IMG/VR virus record: IMGVR_UViG_3300009527_000003
Location: 1-35,899 of that record
Length of the DNA stretch: 35,899 bases
Source: a virus
Direction: 5' to 3' (one strand)
The position numbers were made by a program, and so were the translations under genes. A model generated the notes under the pieces. The model was not told the DNA's origin. It saw only the letters and a list, made by a program, of their open reading frames with translations, and searched no databases. Of this stretch, positions 1-35,899 are shown in pieces; position 1 is the stretch's first letter; every line of letters starts with the position of its first letter.

Positions 1-123
1 ACAGATGGCAGTTCGTCCCTACACCTGGAAGATTTCGCCGGAGCGCCAGGCGGAGCTGTTCAAGCAACGCTCTGAGAATATGATGCGAGGCAAGGCGCTC
101 GCCGAGCAGCGGGCGGCCGGCAC
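1..123. repeat. Direct terminal repeat, left copy
   Basis: The first 123 bases are identical to 35777-35899. An exact overlap of this modest length is typical of a circular or circularly permuted genome assembled as a linear contig. A true short terminal repeat is the alternative. The repeat lies inside a coding region (the 51-aa protein), which favours the assembly-overlap reading. Confidence 0.95.
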
Positions 124-160
124 GAAGCCGGTTCCGCTCACCAAAGACCCGACCAGGTGA
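5..160 (+). CDS. Small basic protein between terminase subunits, 51 aa
   Basis: A short ORF starting at ATG 5 encodes a basic 51-residue protein beginning MAVRPYTWKISPERQAE. In the circular genome it is preceded by a GGAG ribosome site at 35770-35773. Its TGA stop (158-160) overlaps the GTG start of the large terminase (157-159), so the two are probably translationally coupled. It follows the small terminase by 13 bases. I do not recognise the family. Position suggests a packaging accessory role, which is inference only. Confidence 0.75.
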   Translation: MAVRPYTWKISPERQAELFKQRSENMMRGKALAEQRAAGTKPVPLTKDPTR

Positions 161-1434
161 CCCTCTCCACCCTTGAGTTTGAGCTGATGCCCCATCAGCA
201 GCCCTTCGTCTTCGACGCCGCCACCCCCGTGGTCGGCTTTATGGGCGGGATGCGGATGGGCAAGTCGGTCTCCGCCGTCCATAAGGCGGTGTTCCTGTCC
301 GCCCTGCACCGGGGAAAGGTAGGTGCGCTGCTGTCGCCGACCTCAGGGATGACCCAGCGCAACCTCGTGCCCATCTTCCGAGATGTCAGCCGCCGCTACA
401 ACCTCCCCATCGACGGCTTGCAGCACAAGCACCCTACCCGCCTCGAGCTCACCTGGGGCGACACCGTCTCGACAATCTCCCTGGAGTGCTCCGCCGAGAA
501 CCACGACCGCCTCAACGGGATGACCCTCGCCTGGGCGGGGCTGGACGAAGCGGACAAGTGCCTCACCGACAGCGCCCACCTTGCCGTTGAGCAGATGCTG
601 TTCCGCACCAGTGACCCGACCTCCCCCTACCCCGGACAGGTCTTCGTGACCTCAACTCCTGAGGGACAGGGCTTTATGTACGACTTCTTCATCAACAAGG
701 CCTCGCCGAAGAAGAAGCTCTACTCAGCGGCGATGACGGAGAACTACCTGCTGTCTCCGGAGTACATCGAGAAAATCCTCGAGACCATCCCCGCCCACAA
801 GCGGCCGGCCTATGTGCAGGGCCTGCCCATCAACTTCAACCAGGATGTCGTCTATATTGACTATGACGATGAGCTGAATGAGACGAAGCTCACCCTCGCT
901 GACGCCCTCGAGACGGACACCATCCACATCTCCTTCGACCTCAACCTCGGCGGGATGAGCACCGTCATCGGCTTCGACCGAGATGGCAGCCGCCACATCG
1001 TCGAGGAGTGGATGAAGATGAAGGACACCGAGCAGGTACTGGAGCGGGTCAAGAAGCAGCCGTGGGCCTCCCGTGCCCTCATCACCTGCGACCCGGCCTG
1101 CACCCAGGTCTTCCCCTACATCCACCGGTCGGGACTTCGGCACCGCATCCTCCAGGCCGCTCCCTACATCGACTGGCGCATCACCGCCGTCAATAGGCGG
1201 TTCTGCGACGGCAACGGCACCCGCCGGCTGTTCATCAACCCGAAGAGGTGCAAGGTGCTTCACCACTGCCTCCTCGCCCAGACCTACCACAAGGGCGAAC
1301 CGGACAAGCGGACCTTCGTCGAGGCCGCCGGCACCGATGTCTCCGGTCCCATTGACGCCCTCGGCTACCTCATCTACCGGGACTTCCCCTACCGTCCGAC
1401 CGGCGGTGGTGCCCTGGCTATGCGTGGTCTGTAA
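157..1434 (+). CDS. terL: Terminase large subunit
   Basis: This is the ATPase/nuclease motor that packages DNA into the prohead. The ATPase half shows a Walker A motif GGMRMGKS (residues 30-37), a Walker B LAWAGLDEAD (124-133, with D130 and E131) and a coupling motif VTSTPEG (164-170). The nuclease half shows the expected acidic residues: D261 in SFDLN, D312 in ITCDP and D400 in GPIDALGYLIY. Its 425 aa match the usual TerL size. The GTG start at 157 overlaps the preceding stop, and no better start is nearby. Its stop codon forms part of a TGTAAATA promoter element for the portal gene. Confidence 0.96.
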   Translation: MTLSTLEFELMPHQQPFVFDAATPVVGFMGGMRMGKSVSAVHKAVFLSALHRGKVGALLSPTSGMTQRNLVPIFRDVSRRYNLPIDGLQHKHPTRLELTWGDTVSTISLECSAENHDRLNGMTLAWAGLDEADKCLTDSAHLAVEQMLFRTSDPTSPYPGQVFVTSTPEGQGFMYDFFINKASPKKKLYSAAMTENYLLSPEYIEKILETIPAHKRPAYVQGLPINFNQDVVYIDYDDELNETKLTLADALETDTIHISFDLNLGGMSTVIGFDRDGSRHIVEEWMKMKDTEQVLERVKKQPWASRALITCDPACTQVFPYIHRSGLRHRILQAAPYIDWRITAVNRRFCDGNGTRRLFINPKRCKVLHHCLLAQTYHKGEPDKRTFVEAAGTDVSGPIDALGYLIYRDFPYRPTGGGALAMRGL

Positions 1435-1437
1435 ATA
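1430..1437 (+). promoter_or_regulatory. TAAATA-class promoter upstream of portal
   Basis: TGTAAATA lies 24 bases before the portal ATG and overlaps the terL stop codon. It belongs to the genome-wide set of T4-late-like elements described in the findings. No -35 element is evident. Confidence 0.6.
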
Positions 1438-1461
1438 CCTCTACATTCTAAGGAGCCCACT

Positions 1462-2649
1462 ATGGCCATCCAGAAGCTTGACCCCTCGACCCGTCACCCC
1501 TTCTACAAGGACCACGCCACCAAGGTCCGCACCTGCTACGACGCCTTCAACGGGGCCGTTCGCACCCCTGAGTATGTCAAGCCGCTGTCGGAGCAGGACC
1601 AACCCGGCTACGAAGCCTATGTCAGCCGACCCTTCTACCTGAACGCCACGGAGCGCACCGTCCAGGGGCTCATCGGTACCTTGCTTCGTACCCCACCGGA
1701 GCTCAGCGGACCGGAGCCACGGGTCGAGGGAAGCCTCTCCTTCGACGCCCTCGTCCAGGACCAGGTGATGGATGTCTCCCTCGGCGGCCGCATCCTCATC
1801 ACCGTTGATGTTGAGGAGGACGGGCTGCCCTACCTGACCTACTACCCGTCCCAGAACATCATCAACTGGTCCGATGACTTCGTGATGCTTGAGAGCAACC
1901 GCTTGGTCTCATCGGAGCAGAACCCCTACGACCTCATCGAGGAGACCTACTGGAAGGAGCTGTTCATCGACGAGGCCGGCTTCCACGCCGCTCGCTACTG
2001 GACGAAGGACGGCAACAACTTCGTCTCCACCGACCCGGTCCGCCTCACCGTCCGTGGTGCCCCCGTCCCCGGTCTCCAGGTCTGGTGGGTCACCCCCTAC
2101 GACAACACCGCCATCCTCTACTCACCGCCGGTGAGGTCGGTGGCGGAGCTCAATGTCGCCCACTTCCGGCTGTCCTGCGACCACTACAACGGCCTCCACT
2201 TCCTTGCCGTCCCGACGCTGTTCGCCCAAGGGGACCTCCAACCTGATGCGATGGGCAATGTGACCCAGAAGGTCGTGCTCGGTTCTACCACCCAGGCCGC
2301 CTACTTCACCGCCGGTGGGGGACTTCAGTTCGCCGAGTTCAGCGGGTCAGGGCTGGGGGCCATCGCCGAGGAGAAGAGCCGCATCGAGGAGCTCCTGACC
2401 CAGTATGGCGCCCGTCTCATCAGCCCAAAGGCCGGGGTCGAGACCGCTGAGGCCGTCCGCCTACGGGCCGTGGCAGAGACCTCCATCCTGGAGACCTTCA
2501 CCACCGCCCTCGAGACCGGCCTCAACGCGGCGCTGGAGCTCTACTCGCTGATGGTCGGCACCCCCATTCAGGTCACCCTCAACCGGGAGTTCATCGAGGC
2601 ACCGGAGGAGCAACCACAGGCGCAACCAACCGCAACGGCAACAGCATAG
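1462..2649 (+). CDS. Portal protein, DUF4055-like
   Basis: The portal forms the dodecameric ring at the head vertex through which DNA passes and to which the tail connectors bind. The 395-aa sequence has the look of the DUF4055 portal family: an N-terminal region with RPFYLNATERTVQGLIG near residue 54, a mid region with PYLTYYPSQNIINW, and a C-terminal helical stretch rich in Glu and Ala (GVETAEAVRLRAVAETS, near residue 320). It ends in a low-complexity Gln/Pro/Ala/Thr tail. The start has an AAGGAG ribosome site at 1450-1455. Its place between terL and scaffold supports the call. Family assignment is by recognition, not by search. Confidence 0.85.
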   Translation: MAIQKLDPSTRHPFYKDHATKVRTCYDAFNGAVRTPEYVKPLSEQDQPGYEAYVSRPFYLNATERTVQGLIGTLLRTPPELSGPEPRVEGSLSFDALVQDQVMDVSLGGRILITVDVEEDGLPYLTYYPSQNIINWSDDFVMLESNRLVSSEQNPYDLIEETYWKELFIDEAGFHAARYWTKDGNNFVSTDPVRLTVRGAPVPGLQVWWVTPYDNTAILYSPPVRSVAELNVAHFRLSCDHYNGLHFLAVPTLFAQGDLQPDAMGNVTQKVVLGSTTQAAYFTAGGGLQFAEFSGSGLGAIAEEKSRIEELLTQYGARLISPKAGVETAEAVRLRAVAETSILETFTTALETGLNAALELYSLMVGTPIQVTLNREFIEAPEEQPQAQPTATATA

Positions 2650-2693
2650 CTTATATGATTACACCAACCCAGCGGCACCGACCGCCAAATCCG

Positions 2694-2701
2694 TATAAAT
2701 A
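2694..2701 (+). promoter_or_regulatory. TATAAATA promoter upstream of scaffold
   Basis: A perfect TATAAATA, the T4 late promoter core, lies 57 bases before the scaffold start. The sequence continues with CC, as in most other copies. It is followed by a structured leader that is conserved at 32458-32511. Confidence 0.7.
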
Positions 2702-2758
2702 CCACCACGGAGAGGACCGGGTCCTCTCATTGAATAATCTCAGGGAGATTGCTGTCAA
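2702..2758 (+). promoter_or_regulatory. Structured 5' leader of the scaffold gene
   Basis: The leader carries a perfect 8-bp hairpin, GAGAGGAC (2710-2717) with a CGG loop and GTCCTCTC (2721-2728). An 8-base linker follows, then ATCTCAGGGAGA (2737-2748), which contains the ribosome site. AATCTC (2736-2741) can also pair with GAGATT (2745-2750), which could mask that site. The same order (promoter, 3-base-loop hairpin, 8-base linker, identical 12-mer) recurs at 32450-32500 with a different hairpin sequence. Confidence 0.6.
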
Positions 2759-3436
2759 ATGTTGAAATACGAACTGGAAACTGTGACCGATGACCTCGCC
2801 CCCTTCTACACGAAGGACGAAGCCACCGGGAGGTTTAGACTTCAAGCGGAGGGCGTCGTCCCTCTAACCGAGCACGAAGCCACGAAGGCCAAGCTCTCGG
2901 AGTTCAGGACGACCAACAACGCGCTGAAGAGGCAGCTTGAGGAGCTAAGCGACTTTGAAAAGGTCGTCGGCACCGATGGCAAGGTAACCAAGGACGGGGT
3001 CAAGACGACCATCGAGAACCTAGTCCAAGCACGGACCCAGCAGATGCGTCAGCAGTACGACGGCACGCTTGCTGAAAAAGAGAAGGCGCTCGTGAGTGCC
3101 GGCACCAAGCTTGGTGACCTGCTCATCTCGGACGCCGTGAAAGCCGCAGCGCTTAGCCACGGGGTGGTTGCGACGGCTGTTGATGATGTCGTGGCTCGAG
3201 CACGAGCCCAGTTCAAGGTCGATGAGGAGTTCAATGTTGTGAGTGTGACCACCAATGGCGACGCAAGCGGCAACCCCCTCACCATCGCAACCTTTGTGGC
3301 TGGTCTCAAGGAGAACGCCCCTCACCTCTTCGCTCGGAGCGAGGGGACCGGGTCCTTTATGCGCAGCCGCTCAACTTCACCCGCACAGCACGAGCGGAGT
3401 TCCCGCTCTCGTCTTGCCGACTTCGTGCGTAAATAA
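2759..3436 (+). CDS. Head scaffolding protein
   Basis: This 225-aa protein is predicted to template prohead assembly around the capsid protein and then leave. It is charged and helix-rich: an N-terminal segment, a coiled-coil-like region at about residues 35-65 (EATKAKLSEFRTTNNALKRQLEEL), a central helical domain, and a short basic Ser/Arg C-terminus ending RSRLADFVRK. A basic tail is typical of scaffolds that bind the coat protein. It lies directly between portal and major capsid genes. The ATG at 2759 follows the AGGGAG site of the leader. Its AAA-TAA end forms part of the next TAAATA promoter. Confidence 0.85.
   Translation: MLKYELETVTDDLAPFYTKDEATGRFRLQAEGVVPLTEHEATKAKLSEFRTTNNALKRQLEELSDFEKVVGTDGKVTKDGVKTTIENLVQARTQQMRQQYDGTLAEKEKALVSAGTKLGDLLISDAVKAAALSHGVVATAVDDVVARARAQFKVDEEFNVVSVTTNGDASGNPLTIATFVAGLKENAPHLFARSEGTGSFMRSRSTSPAQHERSSRSRLADFVRK
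3428..3435 (+). promoter_or_regulatory. TAAATA-class promoter upstream of major capsid gene
   Basis: CGTAAATA overlaps the last codons of the scaffold gene and lies 35 bases before the capsid ATG. A dedicated promoter here fits the high copy number needed for the capsid protein. Confidence 0.6.
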
Positions 3437-3470
3437 CGCAGTCGGCACCCAAACACCCTAAGGAGACATT

Positions 3471-4370
3471 ATGTCCGTCACCCTCGCAAATGCCAAGCTA
3501 CTCGGCCTCGATGACAAGCAGTCGGCCCTGGCCGAGGAAATCATCACCGTTGATGAGCTCTACGCCGTCCTTCCCTTCGTTCCGGTCTCCGGCAACGCCT
3601 ACACCTACGAGCGTGAGCTCGCCCTCGTCACCGCCGCCGGCATCGCCATCGATGGTACGCTGACCCCCGGTCAGAGCACCTACGCTGAGGTCACCGTCCC
3701 GCTGACGACCCTCGCCGCACAGGTCGAGGTGAATAAGCTCCTGCAGGCCCAAGGGGTCGGCGCGCTTGTTGATGGTGGTCTCGTCGCCTCCCAGCTGGCT
3801 CGTGCCGCTAAGTCGGTCGGCCGCCTCTACGCTCAGTGGTTCATCACCGGCGACGCCGGCACCACCGGTCAGTTCAGCGGTCTCCAGACCCTCCTGGCTA
3901 CTGCGGCCTTCGACAACCAGCGCATCGACGCCGCTGACGCCGCTCTCTCCTTCGAGATGCTCGACAGCCTGGTCTCCGCTGTGAAGCTCCGTCGGGCCGA
4001 CGCCATCGTGCTCAGCCAGAAGGCACGCAACAAGGTCAAGAGCCTGATGCGCGCCGCCGGTGGTGTGACGATGGCTGAGGTTGGTGGTCGTCAAATCCTC
4101 ACCTACGACGGCATCCCGCTCATCGCCAACGACTGGACGGGTACCGATGTGGATGGCGTGACCGCAGGTGCGCAGGAGAACATCTACGCCGTCTGCCTGG
4201 GCGATGACGGCGTCTCCGGTCTCACGACCGGCTCGATGGCCGGCATCAACGCCGAGCTCGTCGGCACCCACGCAACGAAGGACCAGGACATCTGGCGCGT
4301 GAAGTTCTACTCGTCACTGGCCGTCCATTCCACGAAGTCGGTCGCTCAGCTTCTGTCCGTCACCGTCTAA
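3471..4370 (+). CDS. Major capsid protein, HK97-fold
   Basis: The 299-aa product is the main shell protein. It has the layout of short HK97-fold capsids: an N-terminal helix, an extended loop region (residues about 40-75), a peripheral domain with a long helix (ARAAKSVGRLYAQWF), a sheet with DAIVLSQKARNKVKSLMRAAGG near residue 178, and a closing segment with YDGIPLIANDW and WRVKFYSSLAVHSTKSVAQL. The strong AAGGAG site and the adjacent scaffold and connector genes support the call. No protease gene is visible nearby, so the scaffold is probably not cleaved by a phage-encoded enzyme. Confidence 0.92.
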   Translation: MSVTLANAKLLGLDDKQSALAEEIITVDELYAVLPFVPVSGNAYTYERELALVTAAGIAIDGTLTPGQSTYAEVTVPLTTLAAQVEVNKLLQAQGVGALVDGGLVASQLARAAKSVGRLYAQWFITGDAGTTGQFSGLQTLLATAAFDNQRIDAADAALSFEMLDSLVSAVKLRRADAIVLSQKARNKVKSLMRAAGGVTMAEVGGRQILTYDGIPLIANDWTGTDVDGVTAGAQENIYAVCLGDDGVSGLTTGSMAGINAELVGTHATKDQDIWRVKFYSSLAVHSTKSVAQLLSVTV

Positions 4371-4377
4371 GCCACCT

Positions 4378-4443
4378 GAGGGCCCCACCGCCCTCTTGGT
4401 GACTTCAAACAAGAGGGCTCAGTTCGGCAACGGCTGAGCCCTC
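4378..4443 (+). terminator. Four-arm alternating hairpin after capsid gene
   Basis: Four arms can pair in alternative ways. Arm 1 is GAGGGC (4378-4383), arm 2 is GCCCTCTT (4390-4397), arm 3 is AAGAGGGCTCAG (4411-4422) and arm 4 is CTGAGCCCTC (4434-4443). Arms 2:3 form 8 bp. Arms 3:4 form 10 bp followed by a weak pyrimidine run (GTCTTCT). Arms 1:2 form 6 bp. Pairing 2:3 excludes 3:4, the logic of an attenuator. It lies between the capsid gene and the lower-copy connector genes, so it could lower downstream transcription or stabilise the capsid mRNA end. Confidence 0.65.
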
Positions 4444-4463
4444 GTCTTCTAAAGGACCGGGCT

Positions 4464-4949
4464 ATGACCGTCGGCATCGACCAGTATGTCTCCCTCGAGG
4501 ACGCCAACACCCACCTGGCACGCCTGGGTAAGACGCCGCTCGCCGACGACACCGGTGACGGCTACCTCGTTCAGGCGACCCTCGCCATCGACCGCAACTA
4601 CGGTGGTCGCTTCATTGGCGTTCGCATCTCCTACAACCCACTTGAGTGGCCCCGCACCAACGCCACCTACTCCAACACCGGGCGTGAGCTCGAGGACATC
4701 CCTCTCGAGGTCGAACAGGCAACCGCTGAGCTCGCCTACCGCCTCTACGACGAGGGGCTCGACCCCTATGTCCAACCCGCGCCGAAGACCTCCGTCTCCG
4801 AGACCACGGTTGATGTCATCACCGTCAAGGGCACCTACGCCGGTGCCTACCAGGAGCAGGCGCTCTACTCGACCACCCTCGTCCTCCAGCCGCTGCTGAA
4901 CACCGCCAAGGGCGGCGCTGGTGGCTCACCTCTAACGCTGGTGAAGTGA
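4464..4949 (+). CDS. Head-tail connector protein, DnaT-like family
   Basis: The 161-aa product resembles the phage family labelled 'DnaT-like ssDNA binding', which in siphophages acts as the first head-completion or adaptor protein under the portal. Visible features are the early VSLEDANTHLARLG, the NYGGRFIGVRISYNPLEWPR segment (residues about 45-65), and a helical stretch IPLEVEQATAELAYRLYDEG (about 78-97). It opens the connector cluster and has an AAAGGA site before ATG 4464. The DNA-replication name of the family is probably misleading here. Confidence 0.75.
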   Translation: MTVGIDQYVSLEDANTHLARLGKTPLADDTGDGYLVQATLAIDRNYGGRFIGVRISYNPLEWPRTNATYSNTGRELEDIPLEVEQATAELAYRLYDEGLDPYVQPAPKTSVSETTVDVITVKGTYAGAYQEQALYSTTLVLQPLLNTAKGGAGGSPLTLVK

Positions 4950-4950
4950 G

Positions 4951-5277
4951 ATGGCGTTCGACTACGACGGTCTCCAGAGCCTCTCAGCGCAGCTCCTCGC
5001 TCGCTTTGGGCGCACCGTGGTCGTCATCTACGCCGATGGGCAGACGGTCACCACCAAGGGCGTCTTCGTGAAGCCCGGCGTCTCCAACGACCCCACCATC
5101 TCCACCAACCAGGTGGAGCGCACCCGCCGCCAGGTCCTCCTTGCCGGCACCCTTCGCTCCCCACCAGTTCCAGGTACCCTGGTCATCTCAAACTCAATCT
5201 CCTACACCGTCGCCTCCCTTGAGGATGTGCAGCCCGGTCCGGTACCCCTCCTCTACAAGGTGGAGGTCGAGGTATGA
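4951..5277 (+). CDS. Head-tail joining/stopper protein
   Basis: A 108-aa protein with an N-terminal helix (MAFDYDGLQSLSAQLLARFG) followed by beta-rich sequence, as in small stopper proteins that close the connector after packaging. It lies between the adaptor-like protein and the gp10-like tail-completion protein, which is the standard place. Its start lies one base after the upstream stop (TGAG ATG), and its own stop overlaps the next start (ATGA at 5274). Function is mainly from gene order. Confidence 0.65.
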   Translation: MAFDYDGLQSLSAQLLARFGRTVVVIYADGQTVTTKGVFVKPGVSNDPTISTNQVERTRRQVLLAGTLRSPPVPGTLVISNSISYTVASLEDVQPGPVPLLYKVEVEV

Positions 5278-5573
5278 GCAAGAACCAGACGGTCTTCGCT
5301 GAGGTCCAGGCCGACCTCGATGCCTTCCTCCCGCTGTTTATGGAGAAGTTCAAGGCGGGGGTGGAGGGTCGCACCCCCGTCCGCTCCGGTGCCCTTCGTG
5401 GTGGGTGGGAGGTTCAGGTCTCCGACACCGAGGCGACCCTAACCAACACCCAGCCCTACGCCAGCTTCGTCGAGTTTGGCACCCGCCATATGGCACCCGT
5501 TGGGATGGTCCGCACCACAACCGCCGACGCCATCCGCCTCACCAAAGAGACGCTGAAGGAGCTTGGGCAGTGA
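5274..5573 (+). CDS. Tail-completion protein, HK97 gp10-like
   Basis: The 99-aa product has the signature layout of HK97 gp10-like proteins: an N-terminal amphipathic helix, TPVRSGALRGGW at about residues 35-46, then PYASFVEFGTRHMAPVGMVR at about 61-80. Such proteins help join the tail to the head. The start overlaps the previous stop as ATGA, and its TGA overlaps the GTG start of the next gene. This implies tight coupling through the connector operon. Confidence 0.85.
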   Translation: MSKNQTVFAEVQADLDAFLPLFMEKFKAGVEGRTPVRSGALRGGWEVQVSDTEATLTNTQPYASFVEFGTRHMAPVGMVRTTTADAIRLTKETLKELGQ

Positions 5574-5962
5574 CCTACACCGACATCCAGAACGCCCTTG
5601 ACGCCCACGCCCTCACCATCGTCGGTCTTCCTGAGCTCGTCACCGAGAACAACCGGCTGAAGCCCACGCCCGGCACCGCCTTCGCTCGCTCCACCCTGCT
5701 GACCCCACCTAAGCTCACCCTCTCCCTTGGCTCCATCGGGCAGGACCTGCTGTCCGGCATCTACCAGGTCGATGTCTTCACCCCCATCGACCAAGGGGTC
5801 ACCGAGACCAACGGCTACATCGACGCCCTGGTCACCGCCTTCCCACGGGGCAACCTCACTGGAACCTCAATCAACATTGTGACCTGCTCAAGGGAGGTCG
5901 CCCAACGGGACGGACCCTACTACCAGGTCTCAGTCGCCGTGCGCTTTCAGGTCGTGACCTAA
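5570..5962 (+). CDS. Tail terminator protein, DUF4128-like
   Basis: This 130-aa protein should cap the tail tube and set its length with the tape measure. It begins VTYTDIQNALDAHALTI and contains the tract GTAFARSTLLTPPKLTLSLG, then a beta-rich region ending YYQVSVAVRFQVVT, which matches the feel of the DUF4128 family. The GTG at 5570 overlaps the upstream TGA (GTGA). There is no better downstream start. It is followed at once by a CATAAATA promoter for the tail tube. Confidence 0.75.
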   Translation: MTYTDIQNALDAHALTIVGLPELVTENNRLKPTPGTAFARSTLLTPPKLTLSLGSIGQDLLSGIYQVDVFTPIDQGVTETNGYIDALVTAFPRGNLTGTSINIVTCSREVAQRDGPYYQVSVAVRFQVVT

Positions 5963-5966
5963 GTTG

Positions 5967-5974
5967 CATAAATA
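5967..5974 (+). promoter_or_regulatory. TAAATA-class promoter upstream of tail tube gene
   Basis: CATAAATA lies 29 bases before the tail tube ATG, in a 41-base gap. Placement before a high-copy structural gene matches the capsid promoter. Confidence 0.65.
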
Positions 5975-6003
5975 ACCCTACGAACCCGTAAAGGAGCACA
6001 CCA

Positions 6004-6915
6004 ATGCCCGCAGCCTCAAACAACCTTCGCCAGCTTGCCTATGTCGTGGAGAGCACCTTCGGGACCACGCCCGGCACGCCCACTACCGTCCTCCTGGACC
6101 ACACGAACTTCACCGGCAACTTCGTCCCGCAGCAGCTCGATGACGCCTCAATCACCCCGCTTCGGCAGGTGACCTTCAGCCGTCGGGGCAACCTCGGCAC
6201 TGAAGGCTCCATCGATGTCAATCTCGCAGGGGACCAGTACGACGCCCTCCTGGAGGCGGTGCTGATGGGCACCTGGACAACCAATGTGCTGAAGGTCGGC
6301 AACACGAAGCGCTCCTTCGCCATTGAAGAGGGCTTCACCGACCTCGGTCAGTACCAGGTCTGGAACGGCGTGACATTCAACACGCTCAGCCTGAGCGTGA
6401 CGACTGAGGAGCTTGTCACCGCCTCCTTCGGCTTCCTGGGCACGACCTGCACCACGCTCTCCGGCACCTCCATCGACGCCTCGCCGACCGCAGTCACCAC
6501 CCGTGACCGCTTCTTCCACGCCGACGGGTCCATCACCGAAGGTGGGTCGGTGGTCGCCTACATCACCGCTCTGACGATGGAGCTCACCAACAACGCCGTC
6601 GGGAACTACGCCCTCGGCAACGCCGCCTACCGTGCAATCACTCCTGGCAAGGTCGGGGTCAGCGGGACCCTGACCGCCCTGTTCGAGGATGTCAGCCTCT
6701 ACAACAAGTTCAAGAACGCCACGGACAGCTCCATCCTCCTGAACCTCGCCGCCGGCACCCCGTCGGAGACCTACGCAATCAAAATTCCGAAGGTGAAATA
6801 CACCACCGGCGCCTTCACCCGTGCGGAGACCGGACCGGTGCTGGTTGAGCTCGGCTTCACCGGCATCTACGACACCACCGACGCAACCTCGCTGATGATT
6901 ACCCGTTCAGCCTAA
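6004..6915 (+). CDS. Major tail tube protein
   Basis: The 303-aa product is predicted to stack into the tail tube. It begins with the common phage tail-tube pattern LRQLAYVVESTFGTTPGTP (residues 8-26). The rest is strand-rich and low in helix, with TFSRRGNLGTEGSIDVNL (about 57-74) and YDALLEAVLMGTW. It sits between the tail terminator and the tail chaperone pair. It has an AAAGGAG site and its own promoter. The downstream gap 6916-6954 holds a small TTCG-loop GC hairpin (about 6919-6932) of uncertain use. Confidence 0.88.
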   Translation: MPAASNNLRQLAYVVESTFGTTPGTPTTVLLDHTNFTGNFVPQQLDDASITPLRQVTFSRRGNLGTEGSIDVNLAGDQYDALLEAVLMGTWTTNVLKVGNTKRSFAIEEGFTDLGQYQVWNGVTFNTLSLSVTTEELVTASFGFLGTTCTTLSGTSIDASPTAVTTRDRFFHADGSITEGGSVVAYITALTMELTNNAVGNYALGNAAYRAITPGKVGVSGTLTALFEDVSLYNKFKNATDSSILLNLAAGTPSETYAIKIPKVKYTTGAFTRAETGPVLVELGFTGIYDTTDATSLMITRSA

Positions 6916-6954
6916 CCCCGCCCTTCGGGGGCACCCTAACCTAAGGAGACAGGA

Positions 6955-7371
6955 TTGGACATCCGCACTCTCTTCCCAACCGCCCAGTGGCTCGACATCA
7001 AGCTACCCACGGGCGACCCAACGGGAATTCGTTTCAAGCTCGTCGGACAGGACAGCGGTCAGTTCCGCACCGCCGCCAAGAAGTTCGCCGCTGAGTTCGT
7101 CGAGAACGACAGCAAGAAGAAGTTCGACCCGGAGCTCCTGGAGCGCCAGCAGGTCGAAATCTGCACCGCCTGCATCATCGACTGGGATGGCGTCAGCGAG
7201 GGCGACCAGCCGCTGACCTTCACCAAGGAGAAGCTGGTCGAGGTCATCTCCCTGCCTGAAGCCGCCTGGCTTCGTGAGCAGGTCTCCGACTACATCACCG
7301 CCCGCACCAACTTTTTTCGTCGAGGGGCTCAAGCCCCTGACCCGGTGGGTGGAACTGAGGGTGGAACTTGA
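6955..7371 (+). CDS. Tail assembly chaperone, G-like
   Basis: The 138-aa protein (TTG start with an AAGGAGA site) is the first of the overlapping chaperone pair that binds the tape measure during tail assembly. It has a beta-rich N-terminus and a helical region ending ADYITA-like DYITARTNFF near residue 120. After the T6 run at 7312-7317 the remaining frame reads RRGAQAPDPVGGTEGGT, which is low-complexity and looks like the non-frameshifted tail. The second chaperone is reached by frameshifting at the T run. Confidence 0.85.
   Translation: MDIRTLFPTAQWLDIKLPTGDPTGIRFKLVGQDSGQFRTAAKKFAAEFVENDSKKKFDPELLERQQVEICTACIIDWDGVSEGDQPLTFTKEKLVEVISLPEAAWLREQVSDYITARTNFFRRGAQAPDPVGGTEGGT
7312..7317 (+). 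promoter_or_regulatory. Programmed frameshift site, T6 run
   Basis: The run AAC-TTT-TTT-CGT in the G frame continues in the T frame as TTC-GTC-GAG. The frames differ by +1 (equivalently -2), not the -1 of lambda. A phenylalanyl-tRNA can re-pair on TTT after either a +1 or a -2 slip on six T residues. Confidence 0.75.
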
Positions 7372-7705
7372 TGTACCAGACAAGGACGGCACCACCCGAC
7401 GGGCACACCTCACCAAGGCGCGCACCGCCATCGAGAAGCGGACTGGTGTCACCCCTACTGGTGGCGACTTCGCTCCTCTTGATGAGCGTCCTGCTGTACC
7501 TGCCTGCCTCGCTCACCTCCTACCTCTCTTCGGCGAGCTCAGCGCAGCGAGGGGCACTGGAATGAACGGTCCTCTTGCGGTCTCCTACTCCGAGCTCGAG
7601 GCCTACACCCGTCTGATGGGGATTGACATCGAGCCCCTCGAGGTGCAGGCCCTGCGGGCAATGGACACCGCCTTTCTAAACGCCTACGCCGCCAAGGAGA
7701 CCTGA
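7313..7705 (+). CDS. Tail assembly chaperone, T extension of GT fusion
   Basis: This frame has no convincing start of its own and is expressed by frameshifting from the G-like gene, giving a GT protein of about 249 aa. It reads FVEGLKPLTRWVELRVELDVPDK and later MNGPLAVSYSELEAYTRLMGIDIEPLEVQALRAMDTAFLNAY. The latter has the feel of T-type chaperones ('..YsEleay..l.g..l...E...lr.mD..yl'). It ends at TGA 7703-7705, immediately before the TTG start of the tape measure gene. Confidence 0.8.
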   Translation, partial: FFVEGLKPLTRWVELRVELDVPDKDGTTRRAHLTKARTAIEKRTGVTPTGGDFAPLDERPAVPACLAHLLPLFGELSAARGTGMNGPLAVSYSELEAYTRLMGIDIEPLEVQALRAMDTAFLNAYAAKET

Positions 7706-9844
7706 TTGAACCTCATCGAGCTCATCTTCAAGGCCAATACCTCCGGTCTCAAGGACGCCCAGCGGGAGCTGAAGGCGACTGAGAAGGCGACTGAGAAGGT
7801 TGAGCAGCAGACGGGCAGCGCAAATGCCGCCTTCAAGGACCTTGGGTCGGTCAAGGGTCCAATCGGTGAAGTCACAAGCAAGGTGGGTGAGCTGCAGGGG
7901 GCAATTGGTAATGTAGCTGGAGCGGCTCGCGCCCTTCCTGCTCTGCTCATCGCAGCTGTCTCAGCCGCCGGCATTCTTGCCGCAGTTCGCTTTGCCGGCC
8001 CGCTTGATGACCTTGGTGACCTTGCCACAAAGCTTGGGATGGGGGTCAATCAACTCACGCTGCTGAAGCAGTCGCTTGAGGGGTCAGGACTGTCGGTCGA
8101 GACCTACAGCACCTCCATCGACAAGGTCGTCAAGGCGCTCTCTAAGACTGATGAGGAGGGTTCTAAGGCCGCTCTTGCCATCGGCGAGCTCGGTGTAAAG
8201 GTCTCCGACGCCTCAACGCCGCAGGAGGTGCTTGCTGAGGTAACTGCGAAGTACTTCGACAGAGTGCAGGATGGGACCGTAACTGTCGGTGAGTATGCCG
8301 CCCTTCAAGTTGTGCTCGGAAAGAATGTGCGGGAGACAATGGTCGCCGTTGAAGCCGCTGAAGAGGCGCAGAAGCGGTACAACCACTTTACTGAGCTCGG
8401 CATCGGCATCACCCAAAGCGGGGCGGATGCCGCCTCTGACTATGAGAAGTCAAGTCAAGACCTCAGCTTCATCTTGACGGCGATGGGTTCGCAGCTTGTC
8501 GGCTCCATCATCCCGGCTTTCACTTCGCTTCAGAAGTGGTTTGTGAAGAGCTACGAGAGCGGCGGGCTGGTCTATGGGGCATTTCAACTGCTGAAGGCAG
8601 GAGCGGAGCTGCTGATGGTACCAATTCGTGCCATCATTTCGCTGTTCATCGCCCTCGACAATGTGGTCACCATCGTCAGTAAGAGCCTAATGACCGCCTT
8701 CAAGGCGTTCGGACAGGCGGCTACCGGCGACTTCGCCGGGGCGTGGAGCACGCTGTCCTCCATCCAAGGGATGGCCATCGAGACGCTGAAGGCTGGCAAC
8801 GAGGAGATTGCCAACCTGTGGAAGGACAGCATTGGTGGTGGTGGCGGACCGCTGGCTGCCGGGGGCGGAGTACCTGGCACTCTTGGTGGTGGGCTGGGCG
8901 CCAACAACAAGAATAGGAAGAAGGAGAAGCCATTTTTTCCAGGCGACGCCACCGGTCCGTTCAACGAGTGGAAGATGATGATGGAGGAGCGGGCTAAGCG
9001 CGACCTTGAGAACATCGCGCGCTATGACAAGGCGGAGGCTGCCGCAAATGCTGCGTATGAGAGCGAGAAGAAGTTTGCTGAGGCTGTTCGAGACACACTC
9101 GACCCCACCCGCGAGCTCAACCGCGAGATTGAGAAGATTAACAACAACATCCTGCTCAACGCCCCTGAAAAGGAAGAAGCCATCAAGCGGCTGAAGGAGA
9201 ACTTCGACAAGACGAAGAAGGGCGCTGAGGAGCTCAACCTCGGGCTGGAGGCCAGCAAGTATGTCGCCGGCCAGGTAGGTGATGCCCTCTCAAACGCATT
9301 TACCGCAGGCACATTCAGCTTCAAGAACTTCCTTGTGACCCTGCTTCAGGGGTTGTCAAAGCTCATCATCCAACTCACCATTGTTGAGCCGCTCATCAAG
9401 GCAGTAACAGGTGCCTTCGGTAAAGGCGGCGGCGGGTTCGGGCAGCTTGCCTCGCAGGCCGGGTCCTTCATCTTCAGTCTGTTCGGCGCGGCCAATGGCG
9501 CCGCCTTCAATCGTGGGATGGTCACCCCCTTCGCCAACGGTGGCGTCGTCTCAAGCCCAACCTTCTTCCCAATGGCGAATGGCACCGGACTGATGGGCGA
9601 GGCTGGACCGGAGGCGGTTATGCCGCTAAAGAGAGGCAAGAACGGCAAGCTCGGGGTCGTCGCCGCCGGTGGTACGGGAGCGGTCATCAACAACATCACA
9701 GTCTCCATCGGGTCAATCGACAGCGAGGAGCGTCAGCGCGCCCTTATGCGGGAACTTGAGAAGACGATTAAGGCAACTGCCCGACAGACGCTGTCTGACG
9801 AGCTGACCCGCAACGGCGGTGCCTTCCGCCGGGCCTACGCTTAA
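7706..9844 (+). CDS. Tape measure protein
   Basis: The 712-aa protein sets tail length and is ejected with the DNA. It starts at TTG 7706, right after the T stop, with an AAGGAGA site. It has an N-terminal coiled-coil region (residues 10-60), a hydrophobic segment ALPALLIAAVSAAGILAAV (about 77-95), a helical region resembling the phage TMP core, a second hydrophobic region around 300-330, and a Gly-rich linker at 375-398. The C-terminus has FKNFLVTLLQGLSKLIIQL and GLMGEAGPEAVMPLKRG, which resemble lambda-type tape measures. The length would predict a tail of roughly 100 nm by the usual 1.5 angstrom per residue rule. Confidence 0.92.
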   Translation: MNLIELIFKANTSGLKDAQRELKATEKATEKVEQQTGSANAAFKDLGSVKGPIGEVTSKVGELQGAIGNVAGAARALPALLIAAVSAAGILAAVRFAGPLDDLGDLATKLGMGVNQLTLLKQSLEGSGLSVETYSTSIDKVVKALSKTDEEGSKAALAIGELGVKVSDASTPQEVLAEVTAKYFDRVQDGTVTVGEYAALQVVLGKNVRETMVAVEAAEEAQKRYNHFTELGIGITQSGADAASDYEKSSQDLSFILTAMGSQLVGSIIPAFTSLQKWFVKSYESGGLVYGAFQLLKAGAELLMVPIRAIISLFIALDNVVTIVSKSLMTAFKAFGQAATGDFAGAWSTLSSIQGMAIETLKAGNEEIANLWKDSIGGGGGPLAAGGGVPGTLGGGLGANNKNRKKEKPFFPGDATGPFNEWKMMMEERAKRDLENIARYDKAEAAANAAYESEKKFAEAVRDTLDPTRELNREIEKINNNILLNAPEKEEAIKRLKENFDKTKKGAEELNLGLEASKYVAGQVGDALSNAFTAGTFSFKNFLVTLLQGLSKLIIQLTIVEPLIKAVTGAFGKGGGGFGQLASQAGSFIFSLFGAANGAAFNRGMVTPFANGGVVSSPTFFPMANGTGLMGEAGPEAVMPLKRGKNGKLGVVAAGGTGAVINNITVSIGSIDSEERQRALMRELEKTIKATARQTLSDELTRNGGAFRRAYA

Positions 9845-9856
9845 CCGGAGCCACCT

Positions 9857-10204
9857 ATGCCCGCCGCCCTTCCCCTGCAGACAACCATCAGCCAAGCATC
9901 CTCCGCTGGTGTCGAATTCAAGGTAATCGCCACTGGCTATGGTAACGGTTACTCCCAGCGGGCTCCTGACGGCATCAACACCTCTATTGGGTCGTGGGAT
10001 GTCTCGTGGGAGAACATCACCGCCACTGAGTTCAGCACGGTGACCACCGCCCTTGAGACCGCCAAAGGCGCCGACTACTTCACCTGGCAGGCACCAGGCG
10101 ACAGTGTGACTAAGCGCTGGGTCGTCTCTAAGTACTCCAAGCAGGCAATGAGCGGTGACATCTACACAGTCTCCGCCACCCTGACGCAGGTGTTCGACCT
10201 ATGA
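9857..10204 (+). CDS. Minor tail protein, M-like
   Basis: The 115-aa protein resembles lambda gpM-type tail-tip proteins: a beta-rich sequence with VIATGYGNGYSQRAPDGINT (residues about 23-42), GSWDVSWENI and a C-terminal WVVSKYSKQAMSGDIYTVSATLTQVF. It follows the tape measure and overlaps the L-like gene (ATGA at 10201). The M-L-K-I-J order is conserved in this cluster, so these proteins probably form the tail-tip hub. Confidence 0.75.
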   Translation: MPAALPLQTTISQASSAGVEFKVIATGYGNGYSQRAPDGINTSIGSWDVSWENITATEFSTVTTALETAKGADYFTWQAPGDSVTKRWVVSKYSKQAMSGDIYTVSATLTQVFDL

Positions 10205-10722
10205 CCGTTGCACAGGACCTCCAGAAGTCAGCCCTGCCTGGGCTGGTCCAGCTCTTCACCCTCGACCTGAACCCCATCGGCGTCGCTCAGGTGTTCCACT
10301 TCACACCGACACCAAACGGGACTACGGGCACCGCCGTCTTTGGTGGCGTCACCTACACCGCCTTCCCCATCCAAGCGGAGGGCTTTGAGGTCTCTGGCGA
10401 TGGTTCAGCACCACAACCCACCCTGCGGGTCTCCAACATTACCCGTTACCTGCAGTCGGAGCTGACCGCCTACCAGGACATCGTCGGTGCCAAGGTGACC
10501 CGCACCCTGACCTTCGAGACCTACCTGGACACCGGCTCCACCCCCGACAGCTCCCAGGTCTTTGGCGTTCAGTCCTACCTCATCCAGCAGCTCGTCACCC
10601 AGAACAAGCTCGAGCTCGTCTTCCGTCTCTGCACCATCCTCGACCGCTCAACGCTGAAGCTCCCACGGGAGCAGGTGCTCCGCAAGGAGTTCCCAGGTGC
10701 AGGGTTGTTCCGCACTGAATAA
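10201..10722 (+). CDS. Minor tail protein, L-like
   Basis: The 173-aa protein resembles the phage minor tail protein L family: LPGLVQLFTLDLNPIG near the N-terminus, VFGGVTYTAFPIQAEGFEVSGDGSAP (spanning about 56-82) and a final LPREQVLRKEFPGAG. Lambda L ends in a cysteine-rich segment that binds an iron-sulphur cluster. Here the protein stops before that point and the C-terminal cysteines are missing, so the metal site is probably lost. It overlaps the M-like gene by four bases, and its TAA is part of the AATAAATA promoter. Confidence 0.82.
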   Translation: MTVAQDLQKSALPGLVQLFTLDLNPIGVAQVFHFTPTPNGTTGTAVFGGVTYTAFPIQAEGFEVSGDGSAPQPTLRVSNITRYLQSELTAYQDIVGAKVTRTLTFETYLDTGSTPDSSQVFGVQSYLIQQLVTQNKLELVFRLCTILDRSTLKLPREQVLRKEFPGAGLFRTE

Positions 10723-10725
10723 ATA
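10718..10725 (+). promoter_or_regulatory. TAAATA-class promoter upstream of K-like gene
   Basis: AATAAATA overlaps the stop of the L-like gene and lies 27 bases before the next ATG. This splits the tail-tip genes into two transcription units. Confidence 0.55.
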
Positions 10726-10752
10726 GACCACCCTTCTACCGGACCTCAGCCA

Positions 10753-11505
10753 ATGGCGCACAGGACCCCCACCCCGCTCTCAAAGGAAGCCCTTGCCCAG
10801 GTCAAGGCACACTTCATTGCCTGCCACCCCAACGAGGGGGTCGGTTACTTCAAGGGCGACACCTTTTACCCCGTTGAGAATGTCACCACTCTGGACCCGA
10901 GGCGGTCCTTCGCCTGCCCACTTGAGGTGATGCTGGAGGACCCGGACCTCATCTGCCACTCCCACACCACCGGCTGGGAGGTGTGCTCCCCCGACATCGA
11001 CCCCCGTGCTCCCTCCAAGGAGGACCTCGACGGACAGATTGCCACCGCCGTTGAGTGGGCGCTGTTCGTCACCGACGGCGAGACCTGCGACGACCCAATC
11101 TACTGGGGCAACCCGGACAACCGCCCACCTCTCATCGGCCGGGAGTTCATCTTCAACGCCCAGGACTGCCTGAGCCTGGCTCAGGACTACTACTACTCAA
11201 CCCACGACATCCGTCTCCCCAATCTTGGGCGCAATCACTTCTGGTCGCAGGAGGGTGAGGACCACATCGGACAGAACTACGAGGCGTGGGGCTTCTATGA
11301 TGTCACCGCCGAGGACCTGCTCCCTGGCGACGCCCTGTTGTACAAGGTCCGCTCCCCAGTCCCAAACCACATCGGCATCTACCTTGGCGGCAACCAGGTC
11401 CTGTCGCACTGGTATGGGCGCATCAGTCAGGTCGAGGACTACGGCAAGTGGGCAGGGCACATCAGCCACTACCTGCGCAACCGCAAGGTCGAGACGGGAG
11501 AATGA
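10753..11505 (+). CDS. Tail-tip peptidase, K-like (JAMM plus NlpC/P60)
   Basis: The 250-aa protein joins two hydrolase domains, as in lambda gpK. The N-terminal JAB/MPN domain shows E28, the HSH pair (H69, H71) and the following S79 and D81/D83. The C-terminal NlpC/P60 domain shows the catalytic Cys in QDCLSLAQDYY (C139), the His in NHIGIYL (H206) and a further His at 219. Lambda K takes part in tail-tip assembly, and the P60 half may cleave peptidoglycan peptides during entry. No ribosome site is strong here, but the start lies 27 bases downstream of the promoter element. Confidence 0.88.
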   Translation: MAHRTPTPLSKEALAQVKAHFIACHPNEGVGYFKGDTFYPVENVTTLDPRRSFACPLEVMLEDPDLICHSHTTGWEVCSPDIDPRAPSKEDLDGQIATAVEWALFVTDGETCDDPIYWGNPDNRPPLIGREFIFNAQDCLSLAQDYYYSTHDIRLPNLGRNHFWSQEGEDHIGQNYEAWGFYDVTAEDLLPGDALLYKVRSPVPNHIGIYLGGNQVLSHWYGRISQVEDYGKWAGHISHYLRNRKVETGE

Positions 11506-11508
11506 CGA

Positions 11509-12078
11509 ATGCTTAGAACCATCCACCTTCACGGCTCTCTCGGTGCCCGCTTCGGCAAGGAGCACCGCCTCGATGTCGAGAACATCTTCCAGCTGATGGG
11601 TGCCCTCGAGAGCCGCCTTGGTGTCGCCTTCAAGGAGGCCATCCGGGTCGGGAAGTGGCACATCTTCGACGGTGCAAAGAAGAAGGGCAACGACCGCAGC
11701 GAGGAGACCCTGTCAGTACCACTCTCTAAGAGAACCTTTCACATTTTCCCAGTCATCGAGGGTCGCTCCGCTGCATTCCGCATCGTCATCGGGGTGGTGC
11801 TGATGGTCGCTTCCGTCTTTGTACCCGCACTCGCTCCCTACGCAGTGCAGGTGTTCGCTGCTGGTTTCAGTCTCACTGTAGGCGGCATCACCGAGCTTCT
11901 GACGAAGCCCAAGGGAATGGACAAGCGAGACCAACTCGACGAGGGTAAGTCCTCAATCTTCAACTCGGTGCGGAATGTCACCACCCAGGGCGGACCCATC
12001 CCGCTCATCTACGGTCGAGTTCGTCGGGCCTCCTCGGTCGTCATCTCCGCCGACTTCGCATCGGAGAACACCGGATGA
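11509..12078 (+). CDS. Tail assembly protein, I-like
   Basis: The 189-aa protein follows the K-like gene by three bases. The N-terminal 80 residues look like the ubiquitin-like fold of lambda gpI (IHLHGSLGARFG...). A hydrophobic segment IVIGVVLMVASVFVPALAP lies at about residues 92-110. The C-terminus reads SSIFNSVRNVTTQGGPIPLIYGRVRRASSVVIS, typical of the family ('..qG.PiPliYGrvrvgs'). It overlaps the J-like gene as ATGA at 12075. In lambda, I is needed for tail-tip assembly but is not in the mature virion. Confidence 0.82.
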   Translation: MLRTIHLHGSLGARFGKEHRLDVENIFQLMGALESRLGVAFKEAIRVGKWHIFDGAKKKGNDRSEETLSVPLSKRTFHIFPVIEGRSAAFRIVIGVVLMVASVFVPALAPYAVQVFAAGFSLTVGGITELLTKPKGMDKRDQLDEGKSSIFNSVRNVTTQGGPIPLIYGRVRRASSVVISADFASENTG

Positions 12079-15000
12079 CCAAGCAGTTCATTAAGGGAGC
12101 GGGCGGCGGTTCTAAGAAGCAGCACATCCCAGTCGAGACCCCCAACTCGCTCATCACTAAGACCACCGCCCGTGTTGTCTTCCTGACCTCGCAGGGTGAG
12201 GTGATGGGGTTGTGCGACCAGCCAACCGTTTCATCTGCCGCCATCTTTCCTGCTGTGAAGCCGCTGAAGGCGGTGTTTATGGACAACATTGCCGTCCAGA
12301 ACACCGACGACACCCTGCACTACGCCAATGCGACCGCTGAGGAGCGTGTCGGGCTGCCCTCCCAGACTGCCATCGCCGGCTTTCCGTCGGCCACAACAGG
12401 TTTCAGCGTCGGCACCAAGGTCGTCGTCGCCACCCCTGTCGCCTACACTTCCTCGACCGCCGATGTTGATGCCATCCGGGTAGGCATCCGCTTTCCAGCC
12501 CTCTTCCAGCAGGAGAACAACGGGGACATCAACAAGACGACGGTTGAGTTCGGCATCTACCGGCGACTTGGAGCGGGGTCCTACTCCCTCATTCGCACCG
12601 TCACCGTCAATGACAAGACGAACGCTCCGTCCGACATCGACTACCTCATCGAACGCCCGACGGGTGCGGGTACCTGGGGAGTTCGTGTCAATCGGGTGAC
12701 CGCCGACAACTCCCTCTCGACCCTCGCTAACGACATCTACTTTCAGACGGCAACGGAGCTGCGGTATGTCACCCTGCCGTTCAACAACCGCGCCCTCGTC
12801 GGGCTGAAGGTAGTTGCCGATGAGACGACCTCTCGCTACCCGGTCGTCGGCTTCGACATCGCCGGCATCAAGTGCAAAATTCCGTCCAACTACAACCCCT
12901 ACACCCGGGTCAATAGCGGTGGCTGGGATGGCACCTTCAAGGCGCAGAAGGACTGGACCTGCAACCCAGCCTGGGTCCTCTACGATGTGCTGACCAATAC
13001 CCGCTACGGGATGGGCATCGCCGAGGCGGACATCGACAAGTTCTCCTTCTACGACGCAGCGGTCTATAACGACGCCACGGTGCCTGCCCTCGTCAATGGA
13101 GCGGTGAGCGGCACTGAGCCCCGTTACCAGTTCCACCACCAGTTCCTGGACGGGCAGGACGACGGCTGGAGTTTCGTCCAGAACCTCGCCGCCACCTTCG
13201 GGGCGGTGGTGTATTCCAACGGCACCCAGGTCAAGCTGGTGCAGGACCGGGTGACCAACTGGTCACGGGTCGTCTCAAACTCCAATGTCATCGACGGGAT
13301 GTTCGAGTACTCCTCCTCGACCCTTCAGACCCGTACCACCGCCTGCATCTGCTACTGGCAGAACCCAGACGAGGGAATGCTGGCGACCCCCGCCTACTAC
13401 GAGGACACCGCTGCGACCACCCGCTACGGCTACAACCTCAAGGAGGTGCAGGGCATCGGGGTCACCACCGAAGGACAGGCTCACCGGCTGGCGAAGTGGA
13501 ATGTTGAGACCTCAATCTCCAACCTGACCTCCGTCACCTTCAAGGTCGGCTTCGCCAACGCCGGGTTGATGCCAGGCGAGGTCATCAAAATCGCCGATGC
13601 CGACTACGCTGAGGTGATGTCGGAGGCACGGGCGGTAAGCGCGACATCTTCCGTGCTAACCATCGACCGCCCGGTCTCAGTTGTAAGCGGCAACACCTTC
13701 GACATCATCGGAGCGGACGGCACGACAGTTCTTACACGGACTGTCTCAGGGACCTCAACTGACGAGACCGTCCCCTACTCAGGCAGTGCCCTCTCAATCA
13801 CCGCTGGTGCGACCGTAATCTTCACGACCGACATCTCGCCCCGCTACTTCAAGGTCATCTCCGTCAAGGAGGAACAACCTGGCGAGTGGTCCGTCTCCGC
13901 AGTTCAATACGACCCGAACAAGTTCGGGCGGGTCGATGACACCCCAACGGGCGCGCCGCTCATCTACCAGCAGCCCAACCAAATTCCATCCGCCCCGACC
14001 GCCCTGAACTTCCGTGAGGTGGCGGTCAATGACAACAACTCCATTCGCCGCAGCCTCATCATCTCCTGGTCCCGACCGGTCAGCGGGGGTGTGAGCGGCT
14101 ATGCGTTGAAGTACCGGGTCAAGACCTCCTCCTGGACCCTCGTCAATCCGCAGACGACCTCATATGAGATTGCACCCGTCATCGACGGCACCTACGAGGT
14201 CGAGGTCAGGGCCGTCAATGCCCGTGGGGTGGCGTCGGACGCCCTCACCGGTTCCTACTCAATCTCCATCAACGGGGTCGCCGCCTCACCTCTCGACCCA
14301 CCGACCAACCTCATCGAGACGAACCTCGGTGCGACCGTCTTCACCTCCGACAACCTCAACTTCCGCTGGACCAACCCGACCAGCAACGGTTCGAAGAGCG
14401 TCAGCCTGCGCGACTTCGAGGTGCGCATCATCGAGACGACGGGTTCGACCACCCTTCGCACCTTCTACATCGCCCCAATCGCTGCCGGGCAGAACCAGCA
14501 GGCGGCCTACACCTACGAGGACAACCGGGTGGATGGCGGACCTCGTCGCACCATCAAGGTGCAGGTGCGCTGCCGAGACACCAACAACAACCTGTCGAAC
14601 GCCGTTGAGACGACCTTCACCAACCCTGCCCCTGGGGTGCCGTATGGCATCACCGTTCAGGGCGGGGTGGGCAATGTCAAGATGTACTGGCAGAACCCGA
14701 CGGAGAGCGACTTCGAGGGCACCCTCATCTGGCGCTCAACAACGACCGGCTTCACTCCCTCCTACGCCAACCTCGTCTTTGATGGGTCGGATGCCGCCTG
14801 GACGGACGGTGCGGTGACCGACGGCACCCGCTACTACTACCGCTTCGCCGCCTACGACAGCTTCGAGAAGACCTACGACGGTGCCCGGCTGAACCTCACC
14901 GGTGAATACACGGGAGATGCCGTCTCCCTCGACTTCGACACCAACCTGGTGCATAACTCGTCGTTCCAGGCGCTGACCCCTGAGGGCAACTTCAAGCCGA

Positions 15001-16370
15001 CCGGCTTCTACACCTATGAGTTTGCCGAGCCGCCCCGCCACGAGTTCTTCGATGCCACCGGGCGCAACTCATCGAAGGCGTTCGCCTCCCGCATCATCAC
15101 CGCCGTGCCGTCGCAGTTTGGCCTGGCGACCCTGCCAAGCGAGGTGCCAGGTGGGGCAAGCGTGAATGGTGGCTGGAAGACGGACACCGACTATGTCCTC
15201 TCCATCTACGCTAAGCGGGTCAATGGCTCCGGCTGGACCAACCTTGAGCCGGTGTGGAACAACATCCCTGACGCCCAAACGGTGCTCTCCGCCCCTAACC
15301 TCACGACCTCGTGGGTGCGCTCCAGCTGGAAAATCAGGTGGGATGCTGGTTCCACCGTTGAACCGGACGGTGGCTTCTTCATCCGGGTCAATGGCACCCA
15401 CGCCGTCGGAGCGGAGCTCCACCTCGACGACATCCAGGTGGAGGTCGGCACCGCTGTGACTGCCTACGCCCCTCGCTCCTCGGAGCTGGTGCTGCCTGGG
15501 TCCATCACCGCAACTGAGATTGCGGACGACAGCGTGACGACGCCTAAGCTGGTGGCTGGGAGCGTCGTTGCCGGCAAGATTGCGGCCGATGCGGTCGGCA
15601 CCAATGAGCTCATCGCCGGAGCGGTGACCGCCGACAAGATTGCGGCGAACTCAATCACCGCCGACAAGGTCGTCATCACCGGCACCGCCGCTGCGCTTAA
15701 CGCCGACCCGAACACCCAGGACGGCTCCGCCTGGACATCCGATGCCGCCGACCCAACCGTCATCACCGACACGACCTCACCGACCGGCAAGGCGCTGGAA
15801 CTGAACTCAAGCGCAGCGGTGCTCACCACTGAGTTCATCCCGCTGGACGCCACCAAGAACTACAACCTTCGCACCTGGTTCAAGCAGCAGAGCGGCACCT
15901 CCACCACCTACCTGGCGGTCGCGTTCTACAACGGGTCACAGGGGCTGCTCACTGGCACCTCCAATCCCAGTGGCTGGACGGACTACGGCACCTTCCACTA
16001 CTACGGGCTGGTGAATGCCACCGGTCCGGCCTCCTGGTCGGAGTACCGCATCGACTTTGGGCCGGACGAGACGGCACACATTCCAACTGGAGCGAAGTTC
16101 TGTCGCATCGGTGTGCTGTTCAACGAGAGCGGCACTGGTGTTCAGCGGACCACCAACCTTCGCCTGGTCGAGAAGGTCTCCTCCGCCCTCATTGTCAATG
16201 GTGCAATCACCGCAACGAAGATTGCTGTCTCCTCGCTCGACGCCGTCTCCGCCACCATCGGCACCCTGCGGACCGCCTCCAGCGGGCAACGGGTCGAAAT
16301 CAAGGACAACCAAATCATCGTCTATGACAGCTCCAATGCGGTGCGTGTCAAGATTGGGAACCTCTCGTAA
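12075..16370 (+). CDS. Central tail fibre / host-specificity protein, J-like
   Basis: The 1431-aa protein is the hub and receptor-contacting tip, as in lambda J. The N-terminal half carries the tip-attachment domains; residues about 300-390 include WVLYDVLTNTRYGMGI, a motif common in J proteins. Fibronectin type III-like domains begin near residue 638 (IPSAPTALNF... VEVRAVNARGVAS) and continue to about 950. A carbohydrate-binding-like module follows at about 955-1130. Near 1140-1200 there is an imperfect repeat (ATEIADDSV, AGKIAADAV, ADKIAANSI), often seen in tail-fibre stems. It ends TAATG into the next fibre gene. The C-terminal part probably sets host range. Confidence 0.9.
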   Translation: MTKQFIKGAGGGSKKQHIPVETPNSLITKTTARVVFLTSQGEVMGLCDQPTVSSAAIFPAVKPLKAVFMDNIAVQNTDDTLHYANATAEERVGLPSQTAIAGFPSATTGFSVGTKVVVATPVAYTSSTADVDAIRVGIRFPALFQQENNGDINKTTVEFGIYRRLGAGSYSLIRTVTVNDKTNAPSDIDYLIERPTGAGTWGVRVNRVTADNSLSTLANDIYFQTATELRYVTLPFNNRALVGLKVVADETTSRYPVVGFDIAGIKCKIPSNYNPYTRVNSGGWDGTFKAQKDWTCNPAWVLYDVLTNTRYGMGIAEADIDKFSFYDAAVYNDATVPALVNGAVSGTEPRYQFHHQFLDGQDDGWSFVQNLAATFGAVVYSNGTQVKLVQDRVTNWSRVVSNSNVIDGMFEYSSSTLQTRTTACICYWQNPDEGMLATPAYYEDTAATTRYGYNLKEVQGIGVTTEGQAHRLAKWNVETSISNLTSVTFKVGFANAGLMPGEVIKIADADYAEVMSEARAVSATSSVLTIDRPVSVVSGNTFDIIGADGTTVLTRTVSGTSTDETVPYSGSALSITAGATVIFTTDISPRYFKVISVKEEQPGEWSVSAVQYDPNKFGRVDDTPTGAPLIYQQPNQIPSAPTALNFREVAVNDNNSIRRSLIISWSRPVSGGVSGYALKYRVKTSSWTLVNPQTTSYEIAPVIDGTYEVEVRAVNARGVASDALTGSYSISINGVAASPLDPPTNLIETNLGATVFTSDNLNFRWTNPTSNGSKSVSLRDFEVRIIETTGSTTLRTFYIAPIAAGQNQQAAYTYEDNRVDGGPRRTIKVQVRCRDTNNNLSNAVETTFTNPAPGVPYGITVQGGVGNVKMYWQNPTESDFEGTLIWRSTTTGFTPSYANLVFDGSDAAWTDGAVTDGTRYYYRFAAYDSFEKTYDGARLNLTGEYTGDAVSLDFDTNLVHNSSFQALTPEGNFKPTGFYTYEFAEPPRHEFFDATGRNSSKAFASRIITAVPSQFGLATLPSEVPGGASVNGGWKTDTDYVLSIYAKRVNGSGWTNLEPVWNNIPDAQTVLSAPNLTTSWVRSSWKIRWDAGSTVEPDGGFFIRVNGTHAVGAELHLDDIQVEVGTAVTAYAPRSSELVLPGSITATEIADDSVTTPKLVAGSVVAGKIAADAVGTNELIAGAVTADKIAANSITADKVVITGTAAALNADPNTQDGSAWTSDAADPTVITDTTSPTGKALELNSSAAVLTTEFIPLDATKNYNLRTWFKQQSGTSTTYLAVAFYNGSQGLLTGTSNPSGWTDYGTFHYYGLVNATGPASWSEYRIDFGPDETAHIPTGAKFCRIGVLFNESGTGVQRTTNLRLVEKVSSALIVNGAITATKIAVSSLDAVSATIGTLRTASSGQRVEIKDNQIIVYDSSNAVRVKIGNLS

Positions 16371-18148
16371 TGGCCTACGGCATCGCAGTCACCAAAGGGT
16401 CACTCACGACCCTAACGCAGACGCTCACCTCCGGGCGCATCTACATCGACCTCATCTACTATGAGACGGAGACGAGTGGCACCACCCACACCCACACCTA
16501 CACTGCGGTGCCTGGGCACTCCTACCTGCGCATCCACCAGATTGGGGGTGGCACCCATACCTGGACAACCTCCACTAACGGGTCGGGGCAGGCAGTCATC
16601 ACCCTAACGGCAACCGCCAACCCATCCACCCTCGCCGTTCCATTCACCCTGCTGGTGGTCTTCACCACCCGCACCTCAGAGACCGGTTACGGCATCACCA
16701 CGGTGAATGAGGTCGGCGACACGGTGGTCAGCGCCCTCTACCCAGTGCCTGAGTTCGTGGGCAAGGTGACCTTCAGCTCCACCCCGACCTCCTCCTACGC
16801 AACAGGTGAGGGCTCCTTCAACAGGTATGTGCATACGACCGGCACGACGCTTGGTGCAAGCAGGGAGCGCCTGCTGTTCTGGGTCCTCCCACAGACCAAT
16901 GAGGATGTGTGGTACAACTGCCCCGCTCACATCTCAGCGTCGGTCAGCGGGTCGTTCAACATCGAGGTGCAGGTTACCACACTCTCCGGCACCGCCTACT
17001 ACCTGCCGGAGTGCTATGTCTTCGCCCTCAACGGGCTCACCGCTTCCAGCGAGGCCTATGGAATGCGGGTGTTTGATGCCGCAGGTGCGGTGACCTTCGA
17101 CAGCGGGCGGGACCACCTGGTCATCACCGGCATCGACAACATCGTCGATTTCCCGACCTCGACCGGCACCATTAACTCCTATGTGCCAACAACCGACCTC
17201 ACCGGCATCAACTACCCAGCTGGTACCTTTCCGCAGTTCAGGCAGGAGACCTACAACTCAAGCGGGGCCAAGGTGTATTCGGGAGCGGTCAGGTTGCGCA
17301 CCAACCAGGTCGAGACCCGCCTGGTGCAGGACGCAGCGTATGGTGGGTCCTACTCCACCGCCACCTACAACTACGGTCTCTACACCGACCTCACCCAGGC
17401 CTACCTGAACTCCGCCGACTACGCAACGACCTCCTTTGCCCTCACCGGCCGCACCTTCCAGTACGACGGCACCAACTACTGTGCCTACGACACCTCGCTC
17501 AGTCAGACCTCCTGCACCTCCGTCTCCTACCACTCCTCCGCCTACCGTGGTGGGGTGGGTGCGGCTGTCACCTACGCGTGGAGCCTGCCGTCAAACGCCG
17601 GTGGGTTGTCCATCAGCGGTTCAACCACCTCCATCGACTGCAAGGTCGAGAAGACCACCGCCGCAGCGGGCACCTACTCCGCCACCCTCAGGTGCGCAAT
17701 CTCAGACGGCATCTCAACGACGAACATCGACCGCAGCATCACCCACACCCACGAGGCAGTTTCGTCAGGAGGCGGTTCAGGTGGAGACACAGGTGGGGAC
17801 AGCGGTGGCGACAGCGGAGATGGTGGTGGTGGTGGGTGTGTGATGGCCACCTACCTCACTCAGACGGGGGTGTGGAGCCGCACCGACCTCCTGCGCCTGG
17901 TGCGGTGGTGTGAGCGGACCCTTCACGGCAGGGCGGCAGGCGAGTGCTTCAGGCGGGGTTACAAGGTCATCGGGACCCACATTGGGGTGCCAGGGCTGCG
18001 TCGAGGTGGGCTGTCTGCCCGCTACTTCCGCTGGACCTTCGAGGGAGCAACTGACCTCCTGCGTAGGCGGACCAAGGCACCGCTGGTGGTGCTGAACTCC
18101 GCCTGCTGGTTTGCCCTCATTATGGTCGTCGGAGCTCTCAAGAAATGA
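16370..18148 (+). CDS. Tail fibre with Gly/Asp linker and C-terminal Cys/TM domain
   Basis: The 592-aa protein begins one base into the J stop (TAATG), so it is coupled to J. The first ~460 residues are beta-rich repeats of Thr/Ser/Tyr, typical of fibre proteins. A Gly/Asp/Ser linker (GGGSGGDTGGDSGGDSGDGG, about 463-483) leads to a distinct C-terminal domain starting CVMATYL, with several Cys, basic residues and WCERTLHGRAAGECFRRGY. The last residues form a hydrophobic segment (VVLNSACWFALIMVVGAL). The CxxAT start after a Gly linker recalls the 'CFI-box' C-terminal domains of unknown function. The start of the domain matches a module boundary, so it could be an exchanged tip. Confidence 0.7.
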   Translation: MAYGIAVTKGSLTTLTQTLTSGRIYIDLIYYETETSGTTHTHTYTAVPGHSYLRIHQIGGGTHTWTTSTNGSGQAVITLTATANPSTLAVPFTLLVVFTTRTSETGYGITTVNEVGDTVVSALYPVPEFVGKVTFSSTPTSSYATGEGSFNRYVHTTGTTLGASRERLLFWVLPQTNEDVWYNCPAHISASVSGSFNIEVQVTTLSGTAYYLPECYVFALNGLTASSEAYGMRVFDAAGAVTFDSGRDHLVITGIDNIVDFPTSTGTINSYVPTTDLTGINYPAGTFPQFRQETYNSSGAKVYSGAVRLRTNQVETRLVQDAAYGGSYSTATYNYGLYTDLTQAYLNSADYATTSFALTGRTFQYDGTNYCAYDTSLSQTSCTSVSYHSSAYRGGVGAAVTYAWSLPSNAGGLSISGSTTSIDCKVEKTTAAAGTYSATLRCAISDGISTTNIDRSITHTHEAVSSGGGSGGDTGGDSGGDSGDGGGGGCVMATYLTQTGVWSRTDLLRLVRWCERTLHGRAAGECFRRGYKVIGTHIGVPGLRRGGLSARYFRWTFEGATDLLRRRTKAPLVVLNSACWFALIMVVGALKK

Positions 18149-18750
18149 CAACCATCTCTCTCGACGGGGTTAGAACCCGCATCGACCACCACGGCATCTA
18201 CCGGGTGAAGCCGGGGCTGCAGCGTCTGCCCGGCAAGGCACCGAACTCCTGGTACTCCTGGCAGTTCTACCTCAGGCGGGTGCTCTACGACCCCGCCTGC
18301 CTGAGAACGATTGTTGATGCCCTCGCTGAGCGGCTGGACCTCTCCTACACCCAGCTCGGTGCCTGCGAGGACGCAGGCGTCTGTCTTGCCACCGCCCTGT
18401 CCCTTCGCACCGGGGTCTCGATGTTCTCCATCAAGAAGCGGCGCAAGGACTACGGGCTGCTGAACTTCACTGAGGGACCAATCCTGGACCGCCCCGTCCT
18501 CCTGGTAGATGATGTCAGCGGGTCGCAGACCACCCTGCGTCGTGCCGCCCACTTCATCAAGCTCCACTTGAACCTTCCACCGGCAGGGCAGTACGCAGTC
18601 GTCGTAAATAAGGATGTCGCCACTCACACCGGTGCCTACCTTGACGGGCCAACCTTGGTCAGCCTGTTCGACGCCAGTGAGTTTGCCCTCACCTGGGATG
18701 ACTACTATGCCCGGTATGGGGTGGAGCCAGTCTTCGGTCGCTTCGTCTAA
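18145..18750 (+). CDS. Phosphoribosyltransferase-like protein
   Basis: The 201-aa protein carries a PRPP-binding type motif, VLLVDDVSGSQTT (residues 118-130), with the two adjacent Asp and the following small residues, preceded by ILDRP. The upstream GACEDAGVCLATALSLRTG (about 72-90) fits the substrate loop before the catalytic dimer region, and SIKKRRKDYG (95-104) fits the flexible loop of orotate phosphoribosyltransferase-like folds. Type I PRTases exchange pyrophosphate and a base on ribose-5-phosphate. It overlaps the fibre gene by ATGA and is followed by a tail protein, so it is embedded in the fibre operon. Whether it is a nucleotide-salvage enzyme, a modifying enzyme or a structural use of the fold cannot be told. 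Confidence 0.72.
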   Translation: MTTISLDGVRTRIDHHGIYRVKPGLQRLPGKAPNSWYSWQFYLRRVLYDPACLRTIVDALAERLDLSYTQLGACEDAGVCLATALSLRTGVSMFSIKKRRKDYGLLNFTEGPILDRPVLLVDDVSGSQTTLRRAAHFIKLHLNLPPAGQYAVVVNKDVATHTGAYLDGPTLVSLFDASEFALTWDDYYARYGVEPVFGRFV

Positions 18751-18752
18751 CG

Positions 18753-18760
18753 CATAAATA
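18753..18760 (+). promoter_or_regulatory. TAAATA-class promoter after the PRTase gene
   Basis: CATAAATA lies 21 bases before the ATG at 18782, in a 31-base gap, with CACCC following the motif. Confidence 0.65.
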
Positions 18761-18781
18761 CACCCTGACAGGACACCTACT

Positions 18782-19174
18782 ATGGCAACGAAACCTACCA
18801 ACCTGCGCCACCTGGACATCGACCAGGGCTCATCGAAGGACTTCATCTTCACCATCACGACCGATGGGGAGCCGCCGGCGCCCTTTGACCTCACCGGCTA
18901 CACCGCCCGTGCCCAGGTGCGTCGGTCGTACGGTGCCAAGGACGGCGTGCTCATCAACTGCACCCTCGCCAACGGCAAGCTGGTGCTGACGGATGTCGCC
19001 GGTGGCGTTCTGACGCTGTCGCTGGCACCTGAGGACACCTCCCTCATCCTGTTCGCCGACAAGGAGGACGCCGTCCTCGTCTGCGTCTATGACCTTGAAA
19101 TCATCTCTCCCACCGGCGATGTCTATAAGCCCGCTCGTGGCAACCTCACCCTCCACCGAGAGGTTACTCGATGA
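18782..19174 (+). CDS. Putative baseplate/fibre accessory protein, Ig-like
   Basis: The 130-aa protein reads HLDIDQGSSKDFIFTITTDG...PFDLTGYTARAQVRRSY, a pattern common to phage beta-sandwich proteins of the BppU N-domain or Ig-like type that attach fibres to the tail. The rest is strand-rich (VLTLSLAPEDTSLI, YDLEIISPTGDVYKPARGNLTL). It has its own TAAATA element and a weak GGA ribosome site. The homing endonuclease follows with ATGA overlap at 19171. Specific function is inferred from context. Confidence 0.6.
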   Translation: MATKPTNLRHLDIDQGSSKDFIFTITTDGEPPAPFDLTGYTARAQVRRSYGAKDGVLINCTLANGKLVLTDVAGGVLTLSLAPEDTSLILFADKEDAVLVCVYDLEIISPTGDVYKPARGNLTLHREVTR

Positions 19175-19803
19175 ACACGCAGGAGCGGTTCTACACCTAC
19201 CTCTATTCTGACCCATCCCGTGGGATGGAACCCATCTATGTGGGTAAAGGAACTGGACAACGGTTCAAGACACACCTGCGCAGGATTGACCACCACCCGC
19301 TCACCTACCGGCTGCGCAAGATGCGTCTGGTTGGCGTCGAGCCGGTTATTACCTTCCTATGCAAGGATGTTGATGAGGAGCTTGCCTGTCTTGTTGAGGT
19401 AGAAGCAATCGCTAAATATGGTAGAAAAGACCTCGGCAGAGGGCCGCTGCTAAACAAGGCCGATGGCGGCGGGGGTTCAACCAACCCAACACCTGAGATG
19501 CTCGCCTTGCGAGGTAAGAAAATCAGCGTTGCCAAGAAGGCAGCTGGCAAGACCTACTCTGCTGAGGAACGACAGCGCATCTCGGTGGGTAAGAAGCTCA
19601 GCAACGCGCAACGCGGTTTTCGTGGTCATCGCTTCCCTAAAGGAAGCGTGCCGCACAATAAAGTTCCAGAGAGCGTGCTCAAGCAGGTTCTCGACCTTCG
19701 TAGCCGAGGTTTAGGCTATGACGCAATAAGCGAATGCGTCGGCAAAAGCGCGAATGCGTGTGTCAAAATCTTCGCTAAGTCAAAACTTCTCACTACAAAC
19801 TAA
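19171..19803 (+). CDS. GIY-YIG homing endonuclease (first)
   Basis: The 210-aa protein has a GIY-YIG nuclease domain at residues 7-98: FYTYLYSDP for the first strand, PIYVGKGTGQRFKTHL for the second (YVG in place of YIG, with R31 and H35), a Glu in VEVEAIAKYG (about 76-78) and N95 in LLNKADGG. Downstream are NUMOD-like DNA-binding repeats (KKISVAKKAAGKTYSAEERQRISVGKKLSNAQRG) and a helix-turn-helix-like end (DLRSRGLGYDAISECVGKSANACVKIF). It is less GC-rich than its neighbours. It overlaps the previous stop by ATGA and leaves flanking structural genes intact, as free-standing homing genes do. Confidence 0.85.
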   Translation: MNTQERFYTYLYSDPSRGMEPIYVGKGTGQRFKTHLRRIDHHPLTYRLRKMRLVGVEPVITFLCKDVDEELACLVEVEAIAKYGRKDLGRGPLLNKADGGGGSTNPTPEMLALRGKKISVAKKAAGKTYSAEERQRISVGKKLSNAQRGFRGHRFPKGSVPHNKVPESVLKQVLDLRSRGLGYDAISECVGKSANACVKIFAKSKLLTTN

Positions 19804-19813
19804 GGAGGCTACT

Positions 19814-20215
19814 ATGCCCGCAAGTGTTTATTTGGCTAATAAGTTGCTAGACCACCAGCTCGGGAAGACCTCCTTCACGATGCCGACGGCCTATGTCGCC
19901 CTCTCCTCGACCACGCCCACCGCCGGTGGCACCAATGTGACCGAGCCGTCTTCAGGCTCCTACGCCCGCAAGGTCACGGCCGGTGCCGACTGGAACGCCG
20001 CCGCCTCCGGTGCGACCACGAACGCCAACGCCATCACCTTCACCACGGCAACGGGAGACTGGGTCTCCGGTGCCAACCTGACCTACGCCGTGCTCTACGA
20101 CGCCTCTACCTCCGGCAATATGCTGGCGTACGGCGCCCTGACCACGGCCAAGTCGGTACTCAACGGCGACACCGCCTCGTTTGCGGCCGGTCAAATCTCC
20201 GTCACGCTGACCTAA
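19814..20215 (+). CDS. Putative tail fibre protein, Gp80-like
   Basis: The 133-aa protein begins MPASVYLANKLLDHQLG, followed by YVALSSTTPTAGGTNVTEPSSGSYARK, the pattern of small phage tail-fibre proteins often labelled Gp80-like. The whole is strand-rich with WVSGANLTYAVLYDASTSGNMLAYGAL. The ATG at 19814 is chosen because AAGGAGG lies just before it. In-frame starts further upstream would run through the homing endonuclease gene. Likely a structural part of the distal tail. Confidence 0.72.
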   Translation: MPASVYLANKLLDHQLGKTSFTMPTAYVALSSTTPTAGGTNVTEPSSGSYARKVTAGADWNAAASGATTNANAITFTTATGDWVSGANLTYAVLYDASTSGNMLAYGALTTAKSVLNGDTASFAAGQISVTLT

Positions 20216-20236
20216 GCCGACCCCACCAACCCACAG

Positions 20237-20252
20237 AGGGGCTACGGCCCCT
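20237..20252 (+). terminator. Stable TACG-loop hairpin between fibre genes
   Basis: AGGGGC (20237-20242), loop TACG, GCCCCT (20247-20252). A C(UACG)G closing loop is very stable in RNA. No T run follows, so an mRNA-stabilising or weak pause role is as likely as termination. Confidence 0.5.
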
Positions 20253-20268
20253 TGCACTGGAGACCCCT

Positions 20269-20901
20269 ATGGCACAGTCAAACGACAGCATCCTCATCAC
20301 CCCCGGTTCAGGGGCGACGGTCGCCACCCACAACCCGGGCGACAGCAAGGAGTACCAGGTGGTGATGATGGCTGGCGAACGAGGCCACATCTGGGGCTCC
20401 GCCGACGCCTTCATCGTCGAGACCACGAACACGGCCAATGTGGCCGCCTCACGGACCACCCGCTTCGACCTCTTCAACGCCTCTGGTTCAGGGGTGGTGC
20501 TGGAGCTCAGCGGCATCTACATCATCCCGACCCTGACGGCGGTGACGGGCGTCGGTCTCACCTGGGAGCTCATCAAGACCTCGGCGGTCGGCACCGGTGG
20601 CACGACCCTGACGCCTCGCGCCCTGGACAGCGACAACGCCTCCCTTCCCTCCCAGGTGACCGCCCGCACCTCACCGACCGGTGGGGCAACGACCAACCAC
20701 CTGTGGCTGTCAATCAACACCTCGTCGGAGGAGACGCTGCCCTACGGCTCACTGTCGTCGAACATCAACCACATCGCCTTCGCGCTGTCGCCCGACATCC
20801 AGAACATCACGCTGCGGGAGGGGCAGGGCATCAAGATTGACCAGACGACCAGCTCGTCCGTCGGCTCAACGAACATCCGCGCCGTCTTCAGCGTGAAGTA
20901 A
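20269..20901 (+). CDS. Hypothetical structural protein, 210 aa
   Basis: Strand-rich, Ser/Thr-rich sequence with no catalytic motif that I recognise: GHIWGSADAFIVETTNTANVAAS in the first third, then WELIKTSAVGTGGTTLTPRALDSDNASLPSQV and a closing LREGQGIKIDQTTSSSVGSTNIRAVFSV. Regions of this shape occur in many phage decoration and tail proteins. It sits between two fibre genes with no sign of its own promoter. A virion role is inferred from context. Confidence 0.65.
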   Translation: MAQSNDSILITPGSGATVATHNPGDSKEYQVVMMAGERGHIWGSADAFIVETTNTANVAASRTTRFDLFNASGSGVVLELSGIYIIPTLTAVTGVGLTWELIKTSAVGTGGTTLTPRALDSDNASLPSQVTARTSPTGGATTNHLWLSINTSSEETLPYGSLSSNINHIAFALSPDIQNITLREGQGIKIDQTTSSSVGSTNIRAVFSVK

Positions 20902-20913
20902 CGGGAGCACCCG

Positions 20914-23028
20914 ATGGGCCTGCTCCTCCTCTTCAAGGGAGACCCTCCCGGCACGAAGACCTTCCAGACGCAGGTCGTCGAGGTGCTGTCCGTCGCTCCG
21001 TCGCTGACGGAGCCCCTGCGGGTCGTGCTGGACACCGGGTGGAAGAACCCGTCCTCGCACCTGGGCGGTTCCGGCTGGACGACGCCCGGCAACATCTACA
21101 CCTCAGACAACGCATATGCGTCGGTCCAGCCGGCGGTGAGCACCGAGAGCAACCCGCTTGTTGGCACCAACTACGGGTTCAGCATTCCTACCGGCGCGGT
21201 CATCAAGGGCATCGAGGCTCGGCTGGAAGGTCAGCTGGGTGCCTTCTACGGCATCGGGGAATACAACTACGCCTTTCTTCACACCAACTACGCTGCCGAC
21301 TATGAACCTCGGTCGGCGACCTCAAAGGGCTTCACACTCTCCGGTGTGTCGGAGGGGACATCAACGGTCGGGTCGTCGTCCGACCTCTGGGGCGGCTGTG
21401 ACACCGATGGTGACAACGACAGCGACCGCCTCTGGACCGCCGCCGACTTCAACTCTGCCAACTTCGGCATCTCCTTCGTTGGAGCCTCCGCCGCCTCACC
21501 TGGTGCCACCCAGTATGTCATCGACACACTGGAGCTGCGGGTCACCTACGAAGTGCTCACCAAGGTCGTCGGTACCTCCATCGTCGAGACGGAGACGCTG
21601 TCCGGTTCGCTGTCAGTTGAACAGGCGCTTACCCTCCTCGCCACCGCCATCGCCGAGGCTGAGACCGTAACTGCCCTGCTGGGTCGCACCCGCCCCCTTG
21701 CCTTCGCCCTTGCTGAGACTGAGACCCTCGCTCAGACACTTGCCCGCAACCGTGGCATCGCTACCTCCATCTCCGAGACCTCGGTCATCACCGCCGTTCT
21801 CAGGAAGACGACCGGTCTCGCTCTCACCGTCTCCGAGGTCGAGACGCTTGTCGCCACCATCGGGCGGACCCGGGCGTTCAACCTCACCATCGCCGAGGCT
21901 GAGGCGCTCACCGCCGCCTTCATTCGCGCTCGAGCCATCCAGACCGTGCTAAGCGAGACGGAGACGCTGTCGGCGTCCCTAGCCAAGGCACTTCAACTGG
22001 CGTTCTCCATCAGCGAGGCGGAGGCCCTGGCGGCGACCATCAGCCGCACCCGTCAGCTGAGCTCCGGCTACACCTCCTCGCTCGCCTACACCTTCAACCT
22101 CGGTGCCCTGCGGGCGTTCGCCCTGTCCCTGGTCGAGAGCGAGACGCTCACCGCCGACCTCACCGTTGCCGTCGTCAAGCTCCTGTCGGCGACCATCGTC
22201 CAATCTACCACCCACTCCTTCGGCGAGCTCCGTCGAGTTCGTGGGCTGCTGTCCGCCATCAACGAGGTCAGCACCCTGACCGCCACCCGGCTGAACCGCT
22301 CCCTCTCCCTGGCGGTCTCACTGGCTGAGACGGAGGACCTGGACTTCGTCCTCGGGCTGCTCAAGCAGCTCGCGCTGAACCTCGCTGAGGTAGAAGCGGT
22401 CACCGCTCAGCTCAGTCGCAAGCGGGACATCCAGCTGACCATCAACGAGGTTGAGACCCTCATCGCCAACCTTGAGCGGGTCAAGCTGCTGGCCGCCGCC
22501 GTTGTCGAGCAGACCACCCACACCTTCCTGCTGAACCGGGTCAGGGGTCTCACCTTCACCCTCGCTGAGGCGACCACCTTGGGTGCCGCCTTCGCCCGTG
22601 TGCGTGGGCTGGTGACCTCCATCGGTGAGACTGAGGTGCTGGCGTTCGACACCACCCGCCTGCGTGGGCTGCTGACCACCATCGCTGAGACTGAGGGACT
22701 TTCTGCCGCCTTCACCCGCCTGCGTGGCTTCGTTGCCGACCTCGCTGAGGTCACCGGCTACACCTTCACCCTGTCCGTCCTGCAGGGACTGTTCGAGGGC
22801 ACCGCCACCGCCGTCATCTCCTGGAGGCAGTTCGCCTTCATCGCTCCCAACGAGCACCGCCTGACCACCTTCACCGAGACGGTGTCGTTCGCCGCCTCAG
22901 AAGATGTTGTTGTCGCCCTCTCGACCGCAGTCGCCGTTGAGCCGGTGTCGCTCACCCAGGACGCCCCTGTCTCAGTCGTCATCTCGCCCTCAACCACAGT
23001 CACCACAAAGGTCGGACCCACCCTATGA
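20914..23028 (+). CDS. Tail fibre with twenty 20-residue repeats
   Basis: The 704-aa protein has a short hydrophobic start (MGLLLLFKGDPP), a beta-rich domain (residues about 35-215, with GTNYGFSIPTGAVIKGIEARLEG and the Asp-rich DTDGDNDSD), then a long array of about 20-residue repeats from residue 221 to 627. A final domain of about 75 residues ends TVTTKVGPTL. A typical repeat reads LTIAEAEALTAAFIRARAIQ. Alternating hydrophobic and polar residues suggest a beta solenoid or stacked fibre shaft. It lies just before the depolymerase-like gene, with which it may share a spike. The ATGA overlap at 23025 is with an alternative start of that gene. Confidence 0.8.
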   Translation: MGLLLLFKGDPPGTKTFQTQVVEVLSVAPSLTEPLRVVLDTGWKNPSSHLGGSGWTTPGNIYTSDNAYASVQPAVSTESNPLVGTNYGFSIPTGAVIKGIEARLEGQLGAFYGIGEYNYAFLHTNYAADYEPRSATSKGFTLSGVSEGTSTVGSSSDLWGGCDTDGDNDSDRLWTAADFNSANFGISFVGASAASPGATQYVIDTLELRVTYEVLTKVVGTSIVETETLSGSLSVEQALTLLATAIAEAETVTALLGRTRPLAFALAETETLAQTLARNRGIATSISETSVITAVLRKTTGLALTVSEVETLVATIGRTRAFNLTIAEAEALTAAFIRARAIQTVLSETETLSASLAKALQLAFSISEAEALAATISRTRQLSSGYTSSLAYTFNLGALRAFALSLVESETLTADLTVAVVKLLSATIVQSTTHSFGELRRVRGLLSAINEVSTLTATRLNRSLSLAVSLAETEDLDFVLGLLKQLALNLAEVEAVTAQLSRKRDIQLTINEVETLIANLERVKLLAAAVVEQTTHTFLLNRVRGLTFTLAEATTLGAAFARVRGLVTSIGETEVLAFDTTRLRGLLTTIAETEGLSAAFTRLRGFVADLAEVTGYTFTLSVLQGLFEGTATAVISWRQFAFIAPNEHRLTTFTETVSFAASEDVVVALSTAVAVEPVSLTQDAPVSVVISPSTTVTTKVGPTL
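21574..22794 (+). repeat. Protein repeat array, about twenty copies of a 20-residue unit
   Basis: Consensus unit is roughly (T/L)(S/T)(I/L)(A/S)E(T/A/V)E(T/A)L(T/S)A..(L/F).R.R.(L/I)(A/S). Most units are exactly 60 bases long and two are 66. The nucleotide sequences are diverged, so the array is old rather than newly expanded. Confidence 0.85.
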
Positions 23029-23039
23029 GCGGCTTCGTA

Positions 23040-23047
23040 AGTAAATA
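23040..23047 (+). promoter_or_regulatory. TAAATA-class promoter upstream of GH16-like gene
   Basis: AGTAAATA lies 25 bases before ATG 23073, a spacing like the other copies. It lies downstream of an earlier in-frame ATG at 23025, so it helps decide the start. Confidence 0.6.
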
Positions 23048-23072
23048 CCTCACACCTTCCAAGGACACACCA

Positions 23073-23813
23073 ATGGCCCGTCGCAACCCCATCCGAGCCC
23101 TCCCACCCGGCTCCTTCGAGGAGACCTTCAACAAGGGCGCCCTCGACACCTCGAAGTGGGTCATCTCCACCGGCACCGCCCCAGGCGGCAACGCCAACCA
23201 CGCCGGCACCTTCGCCACGAACAATGTCGATTTGAGCACCGGGATGCTGCGGCTGAAGCTCGACCAGGCGGGTGGCCCCACGAACTACACCTCGTCAGGG
23301 GCGGAGCTCTCCACCATCGCGTCGTTCGGCTATGGCACCTACCGCTTCATCTACCGAGCTTCATCGACCGCCGCAACGCCGCAGGCAACCGGCTCCACCA
23401 TCAGCGGGTCCATCACCGGGCTGTTCAACTACCGAGACACCCTGCCGACCTCCTACTGTGAGATTGACTTCGAGGTGGAGGGGCAGACCTACCAGGACCG
23501 CCACAAGCAGGTCGCCTTCACCAACTGGACGGACAACGACTACGACCCGCCGACCAACCCGACGCAGGGCTACTCAACCGGGCACACCCCTTGGGCGAAC
23601 TTCATCGACTGCCGCTGGGTCTGGACGGCCGGCAGGATTGACTACTATGTCGGTGAGGTGCTGCGCCACACCGCAACCACCAATGTGCCGGTGCCGTCCG
23701 CTCCAATCTTCATCAACCACTGGGGCACCCACAACATCAACTTCGGAGGCACCGCCACGGTCTCGACCCCTCGGTACCTCTATGTCTCCTATGTCTCGTT
23801 CATCCCGGCCTAA
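23073..23813 (+). CDS. GH16-like tail depolymerase
   Basis: The 246-aa protein looks like a concanavalin A-like glycoside hydrolase of family GH16 (endo-beta-glucanase, agarase and carrageenase type). The catalytic signature is CEIDFEVEG with E130, D132 and E134 in the E-x-D-x-E arrangement. Earlier, SFGYGTYRFIYRA (84-96) and a later INHWGTH (near residue 220) fit the sandwich strands around the active cleft. It would degrade a host surface glycan. I prefer ATG 23073 (AAGGA site, promoter just upstream); ATG 23025 overlaps the upstream stop and would add 16 residues. Substrate is unknown. Confidence 0.75.
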   Translation: MARRNPIRALPPGSFEETFNKGALDTSKWVISTGTAPGGNANHAGTFATNNVDLSTGMLRLKLDQAGGPTNYTSSGAELSTIASFGYGTYRFIYRASSTAATPQATGSTISGSITGLFNYRDTLPTSYCEIDFEVEGQTYQDRHKQVAFTNWTDNDYDPPTNPTQGYSTGHTPWANFIDCRWVWTAGRIDYYVGEVLRHTATTNVPVPSAPIFINHWGTHNINFGGTATVSTPRYLYVSYVSFIPA

Positions 23814-23847
23814 CTATGCGCCCCCAGGACCGAGCCGACCGCCGGCG

Positions 23848-23855
23848 TGTAAATA
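23848..23855 (+). promoter_or_regulatory. TAAATA-class promoter upstream of small ORF
   Basis: TGTAAATA lies 29 bases before ATG 23885 and supports the small gene there as real. It is followed by CC like most copies. Confidence 0.6.
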
Positions 23856-23884
23856 CCATCCTTGGTGCTAGAAAGGGCGGGCCG

Positions 23885-24130
23885 ATGGACGCCCACAACA
23901 ACCGAAGAGCGGCGGTTCTGCACGCCGCCCGTGAGCTCGAGGCTGACCTCGACCTTGTTGAGTTCCTTGAGGAGCTTGACGCGCATAACAGCATACCCAT
24001 ACTCAATGAACCCGACTTCAAGGAGCAGGTATGCCCACCCTCAACTACACCGTCCCCTACAACGAGCTCTTCCGCTCCGCCCTTCACATCAACGCCTACG
24101 GCTCAGAGCAGGTCACCCAGCTTGGGCTGA
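23885..24130 (+). CDS. Small acidic protein overlapping the lectin-like gene
   Basis: Translation from ATG 23885 gives 81 residues. The first ~49 (AVLHAARELEADLDLVEFLEELDAHNSI... FKEQV) look like a genuine acidic helical protein. The rest lies in the overlap with the next gene and is Ser/Thr/Pro-rich, as expected for an out-of-frame shadow. The overlap is 100 bases, unusually long for this genome. A promoter element and an AAAGGG site precede it. It may be a short protein with a dispensable tail, or the two frames may be joined by an undetected frameshift. I do not recognise it. Confidence 0.55.
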   Translation: MDAHNNRRAAVLHAARELEADLDLVEFLEELDAHNSIPILNEPDFKEQVCPPSTTPSPTTSSSAPPFTSTPTAQSRSPSLG

Positions 24131-25032
24131 TGTGCGGTGGGGGCTTCGAGGAGGAGATTGACCCGCCTCGCTTCACCACCACCCTCACCGCCACCGGGAC
24201 CGCCACCGTCCTCGCCGGGCAGGTGACCCTCACCTGCGGTACCTCCATCAACGGCGCCGCCCAGCTAAGCACCACCAAGCTGGGCAGGTATGTCTTCGGC
24301 CAGACGAATGTCCTCTACGGGATGGCACGGGTCACCTCCTTCAACCCTGGAGCGACGACGACCATCGGCGTGCTCATCGACGCCAACAACTCCATCGGCT
24401 TCCGCTACATCGGCGGGGCCCTCGAGCTGTTCTACAACCGGGCGGGGGTCACCCGCACCGTTCCATCAACCGACTTCAACGGCAACCGAGACAACCTCGT
24501 CGGCACCTTCACCCCCGACACGAACTTCCACCAATACACCATCCACTATGCGCAGCACCAGGTGGTGTTCGCCATCGACGGTCGGGTGATGCACACCCTC
24601 ATCCCCACCACCGAGGTCATTGGTCGCTTCACCGGCCAGCCCTACATCTCCGTCCGCAACACCGTCGGTGGGGTCTCAACGACCGTTGAGGTCGGCGGCC
24701 TGGCCATCTACACCCAGGGCGGCGTCACCACCTACCCGACCTTCTACGCCACCAACAAGACGAACAACACCCCAGAGACCCGGTTGCTGAAGGCAGGAGC
24801 GGGGGTGCTGCAGTCCATCAATGTGACGAAGACGGGAGCGAACACCTCCCAGGTCGCCTTCTACGACGGCTTCGACACCACCGGCACCCTCATCGGGGTG
24901 TTCGACCTCGCCAAGGACGCCTCCGTCGGCCAGCACATCTTCGGCCTCATCGGCCTGACCTTCGATGTCGGGCTGTTCTACTCGCTTACCGGCAACCCGA
25001 CGGGGGCATCTTTCACCACAGTCTGGCACTGA
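24031..25032 (+). CDS. Lectin-like tail protein
   Basis: The 333-aa protein has an internal region (residues about 80-225) with the run of a concanavalin A-like jelly roll: YGMARVTSFNPGATTTIGVLI, IGFRYIGGALELFYNRAG and FHQYTIHYAQHQVVFAIDGR. It ends in a smaller beta domain. An AAGGAG site sits 5 bases before ATG 24031. It closes the distal-tail module and its neighbour upstream is a GH16-like enzyme, so glycan binding is plausible. No catalytic acid pair is visible. Confidence 0.65.
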   Translation: MPTLNYTVPYNELFRSALHINAYGSEQVTQLGLMCGGGFEEEIDPPRFTTTLTATGTATVLAGQVTLTCGTSINGAAQLSTTKLGRYVFGQTNVLYGMARVTSFNPGATTTIGVLIDANNSIGFRYIGGALELFYNRAGVTRTVPSTDFNGNRDNLVGTFTPDTNFHQYTIHYAQHQVVFAIDGRVMHTLIPTTEVIGRFTGQPYISVRNTVGGVSTTVEVGGLAIYTQGGVTTYPTFYATNKTNNTPETRLLKAGAGVLQSINVTKTGANTSQVAFYDGFDTTGTLIGVFDLAKDASVGQHIFGLIGLTFDVGLFYSLTGNPTGASFTTVWH

Positions 25033-25037
25033 CCGGG

Positions 25038-25045
25038 CGTAAATA
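25038..25045 (+). promoter_or_regulatory. TAAATA-class promoter of the lysis operon
   Basis: CGTAAATA lies 78 bases before the first lysis gene. The leader holds a GGGACT-GAGC-AGTCCC hairpin (25065-25080). Confidence 0.6.
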
Positions 25046-25064
25046 CACCCAGTAACCAACCGGA

Positions 25065-25080
25065 GGGACTGAGCAGTCCC
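25065..25080 (+). promoter_or_regulatory. Leader hairpin before lysis genes
   Basis: A 6-bp perfect stem with a GAGC loop lies between the promoter and the coiled-coil lysis protein, in a 91-base gap that otherwise holds no gene. Confidence 0.5.
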
Positions 25081-25123
25081 TAACATCTGCTCAAGCATAA
25101 CACCATACCCAGAGGGTCATTTT

Positions 25124-25492
25124 ATGGACACCCAGAATTCCGACAGCCGGGAGCGGCTCGTTCGCGTGGAAAGCACCGTCGAGCACCTGGATGCCAAGGT
25201 CAAAGGCATCGAGACGCAGCTCTCAACCCACGAGACGACCACCGCAGTTTCCTTCGCTCAGCTCCGTGAGAACGGCGTTCGGCAGCAGATTGCCACCGAG
25301 AACCTCGTCAAGGCCATCGAGGCCCAAGGTGCCCAGCGCACCGCCCAGGAGACCTCCCTCCACACCAAGGTCGCCGCCCTCGACGCCTCCTTCAACTCCC
25401 TCAAGCACCAGGCCTATGCAATCACCGTCGGTGGGGGCCTGGTCTGGGTCCTCCTCGGGAGCAAGCTGCTGACCGTGCTGGGGCTGAAGTGA
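25124..25492 (+). CDS. Coiled-coil protein with C-terminal membrane segment
   Basis: The 122-aa protein has a long charged coiled coil (residues about 8-90, RERLVRVESTVEHLDAKVKGIETQL) and one C-terminal membrane span, ITVGGGLVWVLLGSKLLTVLG (about 100-120). This is the layout of XhlA/haemolysin-like accessory lysis proteins. It is coupled to the holin-like gene, whose GTG start overlaps its stop. A tail protein role is possible but less likely given the lysis cluster. Confidence 0.65.
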   Translation: MDTQNSDSRERLVRVESTVEHLDAKVKGIETQLSTHETTTAVSFAQLRENGVRQQIATENLVKAIEAQGAQRTAQETSLHTKVAALDASFNSLKHQAYAITVGGGLVWVLLGSKLLTVLGLK

Positions 25493-25857
25493 AGTGGCTG
25501 AAGACGCTCTGGCTGGGGCTGACCACGAACGCCGATGGGACCTTCAGTTCCACGAAGTTCTGGCAGAGCGTCGGCTACATCGCCGCTACCTATGCGCTAA
25601 TGCTGCTGGCGCACAGCGGCAAGCTCAGTGCGGATTTCTACCTCATCTACCTCGGAGCGGTCACGGCGGCGCGCTCCTTCCAGAACTACCTCGTTGCCCG
25701 TGGAAAGGACACCTCCTATGCTCAGTCTGCTAACGCCTACCAGGCTTCTCCTTATGGTTACGGTGGTCGCCCTCGGGGCTACCTACCTGATGTGGTCGCT
25801 CCACCAGAACCAAGTCAGGGAGAACGAGCGGCTCGAGGTGGAGCTAAAGCTGAGTGA
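25489..25857 (+). CDS. Holin-like membrane protein
   Basis: The 122-aa protein (GTG 25489, overlapping the upstream TGA) has two hydrophobic segments, VGYIAATYALMLLAH (about 28-42) and FYLIYLGAVTAARSFQNYL (about 50-68), and a hydrophilic Gly/Pro-rich tail. A two-span protein just before a spanin and an endolysin is a good holin candidate. Its 3' end overlaps the Rz-like gene by about 140 bases in another frame. Confidence 0.65.
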   Translation: MKWLKTLWLGLTTNADGTFSSTKFWQSVGYIAATYALMLLAHSGKLSADFYLIYLGAVTAARSFQNYLVARGKDTSYAQSANAYQASPYGYGGRPRGYLPDVVAPPEPSQGERAARGGAKAE

Positions 25858-26062
25858 GGCCCAGCTCATCGAGGCCGCCGCTGAGCGTACCCGACTGGAG
25901 AGGGTCACGAAGCAGGTCGTCACCAAGGTCAAGCGGGTCACCGACCGACAGGTGGAGGTCGTGACCAAGGTGCTTGAAATCCCGGTCGAGGTTGAGGTTG
26001 AGCGGTGTCTCAGCCCGGTTCTGCTGGAGGCCGTTCGCCTCGCCGATGAGGTCCCACAATGA
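25718..26062 (+). CDS. Inner-membrane spanin, Rz-like
   Basis: The 114-aa protein starts with a membrane anchor (LTPTRLLLMVTVVALGATYLMW, spanning about 5-26), then a long periplasmic coiled coil (RENERLEVELKLSEAQLIEAA). This matches i-spanins, which with an outer-membrane lipoprotein fuse the two membranes in the last lysis step. It lies inside the holin frame, preceded by GGAAAGGA. Its partner is the lipoprotein at 26729, on the far side of the endolysin gene, an unusual separation for an Rz/Rz1 pair. Confidence 0.75.
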   Translation: MLSLLTPTRLLLMVTVVALGATYLMWSLHQNQVRENERLEVELKLSEAQLIEAAAERTRLERVTKQVVTKVKRVTDRQVEVVTKVLEIPVEVEVERCLSPVLLEAVRLADEVPQ

Positions 26063-26346
26063 TGCGCTGCTGCACCTACTGCGGGTCAAACTACCACTCA
26101 GTTACCCACTGCCCCTGGAAGAAAGGAACACGATGGACTGCTTCACCCACGCCCTCAACCACGCGATGCGCTATGAGGTCGGCGCCTTCTGGGACCCGAA
26201 CCACCCGGCGGTCGAGACTGGAGACATCTCCACCGCCCGCAACCAGCGAGCCTGCGGCTTCGTTGATGACCCGCTGGACAACGGCGGAGAGACGAAGTTC
26301 GGGGTGGCTCAGAATGGAAACCCCGACCTCAACATCAAGGCGCTGA
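26059..26346 (+). CDS. Zinc-knuckle ORF overlapping the endolysin
   Basis: The ORF starts at ATG 26059, sharing bases with the Rz stop. Its first residues, CCTYCGSNYHSVTHCPW, form a clean CxxC...H...C knuckle. After about residue 25 it overlaps the endolysin gene and becomes Ser/Thr/Arg-rich, like a shadow frame. Either a short zinc protein continues as a meaningless tail or the knuckle is a chance result of the overlap. The knuckle lies mostly upstream of the endolysin start at 26133, in sequence not otherwise used, which favours it being real. Confidence 0.45.
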   Translation: MMRCCTYCGSNYHSVTHCPWKKGTRWTASPTPSTTRCAMRSAPSGTRTTRRSRLETSPPPATSEPAASLMTRWTTAERRSSGWLRMETPTSTSRR

Positions 26347-26732
26347 CCTGGCAGCAGGCACAGGAGGTGTATTACGACCGCTACTGGCGACCGGGTGGCT
26401 GCGACCAGCTCGCTGAGTTCGCTCCTTTCCTCGCCGCCCTCCACTTCGACGGCTGCATCAACCACGGGGTGAAGCGGGCGAGCCAGTTCCTGCAGGAGGT
26501 CGTCGGAGCGGAGCCGGACGGCAGGGTGGGCGACCAGACGCTCTCAGCGGTGTGCGACGCCGTTCAGCACCGTGGGGAGGCGCAGGTATGCCACGGGCTG
26601 TGCGACCGACGGGAGCGGTTCTACAAGGAGATTGTCTGGCGCAAGCCCGCCCAGGGCAGGTTTCTGAACGGCTGGATGAGGCGCATCACCGAGATGAGGC
26701 AGCTCTCGACGGTCGAGGAGAATTCACAATGA
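26133..26732 (+). CDS. Endolysin, GH108-type muramidase
   Basis: The 199-aa protein cuts the glycan backbone of peptidoglycan. It has the family layout: VGAFWDPNHP at residues 16-25, VDDPLDNGGETKFGVAQ (44-60) with the likely catalytic E53 in GGETKFG, then LTWQQAQEVYYDRYWRPG and a C-terminal peptidoglycan-binding-like FDGCINHGVKRASQFLQEVVGAEPDGRVG. There is no signal peptide, so it needs the holin to reach the wall. The start at 26133 has an AAGGAA site, while upstream in-frame codons lie inside the Rz gene. Confidence 0.9.
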   Translation: MDCFTHALNHAMRYEVGAFWDPNHPAVETGDISTARNQRACGFVDDPLDNGGETKFGVAQNGNPDLNIKALTWQQAQEVYYDRYWRPGGCDQLAEFAPFLAALHFDGCINHGVKRASQFLQEVVGAEPDGRVGDQTLSAVCDAVQHRGEAQVCHGLCDRRERFYKEIVWRKPAQGRFLNGWMRRITEMRQLSTVEENSQ

Positions 26733-26992
26733 GAGCAATAACCCTACTCTTGGTCGCCGGAAGCCTCCTGGTGGGCTGCCAAACCGCCCCAATCGTGCTC
26801 CCGGCGACGCGAAACCCACCCCCGGAGGTGCTTGTGGAGGTGCCCCTCCGCCCCCGGGCGGGCGAGATTACCTCCCAGCGGGATGTCGCGAGGTTCATCC
26901 TCGCCCTTGACGCCTACTCCCGACGGCTGGAGGTCCTGCTTGAAGGGTGGCGGGAATGGGCACAGACGGAGAACGCCGATGGAGGACGATGA
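26729..26992 (+). CDS. Outer-membrane spanin lipoprotein, Rz1-like
   Basis: The 87-aa protein begins MRAITLLLVAGSLLVGCQTA, a signal peptide with a clear lipobox (LLVGC). A Pro-rich stretch (LPATRNPPPEVLVEVPLRP) and a helical end follow, as in Rz1-type o-spanins. Its ATGA start overlaps the endolysin stop. With the Rz-like protein it would span the periplasm, which argues for an outer-membrane-bearing host. Confidence 0.8.
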   Translation: MRAITLLLVAGSLLVGCQTAPIVLPATRNPPPEVLVEVPLRPRAGEITSQRDVARFILALDAYSRRLEVLLEGWREWAQTENADGGR

Positions 26993-27218
26993 CAGCAGCG
27001 GGATGTCGCTCGACGAGCTCGAGCTCTACCTCGGGGAGAAGTCCTACGCCGACCTCCACCGGCCGTTGATGTCGGAGGCGACGGACGAGTACGACGACGA
27101 GGACTGGGGCGTGCTGCTGGAGGAGGTCATCTGGTTCCTGGAGGCGGACGAGGGGGACAAACAGGACCTCCTCGTCCGACTGAAGGCCGGGCTGGAGCGG
27201 GTCATCGTCAGCGGGTAA
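26979..27218 (+). CDS. Small acidic protein, 79 aa
   Basis: A strongly acidic protein (MEDDDSSGMSLDELELYL, then ATDEYDDEDWGVLLEEVIWFLEADEG) that overlaps the end of the Rz1-like gene. It closes the late operon before the terminator. I do not recognise it. Acidic small phage proteins often mimic DNA or bind host enzymes, but nothing here shows that. Confidence 0.6.
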   Translation: MEDDDSSGMSLDELELYLGEKSYADLHRPLMSEATDEYDDEDWGVLLEEVIWFLEADEGDKQDLLVRLKAGLERVIVSG

Positions 27219-27296
27219 CGCCGCCGCCTATTTGTGCGCTAATGCTACTAGTTGCGGTCGCCACTTGATTGTTTCAGTGGCCGTTTTATACATCTG

Positions 27297-27362
27297 GGTG
27301 CCCTGTCTGGTCGTCCATATAACCTTTCAGTCTAACGCAGGGCACCAACCTGCGGTGTTTTT
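27297..27362 (+). terminator. Terminator with competing upstream arm
   Basis: CGCAGG (27336-27341) pairs with CCTGCG (27349-27354), followed by GTG and five T residues: a rho-independent terminator for the late operon. The same 5' arm can pair instead with an upstream arm, GGTGCCCTG (27297-27305) against CAGGGCACC (27338-27346), which would stop the terminator forming. A second small hairpin, CCACT/AGTGG with TTTT, lies at about 27261-27286. The rest of the gap 27219-27373 holds no gene. Confidence 0.7.
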
Positions 27363-27373
27363 CCGCCTGTCCG

Positions 27374-27381
27374 TATAAATA
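27374..27381 (+). promoter_or_regulatory. TATAAATA promoter upstream of polymerase-like gene
   Basis: A perfect TATAAATA preceded by CCG and followed by CC, as at 2694. It lies 12 bases after the terminator T run and 143 bases before the start of the polymerase-like gene. Confidence 0.7.
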
Positions 27382-27388
27382 CCTTCAC

Positions 27389-27478
27389 GAACAGATTGCA
27401 GACGGGTAAGGTGGGTGGCACTACTTTAGTCCTGTTGCAACGACAGGCTCCTTCTTGTGGCCCGTCTGCAATCTGTTC
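27389..27478 (+). repeat. 18-bp inverted repeat in leader of polymerase-like gene
   Basis: GAACAGATTGCAGACGGG (27389-27406) is exactly complementary to 27461-27478. The 54-base interior contains a further hairpin, CCTGT (27431-27435) with a TGCAACG loop and ACAGG (27443-27447). The whole would fold as a long stem closing at least one inner hairpin. It begins 7 bases after the promoter core, so it would form the very 5' end of the transcript. A riboregulator or a replication origin are both possible. Confidence 0.75.
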
Positions 27479-27524
27479 CACCTTGGTTGCCGCCCCCGAG
27501 GATTTACACAAGAAGGAAATGCCT

Positions 27525-28694
27525 ATGAACTCAACCCTTACCCTGCTTAACCGAGACAACCTGCTACGGAACCCCCGGTCCCAGCGTGTCGCCGTTCGAG
27601 CGGTCGAGTGGGCATCACGCGCCCTGACGACCCTCACCCCGACCTCCATCCACAACACCAAGCTGTCCGCCATCTTCCCGAACACCCCGCTCGGGCACTG
27701 CCTCCGTGCCAACCTGTTGGTCCGACAGGGGATGTATATTCCAGGTGCGCAGTCGTTCAGCTACACCCTCAACCGACAGGGCTACGACGCCCTGGTCGCC
27801 ACACTGCTTTCGTGGAACCATACGGTGGATGCCCCAGGCCACCTTGAGCAGCTGAAGCGCCGCTTCAGTGACCAGCTCGAGACCCTCGACTTCGCCTACA
27901 CTGAGAAGAGTAATCGGTACTGGCACCCCCTGCAGAACCTCGCGCGCGCCGACAAGCAGGTCTTCTGGGCCCCCCTCCTCCCGTTCGACTACGACGCCGT
28001 CGCCTGCGCCCCGACCGTCCTCCTTCAACTGGCCCGCCGCACCGGTCTGCCGGCCGTCCTCCTCGACCCCATCCAGGCATACATCGCCGGTCGCACCGCC
28101 CTCCGCCTGCGGCTGGCGCAGGACCTCGACATCCCCGTCCAGGACGCCAAGCGGCTCATCAACTCGCTGTTCAACGGCGCCCGGCTGAGTGCCAATGCCC
28201 ACTGCGCCGCCTACCGCACCCTTGACTACGACCTCGTCAAGATGTCTCGGCTGCAGAACCTCAAGTGGGTCCGTATGCTGCGCCTGTCAGTCAAGCTTGC
28301 CTGGCGGCACATCCAGCTGGTCACCCGGGCGGAGACCAAGACATCCAAGCAGAAGTGGGGCATCTACTTCGCCGCCGAAAGGAAAATCCTCGACGCCGCT
28401 CGCAACTACCTCACGCAGACCAACAACCCGCACTTCTGCGAGCACGACGGCTTCAAGACAAAAAATCCGGTCGAACTGGACAAACTCAGCGAGTTCATCA
28501 AGCTCAACACCGGATTTGAGATTGACTACGACACACACACCACCACACACGCACACAGCTCTAATGATTTCACCAATCGGGCGGTACCGGCTGCGTCGTC
28601 CTTCGTGAAGCCATATTCGGCTGCCCAGCTGTTCGAGGTGCTCTACCCGCACCTCATCGACCCGCCCGAACGACACCTGGTCGCCACCGGCTGA
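27525..28694 (+). CDS. Compact polymerase-like protein (family A/T7-RNAP-type palm candidate)
   Basis: The 389-aa protein is the only polymerase candidate in the genome. It has, in order: RYWHPLQNLARA (131-142); a motif A-like FDYDAVACAPTVLLQLA with D155 or D157 as metal ligand; a motif B-like DAKRLINSLFNGA (207-219) with K209; an Ala/Glu-rich helix YFAAERKILDAARNYL (281-296); and a motif C-like EHDGF (306-310), followed by a second acidic patch FEIDYD. This order, spacing and the HD pair recall DNA polymerase I and single-subunit RNA polymerases, but it lacks exonuclease and most thumb sequence and is much shorter. I chose ATG 27525 with AAGGA at the right distance; an in-frame ATG at 27519 is too close to it. 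Fold and activity need a structure-based test. Confidence 0.6.
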   Translation: MNSTLTLLNRDNLLRNPRSQRVAVRAVEWASRALTTLTPTSIHNTKLSAIFPNTPLGHCLRANLLVRQGMYIPGAQSFSYTLNRQGYDALVATLLSWNHTVDAPGHLEQLKRRFSDQLETLDFAYTEKSNRYWHPLQNLARADKQVFWAPLLPFDYDAVACAPTVLLQLARRTGLPAVLLDPIQAYIAGRTALRLRLAQDLDIPVQDAKRLINSLFNGARLSANAHCAAYRTLDYDLVKMSRLQNLKWVRMLRLSVKLAWRHIQLVTRAETKTSKQKWGIYFAAERKILDAARNYLTQTNNPHFCEHDGFKTKNPVELDKLSEFIKLNTGFEIDYDTHTTTHAHSSNDFTNRAVPAASSFVKPYSAAQLFEVLYPHLIDPPERHLVATG

Positions 28695-28774
28695 CCACCC
28701 CACTCCCCCACTGAAGTAACTGGGCCCAGGTTAGGCTAACTCGCCCCCGCCCGCCGCCATATGGTCTCACCAAC

Positions 28775-28847
28775 CGTCGGTGCTTAGACTTGCACCCTGA
28801 AGTCAATAACTACGCCGTCCATATGGGTGCAAGTCTAAGCACCGACG
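28775..28847. repeat. 23-bp perfect inverted repeat
   Basis: Arms 28775-28797 and 28825-28847 are exact reverse complements (start CGTCGGTGCTTAG, ending ...CACCC and back), with a 27-base loop. The right arm can also pair with 28867-28874 (TCGTCGGT), a shorter 8-bp stem followed by TTTT, so folding can switch between a long stem and a terminator-like one. It lies in the non-coding gap 28695-28957 between the polymerase-like gene and the next promoter. Candidate roles are origin, terminator or small RNA. Confidence 0.75.
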
Positions 28848-28867
28848 AGTTCATCCTGACTTCTGTT

Positions 28868-28932
28868 CGTCGGTTTTACCCACTTTCCTGTCCGCCCATA
28901 TAAATACATTCGTATAGAGAATAACCTCCATA
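28868..28932 (+). repeat. 65-bp promoter block, copy 1
   Basis: 15 identical bases (CGTCGGTTTTACCCA), 9 variable bases, then 41 identical bases shared with 30562-30626. The block contains the TATAAATA element, and the next gene starts 26 bases after it. Confidence 0.85.
28899..28906 (+). promoter_or_regulatory. TATAAATA promoter, block copy 1
   Basis: Perfect TATAAATA followed by CATTCGTATAGAG, identical to the copy at 30593. It lies 51 bases before the ATG at 28958. Confidence 0.7.
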
Positions 28933-28957
28933 TGCGTCCGACAGGAGACCACCTACT

Positions 28958-29290
28958 ATGACCCCCACCAAGAAGACCGTCATCACCCAGGAGGGAATGC
29001 AGCGTAAGCTCGACCGCCTCATCGCCCGTGCCCTCCAGCGGCAGAACCCCGTTCTCTACGACCGCCTCTACGAGGAAGCCCGTGTCGTCATCGACTTCGA
29101 CCAAGCGGACCCCTTCGCCAAGGTCGCCGGTGCCCACCACGGTCACGCCTCTCCTCGCTACCGTGCCATCAACAGCTTCAAGCAGGAGCTGATGAAGGAG
29201 GCCATCGACCGGCGGTTCCACCCTGTCAAGAAGCCCAACCTTACAATACAGCTGCCGTCCATCGACCTGCTAAATGTTGGTAAAGAATAA
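28958..29290 (+). CDS. Hypothetical protein, 110 aa
   Basis: A basic, mainly helical protein: MTPTKKTVITQEGMQRKLDRLIARALQRQNP, then DRLYEEARVVIDFDQADPFAKVAG and a Lys/Arg-rich helix (FKQELMKEAIDRRFHP). The pattern would suit nucleic-acid binding, but I recognise no family. A GGAG site lies before the ATG, and it is the first gene of an early-looking operon driven by promoter block 1. Confidence 0.65.
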   Translation: MTPTKKTVITQEGMQRKLDRLIARALQRQNPVLYDRLYEEARVVIDFDQADPFAKVAGAHHGHASPRYRAINSFKQELMKEAIDRRFHPVKKPNLTIQLPSIDLLNVGKE

Positions 29291-29298
29291 CCCGCCCG

Positions 29299-29306
29299 TA
29301 TAAATA
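29299..29306 (+). promoter_or_regulatory. TATAAATA promoter upstream of zinc-ribbon gene
   Basis: Perfect TATAAATA, 8 bases after the previous stop and 54 bases before the GTG at 29361. Confidence 0.65.
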
Positions 29307-29360
29307 ACTTCAGCCGACAACCGTCAGTTGAACAACCCCGCACTAAAAGGAAAACACATC

Positions 29361-29588
29361 GTGAAGAACACCGGCACAGCCCCCAACCTCAACGACCCGT
29401 TCTGGGCGAACATCAACGCCGCCCAGCAGACCGCCGCCTGCACCGGAAAGCACCGCTTCACCGACGCCCACGCCGCTCGAAAGGTCGCCGACCGCCAGCG
29501 CCGTCGCTCCGACCGAGCCATCAACACCTACGAGTGCAGCCACTGCGGCGGGTGGCACCTCGGCAACCAGACCACCACCAGGCACTGA
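29361..29588 (+). CDS. Small zinc-ribbon-like protein, 75 aa
   Basis: Starts at GTG 29361 with AAAGGA upstream. The sequence has ACTGKHRFTDAHAARKVADRQRRR followed by YECSHCGGWHLGNQ, a CxxC and His pattern common in small phage zinc proteins of about this size. Basic residues between the two metal-site halves suit nucleic-acid binding. It is in the early-looking region. A role in regulation or host takeover is inference. Confidence 0.65.
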   Translation: MKNTGTAPNLNDPFWANINAAQQTAACTGKHRFTDAHAARKVADRQRRRSDRAINTYECSHCGGWHLGNQTTTRH

Positions 29589-29593
29589 CCACT

Positions 29594-29980
29594 ATGACCA
29601 CCTCCGACCAGCTCACCCTCCGCCGCCTCAAGAAGGACACACCGCCCGACACCTCCTGGTCGGTGGTCGCCATCACCGACCCCACGGACCCGTCCGTCGT
29701 TCGAATGGTGAGCGTCTCGCCGTCCGCTTCAGTTCGACCACGGCTGTCGATGTTCAAGAGCCAGGCCATCAAGAACTACACCACCCTCTACTCGTCGCCC
29801 GTCGGTACCTGGGCACGGGGCATCCTCACCAGCGGTGGAGCCATCCCCTACACCATCCACGGCCCCTTCAACACCCGCCCGGAGGCCATCGCCGCCAAGG
29901 CCGCCCTCGCCGCCGCCCACCGTTCGACCATCCTCAAGCAGAGCGCCTACACCCGTGACCCAGCTAGTCAGCACCAGTGA
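29594..29980 (+). CDS. Hypothetical protein, 128 aa
   Basis: A Ser/Thr/Pro-rich start (MTTSDQLTLRRLKKDTPPDTSWS), a strand-rich middle (WSVVAITDPTDPSVVRMVSVS) and a helical, Ala-rich end (GPFNTRPEAIAAKAALAAAHRSTI). No family recognised. It starts 5 bases after the previous stop in the context ACCACTATG, with no evident ribosome site, so it may rely on coupling. Confidence 0.55.
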   Translation: MTTSDQLTLRRLKKDTPPDTSWSVVAITDPTDPSVVRMVSVSPSASVRPRLSMFKSQAIKNYTTLYSSPVGTWARGILTSGGAIPYTIHGPFNTRPEAIAAKAALAAAHRSTILKQSAYTRDPASQHQ

Positions 29981-30557
29981 CCACCACGGCCGCCCCTACG
30001 AGACCCTCTCCCTCGCACCGGCCGTCGGCACCTACTCCCACCCCTACGAGGCGCTAATCTTCATCGGCGTCACCAAGAACCAGGACTTCTTCTTCGCCAA
30101 CGCCCTCAGCTCCGTCCTCGACTTCAGGTGGAGCAGGTGGTCCAAGTGGCGACATCTTCTGCAGCCCTACACCTTCCACTGCTTCAAGGTCGCCGGCTAC
30201 AAGACCCACTCCCAGTCCGGTCACGGCTTCCGCCCCCTTGAGCACATCTGCGAGTTCCCCGGCATCCGTGCCTGCCAGCTCTTCAACTACGCCTACCTGG
30301 ACCGCTGGCAGGAGTTCCACGACCTGTCGGTGGAGGCCATCACCCGCCACACCGCTGAGTTCATCGCCGCCCTTGAGGGCTTCGCCTCCCTTCAGGACGC
30401 CTACACCTCGCTGGTACAGGAGCACCTCGACCAACACCTCACCTCACCGGAGACCAGGGCCGCCCTTGCCCACGCCCTCGAGGTCACCCACCACCCGTTT
30501 GACCCACATTCCGTGCTGGACACCGACTTCTTCGGTGGCATCCTTCAACCTGAGTAA
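29955..30557 (+). CDS. Hypothetical protein, 200 aa, possible paralogue of 30650 gene
   Basis: I start it at GTG 29955 (VTQLVSTSDHHGRPYETLSL); the upstream extension of this frame is a Pro/Ser shadow of the previous gene. The sequence contains EALIFIGVTKNQDFFFANALSSVLDFRWSRWSKWRH and later CQLFNYAYLDRWQEFHD. The protein at 30650 has parallel elements in the same order (YANNLLDFFKFHKAKWQPH, LQTCNHAYWSGLRGHQD), suggesting distant paralogy. Function unknown. Confidence 0.6.
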   Translation: MTQLVSTSDHHGRPYETLSLAPAVGTYSHPYEALIFIGVTKNQDFFFANALSSVLDFRWSRWSKWRHLLQPYTFHCFKVAGYKTHSQSGHGFRPLEHICEFPGIRACQLFNYAYLDRWQEFHDLSVEAITRHTAEFIAALEGFASLQDAYTSLVQEHLDQHLTSPETRAALAHALEVTHHPFDPHSVLDTDFFGGILQPE

Positions 30558-30561
30558 AGTG

Positions 30562-30626
30562 CGTCGGTTTTACCCATCTTTTCACCCGCCCATATAAATA
30601 CATTCGTATAGAGAATAACCTCCATA
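30562..30626 (+). repeat. 65-bp promoter block, copy 2
   Basis: Same structure as 28868-28932: 15 identical bases, 9 variable, 41 identical. The flanking 23-bp inverted repeat of copy 1 is not present here. Confidence 0.85.
30593..30600 (+). promoter_or_regulatory. TATAAATA promoter, block copy 2
   Basis: Perfect TATAAATA with the same downstream CATTCGTATAGAG as copy 1, 49 bases before the ATG at 30650. Confidence 0.7.
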
Positions 30627-30649
30627 CGACAACCGGAAAGGACCTACCA

Positions 30650-31159
30650 ATGAGCGACTACACTACCTCCACCGTTCGAGACCAGATGGGGACCTACCAG
30701 CTCCAGTTCGTCTGGACCGACGAGAAGAACACCGGCTACTCCTACGCCAACAACCTCCTTGACTTCTTCAAGTTCCACAAGGCGAAGTGGCAGCCCCACC
30801 GCCAGTACTTCAGGGGCAGGCGTGGAGCGTGCGTGCTGACGGCGACCATCCCAGCGACCTCGAAGTCCAAGGCCTCCTACACCATCATCGGCGTCCTCGC
30901 AATCTTCGATGACCTGGAGGACCTTCAGACCTGCAACCACGCCTACTGGTCTGGTCTCCGTGGCCACCAGGACGCCCGCTCCAAGTATGCAAGCACCGTC
31001 GAGTTCAGCACCCGGCTGAAGGACGACCTCGACGGCACCTCCCGCTTCTACGACAGCACCTACCAGAAGCTCCTCTCCCTGGCACCGTCCGCTATGCCCG
31101 TCCTTGACCGCCTGCGCAAGGACCTCAGCGGCTCACAGAAGACAACCCTGGTGTTCTAA
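30650..31159 (+). CDS. Hypothetical protein, 169 aa
   Basis: Contains QLQFVWTDEKNTGYSYANNLLDFFKFHKAKWQPHRQYF (residues about 17-54), then basic beta sequence and a helical end (YQKLLSLAPSAMPVLDRLRKDLSG). A GGAAAGGA site precedes the ATG. The pattern of the first half matches the 29955 protein, and both genes follow related promoter regions, so a block duplication is likely. No known function. Confidence 0.6.
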   Translation: MSDYTTSTVRDQMGTYQLQFVWTDEKNTGYSYANNLLDFFKFHKAKWQPHRQYFRGRRGACVLTATIPATSKSKASYTIIGVLAIFDDLEDLQTCNHAYWSGLRGHQDARSKYASTVEFSTRLKDDLDGTSRFYDSTYQKLLSLAPSAMPVLDRLRKDLSGSQKTTLVF

Positions 31160-31164
31160 CCACT

Positions 31165-31419
31165 ATGGCAACCATCACCTCCAACAGGGGCCGCAACCCA
31201 CCTTGCACCTTGACCCTGGACCAACGCAAGGCACTGGCCGCTCTCGAGAACAACAACGAACAGGCGCTCGCCGCCCTCGAGCTCGCGGTCTCATCCTTCC
31301 ACACAATCACCGTGCTCGGCTCTGTCACACAGACCCAGCACCTGCTCCAGGCACTAAACATCGTCAGCGGCCACCTCCGCCAGAACGGTGCCCTCCTTAC
31401 CTTCTTCGAGGTCCTCTAA
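31165..31419 (+). CDS. Hypothetical protein, 84 aa
   Basis: A helical, Leu/Ala-rich protein: LTLDQRKALAALENNNEQALAALELAVSSFHTI, later THLLQ-like TQHLLQALNIVSGHLRQNG. It starts 5 bases after the previous stop in the context ACCACTATG without a clear ribosome site. No family recognised. It is followed after one base by a 29-aa membrane peptide. Confidence 0.55.
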   Translation: MATITSNRGRNPPCTLTLDQRKALAALENNNEQALAALELAVSSFHTITVLGSVTQTQHLLQALNIVSGHLRQNGALLTFFEVL

Positions 31420-31420
31420 G

Positions 31421-31510
31421 ATGCGCCCCCTCGGTCTGAACTTCCTCACCATCGTTCTTGCGGTGGTCTGCTACTACCTCCTTCAACTTCTTGGCGTCTT
31501 TCCACTCTGA
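31421..31510 (+). CDS. 29-aa membrane peptide
   Basis: A short ORF begins one base after the preceding stop. It encodes MRPLGLNFLTIVLAVVCYYL followed by LQLLGVFPL: a single hydrophobic span with a positive N-terminus. Its TGA overlaps the next ATG (TGATG), which suggests coupling. Tiny membrane peptides of this kind can act on the host envelope, but nothing confirms this. Confidence 0.45.
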   Translation: MRPLGLNFLTIVLAVVCYYLLQLLGVFPL

Positions 31511-32208
31511 TGACTAAATACTCTGCCGTCCCGTTAGTATGTGCCCCTGGTATGGTGGGCGAGGTAACTGCTGCAACATCGCAGGCGGGTGGGACGGTAA
31601 TGCCATTTAGAGCCCGCCCTCTTTTCCCGGGTAACGAGCAACCTACCATCGACCGGGTCGTAGCTCGCCCGGTCACCTTCACCTACCTGCGGTCGGGCAC
31701 CGTCCCGTCCAACTACCGCCGGTTCTACACCTCACTCGGGAGCGGTCTCATCCAGACCTCCCTCCTCGGTGCCGACCGCCCCCTCACCCATCTCGTGGTC
31801 ACCGTGTCCCCCTCCCTCCTCACCCACTCCACCCTGGAGGCGGCCAAGCGGGTCGTTGAACACCACGCCGCCGTCCTCTCCGTCCGTCCAACCTTCATCA
31901 CCCCCTCCGACCTACCCACGCTGGTCGTCGGCGCGGACCCCCTTCAGTTCCCTGCCCACTGGGGCACCTGGGACACCCTTCCCTCCTACCGCCCGCAGGA
32001 CCACCGCCGCCTCATCGACCAGGGGCTCATCAACCGGGCGACGCTGACCCTCGAGGACGGTGCCATCGCAATCTACCTTAGGGACGACGGCTGCTGGCGG
32101 CTGATGGGCTTCAAGGGACGACCGAAGGTCAGGCGGCTGAAGGCGACCTTTCTACCTGACATCTTGACCACCCTCCTACCGGCCGACGCCTACATCTACG
32201 ACAACTGA
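31510..32208 (+). CDS. Hypothetical protein, 232 aa, with open frame beyond its stop
   Basis: Starts at ATG 31510 overlapping the peptide stop, with an alternative start at 31600. The sequence has HLVVTVSPSLLTHSTLEAAKRVVEHHAAVLS, then LTLEDGAIAIYLRDDGCWRLMGFKGRPKVRR and a helical end (FLPDILTTLLPADAYIYDN). After the TGA at 32206 the same frame stays open for 81 more codons with protein-like sequence (next entry). No family recognised. A TAAATA string at 31515 lies inside its first codons and may be coincidental. Confidence 0.6.
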   Translation: MTKYSAVPLVCAPGMVGEVTAATSQAGGTVMPFRARPLFPGNEQPTIDRVVARPVTFTYLRSGTVPSNYRRFYTSLGSGLIQTSLLGADRPLTHLVVTVSPSLLTHSTLEAAKRVVEHHAAVLSVRPTFITPSDLPTLVVGADPLQFPAHWGTWDTLPSYRPQDHRRLIDQGLINRATLTLEDGAIAIYLRDDGCWRLMGFKGRPKVRRLKATFLPDILTTLLPADAYIYDN

Positions 32209-32454
32209 CAGTGCTCGACCCGGCTGCTGACCACCCTGAAGACCCACTTCGACATCTCCGTCGTCCTACTTCAGACCCCGTCCGCCGTCTGCCTGGTGCG
32301 GCGGGTCGCACGGGTCGAAGGCAGGGGTCGCCGCAACGGTCGCTTCAAACACGACCGAGACTACCTCAGTGACCCCAAGTTGAAGCCCCAGCTCGCCGCC
32401 GCCTTCTACGAGGACCTCAACCTGCGGGTGGCGACAGTGTGCCCACCCCTATAA
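32209..32454 (+). other. In-frame continuation after TGA, 81 codons
   Basis: This frame reads QCSTRLLTTLKTHFDISVVL, then LQTPSAVCLVRRVARVEGRG and DYLSDPKLKPQLAAAFYEDL, which looks like real protein, in contrast to the other frames. There is no usable start codon or ribosome site near its beginning, and it is in frame with the 31510 gene across TGA-CAG. It is either the 3' part of an interrupted gene or a readthrough extension. Its stop overlaps the TATAAATA promoter at 32450. Confidence 0.6.
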
Positions 32455-32457
32455 ATA
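32450..32457 (+). promoter_or_regulatory. TATAAATA promoter upstream of endonuclease I remnant
   Basis: Perfect TATAAATA followed by CCAC, the same as at 2694. It would once have driven the native endonuclease I gene and may still feed the inserted cassette. Confidence 0.65.
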
Positions 32458-32511
32458 CCACACCGGTTCCTGGGGAGCCGCACCATCCATCTCAGGGAGA
32501 CGGACATCACA
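32458..32511 (+). promoter_or_regulatory. Structured leader, second copy
   Basis: CGGTTCC (32464-32470), loop TGG, GGAGCCG (32474-32480) with one G-U pair, then an 8-base linker and ATCTCAGGGAGA (32489-32500). This matches the scaffold leader in order, loop size and linker length, while the stem sequence differs. Confidence 0.6.
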
Positions 32512-32658
32512 GTCACCATTACCCCCTCACCGACCCGCACCAAGCGGTCCCGCCTCGAGGTTGAGTTCCACCGTAAGCACCCGGCCGCTCTCTACGAGCC
32601 TGTTCGCCTGCCCTACACGGTGACCCACCACTACACGCCCAATGTCGGTTCTCTGTAA
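32512..32658 (+). pseudogene. 5' remnant of native endonuclease I gene
   Basis: The 48 codons end ...SRLEVEFHRKHPAALYEP, then VRLPYTVTHHYTPNVGSL and a stop. This aligns with residues 7-37 of the complete protein at 33375 (SNLEVKFANRFPSAKYEV, VRLPYVVTHNYVPD), with about 18 of 31 residues identical. It breaks off exactly at the catalytic Asp, which reads Asn here, so the three later active-site residues are gone. No normal start codon is present: GTC stands where the start is expected, 11 bases after the conserved leader 12-mer. The native gene seems to have been cut and replaced. Confidence 0.85.
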
Positions 32659-32661
32659 ATA
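32654..32661 (+). promoter_or_regulatory. TAAATA-class promoter at cassette start
   Basis: TGTAAATA overlaps the remnant stop and lies 27 bases before the homing endonuclease ATG, followed by GAGCACAACTACTC. Confidence 0.55.
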
Positions 32662-32688
32662 GAGCACAACTACTCTATTAGAACCACT

Positions 32689-33378
32689 ATGACATTCTGC
32701 ACCTACATCACATCACACCCTGCCGGGTATTACTACATCGGCAAGGCAATGATGGCGCGCATCAAACAAGGCTACAAGGGTTCTGGCAAGAAGCTTCATT
32801 CGTACTTCAAGAAGTACCCGAAGAACCAATGGAGCACCTCTATTCTCGCTGTCTTCGACACACCACAAGAGGCTTATGCCGACGAAGGCGTTCGCGTGAC
32901 GGTTCAAACTCTCAAGGACCCATTGTGTCTGAACCTCATTCCAGGCGGAACCGGGGTGCCTATGTGGAAGCACAATGAACAAACGAAAGCCGTCATCAAG
33001 AAGTTCGCCATCGAAAATCAAGCCAGCCTACAATACCGAGCCGTAATGTCTGCTTCTGTTCGTGCTGCTCTCAACACACCCGAGGTGAAGGCAAAACTAG
33101 TGGCTGGACAACGGTGGCAAAAAACAGACACCGAGAAGGTGAAGGCACGTGCTGAAAGTGCAAGACAAACCTTTGCCACACTAGAATATTTCGAGAAGGC
33201 ATCAAAGGCTCAAAAAAAGGCAGCAGCCTCTGGCGAGGCTCGTGAGAAGAAGCGCAAAGCGGGAGCCGCTTCAATGGCAAACCAACCAATCGTTCAATGC
33301 CCAACATGCCATCGCTCAGGCAAATCTCCTCTCATGAAACGCTGGCACTTTCAAAACTGCAAATGGGGCAACAAATGA
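32689..33378 (+). CDS. GIY-YIG homing endonuclease (second)
   Basis: The 229-aa protein has a GIY-YIG domain at residues 4-90: TYITSHPAGYYYIGKA, R24, YKGSGKKLHSYFKKY and E68 in EAYADEG. A Lys/Ala-rich DNA-binding linker follows, and a C-terminal zinc finger CPTCHRSGKSPLMKRWHFQ with a final Cys. This is a Seg/I-TevI-like layout. GC is clearly lower than in the bulk. The ATG follows the cassette promoter in the context ACCACTATG. It sits exactly where the native endonuclease I gene is cut and ends ATGA into the complete endonuclease I gene, which fits a homing element that targets that gene. Confidence 0.9.
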   Translation: MTFCTYITSHPAGYYYIGKAMMARIKQGYKGSGKKLHSYFKKYPKNQWSTSILAVFDTPQEAYADEGVRVTVQTLKDPLCLNLIPGGTGVPMWKHNEQTKAVIKKFAIENQASLQYRAVMSASVRAALNTPEVKAKLVAGQRWQKTDTEKVKARAESARQTFATLEYFEKASKAQKKAAASGEAREKKRKAGAASMANQPIVQCPTCHRSGKSPLMKRWHFQNCKWGNK

Positions 33379-33752
33379 CAACATACAAATCAAATCTTGA
33401 AGTAAAGTTCGCCAATCGGTTCCCATCAGCAAAGTACGAAGTGGTTCGATTGCCTTATGTCGTGACCCATAACTATGTTCCGGATTTCCAGATTGGCCCG
33501 AACCTTTTCGTTGAAACGAAGGGCTTGTTCACGTCCGCTGACCGGTCGAAGCATCTGTACATCAAAGCGCAGCACCCACACGTGAAGGTGCTGCTGGTGT
33601 TTCAGAATCCCAACCTTCGCCTCACCAGAGCAAGCAAGACCACATACGCTGAGTGGTGTGTAAAGCACGACGTGGCTTGGATGCACATCAACGACATCTC
33701 TACCCACACCGTTGAAACCCTTCTGAACAAACTTGAGGCAAAAGCACCATGA
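33375..33752 (+). CDS. T7-type endonuclease I (Holliday junction resolvase)
   Basis: The 125-aa protein resolves branched DNA before packaging and can degrade host DNA, as T7 gp3 does. The family active site is complete: E9 in SNLEVKF, D37 in VPDFQIG, E47 and K49 in LFVETKG. The hallmark later part ADRSKHLYIKAQHP and VLLVFQNPNLRLTRASKTTY, with YAEWC, follows. It overlaps the homing endonuclease stop (ATGA) and the next start by 4 bases. Its base composition differs from the remnant at 32512, so it came from another phage lineage. Confidence 0.93.
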   Translation: MTTYKSNLEVKFANRFPSAKYEVVRLPYVVTHNYVPDFQIGPNLFVETKGLFTSADRSKHLYIKAQHPHVKVLLVFQNPNLRLTRASKTTYAEWCVKHDVAWMHINDISTHTVETLLNKLEAKAP

Positions 33753-35161
33753 TGAACTTGACACCAATCTCCGACATCAAGCCGTACCCTGGCAACCCGC
33801 GCGTCAATGACAAGGCAATCGGCCCAGTCGCCGCCTCCATCAAGGAGTTCGGGTTCCAGCAGCCCATCGTCGTCGACAAAGACAACGTCATCATCGTCGG
33901 CCACACACGGTACGAAGCAGCGAAGACCCTTGGTCTCACCGAGGTACCAGTGATTGTCGCTGACAAGTTGAGCCCAGAGCAGGTACAAGCCTACCGGCTG
34001 GCCGACAACCGCACCAACCAGAATTCCGAATGGGACCCCGACCTCCTGTTGAGCGAACTGACTGACTTAAAGGACGCGAACTTCGACCTTACAAAGACCG
34101 CGTTTACACCACAAGAAATCCATGACATCTTCAATGAGCCAACCGTAGGCACGCCGGACAGCCTGGCAGCAACCTTCATCGTCCCGCCATTCAGTGTGTT
34201 GCACGGTGGTAACCCGACTTGGCTTGCCCGCAAGAAGGCTTGGACCACCTCGCTTAGCCTTCGCTCGGGCGAAAGCCGTGAAGGCGCAGTGTGTATGTCG
34301 CCTGCGGTGCAGGCGGGCAACCTTCGTATGGAGGGCAATACAGGCGGCGTCAGCATCTTCGACCCGGTGCTTGCTGAGGTACTCATCTCGTGGTTCAGCG
34401 CGCCCGGTGACAAAGTCATCGACAACTTCGCCGGTGGCAGCGTTCGTGGAGCCATGTGTGGGGTGATGGGTCGCCACTACACTGGCATCGACATTCGCCC
34501 GCAACAAGTTAAAGCCAATGAAGTGTGGTACACAAAGAACCGACACAAGCACGACTTGCTTGATGCCACCTCACCAACATGGATTGTGGGGGACGTGCCG
34601 TCCCCCGCGACCGTTGCCCCCGGTGAATATGACTTCGCTCTTACCTGTCCGCCTTACGGTAATCTCGAGGTGTACTCCGACATGCCTGATGACATCAGCA
34701 CCAAAGAATATGTTGAGTTCAAAGAACTGTACCGCAGAGCAGCCGCCGAACTTTACACATTGTTGAAGGACAATGCCTTCGCCGTCATCGTGGTGGGTGA
34801 GTTTAGAACCAAGACGGGCGAGTATTACAACTTCGTCGGTGACACCATCACCGCGTACTTGGACGCCGGCTTCCAGTACTACAACGAGGTCATTTATGAG
34901 ACACCGCTTGGCACACTAATCCTTCGTGCTCGCAAGCAAATGACGGCAACCCGCAAGGCTGGCAAGACACACCAAAACGTGTTGGTGTTTGGCAAGAACT
35001 TGAACAAGACGCTTGTTACGCCCTCACACCAAAATGTGCTCGTGTTCAGCAAAGGTGATGTGCGCAAGACAAATGCGGTGGTGCGAAATGTGTTCACGAA
35101 CATCGACATTGATGTTGAGGAAGCATCACTAAGTGAGGAACCAGATGGCTTTGACAACTGA
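33749..35161 (+). CDS. ParB-like domain fused to DNA methyltransferase
   Basis: The 470-aa protein starts with a ParB/Srx-like domain (residues 1-95: LTPISDIKPYPGNPRVN, QQPIVV, IIVGHTRYEAAKTLGL), followed by a linker and an AdoMet-dependent methyltransferase. Motif I is DNFAGGSVRGAMCGVMG (225-241), with the acidic strand end YTGIDIR. Catalytic motif IV is TCPPYGN (299-305), typical of N6-adenine or N4-cytosine enzymes. Such fusions are common in phages and plasmids and often lack a cognate nuclease. The likely use is protection from host restriction. The recognition site cannot be read from sequence. The C-terminal repeat QNVLVFGKNLNK / QNVLVFSKGD is a short internal duplication. Confidence 0.9.
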   Translation: MMNLTPISDIKPYPGNPRVNDKAIGPVAASIKEFGFQQPIVVDKDNVIIVGHTRYEAAKTLGLTEVPVIVADKLSPEQVQAYRLADNRTNQNSEWDPDLLLSELTDLKDANFDLTKTAFTPQEIHDIFNEPTVGTPDSLAATFIVPPFSVLHGGNPTWLARKKAWTTSLSLRSGESREGAVCMSPAVQAGNLRMEGNTGGVSIFDPVLAEVLISWFSAPGDKVIDNFAGGSVRGAMCGVMGRHYTGIDIRPQQVKANEVWYTKNRHKHDLLDATSPTWIVGDVPSPATVAPGEYDFALTCPPYGNLEVYSDMPDDISTKEYVEFKELYRRAAAELYTLLKDNAFAVIVVGEFRTKTGEYYNFVGDTITAYLDAGFQYYNEVIYETPLGTLILRARKQMTATRKAGKTHQNVLVFGKNLNKTLVTPSHQNVLVFSKGDVRKTNAVVRNVFTNIDIDVEEASLSEEPDGFDN

Positions 35162-35321
35162 CACCGCGCTGCTGAACATCCTAACACCTGCAGCAAGAGA
35201 GGCGAACCGCATCTGGGCAACCAACCAAGTGGCTGAGGCGCTTAGCTACATCAGAAAGGTGCTACCGCACAACCCCGACCTACCACCGGAACTCAAGCAA
35301 TGGCTGCAGAAAACGACCTGA
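35145..35321 (+). CDS. Small hypothetical protein, 58 aa
   Basis: Starts at ATG 35145 (MALTTDTALLNILTPAAREA), with a GAGGAA site, overlapping the end of the methyltransferase gene. It is a helical protein with IRKVLPHNPDLPPELKQWLQ. Its end overlaps the small terminase start. I do not recognise it. It may mark the right edge of the imported cassette. Confidence 0.6.
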   Translation: MALTTDTALLNILTPAAREANRIWATNQVAEALSYIRKVLPHNPDLPPELKQWLQKTT

Positions 35322-35767
35322 CCCCTGACGAGGTCGTCCTTCAACCAGACGACTACGACCTGCCTAACTTCACGAAGGGCTGGGCAAAGGCGCACGCCGA
35401 GAAAATGAAGCAGCCGGTCAAGGTCACCCGGCGCCAAATCCAGTACTTCGGCGAGCGCGGGTGCCCGTGGGAGGACATCGAGAAGTTCTATGGGGTGAGC
35501 CGCACCACTCTCATGCGGTACTACCAAGCGGACTACGAGAAGGGTAAAGCGCAGACCAACATTGCCCTTCGTGACAAAATGGTGCAGATGGCTCTCGCCG
35601 GAAACGGCACGATGCTCATCTGGCTCGGCAAGAACCGACTGGGTATGTCCGACAACGGTCCGACCGACGATGAGCAGCAGCGCCAGCAGGTGGGGGTTGA
35701 GTTCAAGGTGACGCTACCGACAGGTGCCGCTCGGGTGCCACCTGCTGAAGCCCTTCAGCCTGACTAA
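35300..35767 (+). CDS. terS: Terminase small subunit
   Basis: The 155-aa protein should recognise the packaging site and load the large subunit. It has an N-terminal acidic segment, a helix-turn-helix-like region (residues about 50-75: GCPWEDIEKFYGVSRTTLMRYYQ) and a helical oligomerisation part (IALRDKMVQMALAGNGTMLIWLGKNRLGMSD, about 90-120) common to small terminases. It precedes terL across the circular junction. Start at ATG 35300 with GGAA upstream. A CATG at 35512-35515 is a rare case outside the foreign cassette. Confidence 0.85.
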   Translation: MAAENDLTPDEVVLQPDDYDLPNFTKGWAKAHAEKMKQPVKVTRRQIQYFGERGCPWEDIEKFYGVSRTTLMRYYQADYEKGKAQTNIALRDKMVQMALAGNGTMLIWLGKNRLGMSDNGPTDDEQQRQQVGVEFKVTLPTGAARVPPAEALQPD

Positions 35768-35776
35768 ATGGAGCCC

Positions 35777-35899
35777 ACAGATGGCAGTTCGTCCCTACAC
35801 CTGGAAGATTTCGCCGGAGCGCCAGGCGGAGCTGTTCAAGCAACGCTCTGAGAATATGATGCGAGGCAAGGCGCTCGCCGAGCAGCGGGCGGCCGGCAC
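35777..35899. repeat. Direct terminal repeat, right copy
   Basis: Exact copy of 1-123, 123 bases. It contains the 5' part of the 51-aa gene (ATG 35781), which continues at the left end. Confidence 0.95.
35781..35899 (+). CDS. 5' part of the 51-aa protein (wraps to position 5)
   Basis: Partial copy of the small gene at 5-160, cut by the end of the window. The GGAG site at 35770-35773 belongs to this start. Confidence 0.8.
   Translation, partial: MAVRPYTWKISPERQAELFKQRSENMMRGKALAEQRAAG

Follow-up and report, generated by a model that had tools for sequence, protein, structure and literature searches.

Across otherwise unrelated phages, a TAAATA promoter signal tracks the gene for a minimal family-A polymerase. 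One such gene, encoding a protein of 389 residues, lies in the 35,899-base stretch of DNA analysed here, an entire IMG/VR virus record that we refer to as the window. We have next to no doubt that this protein is a polymerase. The explanation that we somewhat favour, for which there is no biochemistry, is that it works as a minimal RNA polymerase of one subunit and recognises (A/C)TAAATA promoters, its own at 27374 included. The link between TAAATA and the polymerase gene is new in this analysis; the description of the TV-Pol polymerases, with which the protein is compared below, dates from 2008.

A family-A polymerase gene and its relatives

The window is a 36-kb siphophage-like genome that carries all its major genes on the + strand. 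Because its 123-base ends (1–123 and 35777–35899) are identical, the record is probably a complete genome, or else the repeat reflects circularity of the assembly. PHROG matches identify the large terminase (157), portal (1462), major head protein (3471), a tail/NlpC-like protein (10753), endolysin (26136), an endonuclease (33297), a ParB-like/methyltransferase fusion (33749) and the small terminase (35300). They also identify two homing-endonuclease-like ORFs (19171–19803 and 32689–33378) within this one 36-kb phage genome. PHROG and Pfam profile searches recognised no other polymerase, helicase or primase in the window. The 389-residue protein is its sole recognised replication or transcription enzyme, in agreement with the original prediction of a single polymerase-like gene in a phage poor in replication genes.

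The polymerase gene (P0001) occupies 27525–28694 on the + strand, with a second in-frame ATG at 27519 as a possible upstream start; its assignment as a TV-Pol-like family-A polymerase rests on the ORF, 44 homologues and AlphaFold, Foldseek and VIA-align comparisons. The protein contains motif A (D157), motif B (K209...G218-A219) and motif C (E306-H307-D308-G309), with motifs B and C located 52 and 151 residues from motif A; the corresponding distances in Pol I are 53 and 177 residues. Fifteen residues (R131, W133, H134, Q137, Y156, D157, R194, K209, W260, Y281, E285, F304, H307, D308 and G309) are identical in all 44 homologues, a set that includes the family-A Arg hairpin, the motif A Asp, the motif B Lys and the motif C His-Asp. 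Judged by conservation, the motifs are not a product of chance, since R131, D157, K209, H307, D308 and G309 are invariant. The R131-x-W-H-P-x-Q137-N segment matches the Arg β-hairpin of family A, an element that the original prediction had not named, and R131 is also found in three outgroup TV-Pol-like proteins. D157 and D308 are the two catalytic Asp residues of the palm, the strands of which are seen in the AlphaFold model. R194 is situated 15 residues before K209, and there is no Arg at K-4 (the RxxxK of TV-Pol fingers); in a Polaromonas relative, too, the residue at K-4 is not Arg, and the one that matches R194 is. Only ~125 residues precede the palm hairpin, and the exonuclease domain is absent. 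The predicted order of motifs A, B and C in a real ORF without an exonuclease is thus upheld, with its key residues conserved throughout, except that D155, which had been proposed for mutation, is not conserved.

AlphaFold models (mean pLDDT 82 with 17 homologues and 86 with 36 homologues; core above 90) have a family-A fingers and palm fold without an exonuclease. A small N-terminal domain spans residues 1–99, and the C-terminal 45 residues have little ordered structure. In Foldseek searches of the PDB, the top matches were all family-A polymerases (probability 1.00, E ~2e-3), DNA polymerases ranking above RNA polymerases, and no E-value passes 1e-3. VIA-align Z scores, which cover model residues ~100–343, are 12.7 for Pol theta, 12.6 for T7 DNA polymerase and 11.2 for yeast mitochondrial RNA polymerase. 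Virophage proteins, themselves TV-Pols, are among the high-ranking viral models, and structural searches of BFVD list barbavirus and Aeromonas 2L372X proteins at E ~2e-3. A fold without a palm, or with scattered motifs, would have refuted the prediction; instead, two models match family-A polymerases.

Searches of Pfam, PHROGs and PDB sequences with P0001 gave no match, and hits to aromatic amino-acid hydroxylases (E 0.05–1) were rejected as chance. Relatives turned up by degenerate-pattern scans, in ~40 contigs of IMG/VR and in the genomes of three bacteria (Roseateles, Caballeronia and a Legionella MAG), are mostly ~350–400 residues long and ~30% identical to the query. From the Roseateles and Caballeronia homologues, Burkholderiales would be a first guess for the phage host; 1 of 300 Burkholderiales chromosomes has the gene. 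The Pfam model PF00476 (DNA_pol_A) had no match in 23 polymerase-bearing records, with positive controls; a weak match in record G334 sits in a tape-measure-like protein and was rejected. A search with PF00940 (RNA_pol) gave no match, but no control genome matched either, and it is hence uninformative. The clade of the 389-residue protein is named by no known family and has no model in Pfam or PHROGs as searched.

The closest homologue, ~40% identical, is found in the chromosome of Roseateles depolymerans (L045, 8228–11059), directly downstream of a 530-residue serine recombinase and with its own TATAAATA and hairpin leader; this locus looks like a small mobile element or a remnant of one. Another close homologue is carried by a 101-kb contig (G316, also L023) together with a DnaB helicase and no TAAATA excess, and the gene may have another role there.

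Profile comparisons connect the family to the TV-Pols. The 506-residue MAP_030 protein of Microcystis phage Ma-LMM01 is encoded beside a transposase and fits the element described in the 2008 TV-Pol work, although that it is the same gene is only inferred. A tblastn search from MAP_030 led to a Polaromonas plasmid protein (WP_181374945) encoded beside a recombinase. An HMM built from the 44 members aligns with the polymerase domain of this Polaromonas protein through all motifs at E=2.7e-26 (best reversed decoy, 0.25) and matches, at 1.4e-11, a 760-residue protein encoded by Desulfovibrio phage SRB7757; for MAP_030 the value is only 0.56. The hhalign probability is 97 for an alignment of the Ma-LMM01 and Polaromonas TV-Pols, 0.5 for divPolA2 (7 members), 0.3 for T7 RNA polymerase and 1.1 for T7 DNA polymerase; the two T7 queries were single sequences, making the comparison rough. 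On this evidence, we place the family of the 389-residue protein (below, the 389-residue family) as a clade within or next to the TV-Pol group. A single-subunit enzyme of this size had been expected to be new or little described, which holds for the clade, unnamed in known families, and not for the broad TV-Pol group, described in 2008 (PMC2579912). The SRB7757 protein (L002, 2137–4419), which is unannotated and has motifs A, B and C, comes from an isolated 142-kb phage, a possible experimental model for a TV-Pol-like protein.

Proposed TAAATA promoters and the polymerase gene

Allowing at most one mismatch, TATAAATAC matches the window 9 times (0.32 expected), always on the + strand and mostly just before genes. 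TAAATA cores on this strand lie upstream of the portal gene (1432–1437), the major head protein gene (3430–3435), the ORFs at 2759 (2696–2701), 6004 (5969–5974), 10753 (10720–10725) and 18782 (18755–18760), an ORF near 29361 (29301–29306, within TATAAATAA) and the homing-endonuclease-like ORF at 32689 (32656–32661), with a further core at 32452–32457. Two more (28901–28906 and 30595–30600) are contained in the copies of an 83-nt repeat (28850–28932 and 30544–30626). These copies are 84% identical, with an identical core of ~40 nt, and span two TATAAATAC promoters; their conservation reaches beyond the promoter core. A possible likeness of the repeat core to T7 promoters was dropped, as only TAAATA is conserved in the set. 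The window-type promoter is TATAAATAC, and the promoter of the G317 type is GATAAATAG.

The proposed promoter of the polymerase gene (27374–27382, +) is one of the nine TATAAATAC matches. Directly upstream is a terminator-like stem (27336–27354) with a T run (27336–27361, +), a consensus pattern match only. Downstream, a leader hairpin (27389–27478, +) has a perfect 18-bp stem (27389–27406 with 27461–27478) and a 54-nt loop, and the stem begins 7 nt after TAAATA, at the inferred +1. The element of its own and the elaborate leader that had been ascribed to this gene are therefore both present. The Roseateles locus has a single [AC]TAAATA in 16.5 kb (61% GC): TATAAATAG, 139 nt upstream of the homologue and followed by a perfect long stem; in a second locus (L022), CTAAATAC precedes a 17-bp stem; a third (L024) has a 22-bp stem with no TAAATA seen. 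The stems of these three leaders (17–22 bp) are unrelated in sequence and equivalent in geometry, and none of 624 other upstream regions has a stem longer than 14 bp. In three of the four leaders, the stem starts 4–7 nt after TAAATA, where leaderless genes also place +1. The hairpin leader may stabilise or regulate the polymerase mRNA, a role that is not established; an Rfam search gave no match. Sigma-70-like scores are only slightly better upstream of polymerase genes (p 0.003–0.01), too weak a signal to claim early, host-driven expression of the polymerase. Just downstream of the gene is a perfect 23-bp inverted repeat with a 27-nt loop and no T run (28775–28847).

Across the whole family, ATAAATA (72 versus 14.7) and CTAAATA (42 versus 7.5) are the 7-mers with the strongest enrichment in the 80 nt that precede genes. 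TAAATA stands exactly 4 or 5 nt before an ATG 37 times, most neighbouring spacings occurring ~2–4 times. From sequence alone, this spacing suggests leaderless mRNAs that start at the ATG, which would put the core at −11 to −6. The remaining sites are 20–60 nt upstream of genes with ribosome-binding sites. Apparent leaderless genes (TAAATA-N5-ATG; for example, L006 7753, L009 6469 and L010 14327), several of them near terminase genes, often come right after T-rich terminator-like stretches.

Whole-genome motif counts are uninformative in AT-rich genomes; thus, we used upstream regions and composition-matched hexamers, comparing in each record the genes with TAAATA in the preceding 60 nt with those for the 14 other permutations of the same letters. 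TAAATA ranks strictly first in 18 of 23 polymerase-bearing records (GC 35–61%; 202 genes against a permutation mean of 75) and in none of 24 terminase relatives without the gene (48 against 39.9). The Fisher p value of 7e-9 is indicative only, as the records are related and partly incomplete. Genes preceded by TAAATA-N4/5-ATG number 34 in the polymerase records (2.6 expected) and 3 in the terminase relatives (1.4 expected), and segments of T7, Ma-LMM01 and Vibrio phage 1.063 have no TAAATA excess (14 versus 13.8). A name-blind run over 1294 hexamers also put TAAATA on top in the polymerase group, with the Shine–Dalgarno-like TAAGGA as runner-up (10/23); the top words in the terminase relatives were Shine–Dalgarno-like. 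TAAATA does not come first in 5 of the 23 records, and G316 and G320 show no clear excess. The word was first seen in loci that overlap the test genomes; a further 12 records taken alone give 7/12. In an early pooled test, 78 short terminase-kin fragments had some ATAAATA excess (54 versus 18.4), and some of these may be pieces of polymerase-bearing phages; longer terminase-kin records have little or no TAAATA excess.

No protein family but the polymerase occurs in each of the 23 records, the terminase being found in 19 and the next family in 10, and the window shares the polymerase alone with G305, G306, G315, G318 and G322. Most records are incomplete contigs, which makes gene absence in the comparison set uncertain. 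Since gene and promoter co-occur and no other family is found in every record, the polymerase is the simplest candidate for the reader of TAAATA. That it might be the missing promoter reader was part of the original prediction; the co-occurrence across unrelated phages supports it, and whether the protein synthesises RNA or DNA has not been shown.

Candidate readers of TAAATA

In the mechanism that we prefer, the 389-residue TV-Pol-like polymerase would act as a phage single-subunit RNA polymerase. It would bind promoters whose core is (A/C)TAAATA, with RNA beginning ~5–7 nt downstream at a purine. Most phage genes would be transcribed by it, several of them into leaderless mRNAs; transcription of its own gene would begin from TATAAATAC at 27374 and pass through the structured leader. 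Promoter recognition by this enzyme, its synthesis of RNA and the position of the start sites are inferred only. T7 RNA polymerase has Gly and Met at the positions of Pol I E710 and F762. These two Pol I residues function in ribonucleotide exclusion, and the TV-Pol CcPol keeps both and prefers dNTPs (PMC7581432). In the 389-residue family, the E710 position (motif A +5) is Ala in 43 of 44 homologues and the F762 position (motif B K+4) is Asn in 38 of 44. Replacement of the predicted ribose-gate residues permits rNTP use but does not prove it. Evidence against an RNA polymerase comes from the spacing, which is not that of T7-like enzymes, leaderless starts having the core at about −11 to −6, from the negligible hhalign score with the single T7 RNA polymerase sequence, and from CcPol, the sole biochemically studied TV-Pol, which makes DNA (PMC7581432).

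The protein could instead be a TV-Pol primase-polymerase that primes and/or copies the phage DNA, with TAAATA read by another factor linked to the same module; we regard this as possible but unlikely. The D5 helicases and recombinases encoded beside TV-Pols led to the prediction that these enzymes are prim-pols, and linkage to D5 helicase or resolvase/integrase is usual but not universal (PMC2579912); together with its SSB partner, CcPol acts as a DNA primase (PMC7581432, PMC10061031). No replication enzyme besides this protein was recognised in the window, and the Roseateles homologue adjoins a serine recombinase, as in TV-Pol transposons. However, D5 helicase (D5_N), SF2 helicase and Pfam DNA_pol_A were found in none of the 23 records and DnaB in one only, both dNTP-selecting residues are lost, and the association between gene and promoter would be left unexplained.

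T4 late promoters have their core at −11 to −6 and are read by the host RNA polymerase with the sigma-like gp55. For this register, a sigma factor is no worse a fit than a T7-like enzyme, and an unrecognised gp55-like protein could direct the host RNA polymerase to TAAATA, the polymerase gene being linked to the promoter by shared module ancestry only. The T4 promoters (TATAAATA) have the same distance to the start site, and gp55-like proteins are small and diverge fast enough that one could escape a shared-gene search. Nevertheless, we consider this improbable: terminase aside, no second family occurs in more than 10 of the 23 records, and no sigma-like PHROG match was found among the window genes searched. 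An inactive or repurposed palm-fold protein, for example with an anti-defence or regulatory function, would be compatible with the absence of any demonstrated activity and with the existence of divergent family-A phage proteins of unknown role (divPolA2, PMC11348598), but the catalytic residues are all invariant in 44 of 44 members of a broad family only ~30% identical, and we give this idea hardly any weight. The T4-late register, the ease with which a divergent sigma factor could be missed, the behaviour of G316 and G320, and the DNA-making CcPol together keep our confidence in the polymerase as promoter reader only a little above even.

TAAATA is common to most phages that carry the gene and missing in relatives without it, so these enzymes may be among the smallest phage RNA polymerases. 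A broader proposal, on which we are evenly divided, is that they constitute widespread, unrecognised phage RNA polymerases of ~350–400 residues, derived from or sister to TV-Pols, that by themselves recognise the short TAAATA promoter, give many small tailed phages transcription independent of host sigma factors, are the smallest known promoter-specific RNA polymerases and link transposon prim-pols to T7-type RNA polymerases. Should the enzyme read TAAATA, promoter recognition, melting and initiation would be accomplished in fewer than 390 residues that lack the promoter-binding domain found at the N-terminus of T7 RNA polymerase. It would illustrate a possible route from a primase-like family-A core to transcription, offer biotechnology a compact orthogonal polymerase–promoter pair and account for how many uncultured phages express their genes. 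Even as a replicase, it would represent a clade without a Pfam or PHROGs model (as searched) in phages otherwise without replication genes.

Comparison with known polymerases and promoters

T7-like RNA polymerases and N4 RNAPII (gp15–gp16) provide a working analogy, with a small residue at motif A +5 and short phage-specific promoters; T7 RNA polymerase, however, has 883 residues and N4 RNAPII is a heterodimer that needs gp2 (PMC4496689), and no sequence match to the 389-residue family came out of the comparisons made, which for T7 rest on a single sequence. The T4 late promoter resembles TAAATA in core sequence and in distance to the start site, but is served by gp55 and the host RNA polymerase, whereas no gp55 is recognised in the window.

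The divPolA2 proteins of Rheinheimera and Vibrio phages (Yutin 2024) are, likewise, divergent phage family-A proteins of ~430 residues without an exonuclease. They accompany a regular PolB in large phages and have been suggested as possible RNA polymerases (PMC11348598), but had no detectable profile similarity to the 389-residue family in the hhalign comparison with 7 members (probability 0.5). The barbavirus and Aeromonas 2L372X proteins listed by structure at E ~2e-3 bear on this comparison. CcPol-MP, the SCCmec PolA–SSB primase, is also a stand-alone family-A polymerase on a mobile element with no working exonuclease; it retains the E710 and F762 equivalents and uses dNTPs (PMC7581432), whereas the 389-residue family has Ala and Asn.

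The closest likeness by profile is to the TV-Pols, which Iyer, Abhiman and Aravind recognised in 2008 in transposons and viruses as minimal polymerases of superfamily A; stand-alone forms are known (PMC2579912). Both have the family-A core, an invariant Arg hairpin with LQN, a YD..C motif A, a K...GA motif B, an HDG motif C and a T-G near the C-terminus. The 389-residue family differs in being shorter (~350–400 versus ~500 residues), in having Ala rather than His at motif A +5, and in its occurrence in tailed phages without D5 helicase, where it is linked to the TAAATA promoter.
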